From Crossaster papposus (lineage: Eukaryota > Echinodermata > Asteroidea > Velatida > Solasteridae), in the NCBI GenBank assembly GCA_037893245.1, contig JBAIAA010000697.1, forward strand, positions 62,001-126,000: a stretch of DNA of 64,000 bases, given 5' to 3'. Made by a program: the position numbers and the translations under genes. How positions within the stretch are numbered: the first letter of the stretch is position 1; the number at the start of each line of letters is the position of its first letter. Below, one piece after another: positions 1 to 64,000 of the stretch. Below the pieces are notes generated by a model. That model made no database searches. It saw only the letters and a program-made list of their open reading frames with translations, and had not been told where the DNA came from.

Positions 1-1366
1 AATGTCTGTCAGCAGCGAGCAAGGCTGGAAATGTCTGTCAGCAGCGAGCAAGGCCAGAAATGTCTGTCAGCAGCGAGCAAGGCCAGAAATGTCTGTCAGC
101 AGCGAGCAAGGCCGGAAATGTCTGTCAGCAGCGAGCAAGGCTGGAAATGTCTGTCAGCAGCGAGCAAGGCCGGAAATGTCTGTCAGCAGCGAGCAAGGCC
201 GGAAATGTCTGTCAGCAGCGAGCAAGGCCGGAAATGTCTGTCAGCAGCGAGCAAGGCCAGAAATGTCTGTCAGCAGCGAGCAAGGCCGGAAATGTCAGTC
301 AGCAGCGAGCAAGGCCGGAAATGTCTGTCAGCAGCGAGCAAGGCCAGAAATGTCTGTCAGCAGCGAGCAAGGCCGGAAATGTCAGTCAGCAGCGAGCAAG
401 GCCGGAAATGTCAGTCAGCAGCGAGCAAGGCCGGAAATGTCTGTCAGCAGCGAGCAAGGCCGGAAATGTCTGTCAGCAGCGAGCAAGGCCAGAAATGTCT
501 GTCAGCAGCGAGCAAGGCTGGAAATGTCTGTCAGCAGCGAGCAAGGCTGGAAATGTCTGTCAGCAGCGAGCAAGGCTGGAAATGTCTGTCAGCAGCGAGC
601 AAGGCAGGAAATGTCTGTCAGCAGCGAGCAAGGCCGGAAATGTCTGTCAGCAGCGAGCAAGGCCAGAAATGTCTGTCAGCAGCGAGCAAGGCCTGAAATG
701 TCTGTCAGCAGCGAGCAAGGCCGGAAATGTCTGTCAGCAGCGAGCAAGGCAGGAAATGTCTGTCAGCAGCGAGCAAGGCCGGAAATGTCTGTCAGCAGCG
801 AGCAAGGCCAGAAATGTCTGTCAGCAGCGAGCAAGGCCGGAAATGTCAGTCAGCAGCGAGCAAGGCCGGAAATGTCAGTCAGCAGCGAGCAAGGCCGGAA
901 ATGTCTGTCAGCAGCGAGCAAGGCCGGAAATGTCAGTCAGCAGCGAGCAAGGCCCGAAATGTCTGTCAGCAGCGAGCAAGGCAGGAAATGCCTGTCAGCA
1001 GCGAGCAAGGCCGGAAATGTCAGTCAGCAGCGAGCAAGGCAGGAAATGTCTGTCAGCAGCGAGCAAGGCAGGAAATGTCTGTCAGCAGCGAGCAAGGCAG
1101 GAAATGTCTGTCAGCAGCGAGCAAGGCAGGAAATGTCTGTCAGCAGCGAGCAAGGCAGGAAATGTCTGTCAGCAGCGAGCAAGGTTGGAAATGTCTGTCA
1201 GCAGCGAGCAAGGCAGGAAATGTCTGTCAGCAGCGAGCAAGGCAGGAAATGTCTGTCAGCAGCGAGCAAGGCGGGAAATGTCTGTCAGCAGCGAGCAAGG
1301 CAGGAAATGTCTGTCAGCAGCGAGCAAGGCCGGAAATGTCAGTCAGCAGCGAGCAAGGCCAGAAAT
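1..1366 (+). repeat. 29-bp minisatellite, about 47 copies
   Basis: Unit aatgtctgtcagcagcgagc plus aaggccgga, 29 bp, variants mainly at the cc/ct/ca/cg position and t/a in tgtCTgtc. Because 29 is not a multiple of three and the unit has no stop on this strand, all three frames stay open and encode the same 29-residue peptide cycle. This is not coding: it lies in a KIF21 intron and continues into a MITE end at 1,366-1,485. Confidence 0.97.
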
Positions 1367-1485
1367 GCGTGGGTGTGCTTTCCGGTACCATCGGCCTGAA
1401 CCCGCCTCGGATCGAGTTTCGTTAAAAAAATAATCCCGCCCCTCGGCTCGATGATGTTAAAATAATCCCTGCGCGAACTGGTTAA
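1..1485 (+). mobile_element. TTAA-MITE copy 1 (left end outside)
   Basis: After the array comes the family's right arm: gcgtgggtgtgctttccggt, cctcggatcgagtttcg, aaaataatccc, gcgcgaactggTTAA (1,482-1,485). The family has inverted ends TTAACCAGTTCGCGCCGG and TTAA at both outer edges, as produced by piggyBac-type transposases. No transposase gene is present. The internal 29-bp repeat is hugely expanded in this copy. Confidence 0.85.
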
Positions 1486-1544
1486 CCGTTGGTTGACATT
1501 TTAGTCTGACGGAGTACCGGTTTTGTTGTTGTTCTCCTCTACAG

Positions 1545-1724
1545 TCAAACGAGGAAGACGAAGTGGAACCGGCTAAGTCTGGGGACGATAACGCTGGCAT
1601 GAATGAATTTGAGACGCTGACTGCCAAGTTTCACTTCGTGGACTTGGCCGGATCGGAGAGGTTGAAGAGAACCGGCGCTACGGGGGACCGGGCAAAAGAA
1701 GGCATCTCCATTAATTGCGGACTG
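1545..1724 (+). CDS. KIF21: KIF21 exon: motor domain, switch II
   Basis: 180-nt exon entering and leaving in phase 0, after a ctcctctacag acceptor and before a gtaaat donor. It encodes [17 protein letters not shown] and ends SINCGL. DLAGSE is the kinesin switch II loop that senses the nucleotide gamma-phosphate, and the following helix contacts the microtubule. The first ~20 residues (acidic, [15 protein letters not shown]) match a variable acidic insert of KIF21 motors. Reading on past 1724 enters intron and stops at 1892. Confidence 0.95.
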
Positions 1725-1953
1725 GTAAATTTCATGGCGGGAAATAATGACCTGCTACTTGAAGACATTTTATTTGCTACCCAAAACCAATTTTTTGTTT
1801 TTACCAAAGTCCGATCACATCTCTCTAACAGACGTTATATGACTAGACTCCATAATTTGTCCGAACATGTTAAACTAGCTGTGATTTTGTAAAAATATTT
1901 TATACCCAAATTTTTGTTTACCGAACTTGTTTCGCTTGATTGTTTTTTTTTAG

Positions 1954-2069
1954 CTGGCTTTGGGAAATGTGATCAGCGCATTGGGCGACCCGGCCAAAAG
2001 GTCCAGCCACGTACCTTACCGGGACTCTAAGCTGACCAGACTTCTGCAAGACTCGCTGGGAGGAAATAG
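1954..2069 (+). CDS. KIF21: KIF21 exon: motor domain, L12/alpha5
   Basis: 116-nt exon, in phase 0, out phase 2. It encodes [12 protein letters not shown] and then [20 protein letters not shown], the most conserved microtubule-contacting stretch of kinesin motors. Acceptor tttttttttag, donor ATAG|gtaacc. It joins the previous exon as SINCGL-LALGN, exactly the kinesin consensus. Confidence 0.96.
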
Positions 2070-2532
2070 GTAACCAAAATTAGACAGTAAAGTCGGAAAA
2101 ATTTAAAATTGAGATATTGGTATTTTCAAATTCTTGAGAAAGAGAGATTTCCAATGGTATATAACACTTGGGGGTTTTGCGATGAATACATTTTCCAGCG
2201 CTCCAGAAAGTCATGGGTTTCACAAAACGTGTTTGTGAGAAAACTTACTTTAAACATCTTAAACAAAACACCAAAAAAACTACAAAACGAACAAGTAAGG
2301 TTCGGTTGAGCATAGCAACGGCTATGTTCTAATCATTATTTCTTTTTGAAACTTTCCACACATACGAACTATTGTATAATCAACAAAATATTAAAATTTC
2401 GCAAACGTGGGACAGTTACGAAGACCTAATTTGCATATTTAATTACCGTGTTAATTAGACAACTGATGGACTTTATTCCAAACACTAACTACGCAAACAC
2501 TACGCAAAATCGCATAATTTAACTTTTTCTCT

Positions 2533-3059
2533 TTAACTAGTTCCGAGGCGGGTTCAGGCCGATAGTACTGGGAAGCACACCCACGCATTTCCGGCCTAGC
2601 TCGCTCCTGACAGACATTTCCGGCCTTGCTCGCTGCTGACAGACATTTCCGGCCTTGCTCGCTGCTGACAGACATTTCCGGCCTTGCTCGCTGCTGACAG
2701 ACATTTCCAGCCTTGCTCGCTGCTGACAGACATTTCCAGCCTTGCTCGCTGCTGACAGACATTTCCGGCCTTGCTCGCTGCTGACAGACATTTCCAGCCT
2801 TGCTCGCTGCTGACAGACATTTCCGGCCTTGCTCGCTGCTGACAGACATTTCAGGCCTTGCTCGCTGCTGACAGACTTTTCCGGCCCTGCTCGCTGCTGA
2901 CAGACATTTCCGGCCTTGCTCGCTACTGACAGACATTTCCAGCCTTGCTCGCTGCTGACAGACATTTCCGGCCCTGCTCGTAACGTGTTTATGCGTCATC
3001 CGTTTTGAATCTGGGGAAAACTCGACATTTATATACGTCATCTGGCACGAACCGGTTAA
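2533..3059 (-). mobile_element. TTAA-MITE copy 2, 13-14 internal repeats
   Basis: Inverted orientation. From ttaactagttc a deletion jumps to cgaggcgggttcagg, then about 13 copies of the 29-bp unit (2,590-2,985), then cgtcatccgttttgaatctg and the end cacgaaccggTTAA. Lies in the same KIF21 intron as the LTR-less copies 3-4 are in the next. Confidence 0.88.
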
Positions 3060-3315
3060 TAACTCCATGAGTTTGTCCTAACAATCCCAGGTTTTGCTTG
3101 GATCTGTTAGGATGGGTAACTGGACCCTTAAACTGACAGTCTTTTACACTGGGTTAGGCCTACCCCCAGAATCAGAGTCCAACAGTTTGTGTGTACAGTT
3201 TGCCATATGGTGTTGGGATTTGCCAGGATGGGTTTGATTCCTATAGTAAATTACACTAAGGAGTTAGGGTAATTCGAATAGTGAAAGTTGTTTTGCGTTT
3301 GTTTTAATTATTCAG

Positions 3316-3511
3316 TCAAACCCTCATGATAGCTTGCATCAGTCCCTCGGACCGCGACTTTATGGAGACGTTAAACACGCTGCGCTACGCCAACCGTGCT
3401 AAGAACATCAAGAACGTGGTGGTCGCCAATCAGGATAAGACAAGCCGCCAGCTAGCCGCCCTCAGAACCGAGATCCGACAGCTTCAGGAAGAACTGGTGG
3501 AGTACAAACAG
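3316..3511 (+). CDS. KIF21: KIF21 exon: end of motor and neck
   Basis: 196-nt exon, in phase 2, out phase 0. It encodes [20 protein letters not shown], then [16 protein letters not shown] and the start of the neck coiled coil ([16 protein letters not shown]). The [14 protein letters not shown] block closes the catalytic core of kinesins; the following heptads begin the stalk. Confidence 0.96.
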
Positions 3512-3734
3512 GTCAGTTTAACTGGAGCCTCATTTTATAGTAACGATGAACAATAATTAAACAGAATTCTGCTTGTGACTTTAAAGGTAGGATACACCAT
3601 TGGCATTTGTTTGAATTCTCATGAATGGGTGGATTGGGGGGGTTGTATTTTATAGTAAATATCGTTTAACTGACCTGTCCGTAGTTTTACAATCATGGAT
3701 GCCGAGTAAAAAACAAGAAAAACAGCGTTTGTTC

Positions 3735-3976
3735 TTAACCAGTTCGCGCCGGATGACGTATATAAACGCAAAAATGTCCCCAAATTCAAAATGGATGACG
3801 CATAAACACGCCAAGTTCAAGTTCGGAAATGTATGTAAGCAGCGCGCAAGGCCGGAAATGCGTGGGTGTGCTACCCAGCACTATCGGCCTGAACACGCTT
3901 CGGATCGAGTTTCGTTAAAAATAATCCTGCCCGTCGGCTCGGCGATGTTAAAATAATCCCGGCGCGAACTGGTTAA
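3735..3976 (+). mobile_element. TTAA-MITE copy 3
   Basis: TTAACCAGTTCGCGCCGG at 3,735 to CGCGAACTGGTTAA ending 3,976; about 240 bp with one or two 29-bp units. Both termini intact. Confidence 0.88.
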
Positions 3977-4207
3977 CCAGTTCGCGCCGGATGACGAATA
4001 TAAACTCAAAGTTTTTCCCAGATTCAAAACGGATGACGCATAAACACGCCACGAGCAAGGCCGGCAATGTCTGCCAGCAGCGAGCAAGGTAAAAAATGCA
4101 GGGGTTGGCTTTCCGGTACTGGCGGCCTGAACCTGCTTCGGATCGAGTTTTGTTAAAAATAATCCCGCCCCTGGGCTCGGTGATGTTAAAATAATCCCGG
4201 CGCAAAC
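3973..4207 (+). mobile_element. TTAA-MITE copy 4, sharing TTAA with copy 3
   Basis: Starts at the TTAA that ends copy 3 and runs in the same orientation to ccggcgcaaactt (right end worn). Head-to-tail insertion into the TTAA of an existing copy is expected from TTAA-specific integration. Confidence 0.85.
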
Positions 4208-4492
4208 TTCTTGTTGTTGTTGTTTTTTTAGAACAAGTACAAATTATCTAGCGCAAACATTTGGCTTGATGCCTAGAATCATTATTTAATTTCAAATAAA
4301 TAAGATATTTCCTCATAATTTGGTAGTAAAGGTTTTTGATATCTGCAAATGGTGTATCCTACCTTCAATGTCAAAATAATGCCGGCACGAACTGACTATT
4401 ACTTTGTAATCGTGAATAACTTGTGATTGACTTGCGATGGACTTGACCACAGAACTGCTTTAAAAACGTTGAGGTCGGTTCGTTTGTTGCAG

Positions 4493-4764
4493 GGTAAACG
4501 ACAAATCAATTCGGAAGGTGTGGAGGAAATCAACGATCTCTTTCACGAAAACACGATGCTGCAGACGGAGACCGAGAACCTGCGCCAGCGAGTCAAAGCC
4601 ATGCAGGAGACCATTGATTCGCAAACGTCGCGCATCTCCGTTCTGGTGGCGGAGCAGGCCCGGGCGAGGCTCAGCCGAGGGGCGGGGCCGGGGGAAGGGG
4701 GCGGCGCAGGGGAGGAGATGATGTCCATGGTGGAGGGATACATTAAGGAGATTGAGGATTTGAG
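4493..4764 (+). CDS. KIF21: KIF21 exon: stalk coiled coil 1
   Basis: 272-nt exon, in phase 0, out phase 2. It begins [20 protein letters not shown] and continues with [20 protein letters not shown] and YIKEIEDLR, matching the KIF21 stalk just after the neck. A Gly-rich insert ([14 protein letters not shown], 4674-4715) lies where vertebrate KIF21A has a short loop and looks lineage-specific. Donor gtaagc is strong. Confidence 0.93.
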
Positions 4765-4816
4765 GTAAGCTAGTTGATTGGGCAAGAGCTGGTCACATGG
4801 GTGGTTTCACCCATTC

Positions 4817-5308
4817 CTTTAACCCTAACTACCCCAAACCCATCAAACTCCAACTGCAGCTTTCGCTAGGTTTTGGCAGGTTTGGTACCAAACCGCAACA
4901 ACTTGTTGTTAGACTTTGTTTGACTCAGTACCAAAGGCCCAGGGAGACCCTGTTGAATTCTGTGAGGTTCAGGACAGAAAGGCATGAGACTTGTCAAAAT
5001 GTTAGAAATTTTGAGAATGCACAGGCATTTATACGTGAGTGACCCACATGGTCACGGCACAGTTCCTGGTCAACTGTAAGTGTATGTAAACTTACACCTT
5101 GTATGTGTGTCCCCACTAAAACACATAATACCACTGGCCAGTTATCACTGTTCCAAGTCAATAAAACTTCAACTGTTGGAGTTTGGCAGGTTTAGTACTG
5201 TTAGGTTCAGTACAGTGTACCAACAATTACTGAACATGTGTGAGCTGTTGAAGTTTGTTAGGTTTGGTATGCTTCCTAGTGCGAGAGCCTAGGGGGTTAG
5301 GGTTAAAG
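4817..5308. mobile_element. TTAACCCTAAC-ended MITE
   Basis: Ends ctTTAACCCTAACtacccc and gggggttagggTTAAag are inverted. TTAA at both edges and a CCCTAAC start fit a piggyBac-type non-autonomous element; the telomere-like look is incidental. Interior holds diverged repeats of 'ttggcaggtttggtacc'. Confidence 0.55.
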
Positions 5309-5310
5309 CG

Positions 5311-5608
5311 TCTTTAAGTTCGATCAAGGAACTACAGTTAACTAGTGGTTAGTTCGTGACGTCATCAGGGCATGCGCAGTTGAAGTTGAAGTGCGAACGA
5401 CTCTAGTCAAACTATTGACCATTAACTGCCAAACTGGTCCTCTCTGTACTGTGCTATTAAAGCGGCTATCGGTTACCATCGATGCGACCAACCGCGGTAG
5501 GCTGGTCGTGAATAGTCCACTAGACTAGTCCAACCATCGTCGACTAGCCCGAGTTTGATCAGAGTTAGTCAAACTATAGTTAACTATAGTCCTTGATCGA
5601 ACTTGGCA
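5311..5608. mobile_element. relative of the CAAGTTCG fold-back MITE
   Basis: Inverted ends gttcgatcaaggaactacag / ctatagtccttgatcgaac, with internal gttaactagtggttagt and gcatgcgcag like the elements at 27,091 and 45,559 but diverged. Adjoins the preceding MITE. Confidence 0.6.
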
Positions 5609-5965
5609 CTAGTTGACCGCGAGATTTTATGAGACTGACGATCTCTACAACATTTCAAACATCCAATTATTTTTGCATTTCTCTTGCATCATGACCGATC
5701 CCATCCGACCAATGCCAATAAATGGGTATTTTAAAAGAAAATAAAGCATTCCAATTTACAACGTATTAAAAAAATACCACAAATTTATGACTATTTTACA
5801 ATTAATTTATCGACCTCAACTTCTGTTCAATCGATCACGCAGAAAACAGTTGGTCAATTCAGACTTTATAATTCGCAAGTAATAAATCGCGAATTGATTC
5901 GAGACAAGTTTAAAGCAATTATTTGTGATATCTTTGTGTTTTCTTGGTTTTTATTTTGGTCTCAG
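5609..5965. other. intron, nothing recognised
   Basis: AT-rich intron sequence up to the polypyrimidine tract of the 5,966 exon; no repeat family or ORF seen. Confidence 0.6.
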
Positions 5966-6103
5966 AGCTAAGCTAGTGGAGAGTGAGTCGTTGAATGCCG
6001 TCTTACGTCGTAAGAACGTCCACGAGTCCCCAGTCCGAATGCCGTCGAGAGCAACAATAAGCCCGACGCACATACCGTTGACTTCTAGTGGAGCGGACTT
6101 CAG
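5966..6103 (+). CDS. KIF21: KIF21 exon: stalk, RAKLVESESLN
   Basis: 138-nt exon, phase 2 in and out. It continues IEDLR with AKLVESESLNAVLRRKN, followed by a Ser/Thr/Pro stretch (SPVRMPSRATISPTHIPLTSSG) like the SPT-rich spacer at this point in KIF21A/B. Acceptor tttggtctcag, donor CAG|gtacag. Confidence 0.9.
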
Positions 6104-6149
6104 GTACAGTGAAACCTCTTTATACATGTAACAATGAGCTTTGTGTTGG

Positions 6150-6395
6150 GTTGTTCTACAACAGAGCCGGTTATTTCAAAGCCTGTTTTCTCAGTTGTGT
6201 AATTTGAACTCCAAGGAAGTAATCAATATGTAAACACGTCATATCTCCAAAATGAGAGGGGCTATGGAGCTCTATTATATACCAAATGAAAGCTTACGTT
6301 GTGGGCATTTCAACCATGTATATAAATCAATTTCATGTATATAACTCAACTTATTTTGCGACATAATCAACCTTTTTGTAGAACCGGTCACATTT
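6150..6395. mobile_element. AGCCGG MITE fragment
   Basis: gttctacaacagagccgg, ctccaaaatgagaggggcta and ttatataccaaatgaaagc recur at 26.2, 44.4 and 50.3 kb. This copy ends near tgtagaaccggtcacat, the inverse of the tgtgaccggctctac end at 25,986. Confidence 0.75.
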
Positions 6396-6565
6396 ACCTA
6401 AATGCTGTGTTTTTTGGTTACTATTTGATAGAAAGGTATTTTTTTATTTTGGCTTGGGTCATGAAAGTATCTAAGCCTATGACGCGGTTTTAAATAAGTT
6501 TTTTTAAAAACTGGTTAACCACATATTTATTCGCTTAATCCTGAACTGTTTTCTTGGCCATGTAG

Positions 6566-6595
6566 TCACCGACAACGACATTTCTCAGGAGATCG
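6566..6595 (+). CDS. KIF21: candidate KIF21 30-nt microexon
   Basis: A good acceptor (ttcttggccatgtag) and a strong donor (gtaagtg) bracket 30 nt, so it can be included without changing phase. In the chained phase 2 frame it reads SHRQRHFSGD. A different frame reads VTDNDISQEI, which looks more like KIF21 (vertebrates have an acidic DKETIEI here) but does not fit the flanking phases. Either the exon is real as chained, or a neighbouring junction is wrong. Confidence 0.45.
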
Positions 6596-6803
6596 GTAAG
6601 TGAACTAAAACCGTGTCGTAGCTTGCATGATAAGAAGATTTGACCAACATCATCGCTTAAATTCACGTCATTGTCCTGATCGTGATCTTTAAAGCCGCCT
6701 TTCCATATACAAGTTTATTTGTCCGTTGCGCGTCCGTTGCGCTAACGTTGCATTTGCACGCATCATTAACCTTTCTGTTGATACGTAAAGTATGCGCAGG
6801 AAA

Positions 6804-7167
6804 TTAACCAGTTCGCGCCGGGATTATTTTCAACATCACCGAGCCGAGGCGCGAGATTATTTATAACGAAACTCGATCCGAGGCGGGTTCAGGCCGATGG
6901 TATTGGGAAGCACACCCACGCATTTGCGGCCTTGCTTGCTGCTGACAGACATTTCCGGCCTTGCTCGCTGCTGACAGACATTTCCGGCCTTGCTCGCTGC
7001 TGACAGACATTTTTGGCCTTGCTCGCTGCTGACAGACATTTCCGGCCTTGCTCGCTGCTTACAGACATTTCTGGCGTTGCTCGTGACGTGTTTATGCGTC
7101 ATCCGTTTTGAATCTGGGGAAAACTTTGCGTGTATATACATGTACGTCCTCCGGCGCGAACTGGTTA
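6804..7167 (-). mobile_element. TTAA-MITE copy 5, 5 internal repeats
   Basis: TTAACCAGTTCGCGCCGG at 6,804, about five 29-bp units at 6,925-7,075, end ggcgcgaactggTTAG (one base changed in the flank). Confidence 0.9.
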
Positions 7168-7990
7168 GGTTAGCATGCCCCAATTATTAATCGTTAACGT
7201 TAATAGTTACTTGCGTTCGATACCCACCGTCCATTGATGGATATTTCATTAGCGCTACTGCTCCAAACTTTGGAAATGAACAAGGCGTCCCGTTGATTTG
7301 TCAAACAGGGATCATATATTGCCGAATTCCTTCTCACACGTTCAAACTATCTTTCCATTGTTTCGCTTGAAATCGGCTGCATTTTGATAACAACGCGCGC
7401 CAGTACAATGTCGTGAATGTACTAAGCATGCGCCATGCCTTGCATATCGGCCAAAATTGCTTTGTCTGCGATTCGATGGACGATATATAACGCGTATTAT
7501 GAAAGGGCGGCTTTAAGTTGTGTTTACCATAAAAGTTGGTTCATCTTCGGCGCGGAAGCGAACGCAAACACAAATTTGTGACAGCAGGGCAAATGTTCGC
7601 ATACATGTAGTCTATGGAATATTTTTGTTTGTTGCGTATACATGTAACCGTCTATTTTCTTTGATTTTCATTTCCGCTGTGACCAAGAAAAAAAGTTTTT
7701 TTTTTTTGCCGATCCGATCTAGAACATTATATTATCAATCGTGTCGGAGATGGCATCGTTAAAACAACGTGTATAATATCTTTTTTTAGTTTTTTGCTGC
7801 AAATTCAAAAAAGTTTTAACACTTTCAACTGCATGTAATATTTTGTGATTTTACAATCGCATGACGTACATATATCAACTAGCGTTTAGGGCTGTTCATA
7901 TTGAATAGTTTAATATTAGATTTTTCTAAATGCACTAGACCGATTATTTGAATATTCAAAATTCGTCTGCATGCAGATTTCATGCTAATA
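7168..7990. other. intron, nothing recognised
   Basis: No coding frame, repeat family or RNA structure recognised; a short ORF at 7,520-7,762 has no protein-like features. Confidence 0.5.
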
Positions 7991-8336
7991 AAAGGTAGGA
8001 TACACCATTTGCAGATATCGTCAAAATAATTACTGAATTATTAAGAAATATTTTACTTATTGGAAAGTAAACAATGATTGTAGGCATCCAGCAAAATGAT
8101 TGCGCTAGATATCCTGTAATTGTTTCGAAATTTTATTTGTTCCGAATTTTTGCCGACGATTGTGAAAAAAAAAAAGAACATAATTAAGACACCGGTTGGA
8201 AACGAATGCCAATTTTCTTGCTTTTTTCAGAATCTAAGATTGTAAAACTTGGGACAGGTCATTTAAATGATATTTACTATAAAATACACTCATTCCTGAT
8301 AATTCCTGAAATTACCAATGGTGTGTCCTACCTTTA
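7991..8336 (-). mobile_element. GTAGGATACACC MITE, full length
   Basis: aaaggtaggatacaccattt start and aatggtgtgtcctacctttt-like end, 346 bp, interior aattacaggat / ggcatccagcaaaatgattg as in the other copies. Confidence 0.88.
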
Positions 8337-8768
8337 ATTATACATTACATGCATGTTTCCCCATTGCATCTATTTAGTGATAAAATTCACCCACTTCTTT
8401 TTCAAAGCATGTCAATGTATGTTTTACAATTTCTTTACCCACGTGAAATCATTCATCTTCATATTTTGGTTTTCCGAGTCCTAGATTTCTAATTACGCCT
8501 TACACATTTTGGTGTAACACGTTACACGAAACGTGTTCAATTTACAGGGAGGTGTAGTTCGTGAGTGGGTGGAGTTAAACGCCCTTAGATTGATGCATCT
8601 CAAAACTTGCTTAATAGCAGAAAACAAATCTCGCTCCGTAAAAACGGCCCAATTTCGCGGCGATGCGAAACGGTTGGCAGAAAAGTTGTGCTAACTATTG
8701 CAGAGAAATCTGCTAAGCTAGCACTGTTTCACCGTGTTTCGTGCTAACGTTAGCGCATGCGTGGAGAT
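8337..8768. other. intron, nothing recognised
   Basis: No feature recognised. The segment 9,010-9,075 just downstream carries a short piece of the GCTGCTAAGCA MITE (gttaccagccaaaac, aaaaccagctgg). Confidence 0.5.
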
Positions 8769-8888
8769 TCTATTGTTACGTCACTGATTCTATTGTTACG
8801 TCGCTGATTCTATTGTTACGTCGCTGATTCTATTGTTACGTCGCTGATTCTATTGTTAGGTCGCTTATTCTATTGTTACGTCACTGAT
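8769..8888. repeat. 20-bp tandem repeat, 6 copies
   Basis: Unit gattctattgttacgtcgct repeated six times with one or two substitutions. Confidence 0.9.
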
Positions 8889-9075
8889 TTAAGCATTTTT
8901 GTATTTAAGCCAGGTTAAGCGTGCCTTTTGCCTTGCTTACTGTCTTTGTGAAATAGACAGAGGCTTTGTTAGCAGAATATCGTGTGCTCAGCGGCGTCGT
9001 GAAATTGGCTACAGGTTACCAGCCAAAACTCATGTGCTTTTTGTGCTATTAAAGCAAAAACCAGCTGGATACCAG

Positions 9076-9116
<41 letters not shown>

Positions 9117-9120
<4 letters not shown>

Positions 9121-9254
9121 GAGGCCGAAATCCCGGAGAACTGTCGCGTCGCATCCGTCCTCGCGGACGCTAGGAAGCAGGTTGTACATGACCAGGAAAA
9201 ACTGCGGATCGGGGAGGCGTCCAAGGAAACACGCAGCAAAGTTAGACTGCACAG
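9117..9254 (+). CDS. KIF21: KIF21 exon: basic/coiled stalk segment
   Basis: 138-nt exon, phase 2 in and out. It encodes IEAEIPENCRVASVLADARK then QVVHDQEKLRIGEASKETRS, the start of the second stalk segment. Its acceptor is odd: the polypyrimidine tract is an uninterrupted run of 37 T (9078-9114) directly before AG, probably the antisense poly(A) tail of a decayed retroelement. Confidence 0.85.
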
Positions 9255-9342
9255 GTTTGTGTAACAACTGGGGCGATTCATCGCAAATTCGTGCTCTCCA
9301 ATAAATGAGTCAGTCCTTCTGAGAAAAAAGTTCTTCTGACGT

Positions 9343-9690
9343 GAAAATAATAATAATAATAATAATTTGCAGTTCTTATATAGCGCACGTATCTACCAAG
9401 ACTGGTACTCAAGGCGCTCTGACATTATTACCCCGGTCATTGGGCCCATGAAACATTCCAAATACCATCTCAGCTCCCTGGGGAGTATACAGCTCAATGC
9501 TGCCATTTCGGCGCAAAGCAGCTAAATCAACCACAATAACCATCTCTGCCCTCACAGGTACCCATTTACTCCTGGGTGGAGAGAAGCAATGAGTGACAGA
9601 GTGCCTTGCCCAAGGGCACACGTACCATAGTCCCAGGCCGGACTCGAACCCACAACCTGTAGCTTTACCTACAGATTACAAATTCCATGC
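9343..9690 (-). mobile_element. tRNA-derived SINE, (ATT)n tail
   Basis: Minus orientation. The inverse of ggttgtgggttcgagtccgg (Pol III B box GGTTCGAGTCC-like) lies near 9,640; the body contains gcgctatataagaactg and ends in (ATT)n, seen as (AAT)n at 9,343-9,365. Related copies at 15,205, 29,530 and 41,765. Confidence 0.85.
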
Positions 9691-9950
9691 TCACCGACAT
9701 TTTTTTCCCCCACAAATTATGAAGTGTAATTATGCCGTAAATTTACACTGAGACATGTGATTATTCAAACTTCTATTATTCAAACTAATATATGCTATTT
9801 ATCCACTTCCTGTGCAATATATTTTCTAAATGACCCAATGCATCACCCCTTAAGTGGACATAATCATATTTCAAAATGTTGGTTTTCATCCCGATTATCA
9901 CACAGATACTAAACTAGTTATTCCTGTTGAAAGTTTGAATTTATGAACAG

Positions 9951-10448
9951 GGGCCAATTTCATAGAGCTGCTAAGCAAAAAAAATTGCTTAGCACCAAAA
10001 AGTCTTGCTTATTAAAAACAGAGCGTGAGTTCGAATCCCGGCCGTCGACACGTGTGTCCTTAAGCAAGGCAATTAAACCACTATTGCTTCGTCTTTCGGA
10101 TGGGACGTAAAGCTAAAGGTCCCGTGTGCTGTGTAATACGCGTAAAAGAACCCAGTAACACTTATCGCTAAAAGGAGGGGCTTTGCCCCGGTGTTCCTGG
10201 CAGCGCCTCGGAATAGGCAACTAGATAGATGGCGCTTTACAAATGCAGATTGGATTGGATTGGATTGGATTGGTTACCAGCCAAAATCTTACGTGTTTTT
10301 CATGCTAAGCAAAAAAAACCAGCTGATTATCAATCCAGAAACAATAAAGATCAGGTGAAAATTTGGTCTGTAACCTTGTTTTTGCCAAGGACAAATTTTC
10401 ATGCTAAGCAAATTTGTGTGCTTAGCAGCTCTATGAAATTGGCCCCAG
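9951..10448. mobile_element. GCTGCTAAGCA MITE interrupted by a SINE
   Basis: Inverted ends ggggccaatttcatagagct / agctctatgaaattggcccc. The interior is split by the SINE at 10,019-10,273; without it the body matches the intact copies at 10,449 and 21,205. Confidence 0.85.
10019..10273 (+). mobile_element. tRNA-derived SINE, (ATTGG)n tail
   Basis: gagttcgaatcccggccg gives a Pol III B box; body includes ctttcggatgggacgtaaag and agatggcgctttacaaatg; tail is (attgg)n. Inserted in the MITE above, so younger than it. Confidence 0.8.
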
Positions 10449-10692
10449 GAGCCAATTTCATAGAGCTGCTAAGCAAAACAAATTGCTTAGCACCAACAAT
10501 CTTGCTCATTTAAAAACAGGTTACCAGCCAAAATTATACGTGTTTTTCATGCTAAGCAAAACAACAGCTGACTATCAATCCAGAACAATAAAGATCAGAT
10601 GAAAATTTGGTCTGTTACCTTGTTTTTGCCAAGGACAAATTGTCATGCTAAGCAAATTTGTGTGCTTAGCAGCTCTATGAAATTGGCCCCAG
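10449..10692. mobile_element. GCTGCTAAGCA MITE, intact
   Basis: Ends gccaatttcatagagctgct and agcagctctatgaaattggc, about 244 bp, directly adjoining the preceding copy. Confidence 0.88.
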
Positions 10693-10805
10693 GTCGTACA
10701 ATAAAAATAAATTTGAGTTTAAACATGAGGAGACTCGTTTAGTACAGAGCTTTTAGTCTATCGAAGGGTTTTGTAATGAAAGCTTTCATTTGTCACTGAC
10801 GGCAG

Positions 10806-11011
10806 CCACTCCGACAGGGAAAACGAATCGGCCGACGAGAAAGAGGACCATCATGATCTAGAGAAAGAAGACGAAACGACGGAGAAACCAGAGAGAGACG
10901 AAGACGTGGACGAGGAAGTAGGAGAGGAAGAAGGTGAAGACGACTTGGACGACTTGGACGAAGACGACAAGGAGAGTAGCGAGAGCGAGTCAGAAGACGA
11001 AGATGAAGCGG
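10806..11011 (+). CDS. KIF21: KIF21 exon: acidic segment
   Basis: 206-nt exon, in phase 2, out phase 1. It encodes about 68 residues, mostly Asp/Glu with Ser (DEDVDEEVGEEEGEDDLDD, ESSESESEDEDEA). This is the poly-acidic region found in KIF21A/B between the first and second coiled coils. Acceptor cactgacggcag, donor gcgg|gtaaga. It has no ATG. Confidence 0.92.
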
Positions 11012-11360
11012 GTAAGAAGTTTTATTAATAACCCAAAAATGTTGCAGCCATTATAAAGTCCAAAATTAAAACGCTGCCGGAATTGAAACGTTGCCGAAAT
11101 TGAAAGTTGAATTTAAAATTGAAGTTGGAACCACACTTTTATTGAAATGCACATATACATACCAAGTAAGAACCACGCTTTCATTTAAATGTACATGTAC
11201 ATACCAAGTTTGAACCACAGTTGAAATGTATTGTAAGTTGCACGCACACTTGCAACCTTCTCTTTTAATTAATTTAGGTTTAGGTTTGTGCCGTGATATC
11301 ACAAACTTGCATTCGCGTTGAACCTGTCGGTCTTCTTTCGCCATTTTTTTTCTCTCGCAG
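11012..11360. other. intron, nothing recognised
   Basis: Short duplicated phrases (taccaagt..gaaccac) only; leads to the tttttttctctcgcag acceptor. Confidence 0.5.
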
Positions 11361-11555
11361 CGCAATCTCAGCTTCAAGGGGATCTCGCAGACCTGGCCTG
11401 CGAGATAAACATCAAACAGCGTCTGATTGAGGAGCTCGAGATGAGCCAGCGTCGGCTGCACACGCTGAAAACTCAGTACGAGGAGAAGATGATGACCTTA
11501 CATGACAAGATACGAGAGACTGAGATGGAGAGAGACAAGATTCTCACAAATATGG
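11361..11555 (+). CDS. KIF21: KIF21 exon: coiled coil 2
   Basis: 195-nt exon, phase 1 in and out. It encodes [20 protein letters not shown], then [20 protein letters not shown] and [20 protein letters not shown]. This is a clear heptad coiled coil nearly colinear with KIF21A (ADLAxITCEIAIKQKLIDEL type). A 19-bp minisatellite begins about 30 bp after its donor. Confidence 0.96.
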
Positions 11556-11587
11556 GTAAGAAAAGAACTTCCTTAATGTTAGGTGTT

Positions 11588-11955
11588 CTTGCAAGCCTCG
11601 CAAGTCCTGGCAAACCTCGCAAGTCCCGGCAAGCCTCGCAAGTCCTGGCAAACTTCGCAAGTCCTGGCAAACCTCGCATGTCCTGGCAAACCTTGCATGT
11701 CCTGGCAAACCTCGCAAGTCCTGGCAAGCCTCGCAAGTCCTGGCAAGCCTCGCAAGTCCCGGCAAACCTCGCAAGTCCTGGCAAACCTCGCAAGTCCTGG
11801 CAAACCTCGTAAGTCCTGGCAAACCTCGCAAGTCCTGGCAAACCTCGCAAGTCCTGGCAAGCCTCGCAAGTCCTGGCAAGCCTCGCAAGTCCCGGCAAGC
11901 CTCGCAGGTCCCGGCAAGCCTCGCAGGTCCCGGCAAGCCTCGCATGTCATCACAA
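11588..11955. repeat. 19-bp minisatellite, about 19 copies
   Basis: Unit aacctcgcaagtcctggca. Open in several frames on both strands, hence spurious ORFs of 120-165 codons. Contains the core GCAAGTCC (inverse GGACTTGC) shared with arrays at 36-39 and 43 kb. Confidence 0.95.
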
Positions 11956-12023
11956 ACCTTAGGGCTGGGGTTAATTAATCCCGAGTTCAATTAGAAAAGA
12001 ACAAACCTTGCAAACTTTTTCAG

Positions 12024-12226
12024 GCTCGCTGACGGAGACGAGAACGCAGGAGAAAGCTGACAAGATCCGCAAGGAGTTTGAGATCAAGCTTAAGCGGCTG
12101 ACCAGCGAGAAGGATCGGATGCAGAAGGCGTCCAAGGAGCACTCCAAACTGCTGAAGAACAAGTCGCAGTACGAGCGGCAGATGAAGACGCTGACTTTTG
12201 ACCTCAGCAAAATGAAGGAGATGAAG
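12024..12226 (+). CDS. KIF21: KIF21 exon: coiled coil 2 continued
   Basis: 203-nt exon, in phase 1, out phase 0. It encodes GSLTETRTQEKADKIRKEFE, then IKLKRLTSEKDRMQKASKEH and SKLLKNKSQYERQMKTL. SKEHxxLLKNxSQYExQxKxL is diagnostic of KIF21. Donor AAG|gtgggt. Confidence 0.96.
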
Positions 12227-12423
12227 GTGGGTATATTGACCTTATTCATGATGACAACACATGCAATTTTAGCAAGTGATAATGTGATGCGTATTTGAGC
12301 ACGTTTACATTTACACAAGAAAGTAGTACAACTTATCTATATTTCTTTCTCCACGATACACCTCGTGGTTCTGAGGCATGTTTATTTATTGTATAGCGTT
12401 CAAATATTTGTGACCCGCATTAA

Positions 12424-12565
12424 CTCAAGCTAAAAGACTTGACTCGACTTGACTCGACTCGTCTCGACTCGTCTCGACTCGTCTCGACTCGACTCGACTC
12501 GACTTGACCTTCTTGACCTTATGACTCAACTCAACCCAAGTCACTTTAAAAAGACTTGACTCGAG
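12424..12565. repeat. GACTC pentamer-like repeat
   Basis: Degenerate (gactc/gtctc)n microsatellite in the intron before the 12,652 exon. Confidence 0.85.
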
Positions 12566-12651
12566 TCACAAATATCATTGACTCGTTACAACTCTGAAAA
12601 GTTTACATGTCAGTCAGCGGGCTTGAGCTTTGGTTGTTCCCCGGGTCGTAG

Positions 12652-12828
12652 GTCAAGCTGATGAAGCAAATTCGGGAGGAGCAGCAAAGATCCAGGGTAA
12701 AAGATGTGGCCAACAACCGGGCCATGCAGAAACTGAAGAAGGAATCCCTCAAGCACGAGAATCGAATCAGATCTCTGCAAGCTGAGGCCAAACAAAAGGA
12801 AATCATCCTCAAGCGACGACAGGAAGAG
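12652..12828 (+). CDS. KIF21: KIF21 exon: basic coiled coil
   Basis: 177-nt exon, phase 0 in and out. It encodes VKLMKQIREEQQRSRVKDVA, NNRAMQKLKKESLKHENRIR and SLQAEAKQKEIILKRRQEE. Matches the VRLMKQMKEEQ...RRNREIAQLKK region of KIF21. Donor GAG|gtatcg. Confidence 0.96.
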
Positions 12829-12926
12829 GTATCGTTACGCGTTTTAACAAAATGGCCCCCAAAAACCGACAAGCATTCCTCAACAAACAAGCATACTTCC
12901 CTACCCTGAGGCTAAAACTACCTATA

Positions 12927-13511
12927 CAGGGTGTCTCTAAAAAAAGTATACCCATTTTAAAATTGGTATTATTGCAAAACTACTGAATATTTCAGAAAAA
13001 GACAAATGTCTGTGGAAAGGGTAGAATGTTCTCTTTTCAATGGTATAAGGTTTATTATGTCATTGCCATGGATGACTGAACAAACAAGACATTTATGAAA
13101 TGTACTGAAATCAGCACTGTGACAAGTTGGTTTTACTTGAGCGACGAAGCTCCGGCAGGTGTTTTTAAGGACAAATTCTTTTGCTGTTTGAGGTTGAACA
13201 AATTGGAAAAATTATGACAGCGTCTCTTTCCTGACAAATGCAAGGTGGTGGTCACCATTCCTGTTAATGCATAACTGGCATCTTAGTCTCATGCCTGACT
13301 TATCGTCCCAACTTGTCACAGTGCCTATTTCAGTACCTCTCATAACTGTCTTGTTTGTTCAGTCATCCATGGCAATGACATAATGAACATTATACCATTG
13401 GACAGAGGGCATTCTACCCTTTCAACAGACATTTGCCTTTTTCTGAAATGTTCAGTAATTTTGCAATAATATGAATTTGAAAATGGGTATACTTTTTTTA
13501 GAGACACCCTG
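12927..13511. mobile_element. CAGGGTGTCTC MITE with TA target duplication
   Basis: Long inverted ends (about 200 bp) starting cagggtgtctctaaaaaaag and ending cttttttttagagacaccctg-like sequence, flanked by TA on both sides as for Tc1/mariner-type insertion. 585 bp, no transposase. Confidence 0.88.
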
Positions 13512-13800
13512 TACAATGGATGGAGAATCTTCCTAAAAGTAAAATGCTGACCAAGATATCTCGATTTGGACATGTAGTTTTTGCTGCAGACCCTGTTTTG
13601 TGAAGCGAGTGAAATATATTTTTACATTTTTATTACTTGCTTCTTGAGCACCTTTGGTGGATTTGTTGCGCTTATAAAAACCCAGTATTATTATTATTAT
13701 TATATCTGATTATGGAGCACAGCCAAAGATTGTAAAATGTTGAAAAATTTAGAAAAACCCTTGTGGCACAGGAGAGAATCAATGACTAACTGTACTTACA

Positions 13801-13836
13801 GATGGTCGGACCGGGAATCGAACCCGGGCCACATTA
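13801..13836 (-). repeat. tRNA T-arm-like fragment (SINE relic)
   Basis: Minus strand CCGGG TTCGATT CCCGG forms a perfect T-stem and loop with B-box sequence. No complete tRNA around it. Confidence 0.5.
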
Positions 13837-13894
13837 GTGAGAGATGAGCGTTGTCGGAAAAATGAATTAATCCTCTGAAAACTCTTTTATCCAG

Positions 13895-14158
13895 GTCCAC
13901 CATCTCCGCAAGCAGTCGAAGCCCATGTCCGACAAAGTGGCTGGGCGTGTCGCGAGCCGCCGGGTCCCACCCCAACCGCAGCAGCCAGACGGGGTTGCGA
14001 AGACCAACGGACCAGCACCCTCGCTGCAGGCCGTCACGGCAGCGCGCCGCAAACACCCGCTGAGCGCCGCGACTCAGAAGAGACGGCACGAGCGGAAGGG
14101 GACTAGCGAGTACTCTTCTAAGGCCGCTAAGCAGAAGTGGATGCAAATTGAGAGAAGG
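13895..14158 (+). CDS. KIF21: KIF21 exon: MSDKVAGRV linker
   Basis: 264-nt exon (88 codons), phase 0. It encodes VHHLRKQSKPMSDKVAGRVA, a low-complexity Pro/Gln/Ala linker, and SSKAAKQKWMQIERR. RPMSDKVAGKV and the xARMKWQLLERR ending are KIF21 signatures. The last 11 nt of this exon and its donor (gagagaagg|gtacggg) form part of the 59-bp unit repeated 12 times immediately downstream. Confidence 0.95.
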
Positions 14159-14860
14159 GTACGGGATCCACTTGTGCCTCCTTGTTATGTTTTTTTTGGC
14201 AATCTTTTTGAGAGAAGTGTACGGGATCCACTTGTGCCTCCTTGTTATGTTTTTTTGGCAATATTTTTGAGAGAAGGGTACGGGATCCACTTGTGCCTCC
14301 TTGTTATGTTTTTTTGGCAATCTTTTTGAAAGAAGGGTACGGGATCCACTTGTGCCTCCTTGTTATGTTTTTTTGTCAATCTTTTTGAGAAAAGGGTACG
14401 GGATCCACTTGTGCCTCCTTGTTATTTTTTTTTGGCAATCTTTTGGAGAGAAGTGTACGGGATCCACTTGTGCCTCCTTGTTATGTTTTTTTGGCAATCT
14501 TTTTGAGAGAAGGGTACGGGATCCACTTGTGCCTCCTTGTTATGTTTTTTTGGCAATCTTTTTGAGAGAAGGGTACGGGATCCACTTGTGCCTCCTTGTT
14601 ATTTTTTTTTGGCAATCTTTTGGAGAGAAGTGTACGGGATCCACTTGTGCCTCCTTGTTATGTTTTTTTGGCAATCTTTTTGAGAGAAGGGTACGGGATC
14701 CACTTGTGCCTCCTTGTTATGTTTTTTTGGCAATCTTTTTGAGAGAAGGGTACGGGACCCACTTGTGCCTCCTTGTTATTTCTTTGGGGGTAATCTTTTT
14801 GAGAGAAGGGTACGGGATCCACTTGTGCCTTCTTGTTATTTTTTTGGGGCAATCTTTACG
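14152..14860 (+). repeat. 59-bp tandem array carrying the exon end and donor
   Basis: About 12 copies of gtacgggatccacttgtgcc + tccttgttatg + T tract + ggcaatctttttgagagaagg. The first copy starts inside the KIF21 exon (exon end gagagaagg, then gt), so each unit repeats the 11-nt exon end and the donor. ORFs of up to 200 codons here are artefacts. Confidence 0.95.
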
Positions 14861-15204
14861 ATTCCAAACCTACACTGACTTGTTTGAAGGTTTTTGTTCG
14901 TAGACGCTGGAAAAACCAAGAACAACAATCATGTTCTTGTAGTCTGGTTCCCTGGATTAAGATGAAACAGCAATTTATTAACGGTGGGAATTGTAAACTC
15001 AAGGAACCAGTCTAGCTGGCTTGTTATTTCATAATAATTTTGATGTTTGTAAATGCTGTCTATCCCCTTTTAATAAGGAATTCATAAATATCTGAGACAG
15101 TTTAGCCATTCCTATTGGTCAAGAGCCCGTCATTTTTAATTGGCCGATAAAACATAATAAAACAGGCTAATCATCCTTACTGGCAACTTTGAAGCTGAAT
15201 TGCG

Positions 15205-15480
15205 AAGGATGTCACATTATTACCCCGGTCAATAGGCCCACGAAACATTCCAAATACAATCTCAGTTCCCTGGGGAGTATACAGCTCGATGCTGCCATTT
15301 CGGCGCAAAGCAGCTAATAACAACCATCTCTGCCCTCACAGGTACCCATTTACTCCTGGGTGGGGAGAAGCAATGAGTGGCAAAGTGCCTTGCCCAAGGG
15401 CACGGGCACTTGCACAGTCCAAGGCTAGACTCGAACCCAGAACCTGCAGCTTTACCTACAGATTATAAACTCAATGCTCC
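15205..15480 (-). mobile_element. tRNA-derived SINE, minus orientation
   Basis: Same family as 9,343: cattattaccccggtcaata, ctccctggggagtatacagc, agactcgaacccagaacctg (inverse B box). Confidence 0.85.
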
Positions 15481-15562
15481 AGACCACAAGGCCTACGGTT
15501 CTCCAATCCACATGTGACCGAATGTAAACATTGAAATTTAGCACCGACGTCCATCTTTTCAG

Positions 15563-15823
15563 GTGACCGACATAGTGAACAGACGACAGACTATCACTCA
15601 CATGGAGCGCGACATGGAACGCTACCTCCACCACCGACAGCGGCTCGGCAAGAAACGGGAGAAGACCTTCCATCGACGGGACGAGGCCATCCGAGCCGGG
15701 AAAGATGCCACGGCGATTGCGGAGCTGAACGACCAGATCGACGGGATGAACGCCAATATTGAATACGTGCAGGAACAGATCACGGAATGCCAGGCTAATA
15801 TCATGGAAGTCATGGAAGGAAAG
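15563..15823 (+). CDS. KIF21: KIF21 exon: autoinhibitory coiled coil
   Basis: 261-nt exon (87 codons), phase 0. It encodes VTDIVNRRQTITHMERDMER, YLHHRQRLGKKREKTFHRRD and EQITECQANIMEVMEGK. The matching vertebrate segment is the intramolecular antiparallel coiled coil that represses the motor and where KIF21A eye-muscle fibrosis mutations cluster (family knowledge). Donor AAG|gtaagg is strong. The final ~60 nt plus donor are tandemly copied downstream with an exact 88-bp period. Confidence 0.95.
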
Positions 15824-16466
15824 GTAAGGCATTACTGACTCCGATATTGAATATGTTCAGGAACAGATTACAGAATGCCAGGCTAATATCATGGAAGTCA
15901 TGGAAGGAAAGGTAAGGCATTACGAACTCCGATATTGAATATGTTCAGGAACAGATAATGGAATGCCAGGCTAATATCATGGAAGTCATGGAAGGAAAGG
16001 TAAGGCATTACGAACTCCGATATTGAATATGTTCAGGAACAGATCACGGAATGCCAGGCTAATATCATGGAAGTCATGGAAGGAAAGGTAAGGCATTACG
16101 GACTCTGATATTGAATATGTTCAGGAACGGATCACGGAATGCCTGGCTAATATCATGGAAGTCATGGAAGGAAAGGTAAGGCATTACGGACTCCGATATT
16201 GAATATGTTCAGGAACAGATCACGGAATGCCTGGCTAATATCATGGAAGTCATGGAAGGAAAGGTAAGGCATTACGGACTCTGATATTGAATATGTTCAG
16301 GAACGGATAACGGAATGCCTGGCTAATATCATGGAAGTCATGGAAGGAAAGGTAAGGCATTACGGACTCCGATATTGAATATGTTCAGGAACGGATCACG
16401 GAATGCCAGGCTAATATCATGGAAGTCATGGAAGGAAAGGTAAGGCATTACGGACTCCGATATTGA
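15762..16466 (+). repeat. 88-bp tandem array carrying exon end and donor
   Basis: GT of the donor gaaag|gtaaggcattac occurs at 15,824, 15,912, 16,000, 16,088, 16,176, 16,264, 16,352 and 16,440: eight donors exactly 88 bp apart. Each unit repeats about 60 nt of the KIF21 exon (gaacagatcacggaatgcca through gtcatggaaggaaag) plus 28 nt of intron. In each, tatgttcag precedes the 51-nt exon piece and could act as an acceptor. Reading through any donor meets a stop within ten codons. Confidence 0.97.
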
Positions 16467-16741
16467 CTTTTTTTTACAAAAACAGAAGAGGAAAATAGTT
16501 TTCTTTTACATGAAAATACTCTTTGAACCAAATTCAGAAGGGAAGTGATACAAAAACATGATTTTCTTAGTTTCTTTATTTTTAACGTGCTGGTGTTCAA
16601 ATGGTTGTAATTTTTTAACCAAAGGTCGTATTCACATGGGGTTTTCACTGAAATGGAGCCTGAAGTACGCTACAAAAGAATATGTAAAAATCCCAAAAAT
16701 GACTAAGGCCTACTTCAGACTGATTTTGCTTGATACATCAT

Positions 16742-18384
16742 TTTAAAGGGATCGTATACGTTTGGTAATTACTCCAAAAATTAATGGCAATAAAAACTTA
16801 CTTGGTAAGAAGTACAGCAGCTTTGGATAGTATAATGCATTTTTAGAAACTTTTCACTTCGAAGTACTGCGGTTATGGAAAAAAATATCACTTTTTATGC
16901 CCAAAAATTTGAATCTGAGAAGCGTTACTGCAGTGACGTTTCTCAGAGTGTGTATTCCAATGCAGATTATTCTTCCTGCGTGGAAATAACCGCTCCAGAT
17001 TTTCGGCAATATCTCGAAATCGCTACCACCTTTTGAAATGACATTTTTACAGGTTAGTTTTATGGTATATATCTATAACTATATATAGTACAGGAAAAAT
17101 ACCTAATTTTGTATTGTTGACCTCGGACAAATTGCAACATAATTTTTTTCACCAGAATGCATTTCTATAAGGTCCCTAGAATGACATACTAAAACTCTTA
17201 AAAAATCCAAGTGGTGGAAATATGATTAATTTGCATAAATCGTTAATCCCTGCCATGTAATATATTTATTCCCATATTTGCGTATATATATATATATTTT
17301 TTTTTTGAAAAGTTTATTTTGGTGATTCTACTTACACATCCTTACTTCAATAACAATTTCTAAAGCATACAAGTGACTGAATAATTATGAGAACATAGTA
17401 ATGATCTAAAATGACTACAATTATACCCTGTAATTTGCGCGCATTTACCTTGTCTCCAGATATCATCAAGTAGTCAGTATTGATGAGCTTCAGATTAACC
17501 AAGTTGCTTACTGGCACAGTTACCATATTAAAACCTTATGGAAAATCATGTGCACACTGATACCATTGTGATATTTAGCCCAGCAAACAAAAACAGGGGA
17601 AAACGAGGTGTTCGTAAAAAGTACGTGAAGGGTTGCCTAACGTAGGAAACCTGAACAAATTCAAGGAATCCCCAAAATAAAAGATTATTGTTGCTTACAA
17701 TAATGTCAACGTCAAAATGTATTCTTACCGATAATTTTTGGAATTTTCTTGAACTTATTAAAGTCTCCCACGTTCAGGCAACCCTAGACCTACTTGACAG
17801 CCCAATATACGAAAACCTCATTTTCCCCTGTTTTTGTTTGCTGGGCTAAATATCACAATGGTATCATTGTGCACATGATTTTCCATAAGGTTTTAATATG
17901 GTAACTGTGCCAGTAAGCAACTTGGTTAATCTGAAGCTCATCACTACTGACTACTTGATGATATCTGGAGACAAGGTAAATGCGCGCAAATTATAGGGTA
18001 TAATTGTAGTCATTTTAGATCATTTCTATGTTCTCATAATTATTCAGTCACTTGTATGCTTTAGATATTGTTATTGAAGTAAGGATGTGTAAGTAGAATC
18101 ACCAAAATAAACTTTTCAAAAAAAATATATATATATATATACGCAAATATGGGAATAAATATATTACATGGCAGGGATTAACGATTTATGCAAATTAATC
18201 ATATTTCCACCACTTGGATTTTTTAAGAGTTTTAGTATGTCATTCTAGGGACCTTATAGAAATGCATTCTGGTGAAAAAAATTATGTTGCAATTTGTCCG
18301 AGGTCAAACCATATTTTTACTGTACTAATAGGATTGAAACAAACAATGGGTTCCAATTACCAAACATGTACGATCCCTTTAAAC
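16742..18384. mobile_element. GGGATCGTATACG MITE split by a fold-back element
   Basis: Ends ttaaagggatcgtatacgtt and aaacatgtacgatcccttta; left part (acttacttggtaagaagtac, gttactgcagtgacgtttct) equals copies at 28,062 and 47,015. The 17,086-18,327 element sits in its actatata|ggattg site. Confidence 0.88.
17086..18327. mobile_element. 1.24-kb fold-back element (near-complete palindrome)
   Basis: tagtacag...ctgtacta ends; arms of about 590 bp from 17,117 (ttgacctcggacaaattgc) and to 18,307 (gcaatttgtccgaggtcaa) are inverted copies with few differences, and even the centre near 17,712 is imperfectly symmetrical (ttgcct...aggcaa). The unoccupied MITE copy at 28.4 kb shows the empty site, actatatagg. 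No ORF over 60 codons. Confidence 0.92.
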
Positions 18385-19221
18385 CTGAAAACCTAGAGAA
18401 TTAAAAAAAAAAAGGAAAATCTAATTGTCAACTGTTTCCGAGTTTTGTTGGAGCAGGTCACATGAAAGTCGGTCATTGCAAAAATGTTGAAAAATTTTGA
18501 ATCTAGGGCGGAAAAACATAAATTTCAAATTTTGTTAGAAAATACTTTGGAAAAAATCACTAGACTCTCCAAAGACCAAATAAGGGGCGATAGGATACTA
18601 CATTTTTTCATTTTTTTTGAAAAAAAAAAAGCTATATTAATTGCTTTTATTATTTGATTTTCTTTCACCACAGGAAGGAACGTGGGTATGTGAAAACATG
18701 ATTTTTGGTGTTTTTTTCAAACATTAAATTTGTTTGAAATATATCATTTTTGTGTGTGAACCGCTGTATTATGTATTGCACATTGTTTGTACATTATAGT
18801 TTTTAGAAGCCGTATTTATTTCCCAATTAATTTAATTTTAGTTCACCCATACTGTAATTTCATGAGTCACGATTTTCCAACTCAGTTTAACAAAAATTGG
18901 TACAGGCCTAGGTCAATTAACGAATGGTTTATTGACTAGGATCCGATTTTAAACCTCTTCTCAAACATTGCCCACCTTCTGAAGGATTCGTTTAGTTGTT
19001 TGACCTGGGTCTTTATTGAGTGAAGTATCAATTGATGTACATGTAATTTGTCTGTTAAGCTTGAACGGTATGCTTTGCATGCTTGATTCATCTTCCTTGC
19101 TTCGTAATAAACTTTTTGTATTAGTCTACGAGAGGTGATTGATTCGCGGCCTAAAGATAGAAGGCGTCGGTTTTAGAAAATCGAACACATTACTGACAAA
19201 GATACTGACGATTTGGGAGAC
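18385..19221. other. intron, nothing recognised
   Basis: AT-rich, no recognised repeat or coding sequence. Confidence 0.5.
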
Positions 19222-19306
19222 CACCAACATAGGGCAAGATCGCGCAGTTGGCAGAGCGCTGGTCCGGTGTTCCGAAGGTCGCAGGTTCGAGTCCCGACTT
19301 GCCGAT
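19222..19306 (+). repeat. tRNA-like sequence (SINE head or pseudogene)
   Basis: GGCAAG...CTTGCC can pair as an acceptor stem, gcgcagttggcagagcgc makes a D-arm with A box, and caggttcgagtcc is a B box. The T-stem is imperfect, so I call it tRNA-derived, not a working tRNA gene. Confidence 0.5.
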
Positions 19307-19515
19307 TTCTTTGTTCACTTTGAAATTGAATAATAGGCTCTGAACTCAATCACCCCTCGAACATATGTACGGGCAGTTGATATTTTGTTTTACAACTTTT
19401 GTAGATATATTCGTCCGTACGTGCATCAAAATGTGTTTCATAGTTGGTATGGACAACTTGTACGAACACCAGATGTTGTGTTGTTAGGTACTGCAAAAAA
19501 TAATTTGAGCTACTT

Positions 19516-20325
19516 AACCCTCCTATATATAGTGCAGTTACCATAGAGCTGTCAGACCTTTCAAAACCTTTCAAGTTTCCTGGACTGAAGGGTTTTGAAA
19601 GGTGAGAAAGCTGTCTGACAAAAGGAACCTATGAAAGATTTTTAAAAAGGTAAAACAACTCTCTGAACAAACTGGTGTGAGAAAAACAATACCTTTCAAG
19701 TTTCTGGACTGAAAGGTTTTGAAAGGTGAGAAAGCTGTCTTACAAAAAGGAACCTATGAAAGATTTCGAAAGGTAAAACAACTCTCTGAACAAACTGGTG
19801 TGAGAAAAAAATACCTTTCGAATTTCTGGACTGAAGGGTTTTGAAAGGTGAGAAAACTGTCTGACAAAAGGGACCTATGAAAGATTTCGAAAGGTAAAAC
19901 AACTCTCTGAACAAACTGATGTAAGAAAAAAAATACCTTTCAAGTTTCTGGACTGAAAGGTTTTGAAAGGTGGGAAAACTGTCTGACAAAAGGAACCTAT
20001 GAAAGATTTCGAAAGGTAAAACAACTCTCTGAACAAACTGGTGTGAGAAAAACAATACCTTTCAAGTTTCTGGACTGAAAGGTTTTGAAAGGTGAGAAAA
20101 CTGTCTGACAAAAGGAACCTATGAAAGATTTCGAAAGGTAAAAAAAACAACTCTCTGAACAAACTTTTGTGAAACAAAAATATACCTTTCAAAAGGTTTT
20201 GAAAGGTGTAGTAGTGCAGTAGCAACAAATTCTGGAGCGTTTTGAAAGGTTCATACTTATTTACAGTCATTTTGTCAAGTAAGCAGATTTTGAAAGGTTT
20301 TGAAAGGTAAAACCATAGGAGGGTT
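19516..20325 (+). mobile_element. TTAA|CCCTCCTATA MITE with ~119-bp internal array
   Basis: Inverted ends aaccctcctatatatag / ccataggagggtt with TTAA at the left edge. Inside, about five copies of a ~119-bp unit (gaaaggtgagaaagctgtct, gacaaaaggaacctatgaaa, aacaactctctgaacaaact). A shorter copy is at 49,303. Confidence 0.88.
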
Positions 20326-20489
20326 TTAATGCGCGTGTGCACAAACACAAATCTGTAGCGTCTTGAAGGGAAACTACAGTTTACATTGTGAACACATACG
20401 TTGCATGCAGTTTGGCAAGTCTGCTTGTACATGTAATACATCAGCTAGTCTCTCAAACGAGCCGCTCTTTTCACTTCTTTGACCCGCAG

Positions 20490-20591
20490 GATGAGGTGGA
20501 TGCTGGTGATGCCGCAGCGGTCATCGACACCTGCGGCTTGCAAGAGGCAAAGTATATGCTGGAACACTTCCTGCAGTTCACTATCAATAAG
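20490..20591 (+). CDS. KIF21: KIF21 exon: AVIDTCGLQEAKYMLEHFL
   Basis: 102-nt exon, phase 0. It encodes DEVDAGDAAAVIDTCGLQEA then KYMLEHFLQFTINK, matching the [23 protein letters not shown] block of KIF21. Acceptor tttgacccgcag, donor AAG|gtagaa. Confidence 0.95.
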
Positions 20592-20650
20592 GTAGAATCC
20601 ATGGGTTATCAGGAGAAAATGGGCGGGGCTTATTGTATTCGTACATACTG

Positions 20651-21018
20651 AATTGACCATTTGCGAGTGTAATTTAAATAATATCTGGTACACTGACTTG
20701 TTCATGTAGCTTGGCACAGTTTGACTTTAAATTCTCCAGACCAAATACACTGTTGCTATATCACGTGATTCGGGGCAAGCTCTAGCATAGTTACGTTAGA
20801 GACGCTCAGCACCAATACATTGTTCACAATGGTTGAGAATGGTACAAAGACACCAGACCATTCCAGAGCCAGGGGTTGCTAGCGTAAGGCTTGCCCCGAA
20901 TCACATGATATACCAACAGTATCTTTGGTCTGGAGAATTTAAATGTAAACTGTGCCAAGCTGTGTGAACAAGTCAGTGTACCAGATATTATTCAAATTCC
21001 ACACGCAAATGGCCAATT
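20651..21018. mobile_element. CCATTTGCG fold-back MITE
   Basis: About 130-bp inverted ends: aattgaccatttgcgagtgt, ctggtacactgacttgttca, ctatatcacgtgattcgggg and their inverses to 21,018. Second copy at 39,466. Confidence 0.9.
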
Positions 21019-21204
21019 ACTCCAATTGTAGCTCAACTGGGGACAATTTCGTTTCATGAGGCTGCTAATTAGTAATTACGCAAATTTGCTTAGCATGAAC
21101 ATTCTTACAACTCAATTTTCAGGTGATTTATATTGTTTCAAATGACTGGTGTTCGGCTGGTTTCGCTTAGCATGAAAAGCACATGGAGTTTTGGCCGGTC
21201 ACCT

Positions 21205-21450
21205 AGGGCAAATTTCATAGAGCTGCTAAGCACAAAAATTTGCTGAGCACCAAAAAGTCTTGCTCATTAAAAACAGGTTACCAGCCAAAATTCTACGGGT
21301 TTTTCATGCTAAGCCAAAAACCAGCTGATTATCAATCGAAAACAATAAAGATCACGTGAAAATTTGGTCTGTAACCTTGTTTTTGCCAAGGACAAATTTT
21401 CATGCTAAGCAAATTGTTGTGCTTAGCAGCTCTATGAAATTGGCCCCTGT
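21205..21450. mobile_element. GCTGCTAAGCA MITE
   Basis: Ends gcaaatttcatagagctgct and agcagctctatgaaattggc, about 246 bp. Confidence 0.88.
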
Positions 21451-21484
21451 TGTTACTAAGCAATTTTACTGAATTTAAAACAAA

Positions 21485-21672
21485 GGACAGATAAACACGA
21501 CACGACCAAGGCCGGAAATATATGGCAGAGACCGGCTTCACAGCGAGCAAGGCCCAGGAAATATCAGGGTGTGCTACCTATGATGTCGTCCTAAACCCGT
21601 CGCGGTTCGTTAATAAAACAATCCTGCGTCTGGGTCCGGTCAACGTCAAACTTAAGCGCGAACTGATACAGG
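21485..21672 (+). mobile_element. degenerate TTAA-MITE relic
   Basis: acacgaccaaggccggaaat, cagcgagcaaggcc, gtgtgctacc, cctaaacccgtcgcgg and aagcgcgaactg follow the order of the TTAA-MITE but with many differences and worn ends. Confidence 0.7.
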
Positions 21673-21713
21673 GCAACGGTTGTAGTCTGGTTCCTTGTTT
21701 CTCTGCTGTGCAG

Positions 21714-21928
21714 GGCCAGCATGCTTCTCAGAAGGAATCGCAGGTCAAGGAGTTGGAAGCCAAACTTCACCAGGAGGAACAAAATAGCTTTTTGCAGCAG
21801 CAGTTGCTGCAGCACGTCCTGTCGGGCCAAGACTTGGATGTGGAGTTTGACGGGCTCTACGCGCACCCGGAGCCCGAGAGCAGCAGCAGCGCCGAGAGCT
21901 CAAGGGCGCCCTCGCCTGTCGAATCCAG
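21714..21928 (+). CDS. KIF21: KIF21 exon: coiled coil end and Ser linker
   Basis: 215-nt exon, in phase 0, out phase 2. It encodes GQHASQKESQVKELEAKLHQ, EEQNSFLQQQLLQHVLSGQD and an Glu/Ser-rich tail (PEPESSSSAESSRAPSPVES). Corresponds to the [20 protein letters not shown] region. A degenerate TTAA-MITE relic ends about 45 bp upstream of the acceptor. Confidence 0.94.
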
Positions 21929-22030
21929 GTCAGTTTGGACTTTTAACGCGAAAACAATAGTGCATTTGTGACCTGCTCCCACAAAACCAAAAATAAGTGT
22001 TTTTTTTTTTTTTTGGAAGAAGATCTTTTT

Positions 22031-22414
22031 AAAGGTAGGATACACCATTGGTAATTGCTTGAATTGTCATGAATGTGTGGATTTGGGGGTTGTATCTTAT
22101 AGTAAATATCGTTTTAACTGACCTATCCAAAGTTTTACAATCATGGATGGCGAATAAAGCACGAAAAACAGCGTTTGTTTGCAACCGGCGTCGAGCAGTT
22201 ATTCTTATGTTATTTGTGTTTTTTCGCGATCGCCGTCCGGCGATCACAAATTTTTCTTTATAAAATTCAATTTTTCAGAATAATTACAGGATATCTAGCG
22301 CAATCATTTTGCTGGATGCCTAGAATAATTATTTACTTTCAGATGAGTAAGATATTTCTTAATAATTTGGTAGTAAAACTTTTCAAAAATCTGCAAATGG
22401 TGTATCCTACCTTT
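22031..22414 (+). mobile_element. GTAGGATACACC MITE, full length
   Basis: aaaggtaggatacaccattg to aaatggtgtatcctaccttt, 384 bp; centre has the small palindrome gatcgccgtccggcgatc. Confidence 0.92.
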
Positions 22415-22918
22415 AACGCGAAAAAAACTTAATCAATACATTGGGGAGTTGATATCTTCTGATTGGTAGAGACTCGATCACGTGATATAAATGCCGGCTT
22501 TAAGAACAAGCGAATAAATGGCCCCTAAACCAGCATTGATGAGAAACATGAGAGCCAATGATCGGCCAAATAATACCGTATGCGCAGAATGTTTGTAAGA
22601 TTGAGCGCGGCATTTTATAAAAAAAATTGCGTGTGTGTGTGTCGGCTTTTAACGTTAGCGCGTTGCGCAGGATTGTGATCGTGACTCGTGAGCAATACAG
22701 TCTGGTCCCTAAGTTGGGTAATTATAACAATGCATATTGAAGAGACAGGGTACCATGCCTATTTGAAAATATGGCCCTGAACATGAACACAATAAGTCTT
22801 GAAATATCACCGACCGAAAATCCATGTTCATGCTCCAAAAGGCATCGATATGCATAACTTTTTCTTTCATATAATGAGCAGCTTAACGTGTTACTGCATA
22901 CATCAGTTTGATGACATA
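22415..22918. other. intron, nothing recognised
   Basis: No recognised feature apart from a (gt)6 run near 22,632. Confidence 0.5.
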
Positions 22919-23335
22919 TGTGACCTGTCATCACAAAATGAGCGTAAAGTCGGCAAAATCAAAAATTAGGATATGAGTATTTCTAAATTCTGTGGAAACA
23001 GAGCTTTCCAATGGTATATAACACTTGGAGGTTTGATACTCAATATTTTTCTTTTTTAGTCTGGAGTCTTTATACAGAGATTATGAGAAAACGGGCATTT
23101 CTTGCGAGAAATTGTGTGAAAGGCATAGAAAGACATAGTCAAAATTGTCTCAAAAACTAATTTTGTTTTTATTTGATCGTCCTGAAAAATTGGGAATTGA
23201 TTGTTGGGGATTTAGTCTTTAAAAAACCACATATAATCTCAAAATCGACCACCCTTTCAAATTTTGACTTTGACTGGCCGTACTGGGAAATCACTCCGTG
23301 CGACTTTACGCTCATTTTGTGATGACAGGTCACAT
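22919..23335. mobile_element. TGTGACCTGTCATC MITE
   Basis: Inverted ends tgtgacctgtcatcacaaaa / ttttgtgatgacaggtcaca, extending through gagcgtaaagtcg, 417 bp. A decayed relative covers about 2,080-2,420 (aaagtcggaaaaatttaaa, ccaatggtatataacacttg) and end fragments occur at 21,966 and 30,136. Confidence 0.92.
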
Positions 23336-23609
23336 TTATGGAAACAGGGTGGACTGGACCGCGTGAAGGTTGTCATCTCCCACCCCTAACTATTAAAGAT
23401 GTATTCTCTGACAAGTTAGCAAGCTTGTTTTGTTTATAAACATAGTTAAATGTTGCAATGCATCCATGTTGAATCGTTCTTCGATTTGGTCCCTTTATTT
23501 ATATGCTGCAATGTACAGTTTGTTTTTCGTTGGTGTTGGTGAAAATGTTCAGTGGTGGCCGTGTAAATTTTTGTGATTTTGTAAAGATTGTTAGCATGCA
23601 CAGTTCTTA

Positions 23610-23812
23610 GGTGTTCTTGTATCGTATTACGATCGAGGATCGAAACACAAAAGAGAACAAAGGGAACAAAGGATCCTCGAAGGACGGTTTGCTTGTCCGA
23701 AATCGGTCCTCGATCGTTGGGGCAAGCGCTAGGTATTGGGGTTAGGGTATAGTAAAGGAACAAAGGAAAACACAATATCGATCCTCGGTCGTTATGTGGT
23801 TCACGACTGTGT
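23610..23812. mobile_element. AACGACCGAGGATCG element
   Basis: cttgtatcgtattacgatcg, cgaaggacggtttgcttgtc, gatcctcggtcgttatgtgg. A near-identical inverted copy is inserted at 39,529 and a partial copy lies at 31,045-31,110. Class unknown. Confidence 0.75.
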
Positions 23813-24642
23813 GTACAAATGTGTACTACGCGTACAATGTTATACATTGTAATAATTTGTCCATATTGGCAATTTTCTAATTTCGGTCTTTTTTGTTTTT
23901 CCCCTCATATCTCTGCACTGTTTGTTTTGTCTTCTCGTTTCTCTCGTCGCCTTTCCTTCCCTTTGGCATTCTTCGTTCCTTTTATGAATTGTTGCTATGG
24001 TGATTGACTTTGGGCATATGTACGTTGCACTTTGCATTATATCGAATACCGTCTGCCTGTTTGAATCGTTGACGTTTGTGTGACGTTTTACGTGCATTTC
24101 TAACCAAACGTGTCATTTGCATTTCGAACCCGATCTTTTTTTGTGATTTAACACATAAATTGCATAAATTTAATCATTTGTGGTTTTTTTCAATTCGAAT
24201 ATTAAATGTAAATTAATTGATATATTTTGTTTACACTTTTGTGGTCAATAATGGTAATTTATTAATTTTGAAAAAAACCAATAATAATAATTTACTGTTA
24301 ATTTTATGGGAATTTTTTTTTCAACTTTGGGCAAATGCTGCTGTGGTAAACGTTTATCTTATCTGGGACTGTACCTGATGTTCAAATCAAAATTTGCATA
24401 ATTATCCTGACAAATATCTCAACTGCAATAATCCCAACTTGGATAATCCTTTTTTTTGGTGGCTATTCTTTGTATGTTAATCCAACTTAATCCAACTTTA
24501 ATCAAACAAATCTTAATCTCATTTAATCTTTGGAACTTTTACATCAAACTCAACGGACATGCTACGACTCAATTTATTATCATTTATTATTTTGGGGGCT
24601 TAACTAAAAATAAAATAAAAAAAATATTAAATTAAAAAAAAT

Positions 24643-24681
<39 letters not shown>

Positions 24682-25985
24682 TGGGGGGAATAAAAATAAA
24701 TAAATATATGTAAAATGAAATTAAAAATATCATTTTTTTAAATTTATTACAATTGGAATTATACATCTCAAATATTCAGTTGGTTATCAGTCATTGTCAT
24801 CGCTAGTTTTGTCGTACTTCTCCTCCTGTACCAAGCAGTCAGACGATTTCTCTCCAAAACCAAGAAGTGAAACAAATAACAAATGCGGAAATCTTCCGAA
24901 AAACTTTATACTGAAACTGCGGGAAGCCTATCAAACCAATTTCCCGATTCAACAATGATAGGTGGAGGATTTTGGAGGATTGAGGCAATGGTCACCCCTC
25001 CACTGAACAAATTTAAGAAATAACAGATGATTTTGGAGGATTGAGGATGAATCTTAGTTTTTACAGGGTGGCAAATGGAGGATTTTGTAGGATTGAGGAT
25101 GGTTCCTAGCCAAAAGGGTCTATAGAGTATAGGGAAGATTTATTGGAATTGATTAAAATAAAAATAAAAATGAAAACAGTATTTGTAAAATATTATTGAT
25201 ACAGGACCAAACTATATTGTATATTGTAAACGGAAAATTTATTAGTGCAAAATATTTTGAAAAAAAATAAGTTTTTCTGCGAACCTTTTTGCTGAGATTA
25301 TTATGTTTATAGTGCAATGACAGTTTTGAAACATAGCTCAGGGATTTTGTTTAAATATTTTGTTTTTTTTATCTGAAGTATTCTATAATTGTACATTATA
25401 CGTACCGTTTCTAACATGTCTATTGGCAATAGTGCTGTGCTGATCATATGAAATGCATGAATACATTGTCGTCATCCAAATATTCTGATAGATTGTTAGT
25501 TTGTTATTATGCATTTGAAGTTTCCGCATTTTTTAATTTTTTATTTCTCAACTCCGCTTATTTTTGCCTGACTTTGCGGTTTTTGTTTTTTCCAAATACA
25601 CTGCCGATCTCGCGTTTGAAACGCAGTTTTGTCAAGTTAGAAAAAAATCTAGCCGCGATGCCGTGCAGCAACCTCGTACCCGAAATGACTACATTGGGTT
25701 TGCTGTGGTAAAGCGAGCGACGAACGGGAACAAGGTGGCGCTGAGAATACAAAGTAGTCTGGCTCCACTTGTTTATATCGTGTTATAGAATTAGTAATAA
25801 GTCCAGTCTCCAAGCAATAGCAAAAGCACATTTACTTGCAAATGAAAAAAACAAACTAGGTCGCGGGTGCGCGCACCACGCATGCATGGGTATTCTTTCC
25901 TCCTTCCCGCGTGTGAGTAAAATTGGGCCTTACAATTTTTATTTTAAAGTTGTTTGAATAAGACTCACAAAAACTTGGAAATATA
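23813..25985. other. intron, AT-rich, mostly unassigned
   Basis: Contains an A-rich tract at 24,600-24,690 and two or three degenerate 'ttttggaggattgagg' phrases at 24,970-25,100. No exon or known family recognised. Confidence 0.5.
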
Positions 25986-26400
25986 TGTGACCGGCTCTAC
26001 AAAAAGGTGTATTAAGTCGCGCTGTGCACTATCATGTAATGGCCTGCTCAACGTTGAGAGGGTAAACATTTCATCAAAATGTGATTTTTATTTGTTTGTC
26101 ATTTAATGACACCGTTAATACCTAAAGTTTCAGGTTTCTTTCATAGAAATGTTGATTTTGATGAATAAAGTGGCAACAACTACAATTTTGCGTGCATCGT
26201 TCTGTTGTAGTACAACAGAGCCGGCTATTTCAAAGCCTGTTTTCTCAGTTGTGTAATTTGAACTCCAAGGAAGTAATCAATATCTAAACATGTCGTATCT
26301 CCAAAATGAGAGGGGCTATGGATTTCTATCATATACCAAATAAAAGCTTACACTCTGGGCTTTTTTAAACCATGTACATAACTCATTTTCAGTCACATAT
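25986..26400. mobile_element. AGCCGG MITE, long copy
   Basis: tgtgaccggctctacaaaaa, ttaagtcgcgctgtgcacta, tagtacaacagagccggcta, atatctccaaaatgagaggg. Same order inverted at 44,320-44,735. Confidence 0.8.
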
Positions 26401-26544
26401 ATTTAAAAACATGAAAACAAATTTCATACATACATGTACCATATAAATATTGTAATACGTGATGTAATAATAATAAAGAATTGGTCAAATTTATACTATT
26501 TGAACATTAGTTTCTTGAAAAATTTGACATTTCATGACAAATCT

Positions 26545-26753
26545 GCACAGTTTTCCCCAGATTCAAAACGGATGACGCATAAACACGCCACGAGCAAGGC
26601 CGGAAATGTCTGTCAGCAGCGAGCAAGGCCGGAAATGCGTGGGTGTGCTTCCCGGTACTGGCGGCCTGAACCTGCTTCGGATCGAGTTTCGTTAAAAATA
26701 ATCCCGTGCGTCGGCTCGGTTATGTTAAAATAATTCCGGCGCGAACTGGTTAA
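26545..26753 (+). mobile_element. TTAA-MITE copy 7, left-truncated
   Basis: Begins within ttttccccagattcaaaacg and runs to ggcgcgaactggTTAA; two 29-bp units. Confidence 0.88.
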
Positions 26754-26855
26754 ACATGCATAGCGAAACGGTGTAGTGATAAGTATAAGTTTTAGGTTCT
26801 GGGTGTAATAGGGATGGCGTGTTCCAACTTTAGTGGAATGAGTCGCGTATGTTTA

Positions 26856-27640
26856 ACCCTAACCCTGCCAGACGCAACGCAGTGCGTCAGGTAAAAAAAG
26901 TCTGGTGCACTCTGATCGATTCAGCTGTCAACAACAGTGCCTAAACGACCAGGGTCTAAGACTATTGAGAGCTAATCCCCAATGAACAATGACAGAGATG
27001 GATCCTGCTGTGTTCTGTGACCACAGACTCTGAAGCAGTTTTGACTTTGAGATTTCTGACCTGATGGATCTCGCTGCACTCTGCAGCCAAGAGCAAGTTC
27101 GGGCGCGAACTATAGTTAACCATTAGTCAGTCTCTGCTTTACCAATGCGCATGCTCAAAATGCAGTTCGCTCGAACGGCTCTAGTCGAACTATTGTTGAA
27201 AAGATGGCAACCGCTTTGTTTACATTTGCGACATGAATGAAATGGGTTTTGCCACTATTCTTCCACGCATATAAGTAGGATATAAGCCATAACGTTAGTC
27301 ATGTTGGTCCTAAAACAAGACAAAAATTACATTAGGCCCGCCAGATTTTCACTTATCGTTACTGCCTTTCTCTTAGACCGACTACTGACATCACCTTTTT
27401 CTACGTCACTGGTTCTCTCCATGTTTTCCTATGAAAAGAGGCTACTGTCAACCAGCGGCAACCGTGCTCCGGGAGCTGGTTCCAAATAGTCGACTAGATA
27501 GTCCAACCATTCTGCGTTCGAGCGACGTTAGTCGAACTATGGTTAACTATAGTTCGCGCCCGAACTTGCTCCAAGTCACTTTGACAAACGATGTAATCTG
27601 ATGCGTTTGGCAGGGTTTCTAGCTAAAATACCCTAAAGGG
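26856..27640. mobile_element. TTAACCCTAAC-type MITE hosting another MITE
   Basis: Left tttaaccctaaccctgcc + agacgca and right tgcgtttggcagggttt...gggtttaa are inverted. The CAAGTTCG MITE (27,091-27,571) lies inside. Confidence 0.5.
27091..27571 (+). mobile_element. CAAGTTCG fold-back MITE
   Basis: gagcaagttcgggcgcgaac + tatagttaacca and its inverse at 27,535-27,571; interior gaaaagaggctactgtcaac and catttgcgacatgaatgaaa shared with 45,559-46,035. Confidence 0.92.
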
Positions 27641-27833
27641 TTTAATAGGGATTTCCGATTCATCCTTTACGTGTATTTCTAATGCATGTTCCGAGTCTTG
27701 TGTGTGTATGTATTTATAACCGGTGCGTTTGTTTGTGTTTTCTTTCCTCCCCTGGTCTGACCCCATTTGTGCCTTGTGATTGGTGGAATTGCCTGCATGT
27801 CTTTGGTGTATGCTGCTTTGTGATTGGCTGCAG

Positions 27834-27954
27834 TGCTAGTACCCAGAATGCATTGCCGAATAATGCTAACCCCGGTTCGTTGCCTTCTTTTGATTATCAT
27901 CAACTACCCACAATGCCTGCGTCTCAAATTCCGGTGCGGACGACCAGGGATAAG
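27834..27954 (+). CDS. KIF21: KIF21 exon: Ser/Pro/Asn linker
   Basis: 121-nt exon, in phase 2, out phase 0. It encodes SASTQNALPNNANPGSLPSF then DYHQLPTMPASQIPVRTTRD. Poorly conserved linker; called because its phases link the 21,928 and 28,632 exons exactly, with consensus sites (ttggctgcag, AAG|gtgagc). Confidence 0.8.
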
Positions 27955-28061
27955 GTGAGCACGTTTAATTGTTTACATTTTGCTATTTTCTGTTATTACA
28001 CGATTTTAAATATTCCTACTTTTTCAACTAAAAAAGTTCGGAGTTTCGTTAAAAACATGGT

Positions 28062-28467
28062 TTAAAGGGATCGTATACGTTTGGTAATTACGTTTAGTAA
28101 AAATTTATGGCAATAAAAACTTACTTGGTAAGAAGTACAGCAGCTTTGGATAGTATAATGCATTTTTGGAAACTTTTCACTTCGAAGTACTGCGGTTATA
28201 GAAAAAAAATATCACTTTTTATCCCCAAAAATTTGAATCTGAGAAGCGTTACTGCAGTGACGTTTCTCGGAGTGTGTATTCCAATGCAGATTATTCTTCC
28301 TGCGTGGACAAAACCGCTCCAGAATTTCGGCAATTTCTCAAAATCGCTACCACCTTTTGAAATGAAATTTTTACAGGTTAGTTTTATGGTATATATATCT
28401 ATAACTATATAGGATTGAAAAAAACCAAATGGGTTCCAATTACCAAACGTATACGATCCCTTTAAAG
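28062..28467. mobile_element. GGGATCGTATACG MITE, intact
   Basis: tttaaagggatcgtatacgt to acgtatacgatccctttaaa, 406 bp. Provides the empty site for the fold-back element at 17,086. Confidence 0.93.
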
Positions 28468-28631
28468 AGTTTTAAACATAAGTAGCACCACAAAAAAAAA
28501 GAAAAACCTCAATTTTCTCCATTTCGTAACTCTGCCCAATTCCGCCTGATTTTGAAATATCCTGTTCATGTCACAAATAGGGCAATTATGAAAGTTGTTC
28601 AGGCACATCCTTGATTTGTTTCTTGACTTAG

Positions 28632-28837
28632 GCGCGGCGTCGCACAGCTACGCCCGAAGAGCTCCTGTACGCAGCACCTAAGGATTTACTGACCGGGGAC
28701 GCGTGTAGCCTCCTCCCCTTGGTGGAATCTAACGAGGCATCGGGGGATGAATCCAGTTTGGCGTCAGATGCGGGGACCGTCATCATACCACCGCCACGGC
28801 TGACGGCCGCCAGAAGAGAAAGAGATACTATATCCAG
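28632..28837 (+). CDS. KIF21: KIF21 exon: ARRRTATPEELLYA, probable GC donor
   Basis: 206-nt exon, in phase 0, out phase 2. It begins ARRRTATPEELLYA (ARRRTTTQMELLYA in vertebrate KIF21A) and ends RRERDTISR. The phase 2 exit needed by the next exon falls at ATATCCAG|gcaagg, a GC-AG intron; no GT in this position gives the right phase. Confidence 0.9.
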
Positions 28838-28905
28838 GCAAGGAGTGGATTCAAACTGTGAACGTTTAACAATTGTCGACTATGACATTATTAACATTAT
28901 TAAAA

Positions 28906-29220
28906 AACTCTCATAGAGCAAGGGTTAATCAGTTCTCTGGTAATGCAAAGAATCCTCCAATGCTCTGCAGCTGGAGTGCTTTGGCCTGTACCACTGTCTT
29001 GCAGTAAACAACTCTCATAGAGCAAGGGTTAATCAGTTCTCTGGTAATGCAAAGAATCCTCCAATGCTCTGCAGCTGGAGTGCATTGGCCTGTACCACTG
29101 ACTTGCAGTAAACAACTCTCATAGAGCAAGGGTTAATCAGTTCTCTGGTAATGCAAAGAATCTTCCAATGCTCCGCAGCTGGAGTGCATTGGCCTGTACC
29201 ACTGCTATGCAATAAACAAC
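28906..29220. repeat. 104-bp tandem repeat, 3 copies
   Basis: Starts at 28,906, 29,010 and 29,114 (aactctcatagagcaagggt), each with gctctgcagctggagtgc. Begins about 70 bp after the KIF21 exon with the GC donor. Confidence 0.95.
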
Positions 29221-29326
29221 TCTCGTAGGGTTAATAGTGGATAAGGCACAGAGCGGGGATAGATACCATTGGCAAAATTCTCTGTTTTGAGTTTATCACG
29301 TGCGTTGTTCTTTCCCATCCATGTAG

Positions 29327-29425
29327 GCCAGGCCAACTTAAAGACTCGCCGTCATTGCGAAGGAAGTTGTACACCATCCTACATCAACCCCAGCCCGTCA
29401 CCTTCTCCACTCCCACTGGCTCTGT
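29327..29425 (+). CDS. KIF21: KIF21 exon: linker, SLRRKLYTIL
   Basis: 99-nt exon, phase 2 in and out. It encodes RPGQLKDSPSLRRKLYTILH then QPQPVTFSTPTGSV, comparable with the Ser/Arg linker before the WD40 domain. Acceptor ccatccatgtag, donor TCTGT|gtaagt. Confidence 0.85.
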
Positions 29426-29529
29426 GTAAGTAGTCCGGGTACCAGTCCTCTGGGAAAACGATCACCCCAATAATGTTGTTACTCACGGGATAGGCTGGTT
29501 CCCGCCGCAAAACCGACGAGGAAACCAGT

Positions 29530-29868
29530 GTGCATGCTGTCTATGGGTAAAGCTGCAGGTTGTGGGTTCGAGTCCGGCCTGGGACTGTGGTGTGTGTGCC
29601 CTTGGGCAAGGCACTTTGTCACTCATTGCTTCTCACCACCCAGGAGTAAATGGTACCTGTGAGGGCAGAGATGGTTGATTTTAGCTGCTTTGCGCCGAAA
29701 TGGCAGCATTGAGCTGTATACTCCCCAGAGAGCTGAGATGGTATTTGGAATGTTTCGTGGGCCCAATGAGCAAGGGTAATAATGACACAGCGCCTTGAAT
29801 ACCAATCCTGGTAGAGATACGTGCGCTATATAACAATCCATTATTATTATTATTATTATTATTATTAA
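29530..29868 (+). mobile_element. tRNA-derived SINE, (ATT)n tail
   Basis: Plus orientation: gggtaaagctgcaggttgtg + ggttcgagtccggcc (B box), gcgctatataacaatcc, then (att)n to 29,868. Confidence 0.88.
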
Positions 29869-29920
29869 ACAAAGCATTGCAGTGCATCTAAGACGTTGTT
29901 TATTATTTTGTGTCTTGCAG

Positions 29921-30037
29921 CGAGCATACCCCTGACCCCTCTCCGCCCAGCTCCCCCCCTCCTATGAAAGGCCGGAGCGATAACGTCTTCTCGCGACTCA
30001 CGCAGAGTAACTCACCCGCCGCAGCTCGCAACGGAAG
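29921..30037 (+). CDS. KIF21: KIF21 exon: NVFSRLTQS
   Basis: 117-nt exon, phase 2 in and out. It encodes VEHTPDPSPPSSPPPMKGRS then DNVFSRLTQSNSPAAARNGR. SPPSSPP followed by NVFxRLT is a short conserved signature in KIF21A/B. Acceptor tgtcttgcag, donor AAG|gtgagt. Confidence 0.93.
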
Positions 30038-30346
30038 GTGAGTCGAGTCTTCGTTATCCACGGGCCACTGTTATCTGACGTGTGTGCCCTTTCGACAGGG
30101 CGCTTGTGTTCTTGGGCAAGGTGTTTTACCACAATTGTGACCTGCTACCACAAATTAAGGCTGAAAGTCGGCATTTTGCAAGCCAACATTTGAAGGACGT
30201 TCATTTTTTGTTCACACCATGCTTATTCCTAGTGTTTACATAATCTCGATTACTAATCACGTTTACTAATCCCCTAAGTTTACTAATCCCGTTTACTAAT
30301 CCCGTAAGTTTACTAATCCCGTTTTACTCCCAATAATATCTTACAG

Positions 30347-30370
30347 TAAGCAAACGGAAGAGGATGACGA
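30347..30370 (+). CDS. KIF21: KIF21 24-nt acidic microexon
   Basis: Acceptor atatcttacag and donor GACGA|gtaagt enclose 24 nt, phase 2 in and out, reading SKQTEEDDE across the joins. It sits where vertebrates have DKSDESDSS. Skipping it keeps frame, so alternative use is possible. A short (gtttactaatccc)n repeat lies directly upstream at about 30,230-30,325. Confidence 0.75.
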
Positions 30371-30591
30371 GTAAGTGGTGAAAAAGAATCATATTTGCTC
30401 GCTGTGTTTTTGACCTCTATCCCTCAGGCTTTCGAAGCCAAAAGGAGTATCTTGATAGTGTTTTATCTTGTCTGTACGAATATGTTCATGTTCCACGTAA
30501 CCCTTCAAGACAGAATCACAAAAGGCGAACAAGCGATCCTTTTAGTCCTTGGCCATTCGTATTTTGTTGAATTTTGTCATCGGGCGTTAAC

Positions 30592-31028
30592 CCTAACCCC
30601 CTTGGCCTTACTTTGGGCTAAAGAACTGCGTACTACAGAATACTACTTAGTATTTTGTAGCATTGGGTCTCTCCGTGACTGATGATTGGGTGTGTACTGA
30701 CAGAGTACAGATACTGCCAACTACAAAATACTAATAGTGGCAATACAGGTCAGTAATACTTACCTGGCAAAAAATGCAGTAGTCCAGCCTTGACTCAATA
30801 TGTCCCAAGTGACAATTTTTGCTGTAGAGTTTAGAACACCTTACACAGCATACATGGGCCATGCACACTCAGCAAGCAGAGGGACACAATGCTAAAAAGT
30901 ACTACATAAGGGGTGAAGTACCAAATACTAAAAATTACTACAGGCATTGTACACAAGTCAGTGAGAGTACTGCATACTACTTTTTACTACTAGTAGTAAA
31001 AAGTAGCATTAGGTAGGGTTAGGGTTAA
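30592..31028. mobile_element. TTAACCCTAAC-ended MITE
   Basis: ttaaccctaaccccc at the left, gtagggttagggttaaag at the right; includes a perfect 30-bp palindrome (ctactttttactact and its inverse) at about 30,977-31,006. Confidence 0.55.
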
Positions 31029-31997
31029 AGTTTACGCTAAGTCTAAGGGGTTAGGTTACAGTACAGGAACAAAGGAAAACACAATAGGGTACCCTCGGTC
31101 GTTATGGCAAAACTGTGTGTACAGGTAATTGTCGGTGTGTGTCGGGATGATGGATACATTGTGCGGTATATTTTGGTTGGGTTAACTGTTGAATCAGACT
31201 CGATTCTGAACCAAAGCTGGTGACAATAATTGTTTAGGGGAGCGGGGGGTCTGATCACCTCAGACATTTGAGTTCAAAGGTCATCTAGAGGTCAATGGAG
31301 GTCATTGATTTTGGTTACAGTTCAATTGTTTGGTGCAGTTTTTAAAAATCCGACTTCAATCTCAACCACACTTCATTCAATCTTCATTCTTCATTCATAA
31401 ATACCTGAGACAGTTTACCCATTCCTATTGGTCGAGAGCCCGTCACATGGCAAGTTTTAAACGAATGATAAAAACCTGGCTGGCTGGTTTCAAACGCTTT
31501 TCAAGTGTCTCATGAAATTTGGACTCCTATGAAATGCAGTGCCTTTTAACGTTTTATTGGTTGAACGTTCACAATGCATGCACAATACTTTACAATAAGT
31601 AGGTATTCATGGTCCAAAATTCACAACGCATTCACCACATCTGCATCTGCGCGACGCGCGCGTTAATGTCCATAAGCAGAGTTGTTTACCTCTTACTCGC
31701 GAGCTGGATCTTCCATTATATAGCTGGAGGGGTGTTTTCACATGAAGAGAAATTGTTGAACAAAATCGTTGTAAAGTTTAAATCTTTGACTTGTTTTGAC
31801 TTTTCGACCGAAACGTTTTAACTTAATGAGCCAGTTTGAAACTTGTTTAAAATTGGCCAACCACATTTGTATTCCCTTATTTCTTTAATTCTTTGCCATT
31901 TTGCGGTATTTTGCCCTCCAGTTGTTTTCAATGTGATTGTTCTGTGTTCATTTGACTGTGATGTGGTACATTTTTGTGCTAATGTGTAAAGAACGTT
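31029..31997. other. intron, mostly unassigned
   Basis: Holds a fragment of the AACGACCGAGGATCG element (31,045-31,110) and, at 31,390-31,450, a stretch (acctgagacagtttacccat, attggtcgagagcccgtcac) also found at 15,080-15,130 and inverted near 50,955. No coding sequence seen. Confidence 0.5.
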
Positions 31998-32357
31998 AAA
32001 GTAGGATACACCATTTGCAGATATTGATTTTTTTTACTACTGAATTTAAAAAAAATTGTACTTATTTGAAAGTAAATAATGATTGTAGGCATCCAGCAAA
32101 ATGATTGCGCTAGATATGTTGTAATTGTTCCGAATTGAATTCACGAATCACGATCGCCGGCCGGCGATCGCAAATAAAACAAGAACAATATAAGAACCAC
32201 TGCCCGACGCCAGTTGCTTTTCTCAGCATCCATGATTGTAAAACTTTGGACAGGTCAGTAAAACTATAAAATACAATAGTATTTACTATAAAATACAACC
32301 CACAAATTCACCCATTCCTGATAATTCAAGCAATTAGCAATGGTGTATCCTACCTTT
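31998..32357 (-). mobile_element. GTAGGATACACC MITE, full length
   Basis: aaagtaggatacaccatttg to aatggtgtatcctaccttt, 360 bp, with the palindrome cgatcgccggccggcgatcg at its centre. Confidence 0.92.
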
Positions 32358-32877
32358 AAGATTAAACTTCAATTTTGTGGTGTTATTTTCTTTCAAAATG
32401 TAAGTCTTGCGTACATTTATCTTTGAACAATTTTCTGCTCTTAGGCTATTGTGACAAATATTATTATGTATGTTTCATTTTCGTTAAAATTTCGAAAAAT
32501 TGGTCTTATATATATATATACACACAAAGTTGAAGTCGTATTCCAATCAAACTTGGGTCATGGATGCAATAAGGTAACCTTCATATCATGGCTGTGTCAA
32601 AGATCAATTGAGGTCAAGTTCCGAAAAAAAAGACGAATTGTAAAAAAAAAAGAATCTGATTTGAAAACGTCAAGTTCAATTGCAATCAAACTTGAATCGT
32701 GGATTCAATATGGAAATGTGATGGGGTTAAAGGTATTAAAGGTCACACACAGGTCAAAGGTCATTTGTAGATCTTTTTGAAAGCGAGCGAGGCTCGATAC
32801 AATGACTAGCTGTCTTGTTTAGCCGACGTTGTTCGTGTAGTTTGTTTGATAACGCCGTGTGTCGGGGTTTATTGTAG
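32358..32877. other. intron, nothing recognised
   Basis: Nothing recognised; an ORF of 109 codons at 32,451-32,780 has no protein-like features and overlaps an (ta)n/(ca)n run. Confidence 0.5.
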
Positions 32878-33011
32878 AGGAATGATCACTGCCGTAGCTG
32901 CTAAACCGCAAGGCAAGACTCCGTTAGTCTGTACGTACACCGCTGAAGGTCACACGAAGGCGGTCCTCTCCGTACAAGCTACCAACGATCTCCTATTCAG
33001 CGGATCCAAAG
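32878..33011 (+). CDS. KIF21: KIF21 exon: first WD40 repeat start
   Basis: 134-nt exon, in phase 2, out phase 1. It encodes GMITAVAAKPQGKTPLVCTY then TAEGHTKAVLSVQATNDLLF and SGSK. EGHTKAVLxV...DLLFxGSKD opens the WD40 propeller of KIF21. Donor AAAG|gtgaga; an 89-bp tandem array starts about 50 bp later. Confidence 0.95.
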
Positions 33012-33061
33012 GTGAGAGAGATAGTCCAGGAATAGACCGTGTATTAAAGTAATGAATGTAA

Positions 33062-33855
33062 CGAAACCAAGGATCCTTCAAAAGCGCTCTAGGCACTGTA
33101 GCTCACAAGCCTGAAGAAACCTGTAGAGAGAAGACAACGAGAAGGTACATGAAACCAAGGATCTCTCAAAAAGTGCCCTAGGCACTGTAGCTCGTGGGCC
33201 TGAAGAAACCTGTAGAGAGAAGACAATAAGAAGGTACATGAAACCAAGGATCCCTCAAAAAGTGCCCTAGGCACTGTAGCTCGTAGGCCTGAAGAAACCT
33301 GTAGAGAGAAGACAATGAGAAGGTACATGAAACCAAGGATCCCTCAAAGGCGCTCTAGGTACTGTAGCTCTTAGGCCTGAAGAAACCTGTAGAGAGAAGA
33401 CAATGAGAAGGTACATGAAACCAAGGATCTCTCAAAAAGTGCCCTAGGTACTGTAGCTCACAAGCCTGAAGAAACCTGCAGAGAGAAGACAATGAGAAGG
33501 TACATGAAACCAAGGATCCCTCAAAGGCGCTCTAGGTACTGTAGCTTGCAAGCCTAAAGAAACCTGTAGAGAGAAGACAATGAGAAGGTACATGAAACCA
33601 AGGATCCCTCAAAAGCGCTCTAGGCACTGTAGCTTGCAAGCCTGAAGAAACCTGTAGAGAGAAGACAATGAGAAGGTACATGAAACCAAGGATTCATCAA
33701 AGGCGCTCTAGGTACTGTAGCTCACAAGCCTGAAGAAACCTGTAGAGAGAAGACAATGAGAAGGTACATGAAACCAAGGATCCCTCAAAGGCGCTCTAGG
33801 CACTGTAGCTCGTAAGCCTGAAGAAACCTGTAGAGAGAAGACAATGAGAAGAAGG
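33062..33855. repeat. 89-bp tandem array, 9 copies
   Basis: Unit gaaaccaaggatccctcaaa + ggcgctctaggcactgtagc + tcacaagcctgaagaaacct + gtagagagaagacaatgaga + aggtacat. Starts 50 bp after the first WD40 exon donor. Confidence 0.95.
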
Positions 33856-34020
33856 TACAGTTTTAGAGGTGGGAGGAAAACCCCAGAAAAATACCTTGGG
33901 GAAAACCCACGAGTCAGGCAGGGACTGAAAACCAATCTACATTTATTGGCCCAGACGGGGTTCGAACCCGGGCGGAAGGCGGGGAAAGAACCGCTACGCC
34001 AATCTGACGCCCCTTTTTTT
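33856..34020 (-). mobile_element. tRNA-derived SINE, minus orientation
   Basis: Inverse reads tggcgtagcgg (A box) ... cgggttcgaaccccg (B box with T-stem), body containing ttggttttcagtccctgcct. Ends 14 bp before a KIF21 acceptor. Confidence 0.8.
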
Positions 34021-34033
34021 AAATATTATGCAG

Positions 34034-34214
34034 ATCGAACGGTGAAGATTTGGAAGCTCGAGACTGGCCAGGAACTGTGCACTCTCTCCGGTCATCCCAA
34101 CAATGTAGGCACCGTCCGTTACAGCGAGGAACGTGGCTTGGTGTTTAGCGTGTCTACTGCGTACATCCGCGTCTGGGATATCCGTGAACCGGGCAAATGT
34201 ATTAAGACGTTAAG
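34034..34214 (+). CDS. KIF21: KIF21 exon: WD40 blades 1-2
   Basis: 181-nt exon, in phase 1, out phase 2. It encodes DRTVKIWKLETGQELCTLSG, HPNNVGTVRYSEERGLVFSV and STAYIRVWDIREPGKCIKTL, two WD40 repeats nearly identical in layout to KIF21A. A minus-oriented SINE (about 33,850-34,020) ends 10 bp before the acceptor. Confidence 0.97.
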
Positions 34215-34779
34215 GTAAGGGATCATCGGCGAAACAATGTGATCGCTCTGCAAAAAATGTGAGGCGTGCGAGGCGTTCTGGCTAAAATGAGGCGGAACAT
34301 GGCATAGTGGAAAAAACTGCAAAATAATAAATGGGAGATTTTTTAAAATGTATTTTGTAGATTTGTTGATATTTGTGATGGGATCTGTGAAAACCCGTCG
34401 GATGTCGCAAAGTTGCAAGTCCCATAAAAGAAAAAAAAGAAAAAAATAATAATAATATTTTTTTTTTTATTATTATTTTTTTTTAATTGATTTTTCATTG
34501 CTATTCTGGTACCCTATCGTTAAACGCTGTTTTCTCAGAATTTTGCATCGCCAATAATCGACAATTATTTTAACGTAACTTTTGATGTAGAGGTCCTAGA
34601 GATCTGATTAAAAAAGCATTAGAAAGAGGATGATCTCAGCTTTAAGATGATGTAAAGAACTCATTTTTTTGCCACCATGTGGCGGGTTTTCACAGATCGC
34701 ATTACATTTGTAATCTTTGGTATGCCTACTAACTATTTTTTTTTTTAAATTGTACTTTTTGGGTAATTTATGAATCCAG
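34215..34779. other. intron, AT-rich
   Basis: Poly(A)/poly(T) and (ata)n runs at 34,425-34,490; otherwise nothing recognised. Confidence 0.5.
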
Positions 34780-34941
34780 TTCATCAGGACATGTCTTAGA
34801 CTGTAGTGCCGCAAACAGCTCATCGCGTACCGTTGCCATGCCGGCAGGAGAGACGCAGATTAACGACATCGCCGTCAACAAAACCGGCACCAGACTCTAC
34901 GCCGCAGCGGGGAATATCATCAGAGTCTGGTCCCTGACCAA
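34780..34941 (+). CDS. KIF21: KIF21 exon: WD40 blade 3
   Basis: 162-nt exon, phase 2 in and out. It encodes [40 protein letters not shown] and [15 protein letters not shown]. Matches the SGQVTLGD...RTVAIPSGENQINQIALN blade. Confidence 0.96.
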
Positions 34942-35044
34942 GTGAGTTTCAATACACACAGGATGCTACACCACGACATTTTTTTATTGTTGAATTATTT
35001 AAAACAAATTCTAAGTGATTTTGGTGGTTTTTTTGTCTCTATAG

Positions 35045-35162
35045 TTTCCAATCCGTCTGTAAACTCTTCGGCGGACCGTCGGCGGCCATTATGTGCGTTG
35101 CCGTGGATACTCAGGAGGACTGTGACTATGTGTTGGCCGGCTCTAAGGACCATTACATCAAG
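35045..35162 (+). CDS. KIF21: KIF21 exon: WD40 blade 4
   Basis: 118-nt exon, in phase 2, out phase 0. It encodes NFQSVCKLFGGPSAAIMCVA then VDTQEDCDYVLAGSKDHYIK. The intron before it is only 103 bp, one of the shortest in the gene. Confidence 0.96.
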
Positions 35163-35293
35163 GTAAAGAATGGCCTATAGTCCATTTAAGGTAATTGTGC
35201 TCAGGGCCGGATCTAGCCTTTCATTTTAGAGAGGACGGGGTTGTACCATTGACCAAGCATGTATTGTGAAGCAAATTACAGTGTGGGGTCTGG

Positions 35294-35508
35294 TTAACCT
35301 GTTCGCGCCGGGATTATTTTAACATCAACAAGTCGACGCGCGGGATTACTTGTTAACGAAACTCGATCCGAAGCGGGTTCAGGCCGATGGTACCGGGAAG
35401 CACACCCACGCATTTGCGGCCTTGCTCGTCGCGTGTTTATGCGTCATCCGTTTTGAATCTGGGGGAAAAGCTTGCGTTTATATACGTCATCCGGCGCGAA
35501 CCGGTTAA
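35294..35508 (-). mobile_element. TTAA-MITE copy 8, intact, single internal unit
   Basis: TTAACCTGTTCGCGCCGGG to CCGGCGCGAACCGGTTAA, 215 bp with less than one full 29-bp unit (gcggccttgctcg). Both TTAA flanks present; shows the element before minisatellite growth. Confidence 0.93.
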
Positions 35509-35758
35509 GGGCCCCGGAAAATCTGGGATTGTAGATTCTCTGCGGTGCAATCTGAGCTGATTTCTGGCCACTTTTCTCTGAAATTACGTAACACATGTAC
35601 ATCGATACTACTGATTTTTGGATTTTTAAAAATCTTTTTTTTTTGCAATGAAGTAAACTTTGCTCAGCAGAGGGTTTTGCAACCCCTTACCCCTCCCCCA
35701 CCCTCCCACCCCCTACTTCCTTCTATCCACCACTGGTGTTATGACCGTGTACTTGCAG

Positions 35759-35929
35759 GTGTTTGAGGTACCTAGTGCCGCCTCTGGATGTTTAACAGCC
35801 AAACACAACTTGGACCCGCCGCACTACGACGGAATCCAGTCCATCGCCATCAGCAAACAGCTCCTGTTTAGCGGGTCCCGCGACGCGTGCATCAAGAAAT
35901 GGGACCTGGCAAAGAACCAACAGGTCAAG
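35759..35929 (+). CDS. KIF21: KIF21 exon: WD40 blade 5
   Basis: 171-nt exon, phase 0. It encodes VFEVPSAASGCLTAKHNLDP, PHYDGIQSIAISKQLLFSGS and RDACIKKWDLAKNQQ. Two in-frame donors lie 6 nt apart: CAACAG|gtcaag at 35,923 and GTCAAG|gtatag at 35,929, so the end could be either and would add or omit Val-Lys. Confidence 0.96.
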
Positions 35930-36142
35930 GTATAGGACAAGAAAATATTATGAAATCTCATTTCTGCATTGATAAGGAAATACAAATGCGGTTGGACAGC
36001 ACAAACTGTACTCTGATTATCCCTCTGAGGAGTACTTAGTGCAATGCACAAAAAGACACCGCTGTGTATCGTTGTGCTGCTGACCAACTGACTCAAATAG
36101 TGAACTCTGCATAGGAGGGTTAACCAGGGATGTAGTCGAGTC

Positions 36143-37206
36143 CATCACAAGTCCCTGTTAGTCCCTGTAAGTCCCTGCAAGTCCATCACAAGTTCATCAC
36201 AAGTCCCTGTAAGTCCCTGTAAGTCCCTGTAAATCCTTGTAAGTCCCTGTAAGTCCATGTAAGTCCCTGCTAGTCCCTGCAAGTCCATCACAAGTCCCTG
36301 CAAGTCCATCACAAGTCCATCACAAGTCCATCACAAGTCCCTGCAAGTCCATGTAAGTCCCTGCAAGTTCATCACAAGTCCCTGTTTGTCCCTGTTAGTC
36401 CCTGTAAGTCCCTGTTAGTCCCTGCAAGTCCATCACAAGTCCCTGTAAGTCCCTGCAAGTCCACCACAAGTCCCTGTAAGTCCCTGCAAGTCCACCACAA
36501 GTCCCTGTAAGTCCCTGCAAGTCCATCACAAGTCCCTGTAAGTCCATGCAAGTCCACCACAAGTCTCTGCTAGTCCCTGCAAGTCCATCACAAGTCCCTG
36601 TTAGTCCCTGCAAGTCCATCACAAGTCCCTGTAAGTCCCTGCAAGTCCACCACAAGTCCCTGCTAGTCCCTGCAAGTCCATCACAAGTCCCTGTTAGTCC
36701 CTGCAAGTCCATCACAAGTCCCTGTAAGTCCCTGCAAGTCCATCACAAGTCCCTGTAAGTCCCTGCAAGTCCACCACAAGACCCTGCAAGTCCACCACAA
36801 GTCCCTGCTAGTCCCTGCAAATCCATCACAAGTCCCTGTTAGTCCCTGCAAGTCCATCACAAGTCCCTGTAAGTCCCTGCAAGTCCATCACAAGTCCCTG
36901 TAAGTCCCTGCAAGTCCATCACAAGACCCTGCAAGTCCATCACAAGTCCCTGTAAGTCCCTGCAAGTCCATCACAAGTCCCTGTAAGTCCCTGCAAGTCC
37001 ATCACAAGTCCATCACAAGTCCCTGTAAGTCCCTGTTAGTCCCTGCAAGTCCCTGTTAGTCCCTGCAAGTCCATCACAAGTCCCTGTAAGTCCCTGTAAG
37101 TCCCTGTAAGTCCCTGTTGGTCCCTGTTGGTCCCTGTTAGTCCCCGCAAGTCCATCACAAGTCCCTACAAGTCCCTACAAGTCCATCACAAGTCCATCAC
37201 AAGTCC
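36143..37206. repeat. AAGTCC minisatellite (10-11 bp units), about 100 copies
   Basis: Mix of aagtccctgt/aagtccctgc (10 bp) and aagtccatcac (11 bp). KIF21 intron between 35,929 and 39,168. Orientation is opposite to the next array. Confidence 0.96.
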
Positions 37207-37289
37207 TCCAGTTCCAAGTCAAATCACAAGCTATTCCAAATGAGCTTTGACAAAAGCATTCCTCTGTCATTGTTCAACTAGTTACTTAT

Positions 37290-38962
37290 GACTGGCTTCA
37301 TGACTGGACTTGTGCTAGGACTTGTGACTGGACTTGTGCAAGGACTTGTGCTAGGACTTGTGCAAGGACTTGTGCTAGGACTTGTGCTAGGACTTGTGCA
37401 AGGACTTGTGCAAGGACTTGTGCTAGGACTTGTGCAAGGACTTGTGCAAGGACTTGTGCTAGGACTTGTGCAAGGACTTGTGCAAGGACTCGTGCAAGGA
37501 CTCGTGCAAGGACTCGTGCAAGGACTTGTGCAAGGACTTGTGCAAGGACTTGTGCTAGGACTTGTGACAGGACTTGTGCTAGGACTTGTGCCAGGACTTG
37601 TGCAAGGACTTGTGACAGGACTTGTGACTGGACTTGTGCCAGGACTTGTGACAGGACTTGTGCAAGGACTTGTGACAGGACTTGTGCAAGGACTCGTGCA
37701 AGGACTTGTGCAAGGACTTGTGCTAGGACTTGTGCAAGGACTTGTGCAAGGACTTGTGCAAGGACTTGTGCTAGGACTTGTGCAAGGACTTGTGCTAGGA
37801 CTTGTGCAAGGACTTGTGCAAGGACTTGTGACAGGACTTGTGCTAGGACTTGTGCCAGGACTTGTGCAAGGACTTGTGACAGGACTTGTGCAAGGACTCG
37901 TGCAAGGACTTGTGCAAGGACTTGTGCTAGGACTTGTGCAAGGACTTGTGCAAGGACTTGTGCAAGGACTTGTGCTAGGACTTGTGCAAGGACTTGTGCT
38001 AGGACTTGTGCAAGGACTTGTGCAAGGACTTGTGCAAGGACTTGTGCAAGGACTTGTGCAAGGACTTGTTCAAGGACTTGTGCAAGGACTTGTGCAAGGA
38101 CTTGTGCAAGGACTCGTGCAAGGACTTGTGCAAGGACTTGTGCTAGGACTTGTGACAGGACTTGTGCTAGGACTTGTGCCAGGACTTGTGCAAGGACTCG
38201 TGCAAGGACTTGTGCAAGGACTTGTGCTAGGACTTGTGCAAGGACTTGTGCAAGGACTTGTGCAAGGACTTGTGCTAGGACTTGTGCAAGGACTTGTGCT
38301 AGGACTTGTGCAAGGACTTGTGCAAGGACTTGTGCAAGGACTTGTGCAAGGACTTGTGCAAGGACTTGTGCAAGGACTTGTGCAAGGACTTGTGCAAGGA
38401 CTTGTGCAAGGACTCGTGCAAGGACTTGTGCAAGGACTTGTGCTAGGACTTGTGCAAGGACTTGTGCAAGGACTTGTGCAAGGACTTGTGCAAGGACTTG
38501 TGCAAGGACTTGTGCAAGGACTTGTGCTAGGACTTGTGCTAGGACTTGTGCTAGGACTTGTGCTAGGACTTGTGCAAGGACTTGTGCAAGGACTTGTGAC
38601 TGGACTTGTGACAGGACTTGTGCTAGGACTTGTGCCAGGACTTGTGCAAGGACTTGTGACAGGACTTGTGCAAGGACTTGTGACAGGACTTGTGCTAGGA
38701 CTTGTGCAAGGACTTGTGCAAGGACTTGTGCAAGGACTTGTGCTAGGACTTGTGCAAGGACTTGTGCAAGGACTTGTGCAAGGACTTGTGCAAGGACTTG
38801 TGCAAGGACTTGTGCTAGGACTTGTGCTAGGACTTGTGCTAGGACTTGTGCAAGGACTTGTGCAAGGACTTGTGCAAGGACTTGTGCAAGGACTTGTGCA
38901 AGGACTTGTGCAAGGACTTGTGCAAGGACTTGTGCAAGGACTTGTGCTAGGACTTGCAGGGA
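37290..38962. repeat. 12-bp minisatellite, about 139 copies
   Basis: Unit ggacttgtgcaa with ctag, acag and actg variants. 12 is divisible by three, so one frame ([12 protein letters not shown]) is open for 565 codons with an ATG at 37,288. Intronic and not a gene. Confidence 0.97.
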
Positions 38963-39167
38963 CTCGAATACAACTCTGGGGTTAACACTCTTCAGCCCTA
39001 TGCCATGAGCAAGTTTTAAACATACTTGTTTAAAACCAACATAACCACATTTTTCTTCTATTACTAAAACTCCAACTCGGAAAAACCCCCAAATCTTTGA
39101 GGGTTGTTGTCGCTTTGTGAGATCACCGCCGATATTTTAGCGCTTGTACTTTAACCTTTGTCTCCAG

Positions 39168-39367
39168 ACTATCAACAGCGCTCACAAGGACTGGATCTGC
39201 GCGCTGGACTTCTTGCCCGGACGCGACATTCTGCTTAGCGGCTGCCGTGGAGGCTACCTGAAGCTGTGGCACATCTGGGACTGCTCGCTGATCGGGGAAA
39301 TGAAAGCGCACACCAGTCCGATTAACTCCATAGCGACGAACGATACGCACATCTTCACAGCTTCCAG
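39168..39367 (+). CDS. KIF21: KIF21 exon: WD40 blade 6 and start of last
   Basis: 200-nt exon, in phase 0, out phase 2. It encodes TINSAHKDWICALDFLPGRD, ILLSGCRGGYLKLWHIWDCS, LIGEMKAHTSPINSIATNDT and HIFTAS. Matches NAHKDWVCALxxxPxxxxLLSGCRGG. Its AG-ending phase joins equally well to either terminal exon. Confidence 0.97.
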
Positions 39368-39465
39368 GTACGTTACACTGATGGAATTAACTGTAGTGTT
39401 TTGTAGTACGGTGTACTCTACCCACAAATAAACGCCTAGGACTTGAAAGGTAGGATACACCATTA

Positions 39466-40021
39466 GTAATTGACCATTTGCGTGTGGAATTTAAATAATA
39501 TCTGGTACACTGACTTGTACATACAGTCGTGAACCACATAACGACCGAGGATCGATATTGTGTTTTCCTTTACTATACCCTAACCCCATTACTTAGCGCT
39601 TGCCCCAACGATCGAGGACCGAATTCGGACAAGCAAACCGTCCTTCGAGGATCCTTTGTTCCCTTTGTTCTCTTTTGTGTTTCGATCGTAATACGATACA
39701 AAAACACACAGCTTGGGACAGTTTGACTTTAAATTATCCAGACCAAATACACTGTTGCTATATCACGTGATTCGGGGCAAGCTCTTACATAGTTACGTTA
39801 GAGACGCTCTGCACCAATACATTGTTCACAATGGTTGAGAATGGTACAAAGACACCAGACCATTCCAGAGCCGGGGGTTGCTAGCGTAAGGCTTGCCCCG
39901 AATCACGTGATATAGCAACAGTGTATTTGGTCTGGAGAATTTAAATGTAAACTGTGCCAAGCTGTGTGAACAAGTCAGTGTACCAGATATTATTCAAATT
40001 CCACACGCAAATGGCCAATTG
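39466..40021. mobile_element. CCATTTGCG fold-back MITE inside the 54-bp array
   Basis: Ends aattgaccatttgcgtgtgg and cacacgcaaatggccaattg. Itself interrupted at 39,529-39,706 by the AACGACCGAGGATCG element: three levels of nesting. Confidence 0.9.
39529..39706. mobile_element. AACGACCGAGGATCG element, inverted copy
   Basis: gtcgtgaaccacataacgac to cgatcgtaatacgatacaa; inverse of 23,625-23,812. Confidence 0.85.
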
Positions 40022-41165
40022 CTAGAATTATCAGGAATGGGTGGATGTAAAGGTAGGATACATCATTGGTAATTGCTTGAATTATCAGGAATGGGTGGAT
40101 GTAAAGGTAGGATACACCATTGGTAATTGCTTGAATTATCAGGAATGGGTGGATGTAAAGGTAGGATACACCATTGGTAATTGCTTGAATTATCAGGAAT
40201 GGGTGGATGTAAAGGTAGGATACACCATTGGTAATTGCTTGTATTATTACGAATGGGTGGATGTAAAGGTAGGATACGCCATTGGTAATTGCTTGAATTA
40301 TCAGGAATGGTTGGATGTAAAGGTAGGATACACCATTGGTAATTGCTTGAATTATCAGGAATGGGTGGATGTAAAGGTAGGAGACACCATTGGTAATTGC
40401 TTGAATTATCAGGAATGGGTGGATGTAAAGGTAGGATAGACCATTAATAATTGCTTGAATTATCAGGAATGGGTGGATGTAAAGGTAGGATACACCATTG
40501 GTAATTGCTTGAATTATCAGGAATGGGTGGATGTAAAGGTAGGACACACCATTGGTAATTGCTTGAATTATCAGGAATGGGTGGATGTAAAGGTAGGATA
40601 CACCATTGGTAATTGCTTGTATTATTACGAATGGGTGGATGTAAAGGTAGGATACGCCATTGGTAATTGCTTGAATCATCAGGAATGGTTGGATGTAAAG
40701 GTAGGATACACCATTGGTAATTGCTTGAATTATCAGGAATGGGTGGATGTAAAGGTAGGAGACACCATTGGTAATTGCTTGAATTATCAGGAATGGGTGG
40801 ATGTAAAGGTAGGATAGACCATTAGTAATTGCTTGAATTATCAGGAATGGGTGGATGTAAAGGTAGGATACACCATTGGTAATTGCTTGAATTATCAGGA
40901 ATGGGTGGATGTAAAGGTAGGATACACCATTGGTAATTGCTTGAAATATCAGGAATGGGTGGATAAAAAGGTAGGATACACTATTGGTAATTGCTTGAAA
41001 TATCAGGAATGGGTGGATAAAAAGGTAGGATACACTATTGGTAATTGCTTGAATTATCAGGAATGGGTGGATGAAAAGGTAGGATACACTATTGGTAATT
41101 GCTTGAATTATCAGGAATGGGTGGATGTAAAGGTAGGATACACTATTGGTAATTGAATTATCAGA

Positions 41166-41562
41166 ATTGTGATATGAATGAATGTTGCATTGTGAATCTT
41201 TTTTAATTTTTTTTTATTTCGTTGTTTGAGAAATTGTGTTTATTCGCAAGTATAGACTTTTAGGCCCTACAAGTTTGAATGTAACATATACAAATAAAAA
41301 TACTGACTAGATTTGTGTTTTTCTTTTCCCCCAAATTTAATTTTCAAAAACATTCTCTGTTAAATCTCTACAAAAATAAATAATAATTTCGTTCGACTAT
41401 CTAACCACATTTTAAAATCACATTCTAATTTTAATTTTTTTTAATTTTTTTTAAATAATAAACAACGCATTTTTCTTTATTTTTGCATGAACACGTTTTA
41501 TTCATTTATTTTGCTTTTTTTGTTGCTTTTTTTAATTTTTAATGTTTTTAATGCAACTTTAG
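41166..41562. other. intron before last exon A
   Basis: Very AT-rich; only the pyrimidine tract and acceptor of exon A recognised. Confidence 0.5.
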
Positions 41563-41608
41563 TAATGTCATAAAAGTGTGGACGTACAATCCCAAGAGTG
41601 TACATTGA
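41563..41608 (+). CDS. KIF21: KIF21 alternative last exon A
   Basis: After acceptor atgcaactttag the phase 2 join gives SNVIKVWTYNPKSVH and a TGA stop at 41,606. With the preceding HIFTAS it completes the last WD40 blade (TASSNVIKVW), so it has the right sequence, phase and stop to be a terminal exon. A canonical AATAAA follows at 41,748-41,753. Use relative to exon B needs RNA evidence. Confidence 0.7.
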
Positions 41609-41747
41609 CGTTCCTACACATTAATGGACAAATCTCGTTTGCACGTAAAATGGCACAGTCTGTCAAGTCTCAGTGAAATATAAAACAAATTTCCTGTTCT
41701 TGAAACAAAACATTTTCAAAAAAAACTAAGTTTTCTATAGTATAAAT

Positions 41748-41753
41748 AATAAA
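41748..41753 (+). promoter_or_regulatory. poly(A) signal candidate for last exon A
   Basis: AATAAA 140 nt after the exon A stop. AT-rich surroundings make chance occurrence quite possible. Confidence 0.4.
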
Positions 41754-41764
41754 ATTAATTAGTA

Positions 41765-41935
41765 ATAATAATAATTAATAATAATAATAGAGAATTGTTA
41801 TATAGCGCACAGATCTACCAGGACTGGTACTCAAGACGCTGTGTCATTATTACCCCTGCTCATTGGGCCTATAAAACATTCCAAATACCATCTCAGCTCC
41901 CTGGGAAGTATACAGCTCAATGCTAATTTGGTGAA
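41765..41935 (-). mobile_element. tRNA-SINE 3' part
   Basis: (ata)n tail, ttatatagcgcacagatcta, ctccctgggaagtatacagc; lacks the tRNA-derived head. Confidence 0.8.
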
Positions 41936-42096
41936 TTGTAACGAAAAGTGCATTTATAATAGTCTGGAAAACCTATAGACACTATTTTTTGTTCCTTCTA
42001 ATTCCTAACAACTAATTTGTAACCTCGCTGCCTATTATTTTGCCACACCCTCCTTCCCTTTTCTTTCCGACTCTGCCCATCCTAATATCTAAACAG

Positions 42097-42172
42097 CGAT
42101 CGCACGGTCAGTGTATGGAAACCCCAAGGCCCGTTAGAAAACCCCGGCAGGGAGAATGGAATCGACAGCTAG
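42097..42172 (+). CDS. KIF21: KIF21 alternative last exon B
   Basis: After acceptor atctaaacag the phase 2 join gives SDRTVSVWKPQGPLENPGRE and NGIDS, then TAG at 42,170-42,172. HIFTAS-SDRTVSVW completes the last WD40 blade and the tail resembles the short acidic tail of vertebrate KIF21A. This matches family sequence better than exon A. An AATAAA at 42,839-42,844 could end the transcript. Confidence 0.85.
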
Positions 42173-42879
42173 CAGTGCCACTGTGAACACCCAGGCGAGT
42201 CGTCCGTGGTTCGAATCCTCCTTGGGACCAGGTTGTACAGGTAACGCAAGCATGGTCTTCGTGGACAAACAAGGGCTGTTCGTCCGAATCAGGACTGTGC
42301 GTCCAAATCGGGGTAATTACCCAAGTACCGTAACCGACCGTTAATGCTGGAAACCGATCCCAGATTATTGAATAGGGGTGGGAATTTACGGGTACTTTGG
42401 GAACCGTGTACCCGTTAAAAGAAAAAACCACGGTTATCCGTGTACCTGTTAAATGGGTAATACTGTATACCTTTTGCAGCTAGCCTAAAGTAACCAAACA
42501 AAATACTGTTGAAAAGCTTACTCGTTGTGAAGATGTAAATGATTCTAAACTCCCTGTGAAACAATCGGTTGGATGAGAATGCGTCCTTAATGCAGATTGT
42601 AGTCACAATTCAAAAATGTGACTTTGCAAAATTTGAATTGAATTTGAAATGTTTTTCTTTTTCTTTTTTGGAATATGCAGCATTCACAGGGCTAAAAAAA
42701 GCGTAATCAATTTGAAATCTAGTGGGCTAGTCGTACATGGTTCACATCCCCATCTGGACAAAGTTTTCTGAACACAAGAATAACCCGTGTGTCTTAAGAA
42801 TCCCTTGTGCCTTGAAACCACAAAATAGAGGGAAAAAAAATAAAATTAAGGATTTATGAACGAGGTAAAGATGCCAGTT
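42173..42879 (+). other. KIF21 3' UTR candidate and flank
   Basis: Follows stop codon B. Includes tggttcgaatcctccttggg (SINE-like B box) at 42,209 and the AATAAA at 42,839. Confidence 0.4.
42839..42844 (+). promoter_or_regulatory. poly(A) signal candidate for last exon B
   Basis: AATAAA in an A-rich run, 667 nt after the exon B stop and just before the 10-bp minisatellite. Weak support. Confidence 0.3.
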
Positions 42880-43800
42880 GACTTGCGAGGACTTGTGAGG
42901 TTTGCGAGGACCTGTGAGGTTTGGGAGGACCTGTGAGGTTTGTGAGGACCTGTGAGGTTTGCGAGGACCTGTGAGGTTTGCGAGGACTTGTGGAGGTTTG
43001 CGAGGACTTGTGAAGGTTTGCAAGGACTTGTGAGGTTTGCGAGGACTTGTGAGGACTTGCAAGGACTTGCAAGGACTTGCGAGGACTTGCGAGGACTTGC
43101 GAGGACTTGCGAGGACTTGCGAGGACTTGTGAGGACTTGTGAGGACTTGTGAGGACTTGCGAGGACTTGTAATGACTTGCAAGGACTTGCGAGGACTTGT
43201 AATGACTTGCAAGGACTTGCGAGGACTTGCGAGGACTTGCGAGGACTTGTGAGGACTTGCGAGGACTTGCGAGGACTTGCGAGGACTTGCGAGGACTTGC
43301 GAGGACTTGCAAGGACTTGCGAGGACTTGCAAGGACTTGCGAGGACTTGCGAGGACTTGTAATGACTTGCAAGGACTTGCGAGGACTTGCGAGGACTTGC
43401 GAGGACTTGTGAGGACTTGCGAGGACTTGCGAGGACTTGCGAGGACTTGCGAGGACTTGCGAGGACTTGCGAGGACTTGTGAGGACTTGTAATGACTTGC
43501 AAGGACTTGCGAGGACTTGTAATGACTTGCGAGGACTTGTAATGACTTGCAAGGACTTGTGAGGACTTGCGAGGACTTGTGAGGACTTGCGAGGACTTGC
43601 GAGGACTTGCGAGGACTTGCGAGGACTTGCGAGGACTTGCAAGGACTTGCGAGGACTTGCGAGGACTTGCAAGGACTTGCGAGGACTTGCGAGGACTTGC
43701 GAGGACTTGCGAGGACTTGCGAGGACTTGCAAGGACTTGTGAGGACTTGCGAGGACTTGTAAGGACTTGTAAGGACTTGCGAGGTTTGCGAGAACTTGCC
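42880..43800. repeat. 10-bp minisatellite, about 90 copies
   Basis: Unit gaggacttgc/gaggacttgt, with aatgacttgc variants. Shares core GGACTTG with the arrays at 36-39 kb and, inverted, 11.6 kb. ORFs up to 358 codons are artefacts. Confidence 0.96.
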
Positions 43801-43860
43801 AAGACAGGTAAGGTTTGTGCGGATTTAAAATGGCTTGTGAGGAGTTGTGAGTGACTTGCA

Positions 43861-44315
43861 AGAACTTGATCAAAAATTTACAAATTGTGCATGTACTAAG
43901 TCTGCTAAATTCACAGAAAGGAAAGTCCATAGATACAAATGACTCAACAAATACTACACACCATTCATGGAAAGTATGTTTGTGTTAATTAAACAATCTT
44001 AGTTTACTGCAGAATTATTTATTGTGGGTAGATTGGTGTTGCCAAAAAAAAGCAGATTTTGCAATTCTTTTTTCAGATTGGACAAACAAAAAGTGAATCT
44101 GTATTTCTGGTTATTGCTTAGCCATAAATTTAGAGAGTAAGTTTATATTTTTACTTATGCCAGTTGGTATTATGTATTTGATCGCGATGTTGGTTATGTC
44201 AAATTATGTTATTTTTTTGTTGTTTTTGGTGTGTTTTTTTACACGCTGGCCCTTCCTAGATTGACTCGGTTTCTGTACGGTGTAACATTTTCCTGGGAAT
44301 GTTTGTTTCCAGTAT
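43861..44315. other. intergenic, nothing recognised
   Basis: AT-rich, no features recognised. Confidence 0.5.
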
Positions 44316-44735
44316 TTGAATCTATACTTTTTTCAATTAATATTTGTTGGACAGCCCACAGCGTCAGCTTTCATTTGGTATATAACAGAGTTCCGTAGCC
44401 CCTCCCGTTCTGGAGATATGACATGTTTGCGAAGGTTCCTTGAAGTTCAAATTACACAACTGAGAAAACGGACTTTGAAATACCCGGCTGTGTTGTAAAA
44501 CAACGGAACGATGCACACAAAATGGTAGTTTTTTTTCTCCACTTTATTCATCAAAATCAACATTTCTTTGAATGAAACCTTAAACTGTAGGTATTAAAGA
44601 TGTCATTCATAACAACAAATTTAAATCACATTTGGACAAAATGTTCACCCTCTCAACGTTGAGCGGGTAATCACATGATAATGCACAGCGCGACTTAATA
44701 CCCCTTTTTTGTGGAACGAACGGTCACATTTGTTA
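44316..44735. mobile_element. AGCCGG MITE, inverted copy
   Basis: cagctttcatttggtatata, cccctcccgttctggagata, cgcgacttaataccccttt and cgaacggtcacat mirror the 25,986-26,400 copy. Confidence 0.82.
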
Positions 44736-45558
44736 CGTCAAAAATTGTTCCTCTTCCAAACTTCATAAACAAAACAAAACCTTTTTTTGGCTTGAAATAT
44801 TGGTGTAGAATTGCTGGCCGAATTAAGACGGAATATATGAGAAACATTATGATCCGGACAAAAGGACTCTGAAGTATCAATTTTTTAGGGGGTATAAAGT
44901 AAACAAAAAAAGGCTTTCAAAACGAGAAATAAACACAGAAAGCAAAACAAATTAAAAATGCCAACCTTCACGTGTAGATGAATATTGTGGGCGTTATACA
45001 ACAGAAATTCTTGGTGAAATTAGCACTGTTTTGCTTTTATCACGTAGAAACGGTGTCCAGTAATTGAGACAATATATTGGGCTAATAGTTTGAAAACTGG
45101 TATTATGTTTGCATGTAAATATTTACAAGGTTTAAAGGTCTAGTTAATGTTGGTTGCATTGTTGAATTGGTGCCAAGTTGCGTATAAACAGGGCATAATC
45201 GCTGGATGATTAATTATACAAAGACAATTGTAATATATATTTTTAAAGATCAATGTTGCATGTACAATTTGGAATTCGAAGAGAATTTAATATTTGAATA
45301 TTAGGAATAATATCGTATAATGAGAAATGTTACTGTATGTTATGATGAAAATCACGAATTGTTGGCGGTGTATAATTACGTGGTGCACAAATATAAGCCT
45401 TTAGCACTCGGGTTGATCGGAATGGCAATGCTTTGAGATGCTTTGGGGAAAAGACCGGGCGTGCATTAGTTAATCAACTAGAATCGGCACTTTGGGCGTT
45501 AATACAAATTTAGACAAAAAACGGTTACAGAATTCATCTAGTTTAAAATGTAATCAAA
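44736..45558. other. intergenic, nothing recognised
   Basis: AT-rich, no recognised repeat or gene. Confidence 0.5.
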
Positions 45559-46035
45559 GAGCAAGTTCGCGCGCGAACTATAGCTAACCATAGTTCGACT
45601 AACATCAGTCGGACGCAGGATGGTTGGACTATCTAGTCGACTATTTGGAACCAGACCCCAGGGCACGGTTGCCGCTGGTTGACAGTAGCCTCTTTCCATA
45701 AGAAAACATGGAGAGAACCAGTGACGTGGAAAATGTAATGTCAGTAGTCGGACGGAGGGAAAGGCAGTAACGTTAAGTGAAAATCTGGCAGGCGTAATGT
45801 AATTTGTTTCTTGTTTTGGGACCAACATGACTAACGTTATGTCTTATCCTACTTATATGCGTGGGAGAATAGTGCTAATACCCATCTCATTCATGTCGCA
45901 AATGTACACAAAGCGGTTGCCACCTTTTCAACAATAGTTTGACTAGAGCCGTTCGAGCGAACTGCATTTGAGCATGCGCATTGGTAAACCAGAGACTGAC
46001 TAATGGTTAACTATAGTTCGCGCCCGAACTTACTC
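45559..46035 (-). mobile_element. CAAGTTCG fold-back MITE
   Basis: gagcaagttcgcgcgcgaac to gttcgcgcccgaacttactc; same interior as 27,091 in the opposite orientation. Confidence 0.9.
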
Positions 46036-46314
46036 AAAGATGCATGGTTTGTGTATTTTAGGGGTACATTTTGGATTCCTCTTTTAAGTATGATGTTCTT
46101 GGACCAAATTTCCACCAGCAGAATAGTTCAACAACCTGGCACCGTCTCTACATTGTTCATGAAAGTCCTAAAACATAAGGTATCGAACACATGCAACATA
46201 AGTGAATAGGCTGGCACTTGAAACGACCAGCTCAAGCAATTGATAGGCGCATAAGTGCCAAGGGTGCCAGACGAACACCGTAACGATCGGGCCATGGTTT
46301 CTAAGGCCGTGTCC

Positions 46315-46770
46315 GAAACGAGTGTCTAGAGCTACGGTCTACGTCTACAGCTACGTCTACGTAGGCGCTAAGGCAAATGGAATTCGGACGCGGCTACGGT
46401 AGAGCCCAAGGCTAGTTATTGTTTGCACAATTACAATGTAAAAATTTACAACAATTATCGTCTGCTAGATGTTACGCAATGTTCGTTTACAGCCGGTCGA
46501 AATACCTGATGATATTGACGTATTTGTCGGTCTGTTCGTTTCAATTCAATGCACTATTATTGAAAAGTAAACGAAAATTTGCTCCAAAATTAACGTTAGT
46601 GCTTCTGCCATTTTGTTTTGCCTGAGCTAGACAACTTCTGTTACGGCTAGATTTTTGTGACGTTGTAGCCGTAGCTGTAGCTCTAGATGGCATTTCGGAC
46701 AGCGCTACAAAATGGCCGACGCAGACAATAGCCGTAGCTGTAGCTCTAGACACTCGTTTCAGACACGGCC
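46315..46770. mobile_element. Harbinger-like MITE with TAA target duplication
   Basis: Ends ggccgtgtccgaaacgagtg + tctagagctacgg and its inverse, flanked by TAA (46,312-46,314 and 46,771-46,773). A 3-bp TWA duplication with GGCC-type ends is typical of PIF/Harbinger. No transposase. Confidence 0.82.
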
Positions 46771-46924
46771 TAAATTCGGTACCTTGTGGAGACCTGAACA
46801 CAATGGGGACAACGGGAGTCAAAAGGTCTCCACAAAGAGATTTATGGATTTTACAGAAAGAACTAGAGTTAGTGTTCAGCAGGCATGAGATATTTCAAAC
46901 TTTTATCTGAATTCGGACTTCTTA

Positions 46925-47484
46925 GATTTAAAACAAAATATAGTTCAATTTTTTGAAACAATTACAGGATATCTAGCGCGATAATTTTGCTGGATGCCTA
47001 GAATCATTAGTTACTTTAAAGGGATCGTACACGTTTGGTAATTGGAACCCATTGTTTGTTTCAATCCTATATAGTTATAGATATATACCATAAAACTAAC
47101 CTGTAAAAATTTCATTTCAAAAGGTGGTACCGATTTTGAGATATTGCCGAAAATCTGGAGCGGTTTAATATGTCCACGCGGAAAGAATAATCTCCATTGG
47201 AATACACGCTCTGAGAAACGTCACTGCAGTAACGCTTCTCAGATTCAAATTTTTGGGGATAAAAAGTGATATCTTTTTCCATAACCGCAGTACTTGGAAG
47301 TGAAAAGTTTCTAAAAATGCATTATACTATCCAAAGCTGCTGTACTTCTTACCAAGTAAGTTTTTATTGCCATTTTTGAAGTAATTACCAAACGTATACG
47401 ATCCCTTTAAAATAAGTCGGATATTTCTTAATAATTCTGGAGTGAAAAATCTGTAAAAAATCTGCAAGTGATGTATTTTACCTT
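46925..47484. mobile_element. GTAGGATACACC MITE relic hosting another MITE
   Basis: acaggatatctagcgcgata + attttgctggatgcctag, then the 47,015-47,410 element, then tcggatatttcttaataatt and gatgtattttacctttg. Left end missing. Confidence 0.75.
47015..47410. mobile_element. GGGATCGTATACG MITE, intact
   Basis: tttaaagggatcgtacacgt to cgtatacgatccctttaa, inverted relative to 28,062. Confidence 0.92.
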
Positions 47485-48533
47485 TGAATTGGACCAACGG
47501 TGGTAAAGTGTGTTTTTTATCTGTGAACGAAAAGTTAGTTTTTTTTCAAAACTGTCATTGGCCTGGCACGCCAAAAAAACAACTTGTTACGTGTGATGCA
47601 AATTGCAATTCCTGTGTACCACGAAAATGGTGATTACATTTAATATTCCAAAAACAAAAGGTCAAAGTTCAGAGAGGTGAAACCGTGACTGTGTTGTGGT
47701 GTTTATGTGTAAGCTGTACAAAATAACAAAAATTGTATTAAATCAACATTTTATTAGCTGTTATCAAAGACTAAATCTGTAATATATTGCACTTCAAAAA
47801 CAAAGCCTGTAAACAAAATAGAGTTGTACAAATTAAAGAGATTTATTTCCGTTAGGCAGATGTAGCGCAATATGCTTATTTATTTTGCTAAAAAGTTAAG
47901 ATATTTGTTCAAAAATACTTTATTAAAGATTATTTCGGGTAAATGTTTCTTTATCGTAGTAATTATCGCACATTTCTTTAGTTTTCTTTAAAGGTGCACG
48001 ACTTGAGGCTTTATGTGTATAAATAAGTTGCATTTCGCAGAATCTCCGGGTAAGTTAATGTTTAGGGCCTACAAGTTTCATTTTTACTTTTTGTCTGCGT
48101 TGTCGACGAATTGGAACTCGTCAAAATCTTTGCTTTTTTTGTTATTGCTATTTATTCCCGTGTTTCTAGAGATACAATTTATGTGCAATTTAAAGCTGTA
48201 TTAATCTCCTTGTGAGTTAAACATTTTTTGTTTTGTTGAATGATACAATCACGTTCGAGGTAATTTGGAACCGATGATTCGACTGCAATAAATTTGTGCA
48301 GTGTGAAGTTAGTTTCTCTTTGGTTGACACTGTTTTAATAGCGTGAGTAATTTGTTCTCCTCGAAAGAATTCGTTCATAATACCCTGTATGTTCTGGGGA
48401 ATTAAGTGTTCTTTTCCCAACACAAACATGCCATTCATGAAAGATATTAAATGGTGCGTTATACAAGGAATGGGGTAAGCATTCAAAGCGAACATGGTCA
48501 TTTCAACAACAAAAATACAAAATCACATTCTAA
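47485..48533. other. intergenic, nothing recognised
   Basis: A 94-codon minus-strand ORF (48,501-48,217) has ordinary composition but no recognisable motif; not called as a gene. Confidence 0.5.
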
Positions 48534-48865
48534 TGCTGCGTTCCAATCGCGTCGTGTTTATCGTGTACACGAGTTCACGAGTTGTATAATGGCGTTCTAA
48601 TCGCCAGGTAACTCGTGTTCACCAGTGGTGAACTCGAGGTGGATTTTTGTTCTCTCCATGTTCACGACTTCATAAACGAATGAAATACTCGCGCATGCGT
48701 GTTGGTTCACGTATGAGTTCTTGCGCGATAAAGAATGTCCTTACCGCACGACTAACTCGACTGTGCGCGTGCGTCTTGGTGAGTAGCGTTTGGAAAGCAA
48801 CCTACTCGTGAACATGGAGAAATTCACGGTGAACACGATAAACACGACGCGATTGGAACGCAGCA
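48534..48865. mobile_element. CTGCGTTCCAATCG MITE
   Basis: tgctgcgttccaatcgcgtc + gtgtttatcgtg and its inverse ending 48,865; 332 bp. Confidence 0.88.
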
Positions 48866-49027
48866 AAATGCTCCTTAAAGCTTCCCGGCCGAATATCTCT
48901 CAGACTCCTAAATGGGTTGGGACGCTAAAACGAAGTACTTGGGATTTAAAACATCGACGATGTCAAACCAGATTCGTTCCTTGTTTGTGCCTCATGTCTA
49001 CGGAGGGTTAATAAATTTAAACACAGC

Positions 49028-49267
49028 GTGGACGCACAACAACAACTGCAGTCAGACTTTTTTCTGACTCTTGTCCGAAAACTAAACTGTGGAACTTCAA
49101 GATCACCACGAGTTAATCGGTTAAAGCGAATGTCAGAAGATCAGGGGACGCCCGGACGAGTAAAGATTGGGGAGAAACTACCGAAGGCGCACGCTCGTCA
49201 CGGTGATGGCCGCAAGAAAACTATGCTAGAAATGTACTCTCCTTTATCAGGAGAAGCTGTAAGCTAA
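49028..49267 (+). CDS. hypothetical ORF, 79 codons
   Basis: MDAQQQLQSDFFLTLVRKLN then a basic stretch (SPRVNRLKRMSEDQGTPGRV) and HARHGDGRKKTMLEMYSPLS. The region 48,890-49,267 is more GC-rich than its surroundings and has protein-like codon use, but no family is recognised and stops lie just upstream. It could be an exon of a neighbouring gene or a decayed element ORF. Confidence 0.25.
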   Translation: MDAQQQLQSDFFLTLVRKLNCGTSRSPRVNRLKRMSEDQGTPGRVKIGEKLPKAHARHGDGRKKTMLEMYSPLSGEAVS

Positions 49268-49302
49268 ACGTTCATTTCATTTTTCCCTTGACTTTATTCT
49301 TT

Positions 49303-49734
49303 AACCCTCTTATGGTTTTACCTTTCAAAATCTGCTTAATGGGAAAAATGGCTATACATAAGTATGAACCTTTCAAAACGCTCCAGAATTTGTTGCTACT
49401 GCACTACTACACGTACCTTTCAAAACCTTTTGAAAGGTAATTTTGTTTTTCACAAAAGTTTGTTCAGAGAGTTGTTTTACCTTTCGAAATCTTTCATAGG
49501 TTCCTTTTGTCAGACAGTTTTTTCACCTTTCAAAACCCTTCAGTCCAGAAATTTGAAAAGTATTGTTTTTCTCACACCAGTTTGTTCAGTGAGTTGTTTT
49601 ACCTTTCAAAATTTTTCATAGGTTCCTTTTGTCAGACAGCTTTCTCACCTTTCAAAACCCTTTAGTCCAGGAAACTTGAAAGGTTTGGAAAGGTCTGACA
49701 GCTCTATGGTAACTGCACTATATATAGGAGGGTT
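49303..49734 (-). mobile_element. TTAA|CCCTCCTATA MITE, short copy
   Basis: ttaaccctcttatggtttta to ctatatataggagggttaa; two to three of the ~119-bp units. TTAA at both edges. Confidence 0.88.
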
Positions 49735-50041
49735 AAAAAGGCCCCTCAAAATCACCTTGGTTTTATTGAGGCAGCGGCTGGGCGAGTTAATAAAGTACTC
49801 AGAAAAAATGTGTTTGGAGGTAGACCGTGCAGCAGTATGGAAGTAATTAAACCACCCATTAATATTTTTTTCTTCAGTTTTCCCCACTGTGCCCAGTCCA
49901 ATCTCATTTTGTCAGAACCCCTCGCATTTGTCATTTTTGTGTCGTCTGTATCACCCGATTTGACCCGATTGATTGATTTATATTTATTTGCAGTACGAAA
50001 CGTGACTTGCCGGGACTTTTTCTCTCTTTCTCTACCCTCAG

Positions 50042-50215
50042 ATTACGGTGAATGACGTGAACGATAACTGCCCCGTGGTGTCCAACAAAAGTCTGGCGTT
50101 CTTTCCACTGCCCGTTCTACAGCAAGATCCTCTGACCGAAGTTATAGCGACGGACGCTGACAGCGGACCCAACGGTCAGATCACGTACCACACATCGGCG
50201 ATCGCACAAACGCGA
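50042..50215 (+). CDS. cadherin-repeat exon, right end uncertain
   Basis: After a strong acceptor (ctctttctctaccctcag) the frame reads ITVNDVNDNCPVVSNKSLAF, then IATDADSGPNGQITYH. DVNDNCP is the inter-repeat calcium-binding motif of cadherins and DADSGPNGQITY the central one. The frame stays open to about 50,260, but from about 50,245 the DNA matches a MITE found at 6.2, 26.3 and 44.4 kb. The expected ~35 residues holding the LDRE motif are missing before the next exon. The end given is the first GT after cadherin-like sequence; a phase-correct donor would be at 50,256. Either an exon was lost or the repeat is broken. Confidence 0.8.
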
Positions 50216-50244
50216 GTTAGATGCATCGCCAAATGTGAAAGCGA

Positions 50245-50465
50245 ATTACATCTGTGGTTAGAAAGCCCACAATGTCAGCTTTCATTTGGTATATAATAGA
50301 GCTCCATAGCCCCTCCCGTTCTGGAGATATGACATGTTTACATATTGATTACTTCCTTGGAGTTCAAATTACAAAAACTGAGAAAACAGGCTTTGAAATA
50401 GCTGGCTCTGTTGTAGTACAACAGAACAATGCATACAACATTTTGGGTTTTGTCCGCTTTATTTA
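50245..50465. mobile_element. AGCCGG MITE fragment in cadherin exon region
   Basis: gtcagctttcatttggtata, cccctcccgttctggagata, tagctggctctgttgtagta. It sits where the middle of the cadherin repeat should be. Confidence 0.82.
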
Positions 50466-50515
50466 ATATTAAAAATTGCCTATCTGTAACATCCCAATGT
50501 TGGTTTGTATTCTAG

Positions 50516-50733
50516 CCCAATCGTCAACGACACGTTGGCAATTCTTCAGCTAACCATCACAGCCATCGATAACGGATCACCAGCCCGTGGTACGACGGTC
50601 AACATCACAGTGACTATTAGTGAAACTTGTCTGTACGATGCTACTAACGAACTAGTGGACGTCAACATTTACATCGACGTACCAGCCGGCGGTCTATATC
50701 TGAGGGTGCCTAGGTACTACGTCTATGAATATG
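50516..50733 (+). CDS. cadherin-repeat end plus following segment
   Basis: 218-nt exon, in phase 2, out phase 1. It encodes PIVNDTLAILQLTITAIDNG then SPARGTTVNITVTISETCL, the last two strands of a cadherin repeat (xLTITAxDNGSP). A 40-residue segment follows (DVNIYIDVPAGGLYLRVPRY, YVYEY) that I do not recognise, leading into the discoidin domain. Acceptor ttggtttgtattctag, donor ATG|gtaagt. Confidence 0.88.
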
Positions 50734-50807
50734 GTAAGTGCCACGTAAAACAGATAAGAATGGAAGTGTCGTGGTCGGGGGCATTGAATTCGTGGTGTGC
50801 GGGTAGT

Positions 50808-50947
50808 TCTGCAGCGAGCAAGGCTGGAAATATCAGGGTGTGCTACCAACAGATGTCGGCCTGAACCCGTCTCTGATCAAGGCTTGTGAAAAACACTCCC
50901 GCGCCTTGGCCCGGTCAATGTCAAAATAATCCTGACGCGAACTGGCT
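50808..50947 (+). mobile_element. degenerate TTAA-MITE relic
   Basis: gcagcgagcaaggctggaaa, ggtgtgctaccaacaga, ggcctgaacccgtctc, gacgcgaactggct. Confidence 0.75.
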
Positions 50948-51031
50948 ATACATACCACATGTTAGGCTCTCGACTAATAGAATGGCCAATTTGTCTCCGG
51001 TATTTATGAATATTACTTTGTCTTTGTATAG

Positions 51032-51172
51032 ATTGTAAAGATGCGCTAGGCGTACAGACTTCCGTCATTGAAGACAATATGATCTCTGCGTCTTCATTCT
51101 ACGACGGTGCGCACACACCAGACAGGGCAAGGCTTCACACAAACGGCAGTGCAGACGGCACAATTGGGTCTG
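51032..51172 (+). CDS. F5/8 type C (discoidin) domain, part 1
   Basis: 141-nt exon, phase 1 in and out. It encodes DCKDALGVQTSVIEDNMISA then SSFYDGAHTPDRARLHTNGS. The opening Cys, ALGV, and IxxxxISASSxY are the classic N-terminal signature of discoidin domains in coagulation factors, neuropilins and DDRs, which bind lipids, carbohydrates or proteins at the cell surface. Confidence 0.93.
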
Positions 51173-51765
51173 GTGAGTTTTAAAAGGGGCATTCTGCCCC
51201 CCAAAAGACCCCCAAAACATGTTTTTGGATTGGTTACTATAGCTCCCACATCCTTTTATAAGAAAATTGTTTTGATTTTTCTTCAATTTTTAAGTGAAAC
51301 GGGCATCTGTTGATATGCTTTAAAAAAAACATATTTGAGACGATGACAATTTTGCCTACACAAAATCCTGCGTTGTCGGAGAGTTTAGTTCGTCAGGTGC
51401 GAGTTGCTAAGTTGACAAAGTGTTGAAGCGACCTAACTACGAACATTTTAATATTAGATTTTTGCTGTTCACCGACGTCTATTTACACTGAGCATGATGT
51501 TGTTGAGGAAATCTTCTGAAGAAAGAAAACAAAATCACTGAATCGGATGGGACTTGAACTCACGACCTCTTGCTTTATAGTGCAGAGGTCTTACCACTTG
51601 ACCACTGGGGTTGGTTGGAATCTGATTAGCAGCGGGTACCGCAAGCAAATGTTATATAAGATAGAACCTTTGTTACTAATCAAGGTGATTTCATGAGCTT
51701 TTACACGCTGCTAAAAATACATCGGTGAACGGCAAAAACCAAAGATTGAATTTATTCCTCTTCAG
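51173..51765 (+). other. intron with a tRNA-like relic
   Basis: On the minus strand at 51,612-51,540, gtggtcaagtggtaagacct and gtgagttcaagtccc give A- and B-box sequence, but the acceptor arms do not pair, so it is a SINE head or tRNA relic. Rest unassigned. Confidence 0.5.
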
Positions 51766-51953
51766 GTTGGATAGCAAAAACAGCCGACACCGACCAGTGG
51801 TTGCAGATCGACATGAGGGCAATTACTATCTTCTCTGGCGTCAAGACCCAGGGTGTTGGAGACGTAGAAGCCTGGATCGTAACTTACTATGTGGAATACT
51901 CCAACGACAGCGGTGTGTGGCACCGCATACGGAATCAAGATAGCGCCGATCAG
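51766..51953 (+). CDS. F5/8 type C (discoidin) domain, part 2
   Basis: 188-nt exon, in phase 1, out phase 0. It encodes GWIAKTADTDQWLQIDMRAI, TIFSGVKTQGVGDVEAWIVT and YYVEYSNDSGVWHRI. W...DQWLQIDM, VKTQG and Y.VEYSND are the central strands of the fold. Acceptor tattcctcttcag, donor CAG|gtaaaa. Confidence 0.95.
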
Positions 51954-53423
51954 GTAAAATAACATTGTACCGGGAGTTACGGCGCGCTGTCGGACAACTA
52001 AAGAAACGATTAACTCTAAATATAAGAACAGGCATTTCTCTGTTGGAAAGGGTGCAGTATGTATTTTAACGGGTGCCCCAAATGAAGCCACAACAGACAG
52101 TTGATACAAACTACAAAAAAAAAAAATCCAGTCGTACAAACAAAATGTATATTATTGTAATATATTAACTGGGGAAGTTGAATTTTTAAATACCGAAATA
52201 AACAACAAAATAACAGTCACAATTGGGACACGCATTCAGTACTAATACTATCACTACAGTTTTGCTATGCATGTTAAACTTTTAACACACAAAATGAACC
52301 CCATACAAGCTTAGAGTTAGTTACTCCTAGCTATAAACAATTTATTAACGTGTTGTACCCCTAGTGCGAGATGTTTTTTTTCAACATACCTTTTAATTCA
52401 TCTACAATAACCTTCAAGTAGAAAAAACATGCATGGTTCAATTTTGTGGTCGGTTTATATAAGCAGAGGTTTGTACAATAAATCTTGATATGCTTGCTAT
52501 AATAAATAAAGTAAAAGACATACAAGTATCTTACATCAAATGGTAACAACTCGACGAACAGTAGTAACTTATAAATCATACAGCCACCATCTTGGTAGCA
52601 AACTTATACACAATAAATAACCACTGCCCAGCAAGCCTGTGTGTCCCCAGCCACACTTGGAACAGAAATGATCTGGTGAGCTCTTGCACCCATGTCTTTT
52701 ATAGAGGCTTGTTGCCTGTGCAGTCACCCATAAACGGGCGACTGTTTTCTAGTGAAAGACCCAGGGATTTAAATAAAAGTAAAAGTATGTGAAAGCCCAG
52801 GCAGTCACCCAATAACAGGCGACTGCATTTTAATTGGTACTTTCCGGGAATTAGGAATTTAAATATCAATGTTAAAGCAAGCCTGATACCACAACCCAAA
52901 CAATGAACTGAATTTCTGACCCACAAACATGAATACTTCAGTTGACATTTGGCGGTCATTGTGTTTTTGGAATGTTGTGGTTTCTCATCAGGAATTCCTT
53001 TCAGGCTTTTAGGATGAAGGGGTGTGTTAGGTAACAATGGTCTAGAGTCCCTTGGTCTCATATTGCGCTGGGTTTAGTGTTACAATATAAACAATGTGCC
53101 ATCTGTTTGCATCTGTATTCAAATGTACCCGGCCATATGAGAATTACTTTGGGTTCTAAATTTCCAAATATGCTTCTCCGAGACACATCTTTGGAAATGA
53201 CATTTGTTTTGTTTTGCTTTCTTCAAAATGACAGCATGTCAGAAGGAATAATTTCACAAAGAATAATTTTACAAGGAGTTTAGATTCATTAATCTTTTTA
53301 CTTTTTAGATACATTTAGCTGCAAAAGTATCTTTATCCTTTTAATATTCGCTCTGTAAATTACTCCAATTCTAGACTTTTTATTGTTTCTAAATTGACTT
53401 TTTTTAAATTGTATTTCTGCCAG
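51954..53423 (+). other. intron, one short duplication
   Basis: At 52,718-52,870 a phrase (cagtcacccataaacgggcg / cagtcacccaataacaggcg) is duplicated with following ggatttaaat / ggaatttaaat. Otherwise nothing recognised. Confidence 0.5.
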
Positions 53424-53577
53424 CTTTTCACTGGTAACACGGATCGGGGCACCGTCTCCAGCGTATACTTTAATGAAGTCTACGCTCAGTATATCCGCAT
53501 TCTACCCCAGTCCTGGCACAATAAGATCGGGTTGAGGTTGGAGGTTATTGGCTGTACGACGGAAAGACAATTGCGAC
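53424..53577 (+). CDS. F5/8 type C (discoidin) domain, part 3
   Basis: 154-nt exon, in phase 0, out phase 1. It encodes LFTGNTDRGTVSSVYFNEVY, AQYIRILPQSWHNKIGLRLE and VIGCTTERQLR. Ends with IRILPxxWxxxIGLRLEVxGC, whose Cys pairs with the first Cys of the domain. The three exons together make one complete discoidin domain with no frame damage. The 34-bp minisatellite starts about 60 bp after the donor. Confidence 0.95.
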
Positions 53578-53636
53578 GTAAGTCTCATTTTGCTCTAATA
53601 TTGTTAGAAAATAACAACGTATAATCACAAATGTGT

Positions 53637-55289
53637 CTCTGTACTGCCCCAAACCGCCCTGCCTGTTACTCCCAGTACTGCCCCAAACCGCCCTGCCTGT
53701 TACTCCCTGTACTGCCCAAAACTCGCCCTGCCTGTTACTCCCTGCCTGTTACTCCCTGTACTACCCCAAACCTCTCTGCCTGTACTGCCCCAAACCACCC
53801 TGCCTGTACTGCCCCAAACCACCCTGCCTGTTACTCCCTGTACTGCCCCAAACCACCCTGCCTGCTACTCCCTGTACTGCCCCAAACCTCTCTGCCTGTA
53901 CTGCCCCCAAACCACCCTGCCTGTTACTCCCTGTACTGCCCCAAACCACCCTGCCTGTACTGCCCCAAACCACCCTGCCTGTACTGCCCCAAACAACCCT
54001 GCCTGTTACTCCCTGTACTGCCCCAAACCACCCTGCCTGCTACTCCCTGTACTGCCCCAAACCTCTCTGCCTGTACTGCCCCCAAACCACCCTGCCTGCT
54101 ACTCCCTGTACTGCCCCAAACCACCCTGCCTGTTACTCCCTGTACTTCCCCAAACCTCCCTGCCTGTACTGCCCCAAACCACCCTGCCTGTTACTCCATG
54201 TACTGCCCCCAAACCACCCTGCCTGCTACTCCCTGTACTGCCCCAAACCACCCTGCCCCTTACTCTCAGTACTGCCCCAAACCACCCTGCCTGCTACTCC
54301 ATGTACTGCCCCAAACCACCCTGCCTGTACTGCCCCAAACCGCCTTGCCTGTTACTCCATGTACTGCCCCAAACCACCCTGCCTGTTACTCCCTGTACTG
54401 CCCCAAACAGCCCTGTCTGTTACTCCCTGTACTGCCCCAAACCCCCCTGCCTGTTACTTCCTGTACTGCCCCCAAACCGCCCTGCCTGTTACTCCCTGTA
54501 CTGCCCCCAAACCGCCCTGCCTGTTACTCCCTGTACTGCCCCAAACCGCCCTGCCTGTTACTCCCTGTACTGCCCCAAACCGCCCTGCCTGTTACTCCCT
54601 GTACTGCCCTAAACCGCCCTGCCTGTTACTTCCTGTACTGCCCCAAACCGCCCTGCCTGTTACTCCCTGTACTGCCACAAACCGCCCTGCCTGTTACTCC
54701 CTGTACTGCCCCAAACCGCCCTGCCTGTTACTCCCTGTACTGACCCAAACCGCCCTGCCTGTTACTCCCTGTACTGCCCCAAACCGCCCTGCCTGTTACT
54801 CCCTGTACTGCCCCAAACCGCCCTGCCTGTTACTCCCTGTACTGCCCCAAACCACCCTGCCTGTTACTCCCTATACTGCCTCAAACCACCCTGTCTTTTA
54901 CTCCCTGTACTGCCCCAAACCACCCTGCCTGCTACTCCCTGTACTGCCCCAAACCGCCCTGTCTGTTACTCCATGTACTGCCCCAAACCGCCCTGTCTGT
55001 TACTCCATGTACTGCCCCAAACAGCCCGACCTGTTACTCCATGTACTGCCCCAAACCACCCTGCCTGTTACTCCATGTACTGCCCCAAACCGCCCTGCCT
55101 GCTACCCCCTGTACTGCCCCAAACCACCCTGCCTGCTACTCCCTGTACTGCATCAAAAAACACCTTGCCTGTTACTCCCTGTACTGCCCCAAACCGCCCT
55201 GCCTGTTGCTCCCTGTACTGCCCTAAACCACCCTGTCTGTTACTCCCTGTACTGCCCTGCCTGTTACTGCCTGTGCTGCCCTAAACCAC
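53637..55289. repeat. 34-bp minisatellite, left block, about 48 copies
   Basis: Unit ctgcctgttactccctgtac + tgccccaaaccgcc. 34 is not divisible by three and the unit has no stop on the + strand, so all frames stay open (up to 566 codons) reading LPVTPCTAPNRPACYSLYCP-type peptide. Intron of the discoidin gene. Confidence 0.97.
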
Positions 55290-55618
55290 CCAATTCAATT
55301 CAATTCAATTCAATTCATTTATTCATCATGTGACACACATGAAATTTGATTTCCCTAGTACAGCAGTAATTACACAAAAATTACACAAATATTAGAAAAT
55401 ATGCTCACAAAGGCAATACACACAAGAAATCATTTACTAACATTACATATTACAAATTATACAATTTCAATTCCAATTAACTACATGATAACGACCCGGG
55501 CTCCTACTCTAAATACGTTGAATATGAAGTTGGTAAAAGAATTTAAAAGCCTATTTCTTTGGGACTATGCACATTGCACAAGGTAAATACACCCTGCAAT
55601 CATCTAGTAACATTACAG

Positions 55619-55894
55619 TTAAAGTTGTATATGGCATTTGGTAAAAAAGGAATTTTTGAACCTGTTTGTTTTTAGACTTAACTGACGAATTCTACCCGAT
55701 TTATTTGTAACAATTAATGGGTTGAGAGGATGTGTGCCGTCAGACAAAACACAGTTGAACTTGTTCATGAGACTCCTTTGAACCAACACCTGAAGGCTCT
55801 CATTACCATCACCTATAATCCTATCTGCACGTTTCACAATACGTTCCAGTTTCTTCCGGTTGTTAACAGTGAGCGAGTTAATTAAACCAAGCAA
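55619..55894 (-). pseudogene. LINE ORF2 C-terminal part after frameshift
   Basis: Continuation of the reverse transcriptase ORF. NNRKKLERIVKRADRIIGDG and LxPLIVTNKSGRIRQLSLKT NRFKNSFF match the usual C-terminus of this LINE group, ending 300 nt before the pentamer tail. Confidence 0.8.
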
Positions 55895-57047
55895 TAGAAC
55901 AGAAAGTTAACAACGATTGAATTGTGCTCTGGTAAAACAATTTTAAGATCCGGGTGTTTACATTAAAGGATTTCAGTTTCCTCACAAAATGTAACCGCTG
56001 ATTAGCTTTTTTGTAAACTGTTGTGGTGTTAGAATTCCAGTTTAACTGATTGTCAACCACAGTTCCTAGGTACTTGTACTCATTAACTACTTCAACAGGC
56101 ACATCATTAATTGGTACAGATTGCACAGTTTGTTTGTTCTTTTGAAAATTAAAAAACATTTCTTTATTTTTTTGCACATTGATGATCAAATGATTTTCAG
56201 CACACCAATTAACAAACCGATCAATGTTACTTCTATAGTCCAATTCATCATTGTCAGTTATCAGTCCTGTCAACACAGTATCGTCAGCGTATTTAACCAA
56301 AACACACGAGTCACTGTGTACATTAAAATCACTTGTAAATAAGGAAAACAAAAGAGGCGACAGAACACAACCCTGGGGAACTCCAGTACTTAAATATGTA
56401 ATATCGGAGCTAACACCAGTTACTCTGACCCTCTGTGGTCGTTGGAGTAAGAAGTTATTAATCCAAAGAGAGAGGTGTGGGTTAACATTCAAATAATTCA
56501 ATTTGTGCAAAAGAGCCGGAGGTCTAATGGTATTAAACGCAGAGGAGAAATCAATAAATAAAGCACGAACGTAGGACTTACAGGTATCAAGATGACTATA
56601 AATATTATGCAACAAAGTTATTATTGCGTCATCCACACCACGGTGAGCACGATACGCAAATTGAAATGGGTCCGTTGCCTCTCGTGTTTCATCAAGCAAG
56701 AAATCTTTAACAATTCTCTCAAAGCATTTCATCACAATAGATGTGAGGACAACTGGCCTGTAATCATTGAGAACAGCTGGCTTGGGTTTTTTGGGGATTG
56801 GACTAATTATGGAGGATTTCCATATTTTAGGAACTATGTGAGTGTCCAAAGACCATTGAAATAACCGCTGAAAGATACCTGCAAGTTCTTTGTAACATGC
56901 TTTCAGAGTCCTACCAGATATCCCATCTGGGCCGACAGCTTTGTTTGTTTTAATAGATTTAAATACCTTTTCGACTTGAAAGGATGCAAGAACAATGTTA
57001 TCATTTATACTTCCTTGGGAGGCTAAATCTGCCTGTACTGTACACAA
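55878..57047 (-). pseudogene. LINE reverse transcriptase fragment
   Basis: 389-codon open frame. Landmarks: AVGPDGISGRTLK (about 37-49), LNDYRPVVLTSIVMKCFERI (93-112), FIDFSSAFNTI (164-174, RT domain A), TGVPQGCVLSPLLF (221-234, domain B) and YADD (253-256, catalytic domain C), so the polymerase core is intact. The frame breaks after LLTFCSIAWFN, and the natural continuation (LTVNNRKKLERIVKRADRII) is in another frame at 55,894-55,619. One frameshift plus loss of the N-terminal endonuclease makes it inactive. Confidence 0.9.
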
Positions 57048-57052
57048 ATCTG

Positions 57053-59661
57053 TACACCCTGCCTGTTACTCCCTGTACTTCCACAAACCACCCTGCCTGT
57101 TACTCCCTATACTGCCTCAAACCAGCCTGCCTGTTACTCCCTGTACTGCCCCAAACCACCCTGCCTGTTACTCCCTGTACTTCCACAAACCACCCTGCCT
57201 GTTACTCCCTGTACTTCCACAAACCACCCTGCCTGTTACTCCCTGTACTTCCACAAACCACCCTGCCTGTTACTCCCTATACTGCCTCAAACCAGCCTGC
57301 CTGTTACTCCCTGTACTGCCCCAAACCACCCTGCCTGTTACTCCCTGTACTTCCACAAACCACCCTGCCTGTTACTCCCTGTACTTCCACAAACCACCCT
57401 GCCTGTTACTCCCTGTACTTCCACAAACCACCCTGCCTGTTACTCCCTATACTGCCTCAAACCAGCCTGCCTGTTACTCCCTGTACTGCCCCAAACCACC
57501 CTGCCTGTTACTCCCTGTACTGCCCCAAACCACCCTGCCTGTTACTCCCTATACTGCCTCAAACCAGCCTGCCTGTTACTCCCTGTACTGCCCCAAACCA
57601 CCCTGCCTGTTACTCCCTGTACTGCCCCAAACCACCCTGCCTGTTACTCCCTGTACTTCCACAAACCACCCTGCCTGTTACTCCCTGTACTTCCACAAAC
57701 CACCCTGCCTGTTACTCCCTATACTGCCTCAAACCAGCCTGCCTGTTACTCCCTGTACTGCCCCAAACCACCCTGCCTGTTACTCCCTGTACTGCCCCAA
57801 ACCACCCTGCCTGTTACTCCCTATACTGCCCCAAACCGCCCTGCCTGTTACTCCCTGTACTGCCCCAAACCACCCTGCTTGTGACTCCCTGTACTGCCCC
57901 AAACCACTCTCCCAGTTACTCCCTGTACTGCCCCAAACTGCCCTGCCTGTTACTCCCTGTACTGCCCCAAACCACCCTGCCTGTTACTCCCTATACTGCC
58001 CCAAACCGCCCTGCCTGTTACTCCCTGTACTGCCCCAAACCACCCTGCTTGTGACTCCCTGTACTGCCCCAAACCACCCTGCCTGTTACTCCCTATACTG
58101 CCTCAAACCAGCCTGCCTGTTACTCCCTGTACTGCCCCAAACCACCCTGCCTGTTACTCCCTGTACTTCCACAAACCACCCTGCCTGTTACTCCCTATAC
58201 TGCCTCAAACCAGCCTGCCTGTTACTCCCTGTACTGCCCCAAACCACCCTGCCTGTTACTCCCTGTACTGCCCCAAACCACCCTGCCTGTTACTCCCTAT
58301 ACTGCCCCAAACCGCCCTGCCTGTTACTCCCTGTACTGCCCCAAACCACCCTGCTTGTGACTCCCTGTACTGCCCCAAACCACTCTCCCAGTTACTCCCT
58401 GTACTGCCCCAAACTGCCCTGCCTGTTACTCCCTGTACTGCCCCAAACCACCCTGCCTGTTACTCCCTGTACTGCCCCAAACCACCCTGCCTGTTACTCC
58501 CTGTACTTCCACAAACCACCCTGCCTGTTACTCCCTGTACTTCCACAAAACACCCTGCCTGTTACTCCCTATACTGCCTCAAACCACCCTGTCTGTTACT
58601 CCCTGTACTGCCCCAAACCACCCTGCCTGTTACTCCCTGTACTGCCCCAAACCACCCTGCCTGTTACTCCCTGTACTGCCCCAAACCACCCTGCCTGTTA
58701 CTCCCTGTACTGCCCCAAACCACCCTGCCTGTTACTCCCTGTACTTCCACAAAACACCCTGCCTGTTACTCCCTATACTGCCTCAAACCACCCTGTCTGT
58801 TACTCCCTGTACTGCCCCAAACCACCCTGCCTGTTACTCCCTGTACTGCCCCAAACCACCCTGCTTGTGACTCCCTGTACTGCCCCAAACCACTCTCCCA
58901 GTTACTCCCTGTACTGCCCCAAACTGCCCTGCCTGTTACTCCCTGTACTGCCCCAAACCACCCTGCCTGTTACTCCCTGTACTGCCTCAAACCGCCCTGC
59001 CTGTTACTCCCTGTACTGCCCCAAACCACCCTGCTTGTGACTCCCTGTACTGCCCCAAACCACTCTCCCAGTTACTCCCTGTACTGCCCCAAACCACTCT
59101 CCCAGTTACTCCCTGTACTGCCCCAAACTGCCCTGCCTGTTACTCCCTGTACTGCCCCAAACCACCCTGCCTGTTACTCCCTGTACTGCCCCAAACCACC
59201 CTGCCTGTTACTCCCTGTACTTCCACAAACCACCCTGCCTGTTACTCCCTGTACTTCCACAAAACACCATGCCTGTTACTCCCTATACTGCCTCAAACCA
59301 CCCTGTCTGTTACTCCCTGTACTGCCCCAAACCACCCTGCCTGTTACTCCCTGTACTGCCCCAAACCACCCTGCCTGTTACTCCCTTTACTGCCCCAAAC
59401 CACCCTGCCTGTTACTCCCTGTACTGCCCCAAACCACCCTGCTTGTGACTCCCTGTACTGCCCCAAACCACTCTCCCAGTTACTCCCTGTACTGCCCCAA
59501 ATCACCCTGCCTGTTACTCCCTGTACTGCCCCAAACCACCCTGCCTGTTACTACCTGTACTGCCCCAAACCACCCTGCCTGTTACTCCCTGTACTGCCCC
59601 AAACCACCCTGCCTGTTACTCCCTATACTGCCTCAAACCACCCTGCCTGTTACTCCCTATA
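57053..59661. repeat. 34-bp minisatellite, middle block with higher-order structure
   Basis: About 76 units. Variants (cttccacaaa, ctatactgcctcaaaccag, cttgtgactcc, actctcccagttac) recur as ordered sets: the cttgtgactcc/actctcccag module begins near 57,870, 58,350, 58,862, 59,034 and 59,430. ORF up to 681 codons is an artefact. Confidence 0.96.
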
Positions 59662-60455
59662 GGGGAGATGCGGGAGAGTTGAGCCAATTTTTATATTTTG
59701 TGTCACCATATGCGGAAGAAAAGTACAAACCTGTAAAAAATTTGATAAACTTTAGAGTGTTGTTTTAGTTTTGAAACAATAACAGTTGGGATAGCAGTTA
59801 AGGCTTATTTATATAAAAGGTTTGAAAAAAATTGGTAAAGTGGCTCAACTCTCCCAATATGGGAGAGTTGAGCCACTATTACAGGAGAGTTGAGCCAGCA
59901 TGATAAGTCGATGGCTGGTGAAAAAACAAAATCATATTTTTTCAACTTTTGATTTATTAATTATTAAAGTAAATATGGTGCTCAATTGTTATTATCATGA
60001 CACAAAATAACATTTTCTCTCATTTATTATACATTTTTCACCTTTAGTCCAAAAATCAAAATGTTACTACATGTTTTCCCTATGCTCAACTCTCCCCATG
60101 ACCAATGGCTCAACTCTCCTCATTGCGACCATTTTGTAAATAACCCAATCCTGTCTGGTTTACAATAGTTCTCTAAAATAATGGTCATATATACCCCCTT
60201 CAATAAACAAATTACCGCCATTATAGTCTAAGTCTTGCTATGGGAAATAAGACAAAACATTAATTTTTCTATTTTTCACTCAAAAGTAAAAAAAAAAAAA
60301 TTGTTTAGGTATCTTTGATACTGAGTACACATGACAGTAGAGTTTAACACTAAGAATGTCGTATTGATGCTATAAACAATATATGCAAATATAAATTTTA
60401 GTGAGTTACTACTTTTCGAGTTATAGGGGGTGGCTCAACTCTCCCGCATCTCCCC
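59662..60455. mobile_element. GGGGAGATGCGG MITE, TA target duplication
   Basis: Perfect 25-bp inverted ends starting GGGGAGATGCGGGAGAGTTG, flanked by TA (59,660-59,661 and 60,456-60,457). Removing it with one TA restores the array phrase ccctatactgcc exactly. Several internal copies of gggagagttgagcc in both orientations. 794 bp, no transposase. Confidence 0.95.
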
Positions 60456-60829
60456 TACTGCCTCAAACCACCCTACCTGTTACTCCCTGTACTGCCCAAA
60501 ACCGCCCTTCCTGTTACTCTCTGTACTGCCCCAAACCGCCCTGCCTGTTACTCCCTGTACTGCCCCAAACCACCCTCCCTGTTACTCCATGTACTGCCCC
60601 AAACCACCCTGCCTGTTACTCCATGTACTCCTCCAAACCACCCTGCCTGTTACTCCCTGCAGTGCCTCAAACCACCCTGCATGTTACTCTTAATACTGCC
60701 CCAAACCGCCCTGCCTGTTATTCCCTGTACTACCCCAAACCACCCTACCTGTTACTCCCTGTACTGCCCAAAACCGCCCTTCCTGTTACTCTCTGTACTG
60801 CCCCAAACCGCCCTGTCTGTTACTCTCAG
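60456..60829. repeat. 34-bp minisatellite, right block, about 11 copies
   Basis: Continues the array to the acceptor of the TM6 exon; its last unit, ctgtctgttactctcag, is the splice acceptor. Confidence 0.95.
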
Positions 60830-60946
60830 TAAGGTCCGAGAGGCATCCCGCTTCCAGCAGATCTCCAAATGCCTCCAGAATGCAGTGGGAATCTCTGCCC
60901 TCATGGGCTTGACCTGGTGTTTCGGGTTCCTGGCGATCGATTTCCA
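60830..60946 (+). CDS. adhesion-GPCR TM6 exon
   Basis: After ctgttactctcag the frame reads KVREASRFQQISKCLQNAVG then ISALMGLTWCFGFLAID. Intracellular loop 3 running into LxGLTWxFGFLAI is the TM6 signature of adhesion-class GPCRs. The entering phase (2) does not match the exit phase (1) of the discoidin exon, so intervening exons (stalk/GPS, TM1-5) are missing, unseen or never existed. The right end abuts a left-truncated TTAA-MITE at about 60,944, so the donor (cat|gtctg) is doubtful and the expected TM7 does not follow. The acceptor tract itself is the last copy of the minisatellite. Confidence 0.75.
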
Positions 60947-61092
60947 TGTCTGTTAGCAGCGAGCGAGGCCAGAAATGCGTGGGTGTGCTTCCCGGTACCA
61001 TCGGCCTGGACCCGCCTCGGATCGAGTTTCGTAAAAATAATCCCGTGCCTCGGCTCGGTGATGTTAAAATAATCCCGGCGCGAACTGGTTAA
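60944..61092 (+). mobile_element. TTAA-MITE copy, left-truncated, abutting exon
   Basis: Starts at atgtctgttagcagcgagcg within one 29-bp unit and ends ggcgcgaactggTTAA. Confidence 0.88.
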
Positions 61093-61216
61093 CAAGAATA
61101 ACAATCAGTGGCAGCCAATTTGAAAATTGTGTTCTGCTGTGACATGCCTAGGATACTTCTATAATCTGTATGTTCCAAGAGTCCGTTATAATTACTCTTA
61201 TCGTTTGGGTCCACAG

Positions 61217-61395
61217 GTTCAAGTATGCTTCTAGATCAAGGCTTGTATTCCCACCACGGTCTGGTCGTTGGGGACCCAGACTTCATTCCAAGCTTTGTGG
61301 ATCAGGGCCGCTTCCAGGTGACATACCCAGAGAACCGACGTCGACGGAGACGAAGTTTGGAGGACCACTATAAAGAAAACCACACCGAATTGTAG
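61217..61395 (+). CDS. possible terminal exon, basic tail
   Basis: After acceptor gggtccacag an open frame (entering phase 1) reads SSMLLDQGLYSHHGLVVGDP, DFIPSFVDQGRFQVTYPENR, six consecutive Arg and SLEDHYKENHTEL, then TAG. Composition is protein-like, and a juxtamembrane-style polybasic run suggests a cytoplasmic tail, but I recognise no family. It contains no TM7, so it is not a normal continuation of the TM6 exon. It could end the cadherin/discoidin gene by another splice route. Confidence 0.45.
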
Positions 61396-62163
61396 AGGTA
61401 ATCTACAAGCGTTGGGAACGACGCACATTATATGTATTATTTGATGCAATACATATTTTGTCTGTTATATAAAGGTTTTCTGCAAAAATCTATGTATTTT
61501 TAAAATAGATTCAGTTGTTTGAAATGTCCGTCCTTTTATTGCAAAGCTTACAGTTGTTCACAAGAATGTTGTCTGTGTATATTTAGGCAAGAATAGCTGT
61601 GTATTCAAATTCATCCACTGATATGGTTTGTTATACATACATGCGACTTTAATATTCAAGAAGCATTTCATATTGAATATAAATATATTTTATACACATA
61701 ATCAACTCTATTGTTACAAATTACAATTTGTTTGTACATCTATGTTTAATTGCAATGTACCTTCTTTTTAATTAACATTAGTTTGTTAGTGTTTTTTTAT
61801 TCTGGATTTTAAATGGCCGCTAAGAATGTAATATATATTTTAAAAGTTATTTGTGGTGGTAAACTCTGGCGGTAAAAATTAAAAAGTGTTAAAAAGTTGA
61901 GATTTTGGTATTAGTCTATTTTTTGGTGATAGTCTTATTTATTTACAAACAGGTTCTTTTTTGGACTTGGTCCATTTTTTTGACTTTATTTTAGAGATGG
62001 TTGATTTTTTGGAGTTAGTTTATATTTTAGAGATGGTCCATATGTTTATTTGTTGGACTTGGTCTATATTTTGGAGATGGTTGGTTTGTTTACAAACAGT
62101 CTATTTTTTGGATGGTAATGGTCAACCTTAGGTTTGTATATAATGTTTGAGAGCCTTTTTTCC
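61396..62163 (+). other. 3' flank of the possible terminal exon
   Basis: AT-rich; an ATTAAA at 61,878 is a weak poly(A) signal candidate. 61,910-62,110 has degenerate repeats of 'ttttggagatggt'. Confidence 0.4.
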
Positions 62164-62240
62164 AAGAGCCAGATAGCTCAATGAGATAAACTCAGGACTG
62201 GAGTGCGGAGGATCCTGGGTTCAAACCCAGGCGGTGCCAT
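62164..62240 (+). repeat. tRNA-like sequence (SINE head)
   Basis: gatagctcaatgagataaa (A-box-like) and CCTGG GTTCAAA CCCAGG (perfect T-arm with B box). The acceptor stem does not close, so probably tRNA-derived repeat. Confidence 0.5.
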
Positions 62241-63547
62241 CCTTATAACTTGAAAAAGGATAAATGAAAATGGGTCGTTGAAGGATTGTACATGTAGTGC
62301 GGAGGGTGCTGGGTTAAAGCGCAGACAGAGGGTCGTCAGGATAAGACGAGGGTGGGGGCCTAGACGAGGGGGTCCTGGGCGGGGCAAGATGAGGCAAGAC
62401 GAAGGGGGTCCAGGACGAGAAAGGGGGAGGAGCCCGGGGGGGGGGAGGTCCGAAATATAGGCTCTCATAATCCCCTAATTTTTTGAAAATTTGGGCATAT
62501 GTTTCCCTCCCATGGGTGGGATTCCCAACAGGATTAGAGTTATACTCTGAAAAAAACTTCAAAGAACATAAAAATACATACCATGGTTAAAGAATTTATT
62601 TATGCAATTTGTTAAAAAAACAGCATCAAGACATAGTGTACAAACAGTTCATTACAAGTTTCACTTATTAAAAGTTTTACAATAATACAGCAATTTAAAC
62701 TGACTCTGAATAAAAATGTACTTTTAAAAATTATGTAAAATTGAGAAGTGATTTTTTTGGGGAAAAATTGGGCCAAATTCGATTTTTCGGGAAAAAATGT
62801 AATTTGATCAAATGTAATTCATCAATTGAATTTTCTGAAAACATTTAATTTGTAAGGGTTAACCTTGCTTTTTTTTAACAAAAATTGAATTTGTTTAAAA
62901 TTAAGCAACATTTTATTTTTCGGTAAAAAATGTGTTGGGAGTTAAAGGTAGGAAACACAACCATTTGCAGATATACAAAAAAGTACTACTTTATTAGGAA
63001 ATAAACACCAAATATAAGAACCACTGACCGGCTCACAACTCAATTTTTCTGAGTTGCATTTGACGAAGAAATATAATCGGCATTTGGGTGGAATCTGACC
63101 GAGGACTTTTAAGAGTATAGGCTTAGATCAATAATATACCATGGAATGATCGCTAAAAATGTTCCAAAAAACAGTACCTATTTTACACCACACAATGTTA
63201 ACTAAAATTCAGTAAAACAACAATGTTGGTCCAGCATATTTATAAAAAAAATTAATAAAAAAACAATCGTTTTGGAATTTTAGAAAAAAAAAAAAAGGTC
63301 TTTATTACAACACTTTAATACAAAACGTCTAAAGACATTCGCCATTGTCATTATTATATAACCGTACACTAAAAATTGTTTCATATATTCAAAAAATGTG
63401 CAGTTTTACAGTTCACAACATTCGTATTTTGGAATCTACACCCTTCTATTTGCCAAATTGATGTGCTGCATCGATGGATATACATAAATTGGAACATTTT
63501 AGCGATCACCCCATGGTCTATCATGATAACTGTCTACTGATACGACC
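62241..63547. other. intergenic / convergent 3' ends
   Basis: GC-rich purine stretch 62,330-62,455, then AT-rich DNA. A relic of the GTAGGATACACC MITE starts at 62,945 (aaaggtaggaaacacaacca). No other feature recognised. Confidence 0.5.
63301..63306 (-). promoter_or_regulatory. poly(A) signal candidate for minus-strand GPCR
   Basis: AATAAA on the minus strand 242 nt after the stop codon; position is reasonable for a short 3' UTR. Confidence 0.45.
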
Positions 63548-63721
63548 TTATATCCTCGACACGGAAGTCTCCAATTCCCCGGTGTAGACACTGGACGGTG
63601 ATGTGGGTGTCTGCGAGACATCTGGCAGCTCGTAGGAGCGTCTGCGGCTTGTCGGTAGGGTCCCCCCTCGGCAGCGAACCTCCTCACGTCGGGCACAAAA
63701 CATGACAAAGACAACCACTCC
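63548..63721 (-). CDS. adhesion GPCR last exon (end of TM7, C-tail)
   Basis: On the minus strand, acceptor tttgtacttccag precedes GVVVFVMFCARREEVRCRGG, then LPTSRRRSYELPDVSQTPTS and a Ser/Thr-rich end (VYTGELETSVSRI), TAA at 63,550-63,548. GVVVFVMFCxRxEEVR is the C-terminal half of TM7 and the start of helix 8 in adhesion GPCRs (QGxxxFxxxCxxxxEVR). 174 nt, phase 0. Upstream exons lie beyond 64,000. The gene is convergent to the receptor-like exons at 50-61 kb. Confidence 0.8.
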   Translation of the reverse strand, partial: GVVVFVMFCARREEVRCRGGTLPTSRRRSYELPDVSQTPTSPSSVYTGELETSVSRI

Positions 63722-63782
63722 CTGGAAGTACAAAGGATAAGTTATAATACAGGCCGAGTCAACAAGAATTTCCCTCAACTTA

Positions 63783-63990
63783 AAGGTAGTATACACTAAC
63801 TACTGAATTACCTTAATACTTGTAAGTGAATAACAGTCTCAAGCATCCTGTGAAGTCACGGTACCTGATGTGATGTGGTTTACAAGAAAAGTGGAATTTC
63901 AAACGGTTGCCAGCCGGCAATCGTAAAAACCCGACTATTTTCAAACACTGTTCCCAATTTATTGAATTCGTCTGAAGGAAGTCAAGGATC
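63783..63990. mobile_element. GTAGGATACACC MITE relic
   Basis: aaaggtagtatacactaact, agtgaataacagtctcaagc and gttgccagccggcaatcg correspond to the family's start, body and central palindrome, with many changes. Confidence 0.6.
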
Positions 63991-64000
63991 TAGACTGCAA

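Follow-up and report, generated by a model that had tools for sequence, protein, structure and literature searches.

A mirage-type minisatellite that copies a 5' splice site in a KIF21 kinesin gene

In a stretch of 64,000 nucleotides (the window), the end of a KIF21 coding exon, its 5' splice site and the beginning of the next intron are repeated in tandem eight times. This 88-bp array is genuine and belongs to a type of repeat already described, the mirage minisatellite. Judged from the DNA, the first donor very probably makes the normal mRNA while the remaining copies are spliced out as part of the intron, the array being mostly tolerated rather than functional. We favour this reading because the period and the donors are exact, the same units are found on a second contig, the junction from the first donor is in frame, and reading through that donor leads to a TGA. 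Further, several other arrays in KIF21 also vary in copy number, and published mirages share both the anatomy and the allelic variation. A calculation of donor accessibility, given below, lowered our confidence slightly.

The repeat unit and its host exon

In a Pfam profile search the greater part of a KIF21-type kinesin gene was recognised in the window, on its plus strand. Exons matching Kinesin, KIF21A_2nd, KIF21A_4th and KIF21A all exceeded the cut-offs and were ordered on one strand, and three exons downstream matched WD40, one of the three above the cut-off. By these matches the gene reads as a KIF21 kinesin, the exons for the motor, the KIF21A-type stalk domains, the regulatory coiled coil and the WD40 part following one another in the expected order. 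The first-pass annotation had placed the array in the exon for the autoinhibitory coiled coil, and the homology searches bore this out. Exon 15563–15823, searched together with part of the next exon, matched PDB 5d3a, the KIF21A regulatory coiled coil (E 1.2e-15), and also PDB 5nfd; against Pfam PF23203 (KIF21A) the exon gave E 1.4e-28. According to the available text of PMC4971492, the crystallised KIF21A construct consists of residues 938–1017, and the 5d3a alignment stops where the exon stops. Counted back from the alignment end, the exon's final 17 codons, which are the repeated part, correspond to human KIF21A residues 1001–1017. Consistent with this count, the Cys1006 of the same text lands on an aligned Cys. 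Three of the six CFEOM1 positions given there, D1001, A1008 and I1010, fall within residues 1001–1017.

TRF described the array as period 88 with 8.1 copies, 96% matches and 0% indels, and in the alignment each unit is made up of the last 60 nt of the KIF21 exon and 28 nt of intron. The sequence GGAAAGGTAAGG is present eight times in the window at 88-bp intervals, which puts donor GTs at 15824 + 88n (n = 0–7), and AAG/GTAAGG (the slash marks the splice position) is found in every unit, eight here and six on the second contig. An eightfold exact period is not chance. TRF and the unit alignment thus upheld the earlier description of about 60 nt of exon plus 28 nt of intron with eight donors at this spacing. 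The eight-unit period stood, but the start of the array did not, as the repeat extends back to 15756 through a 7-mer common to the unit ends. Eleven of the 88 columns vary among units, one of them being the base just beyond the array, and unit 1 differs from all the others by two synonymous changes (TAC/TAT and GTG/GTT) and one intron base. On neither contig does the array contain an N. The coordinates are collected in Table 1.

Table 1. Features of the 88-bp array and its surroundings (window coordinates)
Feature	Position	Strand	Basis or remark
Second donor-bearing array, 59-bp unit, 12 donors	14148..14857	+	TRF; donors listed
KIF21 regulatory coiled-coil exon	15563..15823	+	87 codons, phase 0 at both ends; acceptor and donor read
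88-bp tandem array, 8 units, coding sequence into intron	15756..16466	+	TRF; units aligned
ATATTGA, left (exon) end of unit	15756..15762	+	likely microhomology
Authentic donor, first copy	15824..15825	+	ties for the top score among the gene's 15 mapped donors
In-frame TGA if the first donor is unused	15836..15838	+	read-through of frame
Seven stop-free 51-nt segments	15861..16439	+	first at 15861–15911, the rest at 88-bp steps; a TATGTTCAG pseudo-acceptor precedes each
Seven further identical donors	15912..16441	+	GT at 15912, 16000, 16088, 16176, 16264, 16352, 16440
ATATTGA, right (intron) end of array	16460..16466	+	ahead of single-copy intron; likely microhomology
Next KIF21 exon	20490..20591	+	phase 0; acceptor expected to pair with donor 15824

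In all seven of copies 2–8, as the first-pass annotation had said, an acceptor-like motif, TATGTTCAG, precedes a stop-free segment of 17 codons in phase 0 that runs to a donor; 37 nt separate each donor from the next pseudo-acceptor. At the same place unit 1, the exon itself, has TACGTGCAG.

Two ATATTGA 7-mers lie 88 bp apart, and the simplest origin would be slippage or unequal exchange between them, by which the coding exon end was probably duplicated in tandem together with its 5' splice site and the adjoining 28 nt of intron; a short partial ninth copy, however, could not be distinguished from the shared 7-mer. Copy number would later have changed inside the array. From frame and homology, we infer that donor 15824, the first, pairs with acceptor 20490 and that the seven other copies are intronic and excised together with the rest of the intron.

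Copy number on two contigs and other arrays of the window

The earlier annotation had singled out copy number for comparison, and it differs between two contigs of one genome, eight units against six. When the genome to which the window belongs (1.02 Gb, 1841 contigs) was searched, the array was found in at least two places, here and on the minus strand of contig C1439, where six donors at exact 88-bp spacing mark six units. These six are identical, with zero differences, to units 1, 2, 3, 4, 5 and 8 of the window. Between 15359 and 17522 the sole difference between the contigs is a 176-bp gap, the length of two units; the number of units thus changed across this tract without substitutions. 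Among the matches listed, the two contigs are collinear for tens of kilobases, and from this collinearity they appear to be two haplotypes, or alleles. It might be asked if the true locus holds one or a few units, the rest being an assembly artefact, since tandem arrays are easily misassembled and the unit number is not the same on the two contigs. This is extremely unlikely, given that the units carry distinct variants (the 11 variable columns) which recur in the same order on C1439.

Other arrays of KIF21 also differed between the window and C1439. The copy numbers here and there were 12.0 and 3.7 for the 59-bp array, 5.1 and 6.1 for the 122-bp array, 3.2 and 32.4 for the 104-bp array (28901–29228), and 21.1 and 44.3 for the 54-bp array (40017–41155). 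The 19-bp array of the gene has 19.4 copies on both contigs. An 88-bp unit at 33063–33851 is present in 8.9 copies here and gave one match on C1439, about 2 kb from the donor near which the array starts; this unit is seen in an expanded and a single form. On the minus strand the 54-bp array contains a long open frame, and another minus-strand frame, at 22029–22274, has a short piece resembling its peptide.

The 59-bp array, absent from the first-pass annotation, is of the same kind as the 88-bp array and lies in the preceding intron. It covers the last 11 nt of exon 13895–14158 and repeats that exon's GTACGG donor, which is found 12 times here (three after AGT rather than AGG) and four times on C1439. 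Two consecutive introns of one gene therefore open with donor-copying arrays. Splice-site-copying repeats on two consecutive introns of a conserved gene are raw material that could give rise to new exons or introns.

The positions of arrays relative to donors were counted for 14 arrays of the KIF21 part, hand-picked from 57 TRF rows with overlapping, mononucleotide and short rows dropped. Five of the 14 array starts lay within 70 nt of one of the 17 mapped donors (p 0.001), the 70-nt limit having been set post hoc so that it just takes in the 88-bp array, and the exon map being incomplete by one more exon near 1950–2068. The starts, with distances from the donors, are 11591 (+35), 14148 (−11), 15756 (−68), 28901 (about +62) and 33063 (+51). 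If the GC-type donor at 28838, which is our own assignment, is left out, the count is 4 of 14 (p 0.007). With a limit of 50 nt it is 2 of 14 (p 0.12), and limits of 100, 150 and 250 nt gave p 0.004–0.006. Only one of the 14 array ends lay within 70 nt of an acceptor. A surplus of arrays at intron 5' ends is possible in this window, and we take it as a lead only; if arrays truly start preferentially near donors, this would be a clue to the birth of minisatellites in this genome.

Further observations concern the right part of the window. An array at 53639 starts 61 nt past donor 53578, that of an exon whose F5/8C match is just below the curated cut-off. At 60456–60825 a pyrimidine-rich 34-bp array stops 8 nt ahead of a possible acceptor for an exon from 60834, the frame of which looks receptor-like to the eye and has no match in Pfam. 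On the minus strand, an open frame at 55878–57065 with an RVT_1 match (E 4.8e-33) marks a LINE-like element between two 34-bp arrays.

Splicing of the repeated donors

Were a later donor used as a plain extension of the exon, the frame would run into the TGA at 15836, and such mRNAs would thus be lost or truncated. With eight identical donors and this TGA on read-through, leaky donor choice can be pictured in which some pre-mRNAs use later donors, carry the TGA and are degraded; the more units, the less KIF21 would be made. We regard this as very improbable; according to the available text of PMC3087553, reported mirages leave splicing undisturbed.

The first-pass annotation had likened the downstream copies to tiny exons separated by 37-nt introns. 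The stop-free phase-0 segments and the eight equal donors agree with that picture, but introns of 37 nt are judged too short for animal splicing, making splicing between adjacent copies unlikely, and the pseudo-acceptor is weak and inherited. Acceptors were scored with a matrix built from the 16 mapped acceptors, these being scored leave-one-out. The TATGTTCAG pseudo-acceptors scored 4.1–4.6, above four to five of the 16 authentic acceptors and in the top 6–8% of 2380 other AGs, and have pyrimidines at 8 of 16 positions, where the authentic acceptors have 7–15. The exon's own copy of the motif scored 4.7, which indicates that the pseudo-acceptor was taken over from the exon, where it is the coding CAG/GAA. 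The acceptor-like motif noted earlier is thus present in the copies, but it is not new. In sum, use of the pseudo-exons appears unlikely.

Skipping one copy gives introns of 125 nt. By such splicing the segments might serve as optional in-frame exons, up to three of them being added with eight units and up to two with six, each bringing 17 residues. Besides the pseudo-acceptor scores and the absence of stops in 7 of 7 segments, some evidence on variation agrees with this proposal. A run of 43 consecutive nucleotides around the donor (within 15720–15850) has the same sequence in every one of the eight units, whereas 11 other columns differ among them; for this run, which was picked post hoc, p is 0.007 for random placement and 0.044 for units 2–8, and neutral drift does not readily predict it. 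Among the distinct changes in the 51-nt segment of units 2–8, three are synonymous and three nonsynonymous, fewer nonsynonymous changes than under neutrality but not significantly so (p 0.059). In Cryptococcus CNN00420, moreover, introns were made by repeat expansion, as the available part of PMC2395259 has it. Nevertheless, we consider optional exons improbable. The motif came from the exon, where it scores higher than in the copies; the pyrimidine tract is weak; nonsynonymous changes (T to M, Q to R and Q to L) do exist; and reported mirages splice normally, as far as the available texts of PMC3087553 and PMC3902484 go.

One consequence of skip-one splicing would bear on the motor. The 51-nt segment encodes 17 residues, that is, two heptads plus three, beyond the end of the crystallised hairpin. 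Unit number would then set the possible number of inserted 17-residue repeats of the autoinhibitory helix end (human 1001–1017, where three of the six CFEOM1 positions lie), and a minisatellite would vary the motor's coiled coil between alleles. We think this very unlikely.

Two candidate mechanisms for the handling of the repeated donors were rejected. Recursive splicing was set aside on inspection, the sequence ahead of each AAG/GTAAGG being purine-rich coding sequence with no pyrimidine tract. RNA structure was not adopted as the chooser of the donor, since later donors can be more accessible than the first and the folding excess shrinks against repeat-keeping shuffles. Against plain shuffles the folding of the array gave z −7.55, with 0 of 20 shuffles as good; against repeat-keeping shuffles the excess was −2.1 for two units and −2.7 for eight. 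Folded singly, units 1–3 gave +0.6 to +0.8 and units 4–8 gave −1.9 to −3.3. In a local folding model the accessibility of the first donor was 0.025, compared with up to 0.12 for later donors. Rfam at gathering thresholds gave 0 matches in the window. Because the donors are identical and the first is not the most accessible, sequence and structure give no reason for a preference for the first donor, which the mirage reading supposes. The locus offers a natural test of donor choice by the spliceosome: eight identical donors stand in cis, and the genome also supplies a version with six for comparison.

Comparison with known systems

Somatic instability has been reported for the Adh3 mirage. The Adh3-type gene found here (8 matched exon pieces) has only repeats of 10–23 bp, without a long boundary array, and one of these repeats begins about 30 nt past a donor. 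A search for the GFP family was empty, and no control genome gave a match either. A literature search, judged mostly by title and with most subscription papers outside its coverage, found no KIF21 mirage.

Intron gain by tandem genomic duplication is said to have occurred in, for example, the potato RdRp gene. As in our array, splice signals were carried along by the duplication; unlike in our array, one duplication made one new intron, whereas here a many-copy array lengthens an existing intron. Cryptococcus CNN00420 is alike in having a splice-signal-bearing repeat whose copy number varies within the population, according to the available part of PMC2395259. Its copies are the gene's introns, whereas here the gaps between adjacent copies are 37 nt and the copies are of putative use only.

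The amphioxus mirages, a precedent that the first-pass annotation did not mention, are known from Adh3, TnC, BflGb6, BflGb9 and PGBD5. In the available text of PMC3087553, mirages are described in BflGb6 and BflGb9, with BflGb6 haplotypes of 6 and 3 units; unit lengths are 150–160 bp and 157 bp, and 10–72 bp for Adh3, and the Adh3 data, like RT-PCR on the globins, point to normal splicing. In PMC3902484, as far as its available text goes, PGBD5 repeats of 60 and 108 bp adjoin 5' splice sites, the copies numbering 2 or 7 and 3 or 6 depending on which of two assembly versions is taken; the TnC mirage is also cited there. These systems and the KIF21 array have in common a repeat that spans the exon–intron boundary, a splice signal within the unit and a copy number that varies between haplotypes or assemblies, the haplotype status of our eight- and six-unit versions resting on collinearity. 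They differ in that here the gene and exon are those of KIF21 and two arrays stand on consecutive introns. If the host is not a lancelet, mirages would reach beyond that group.
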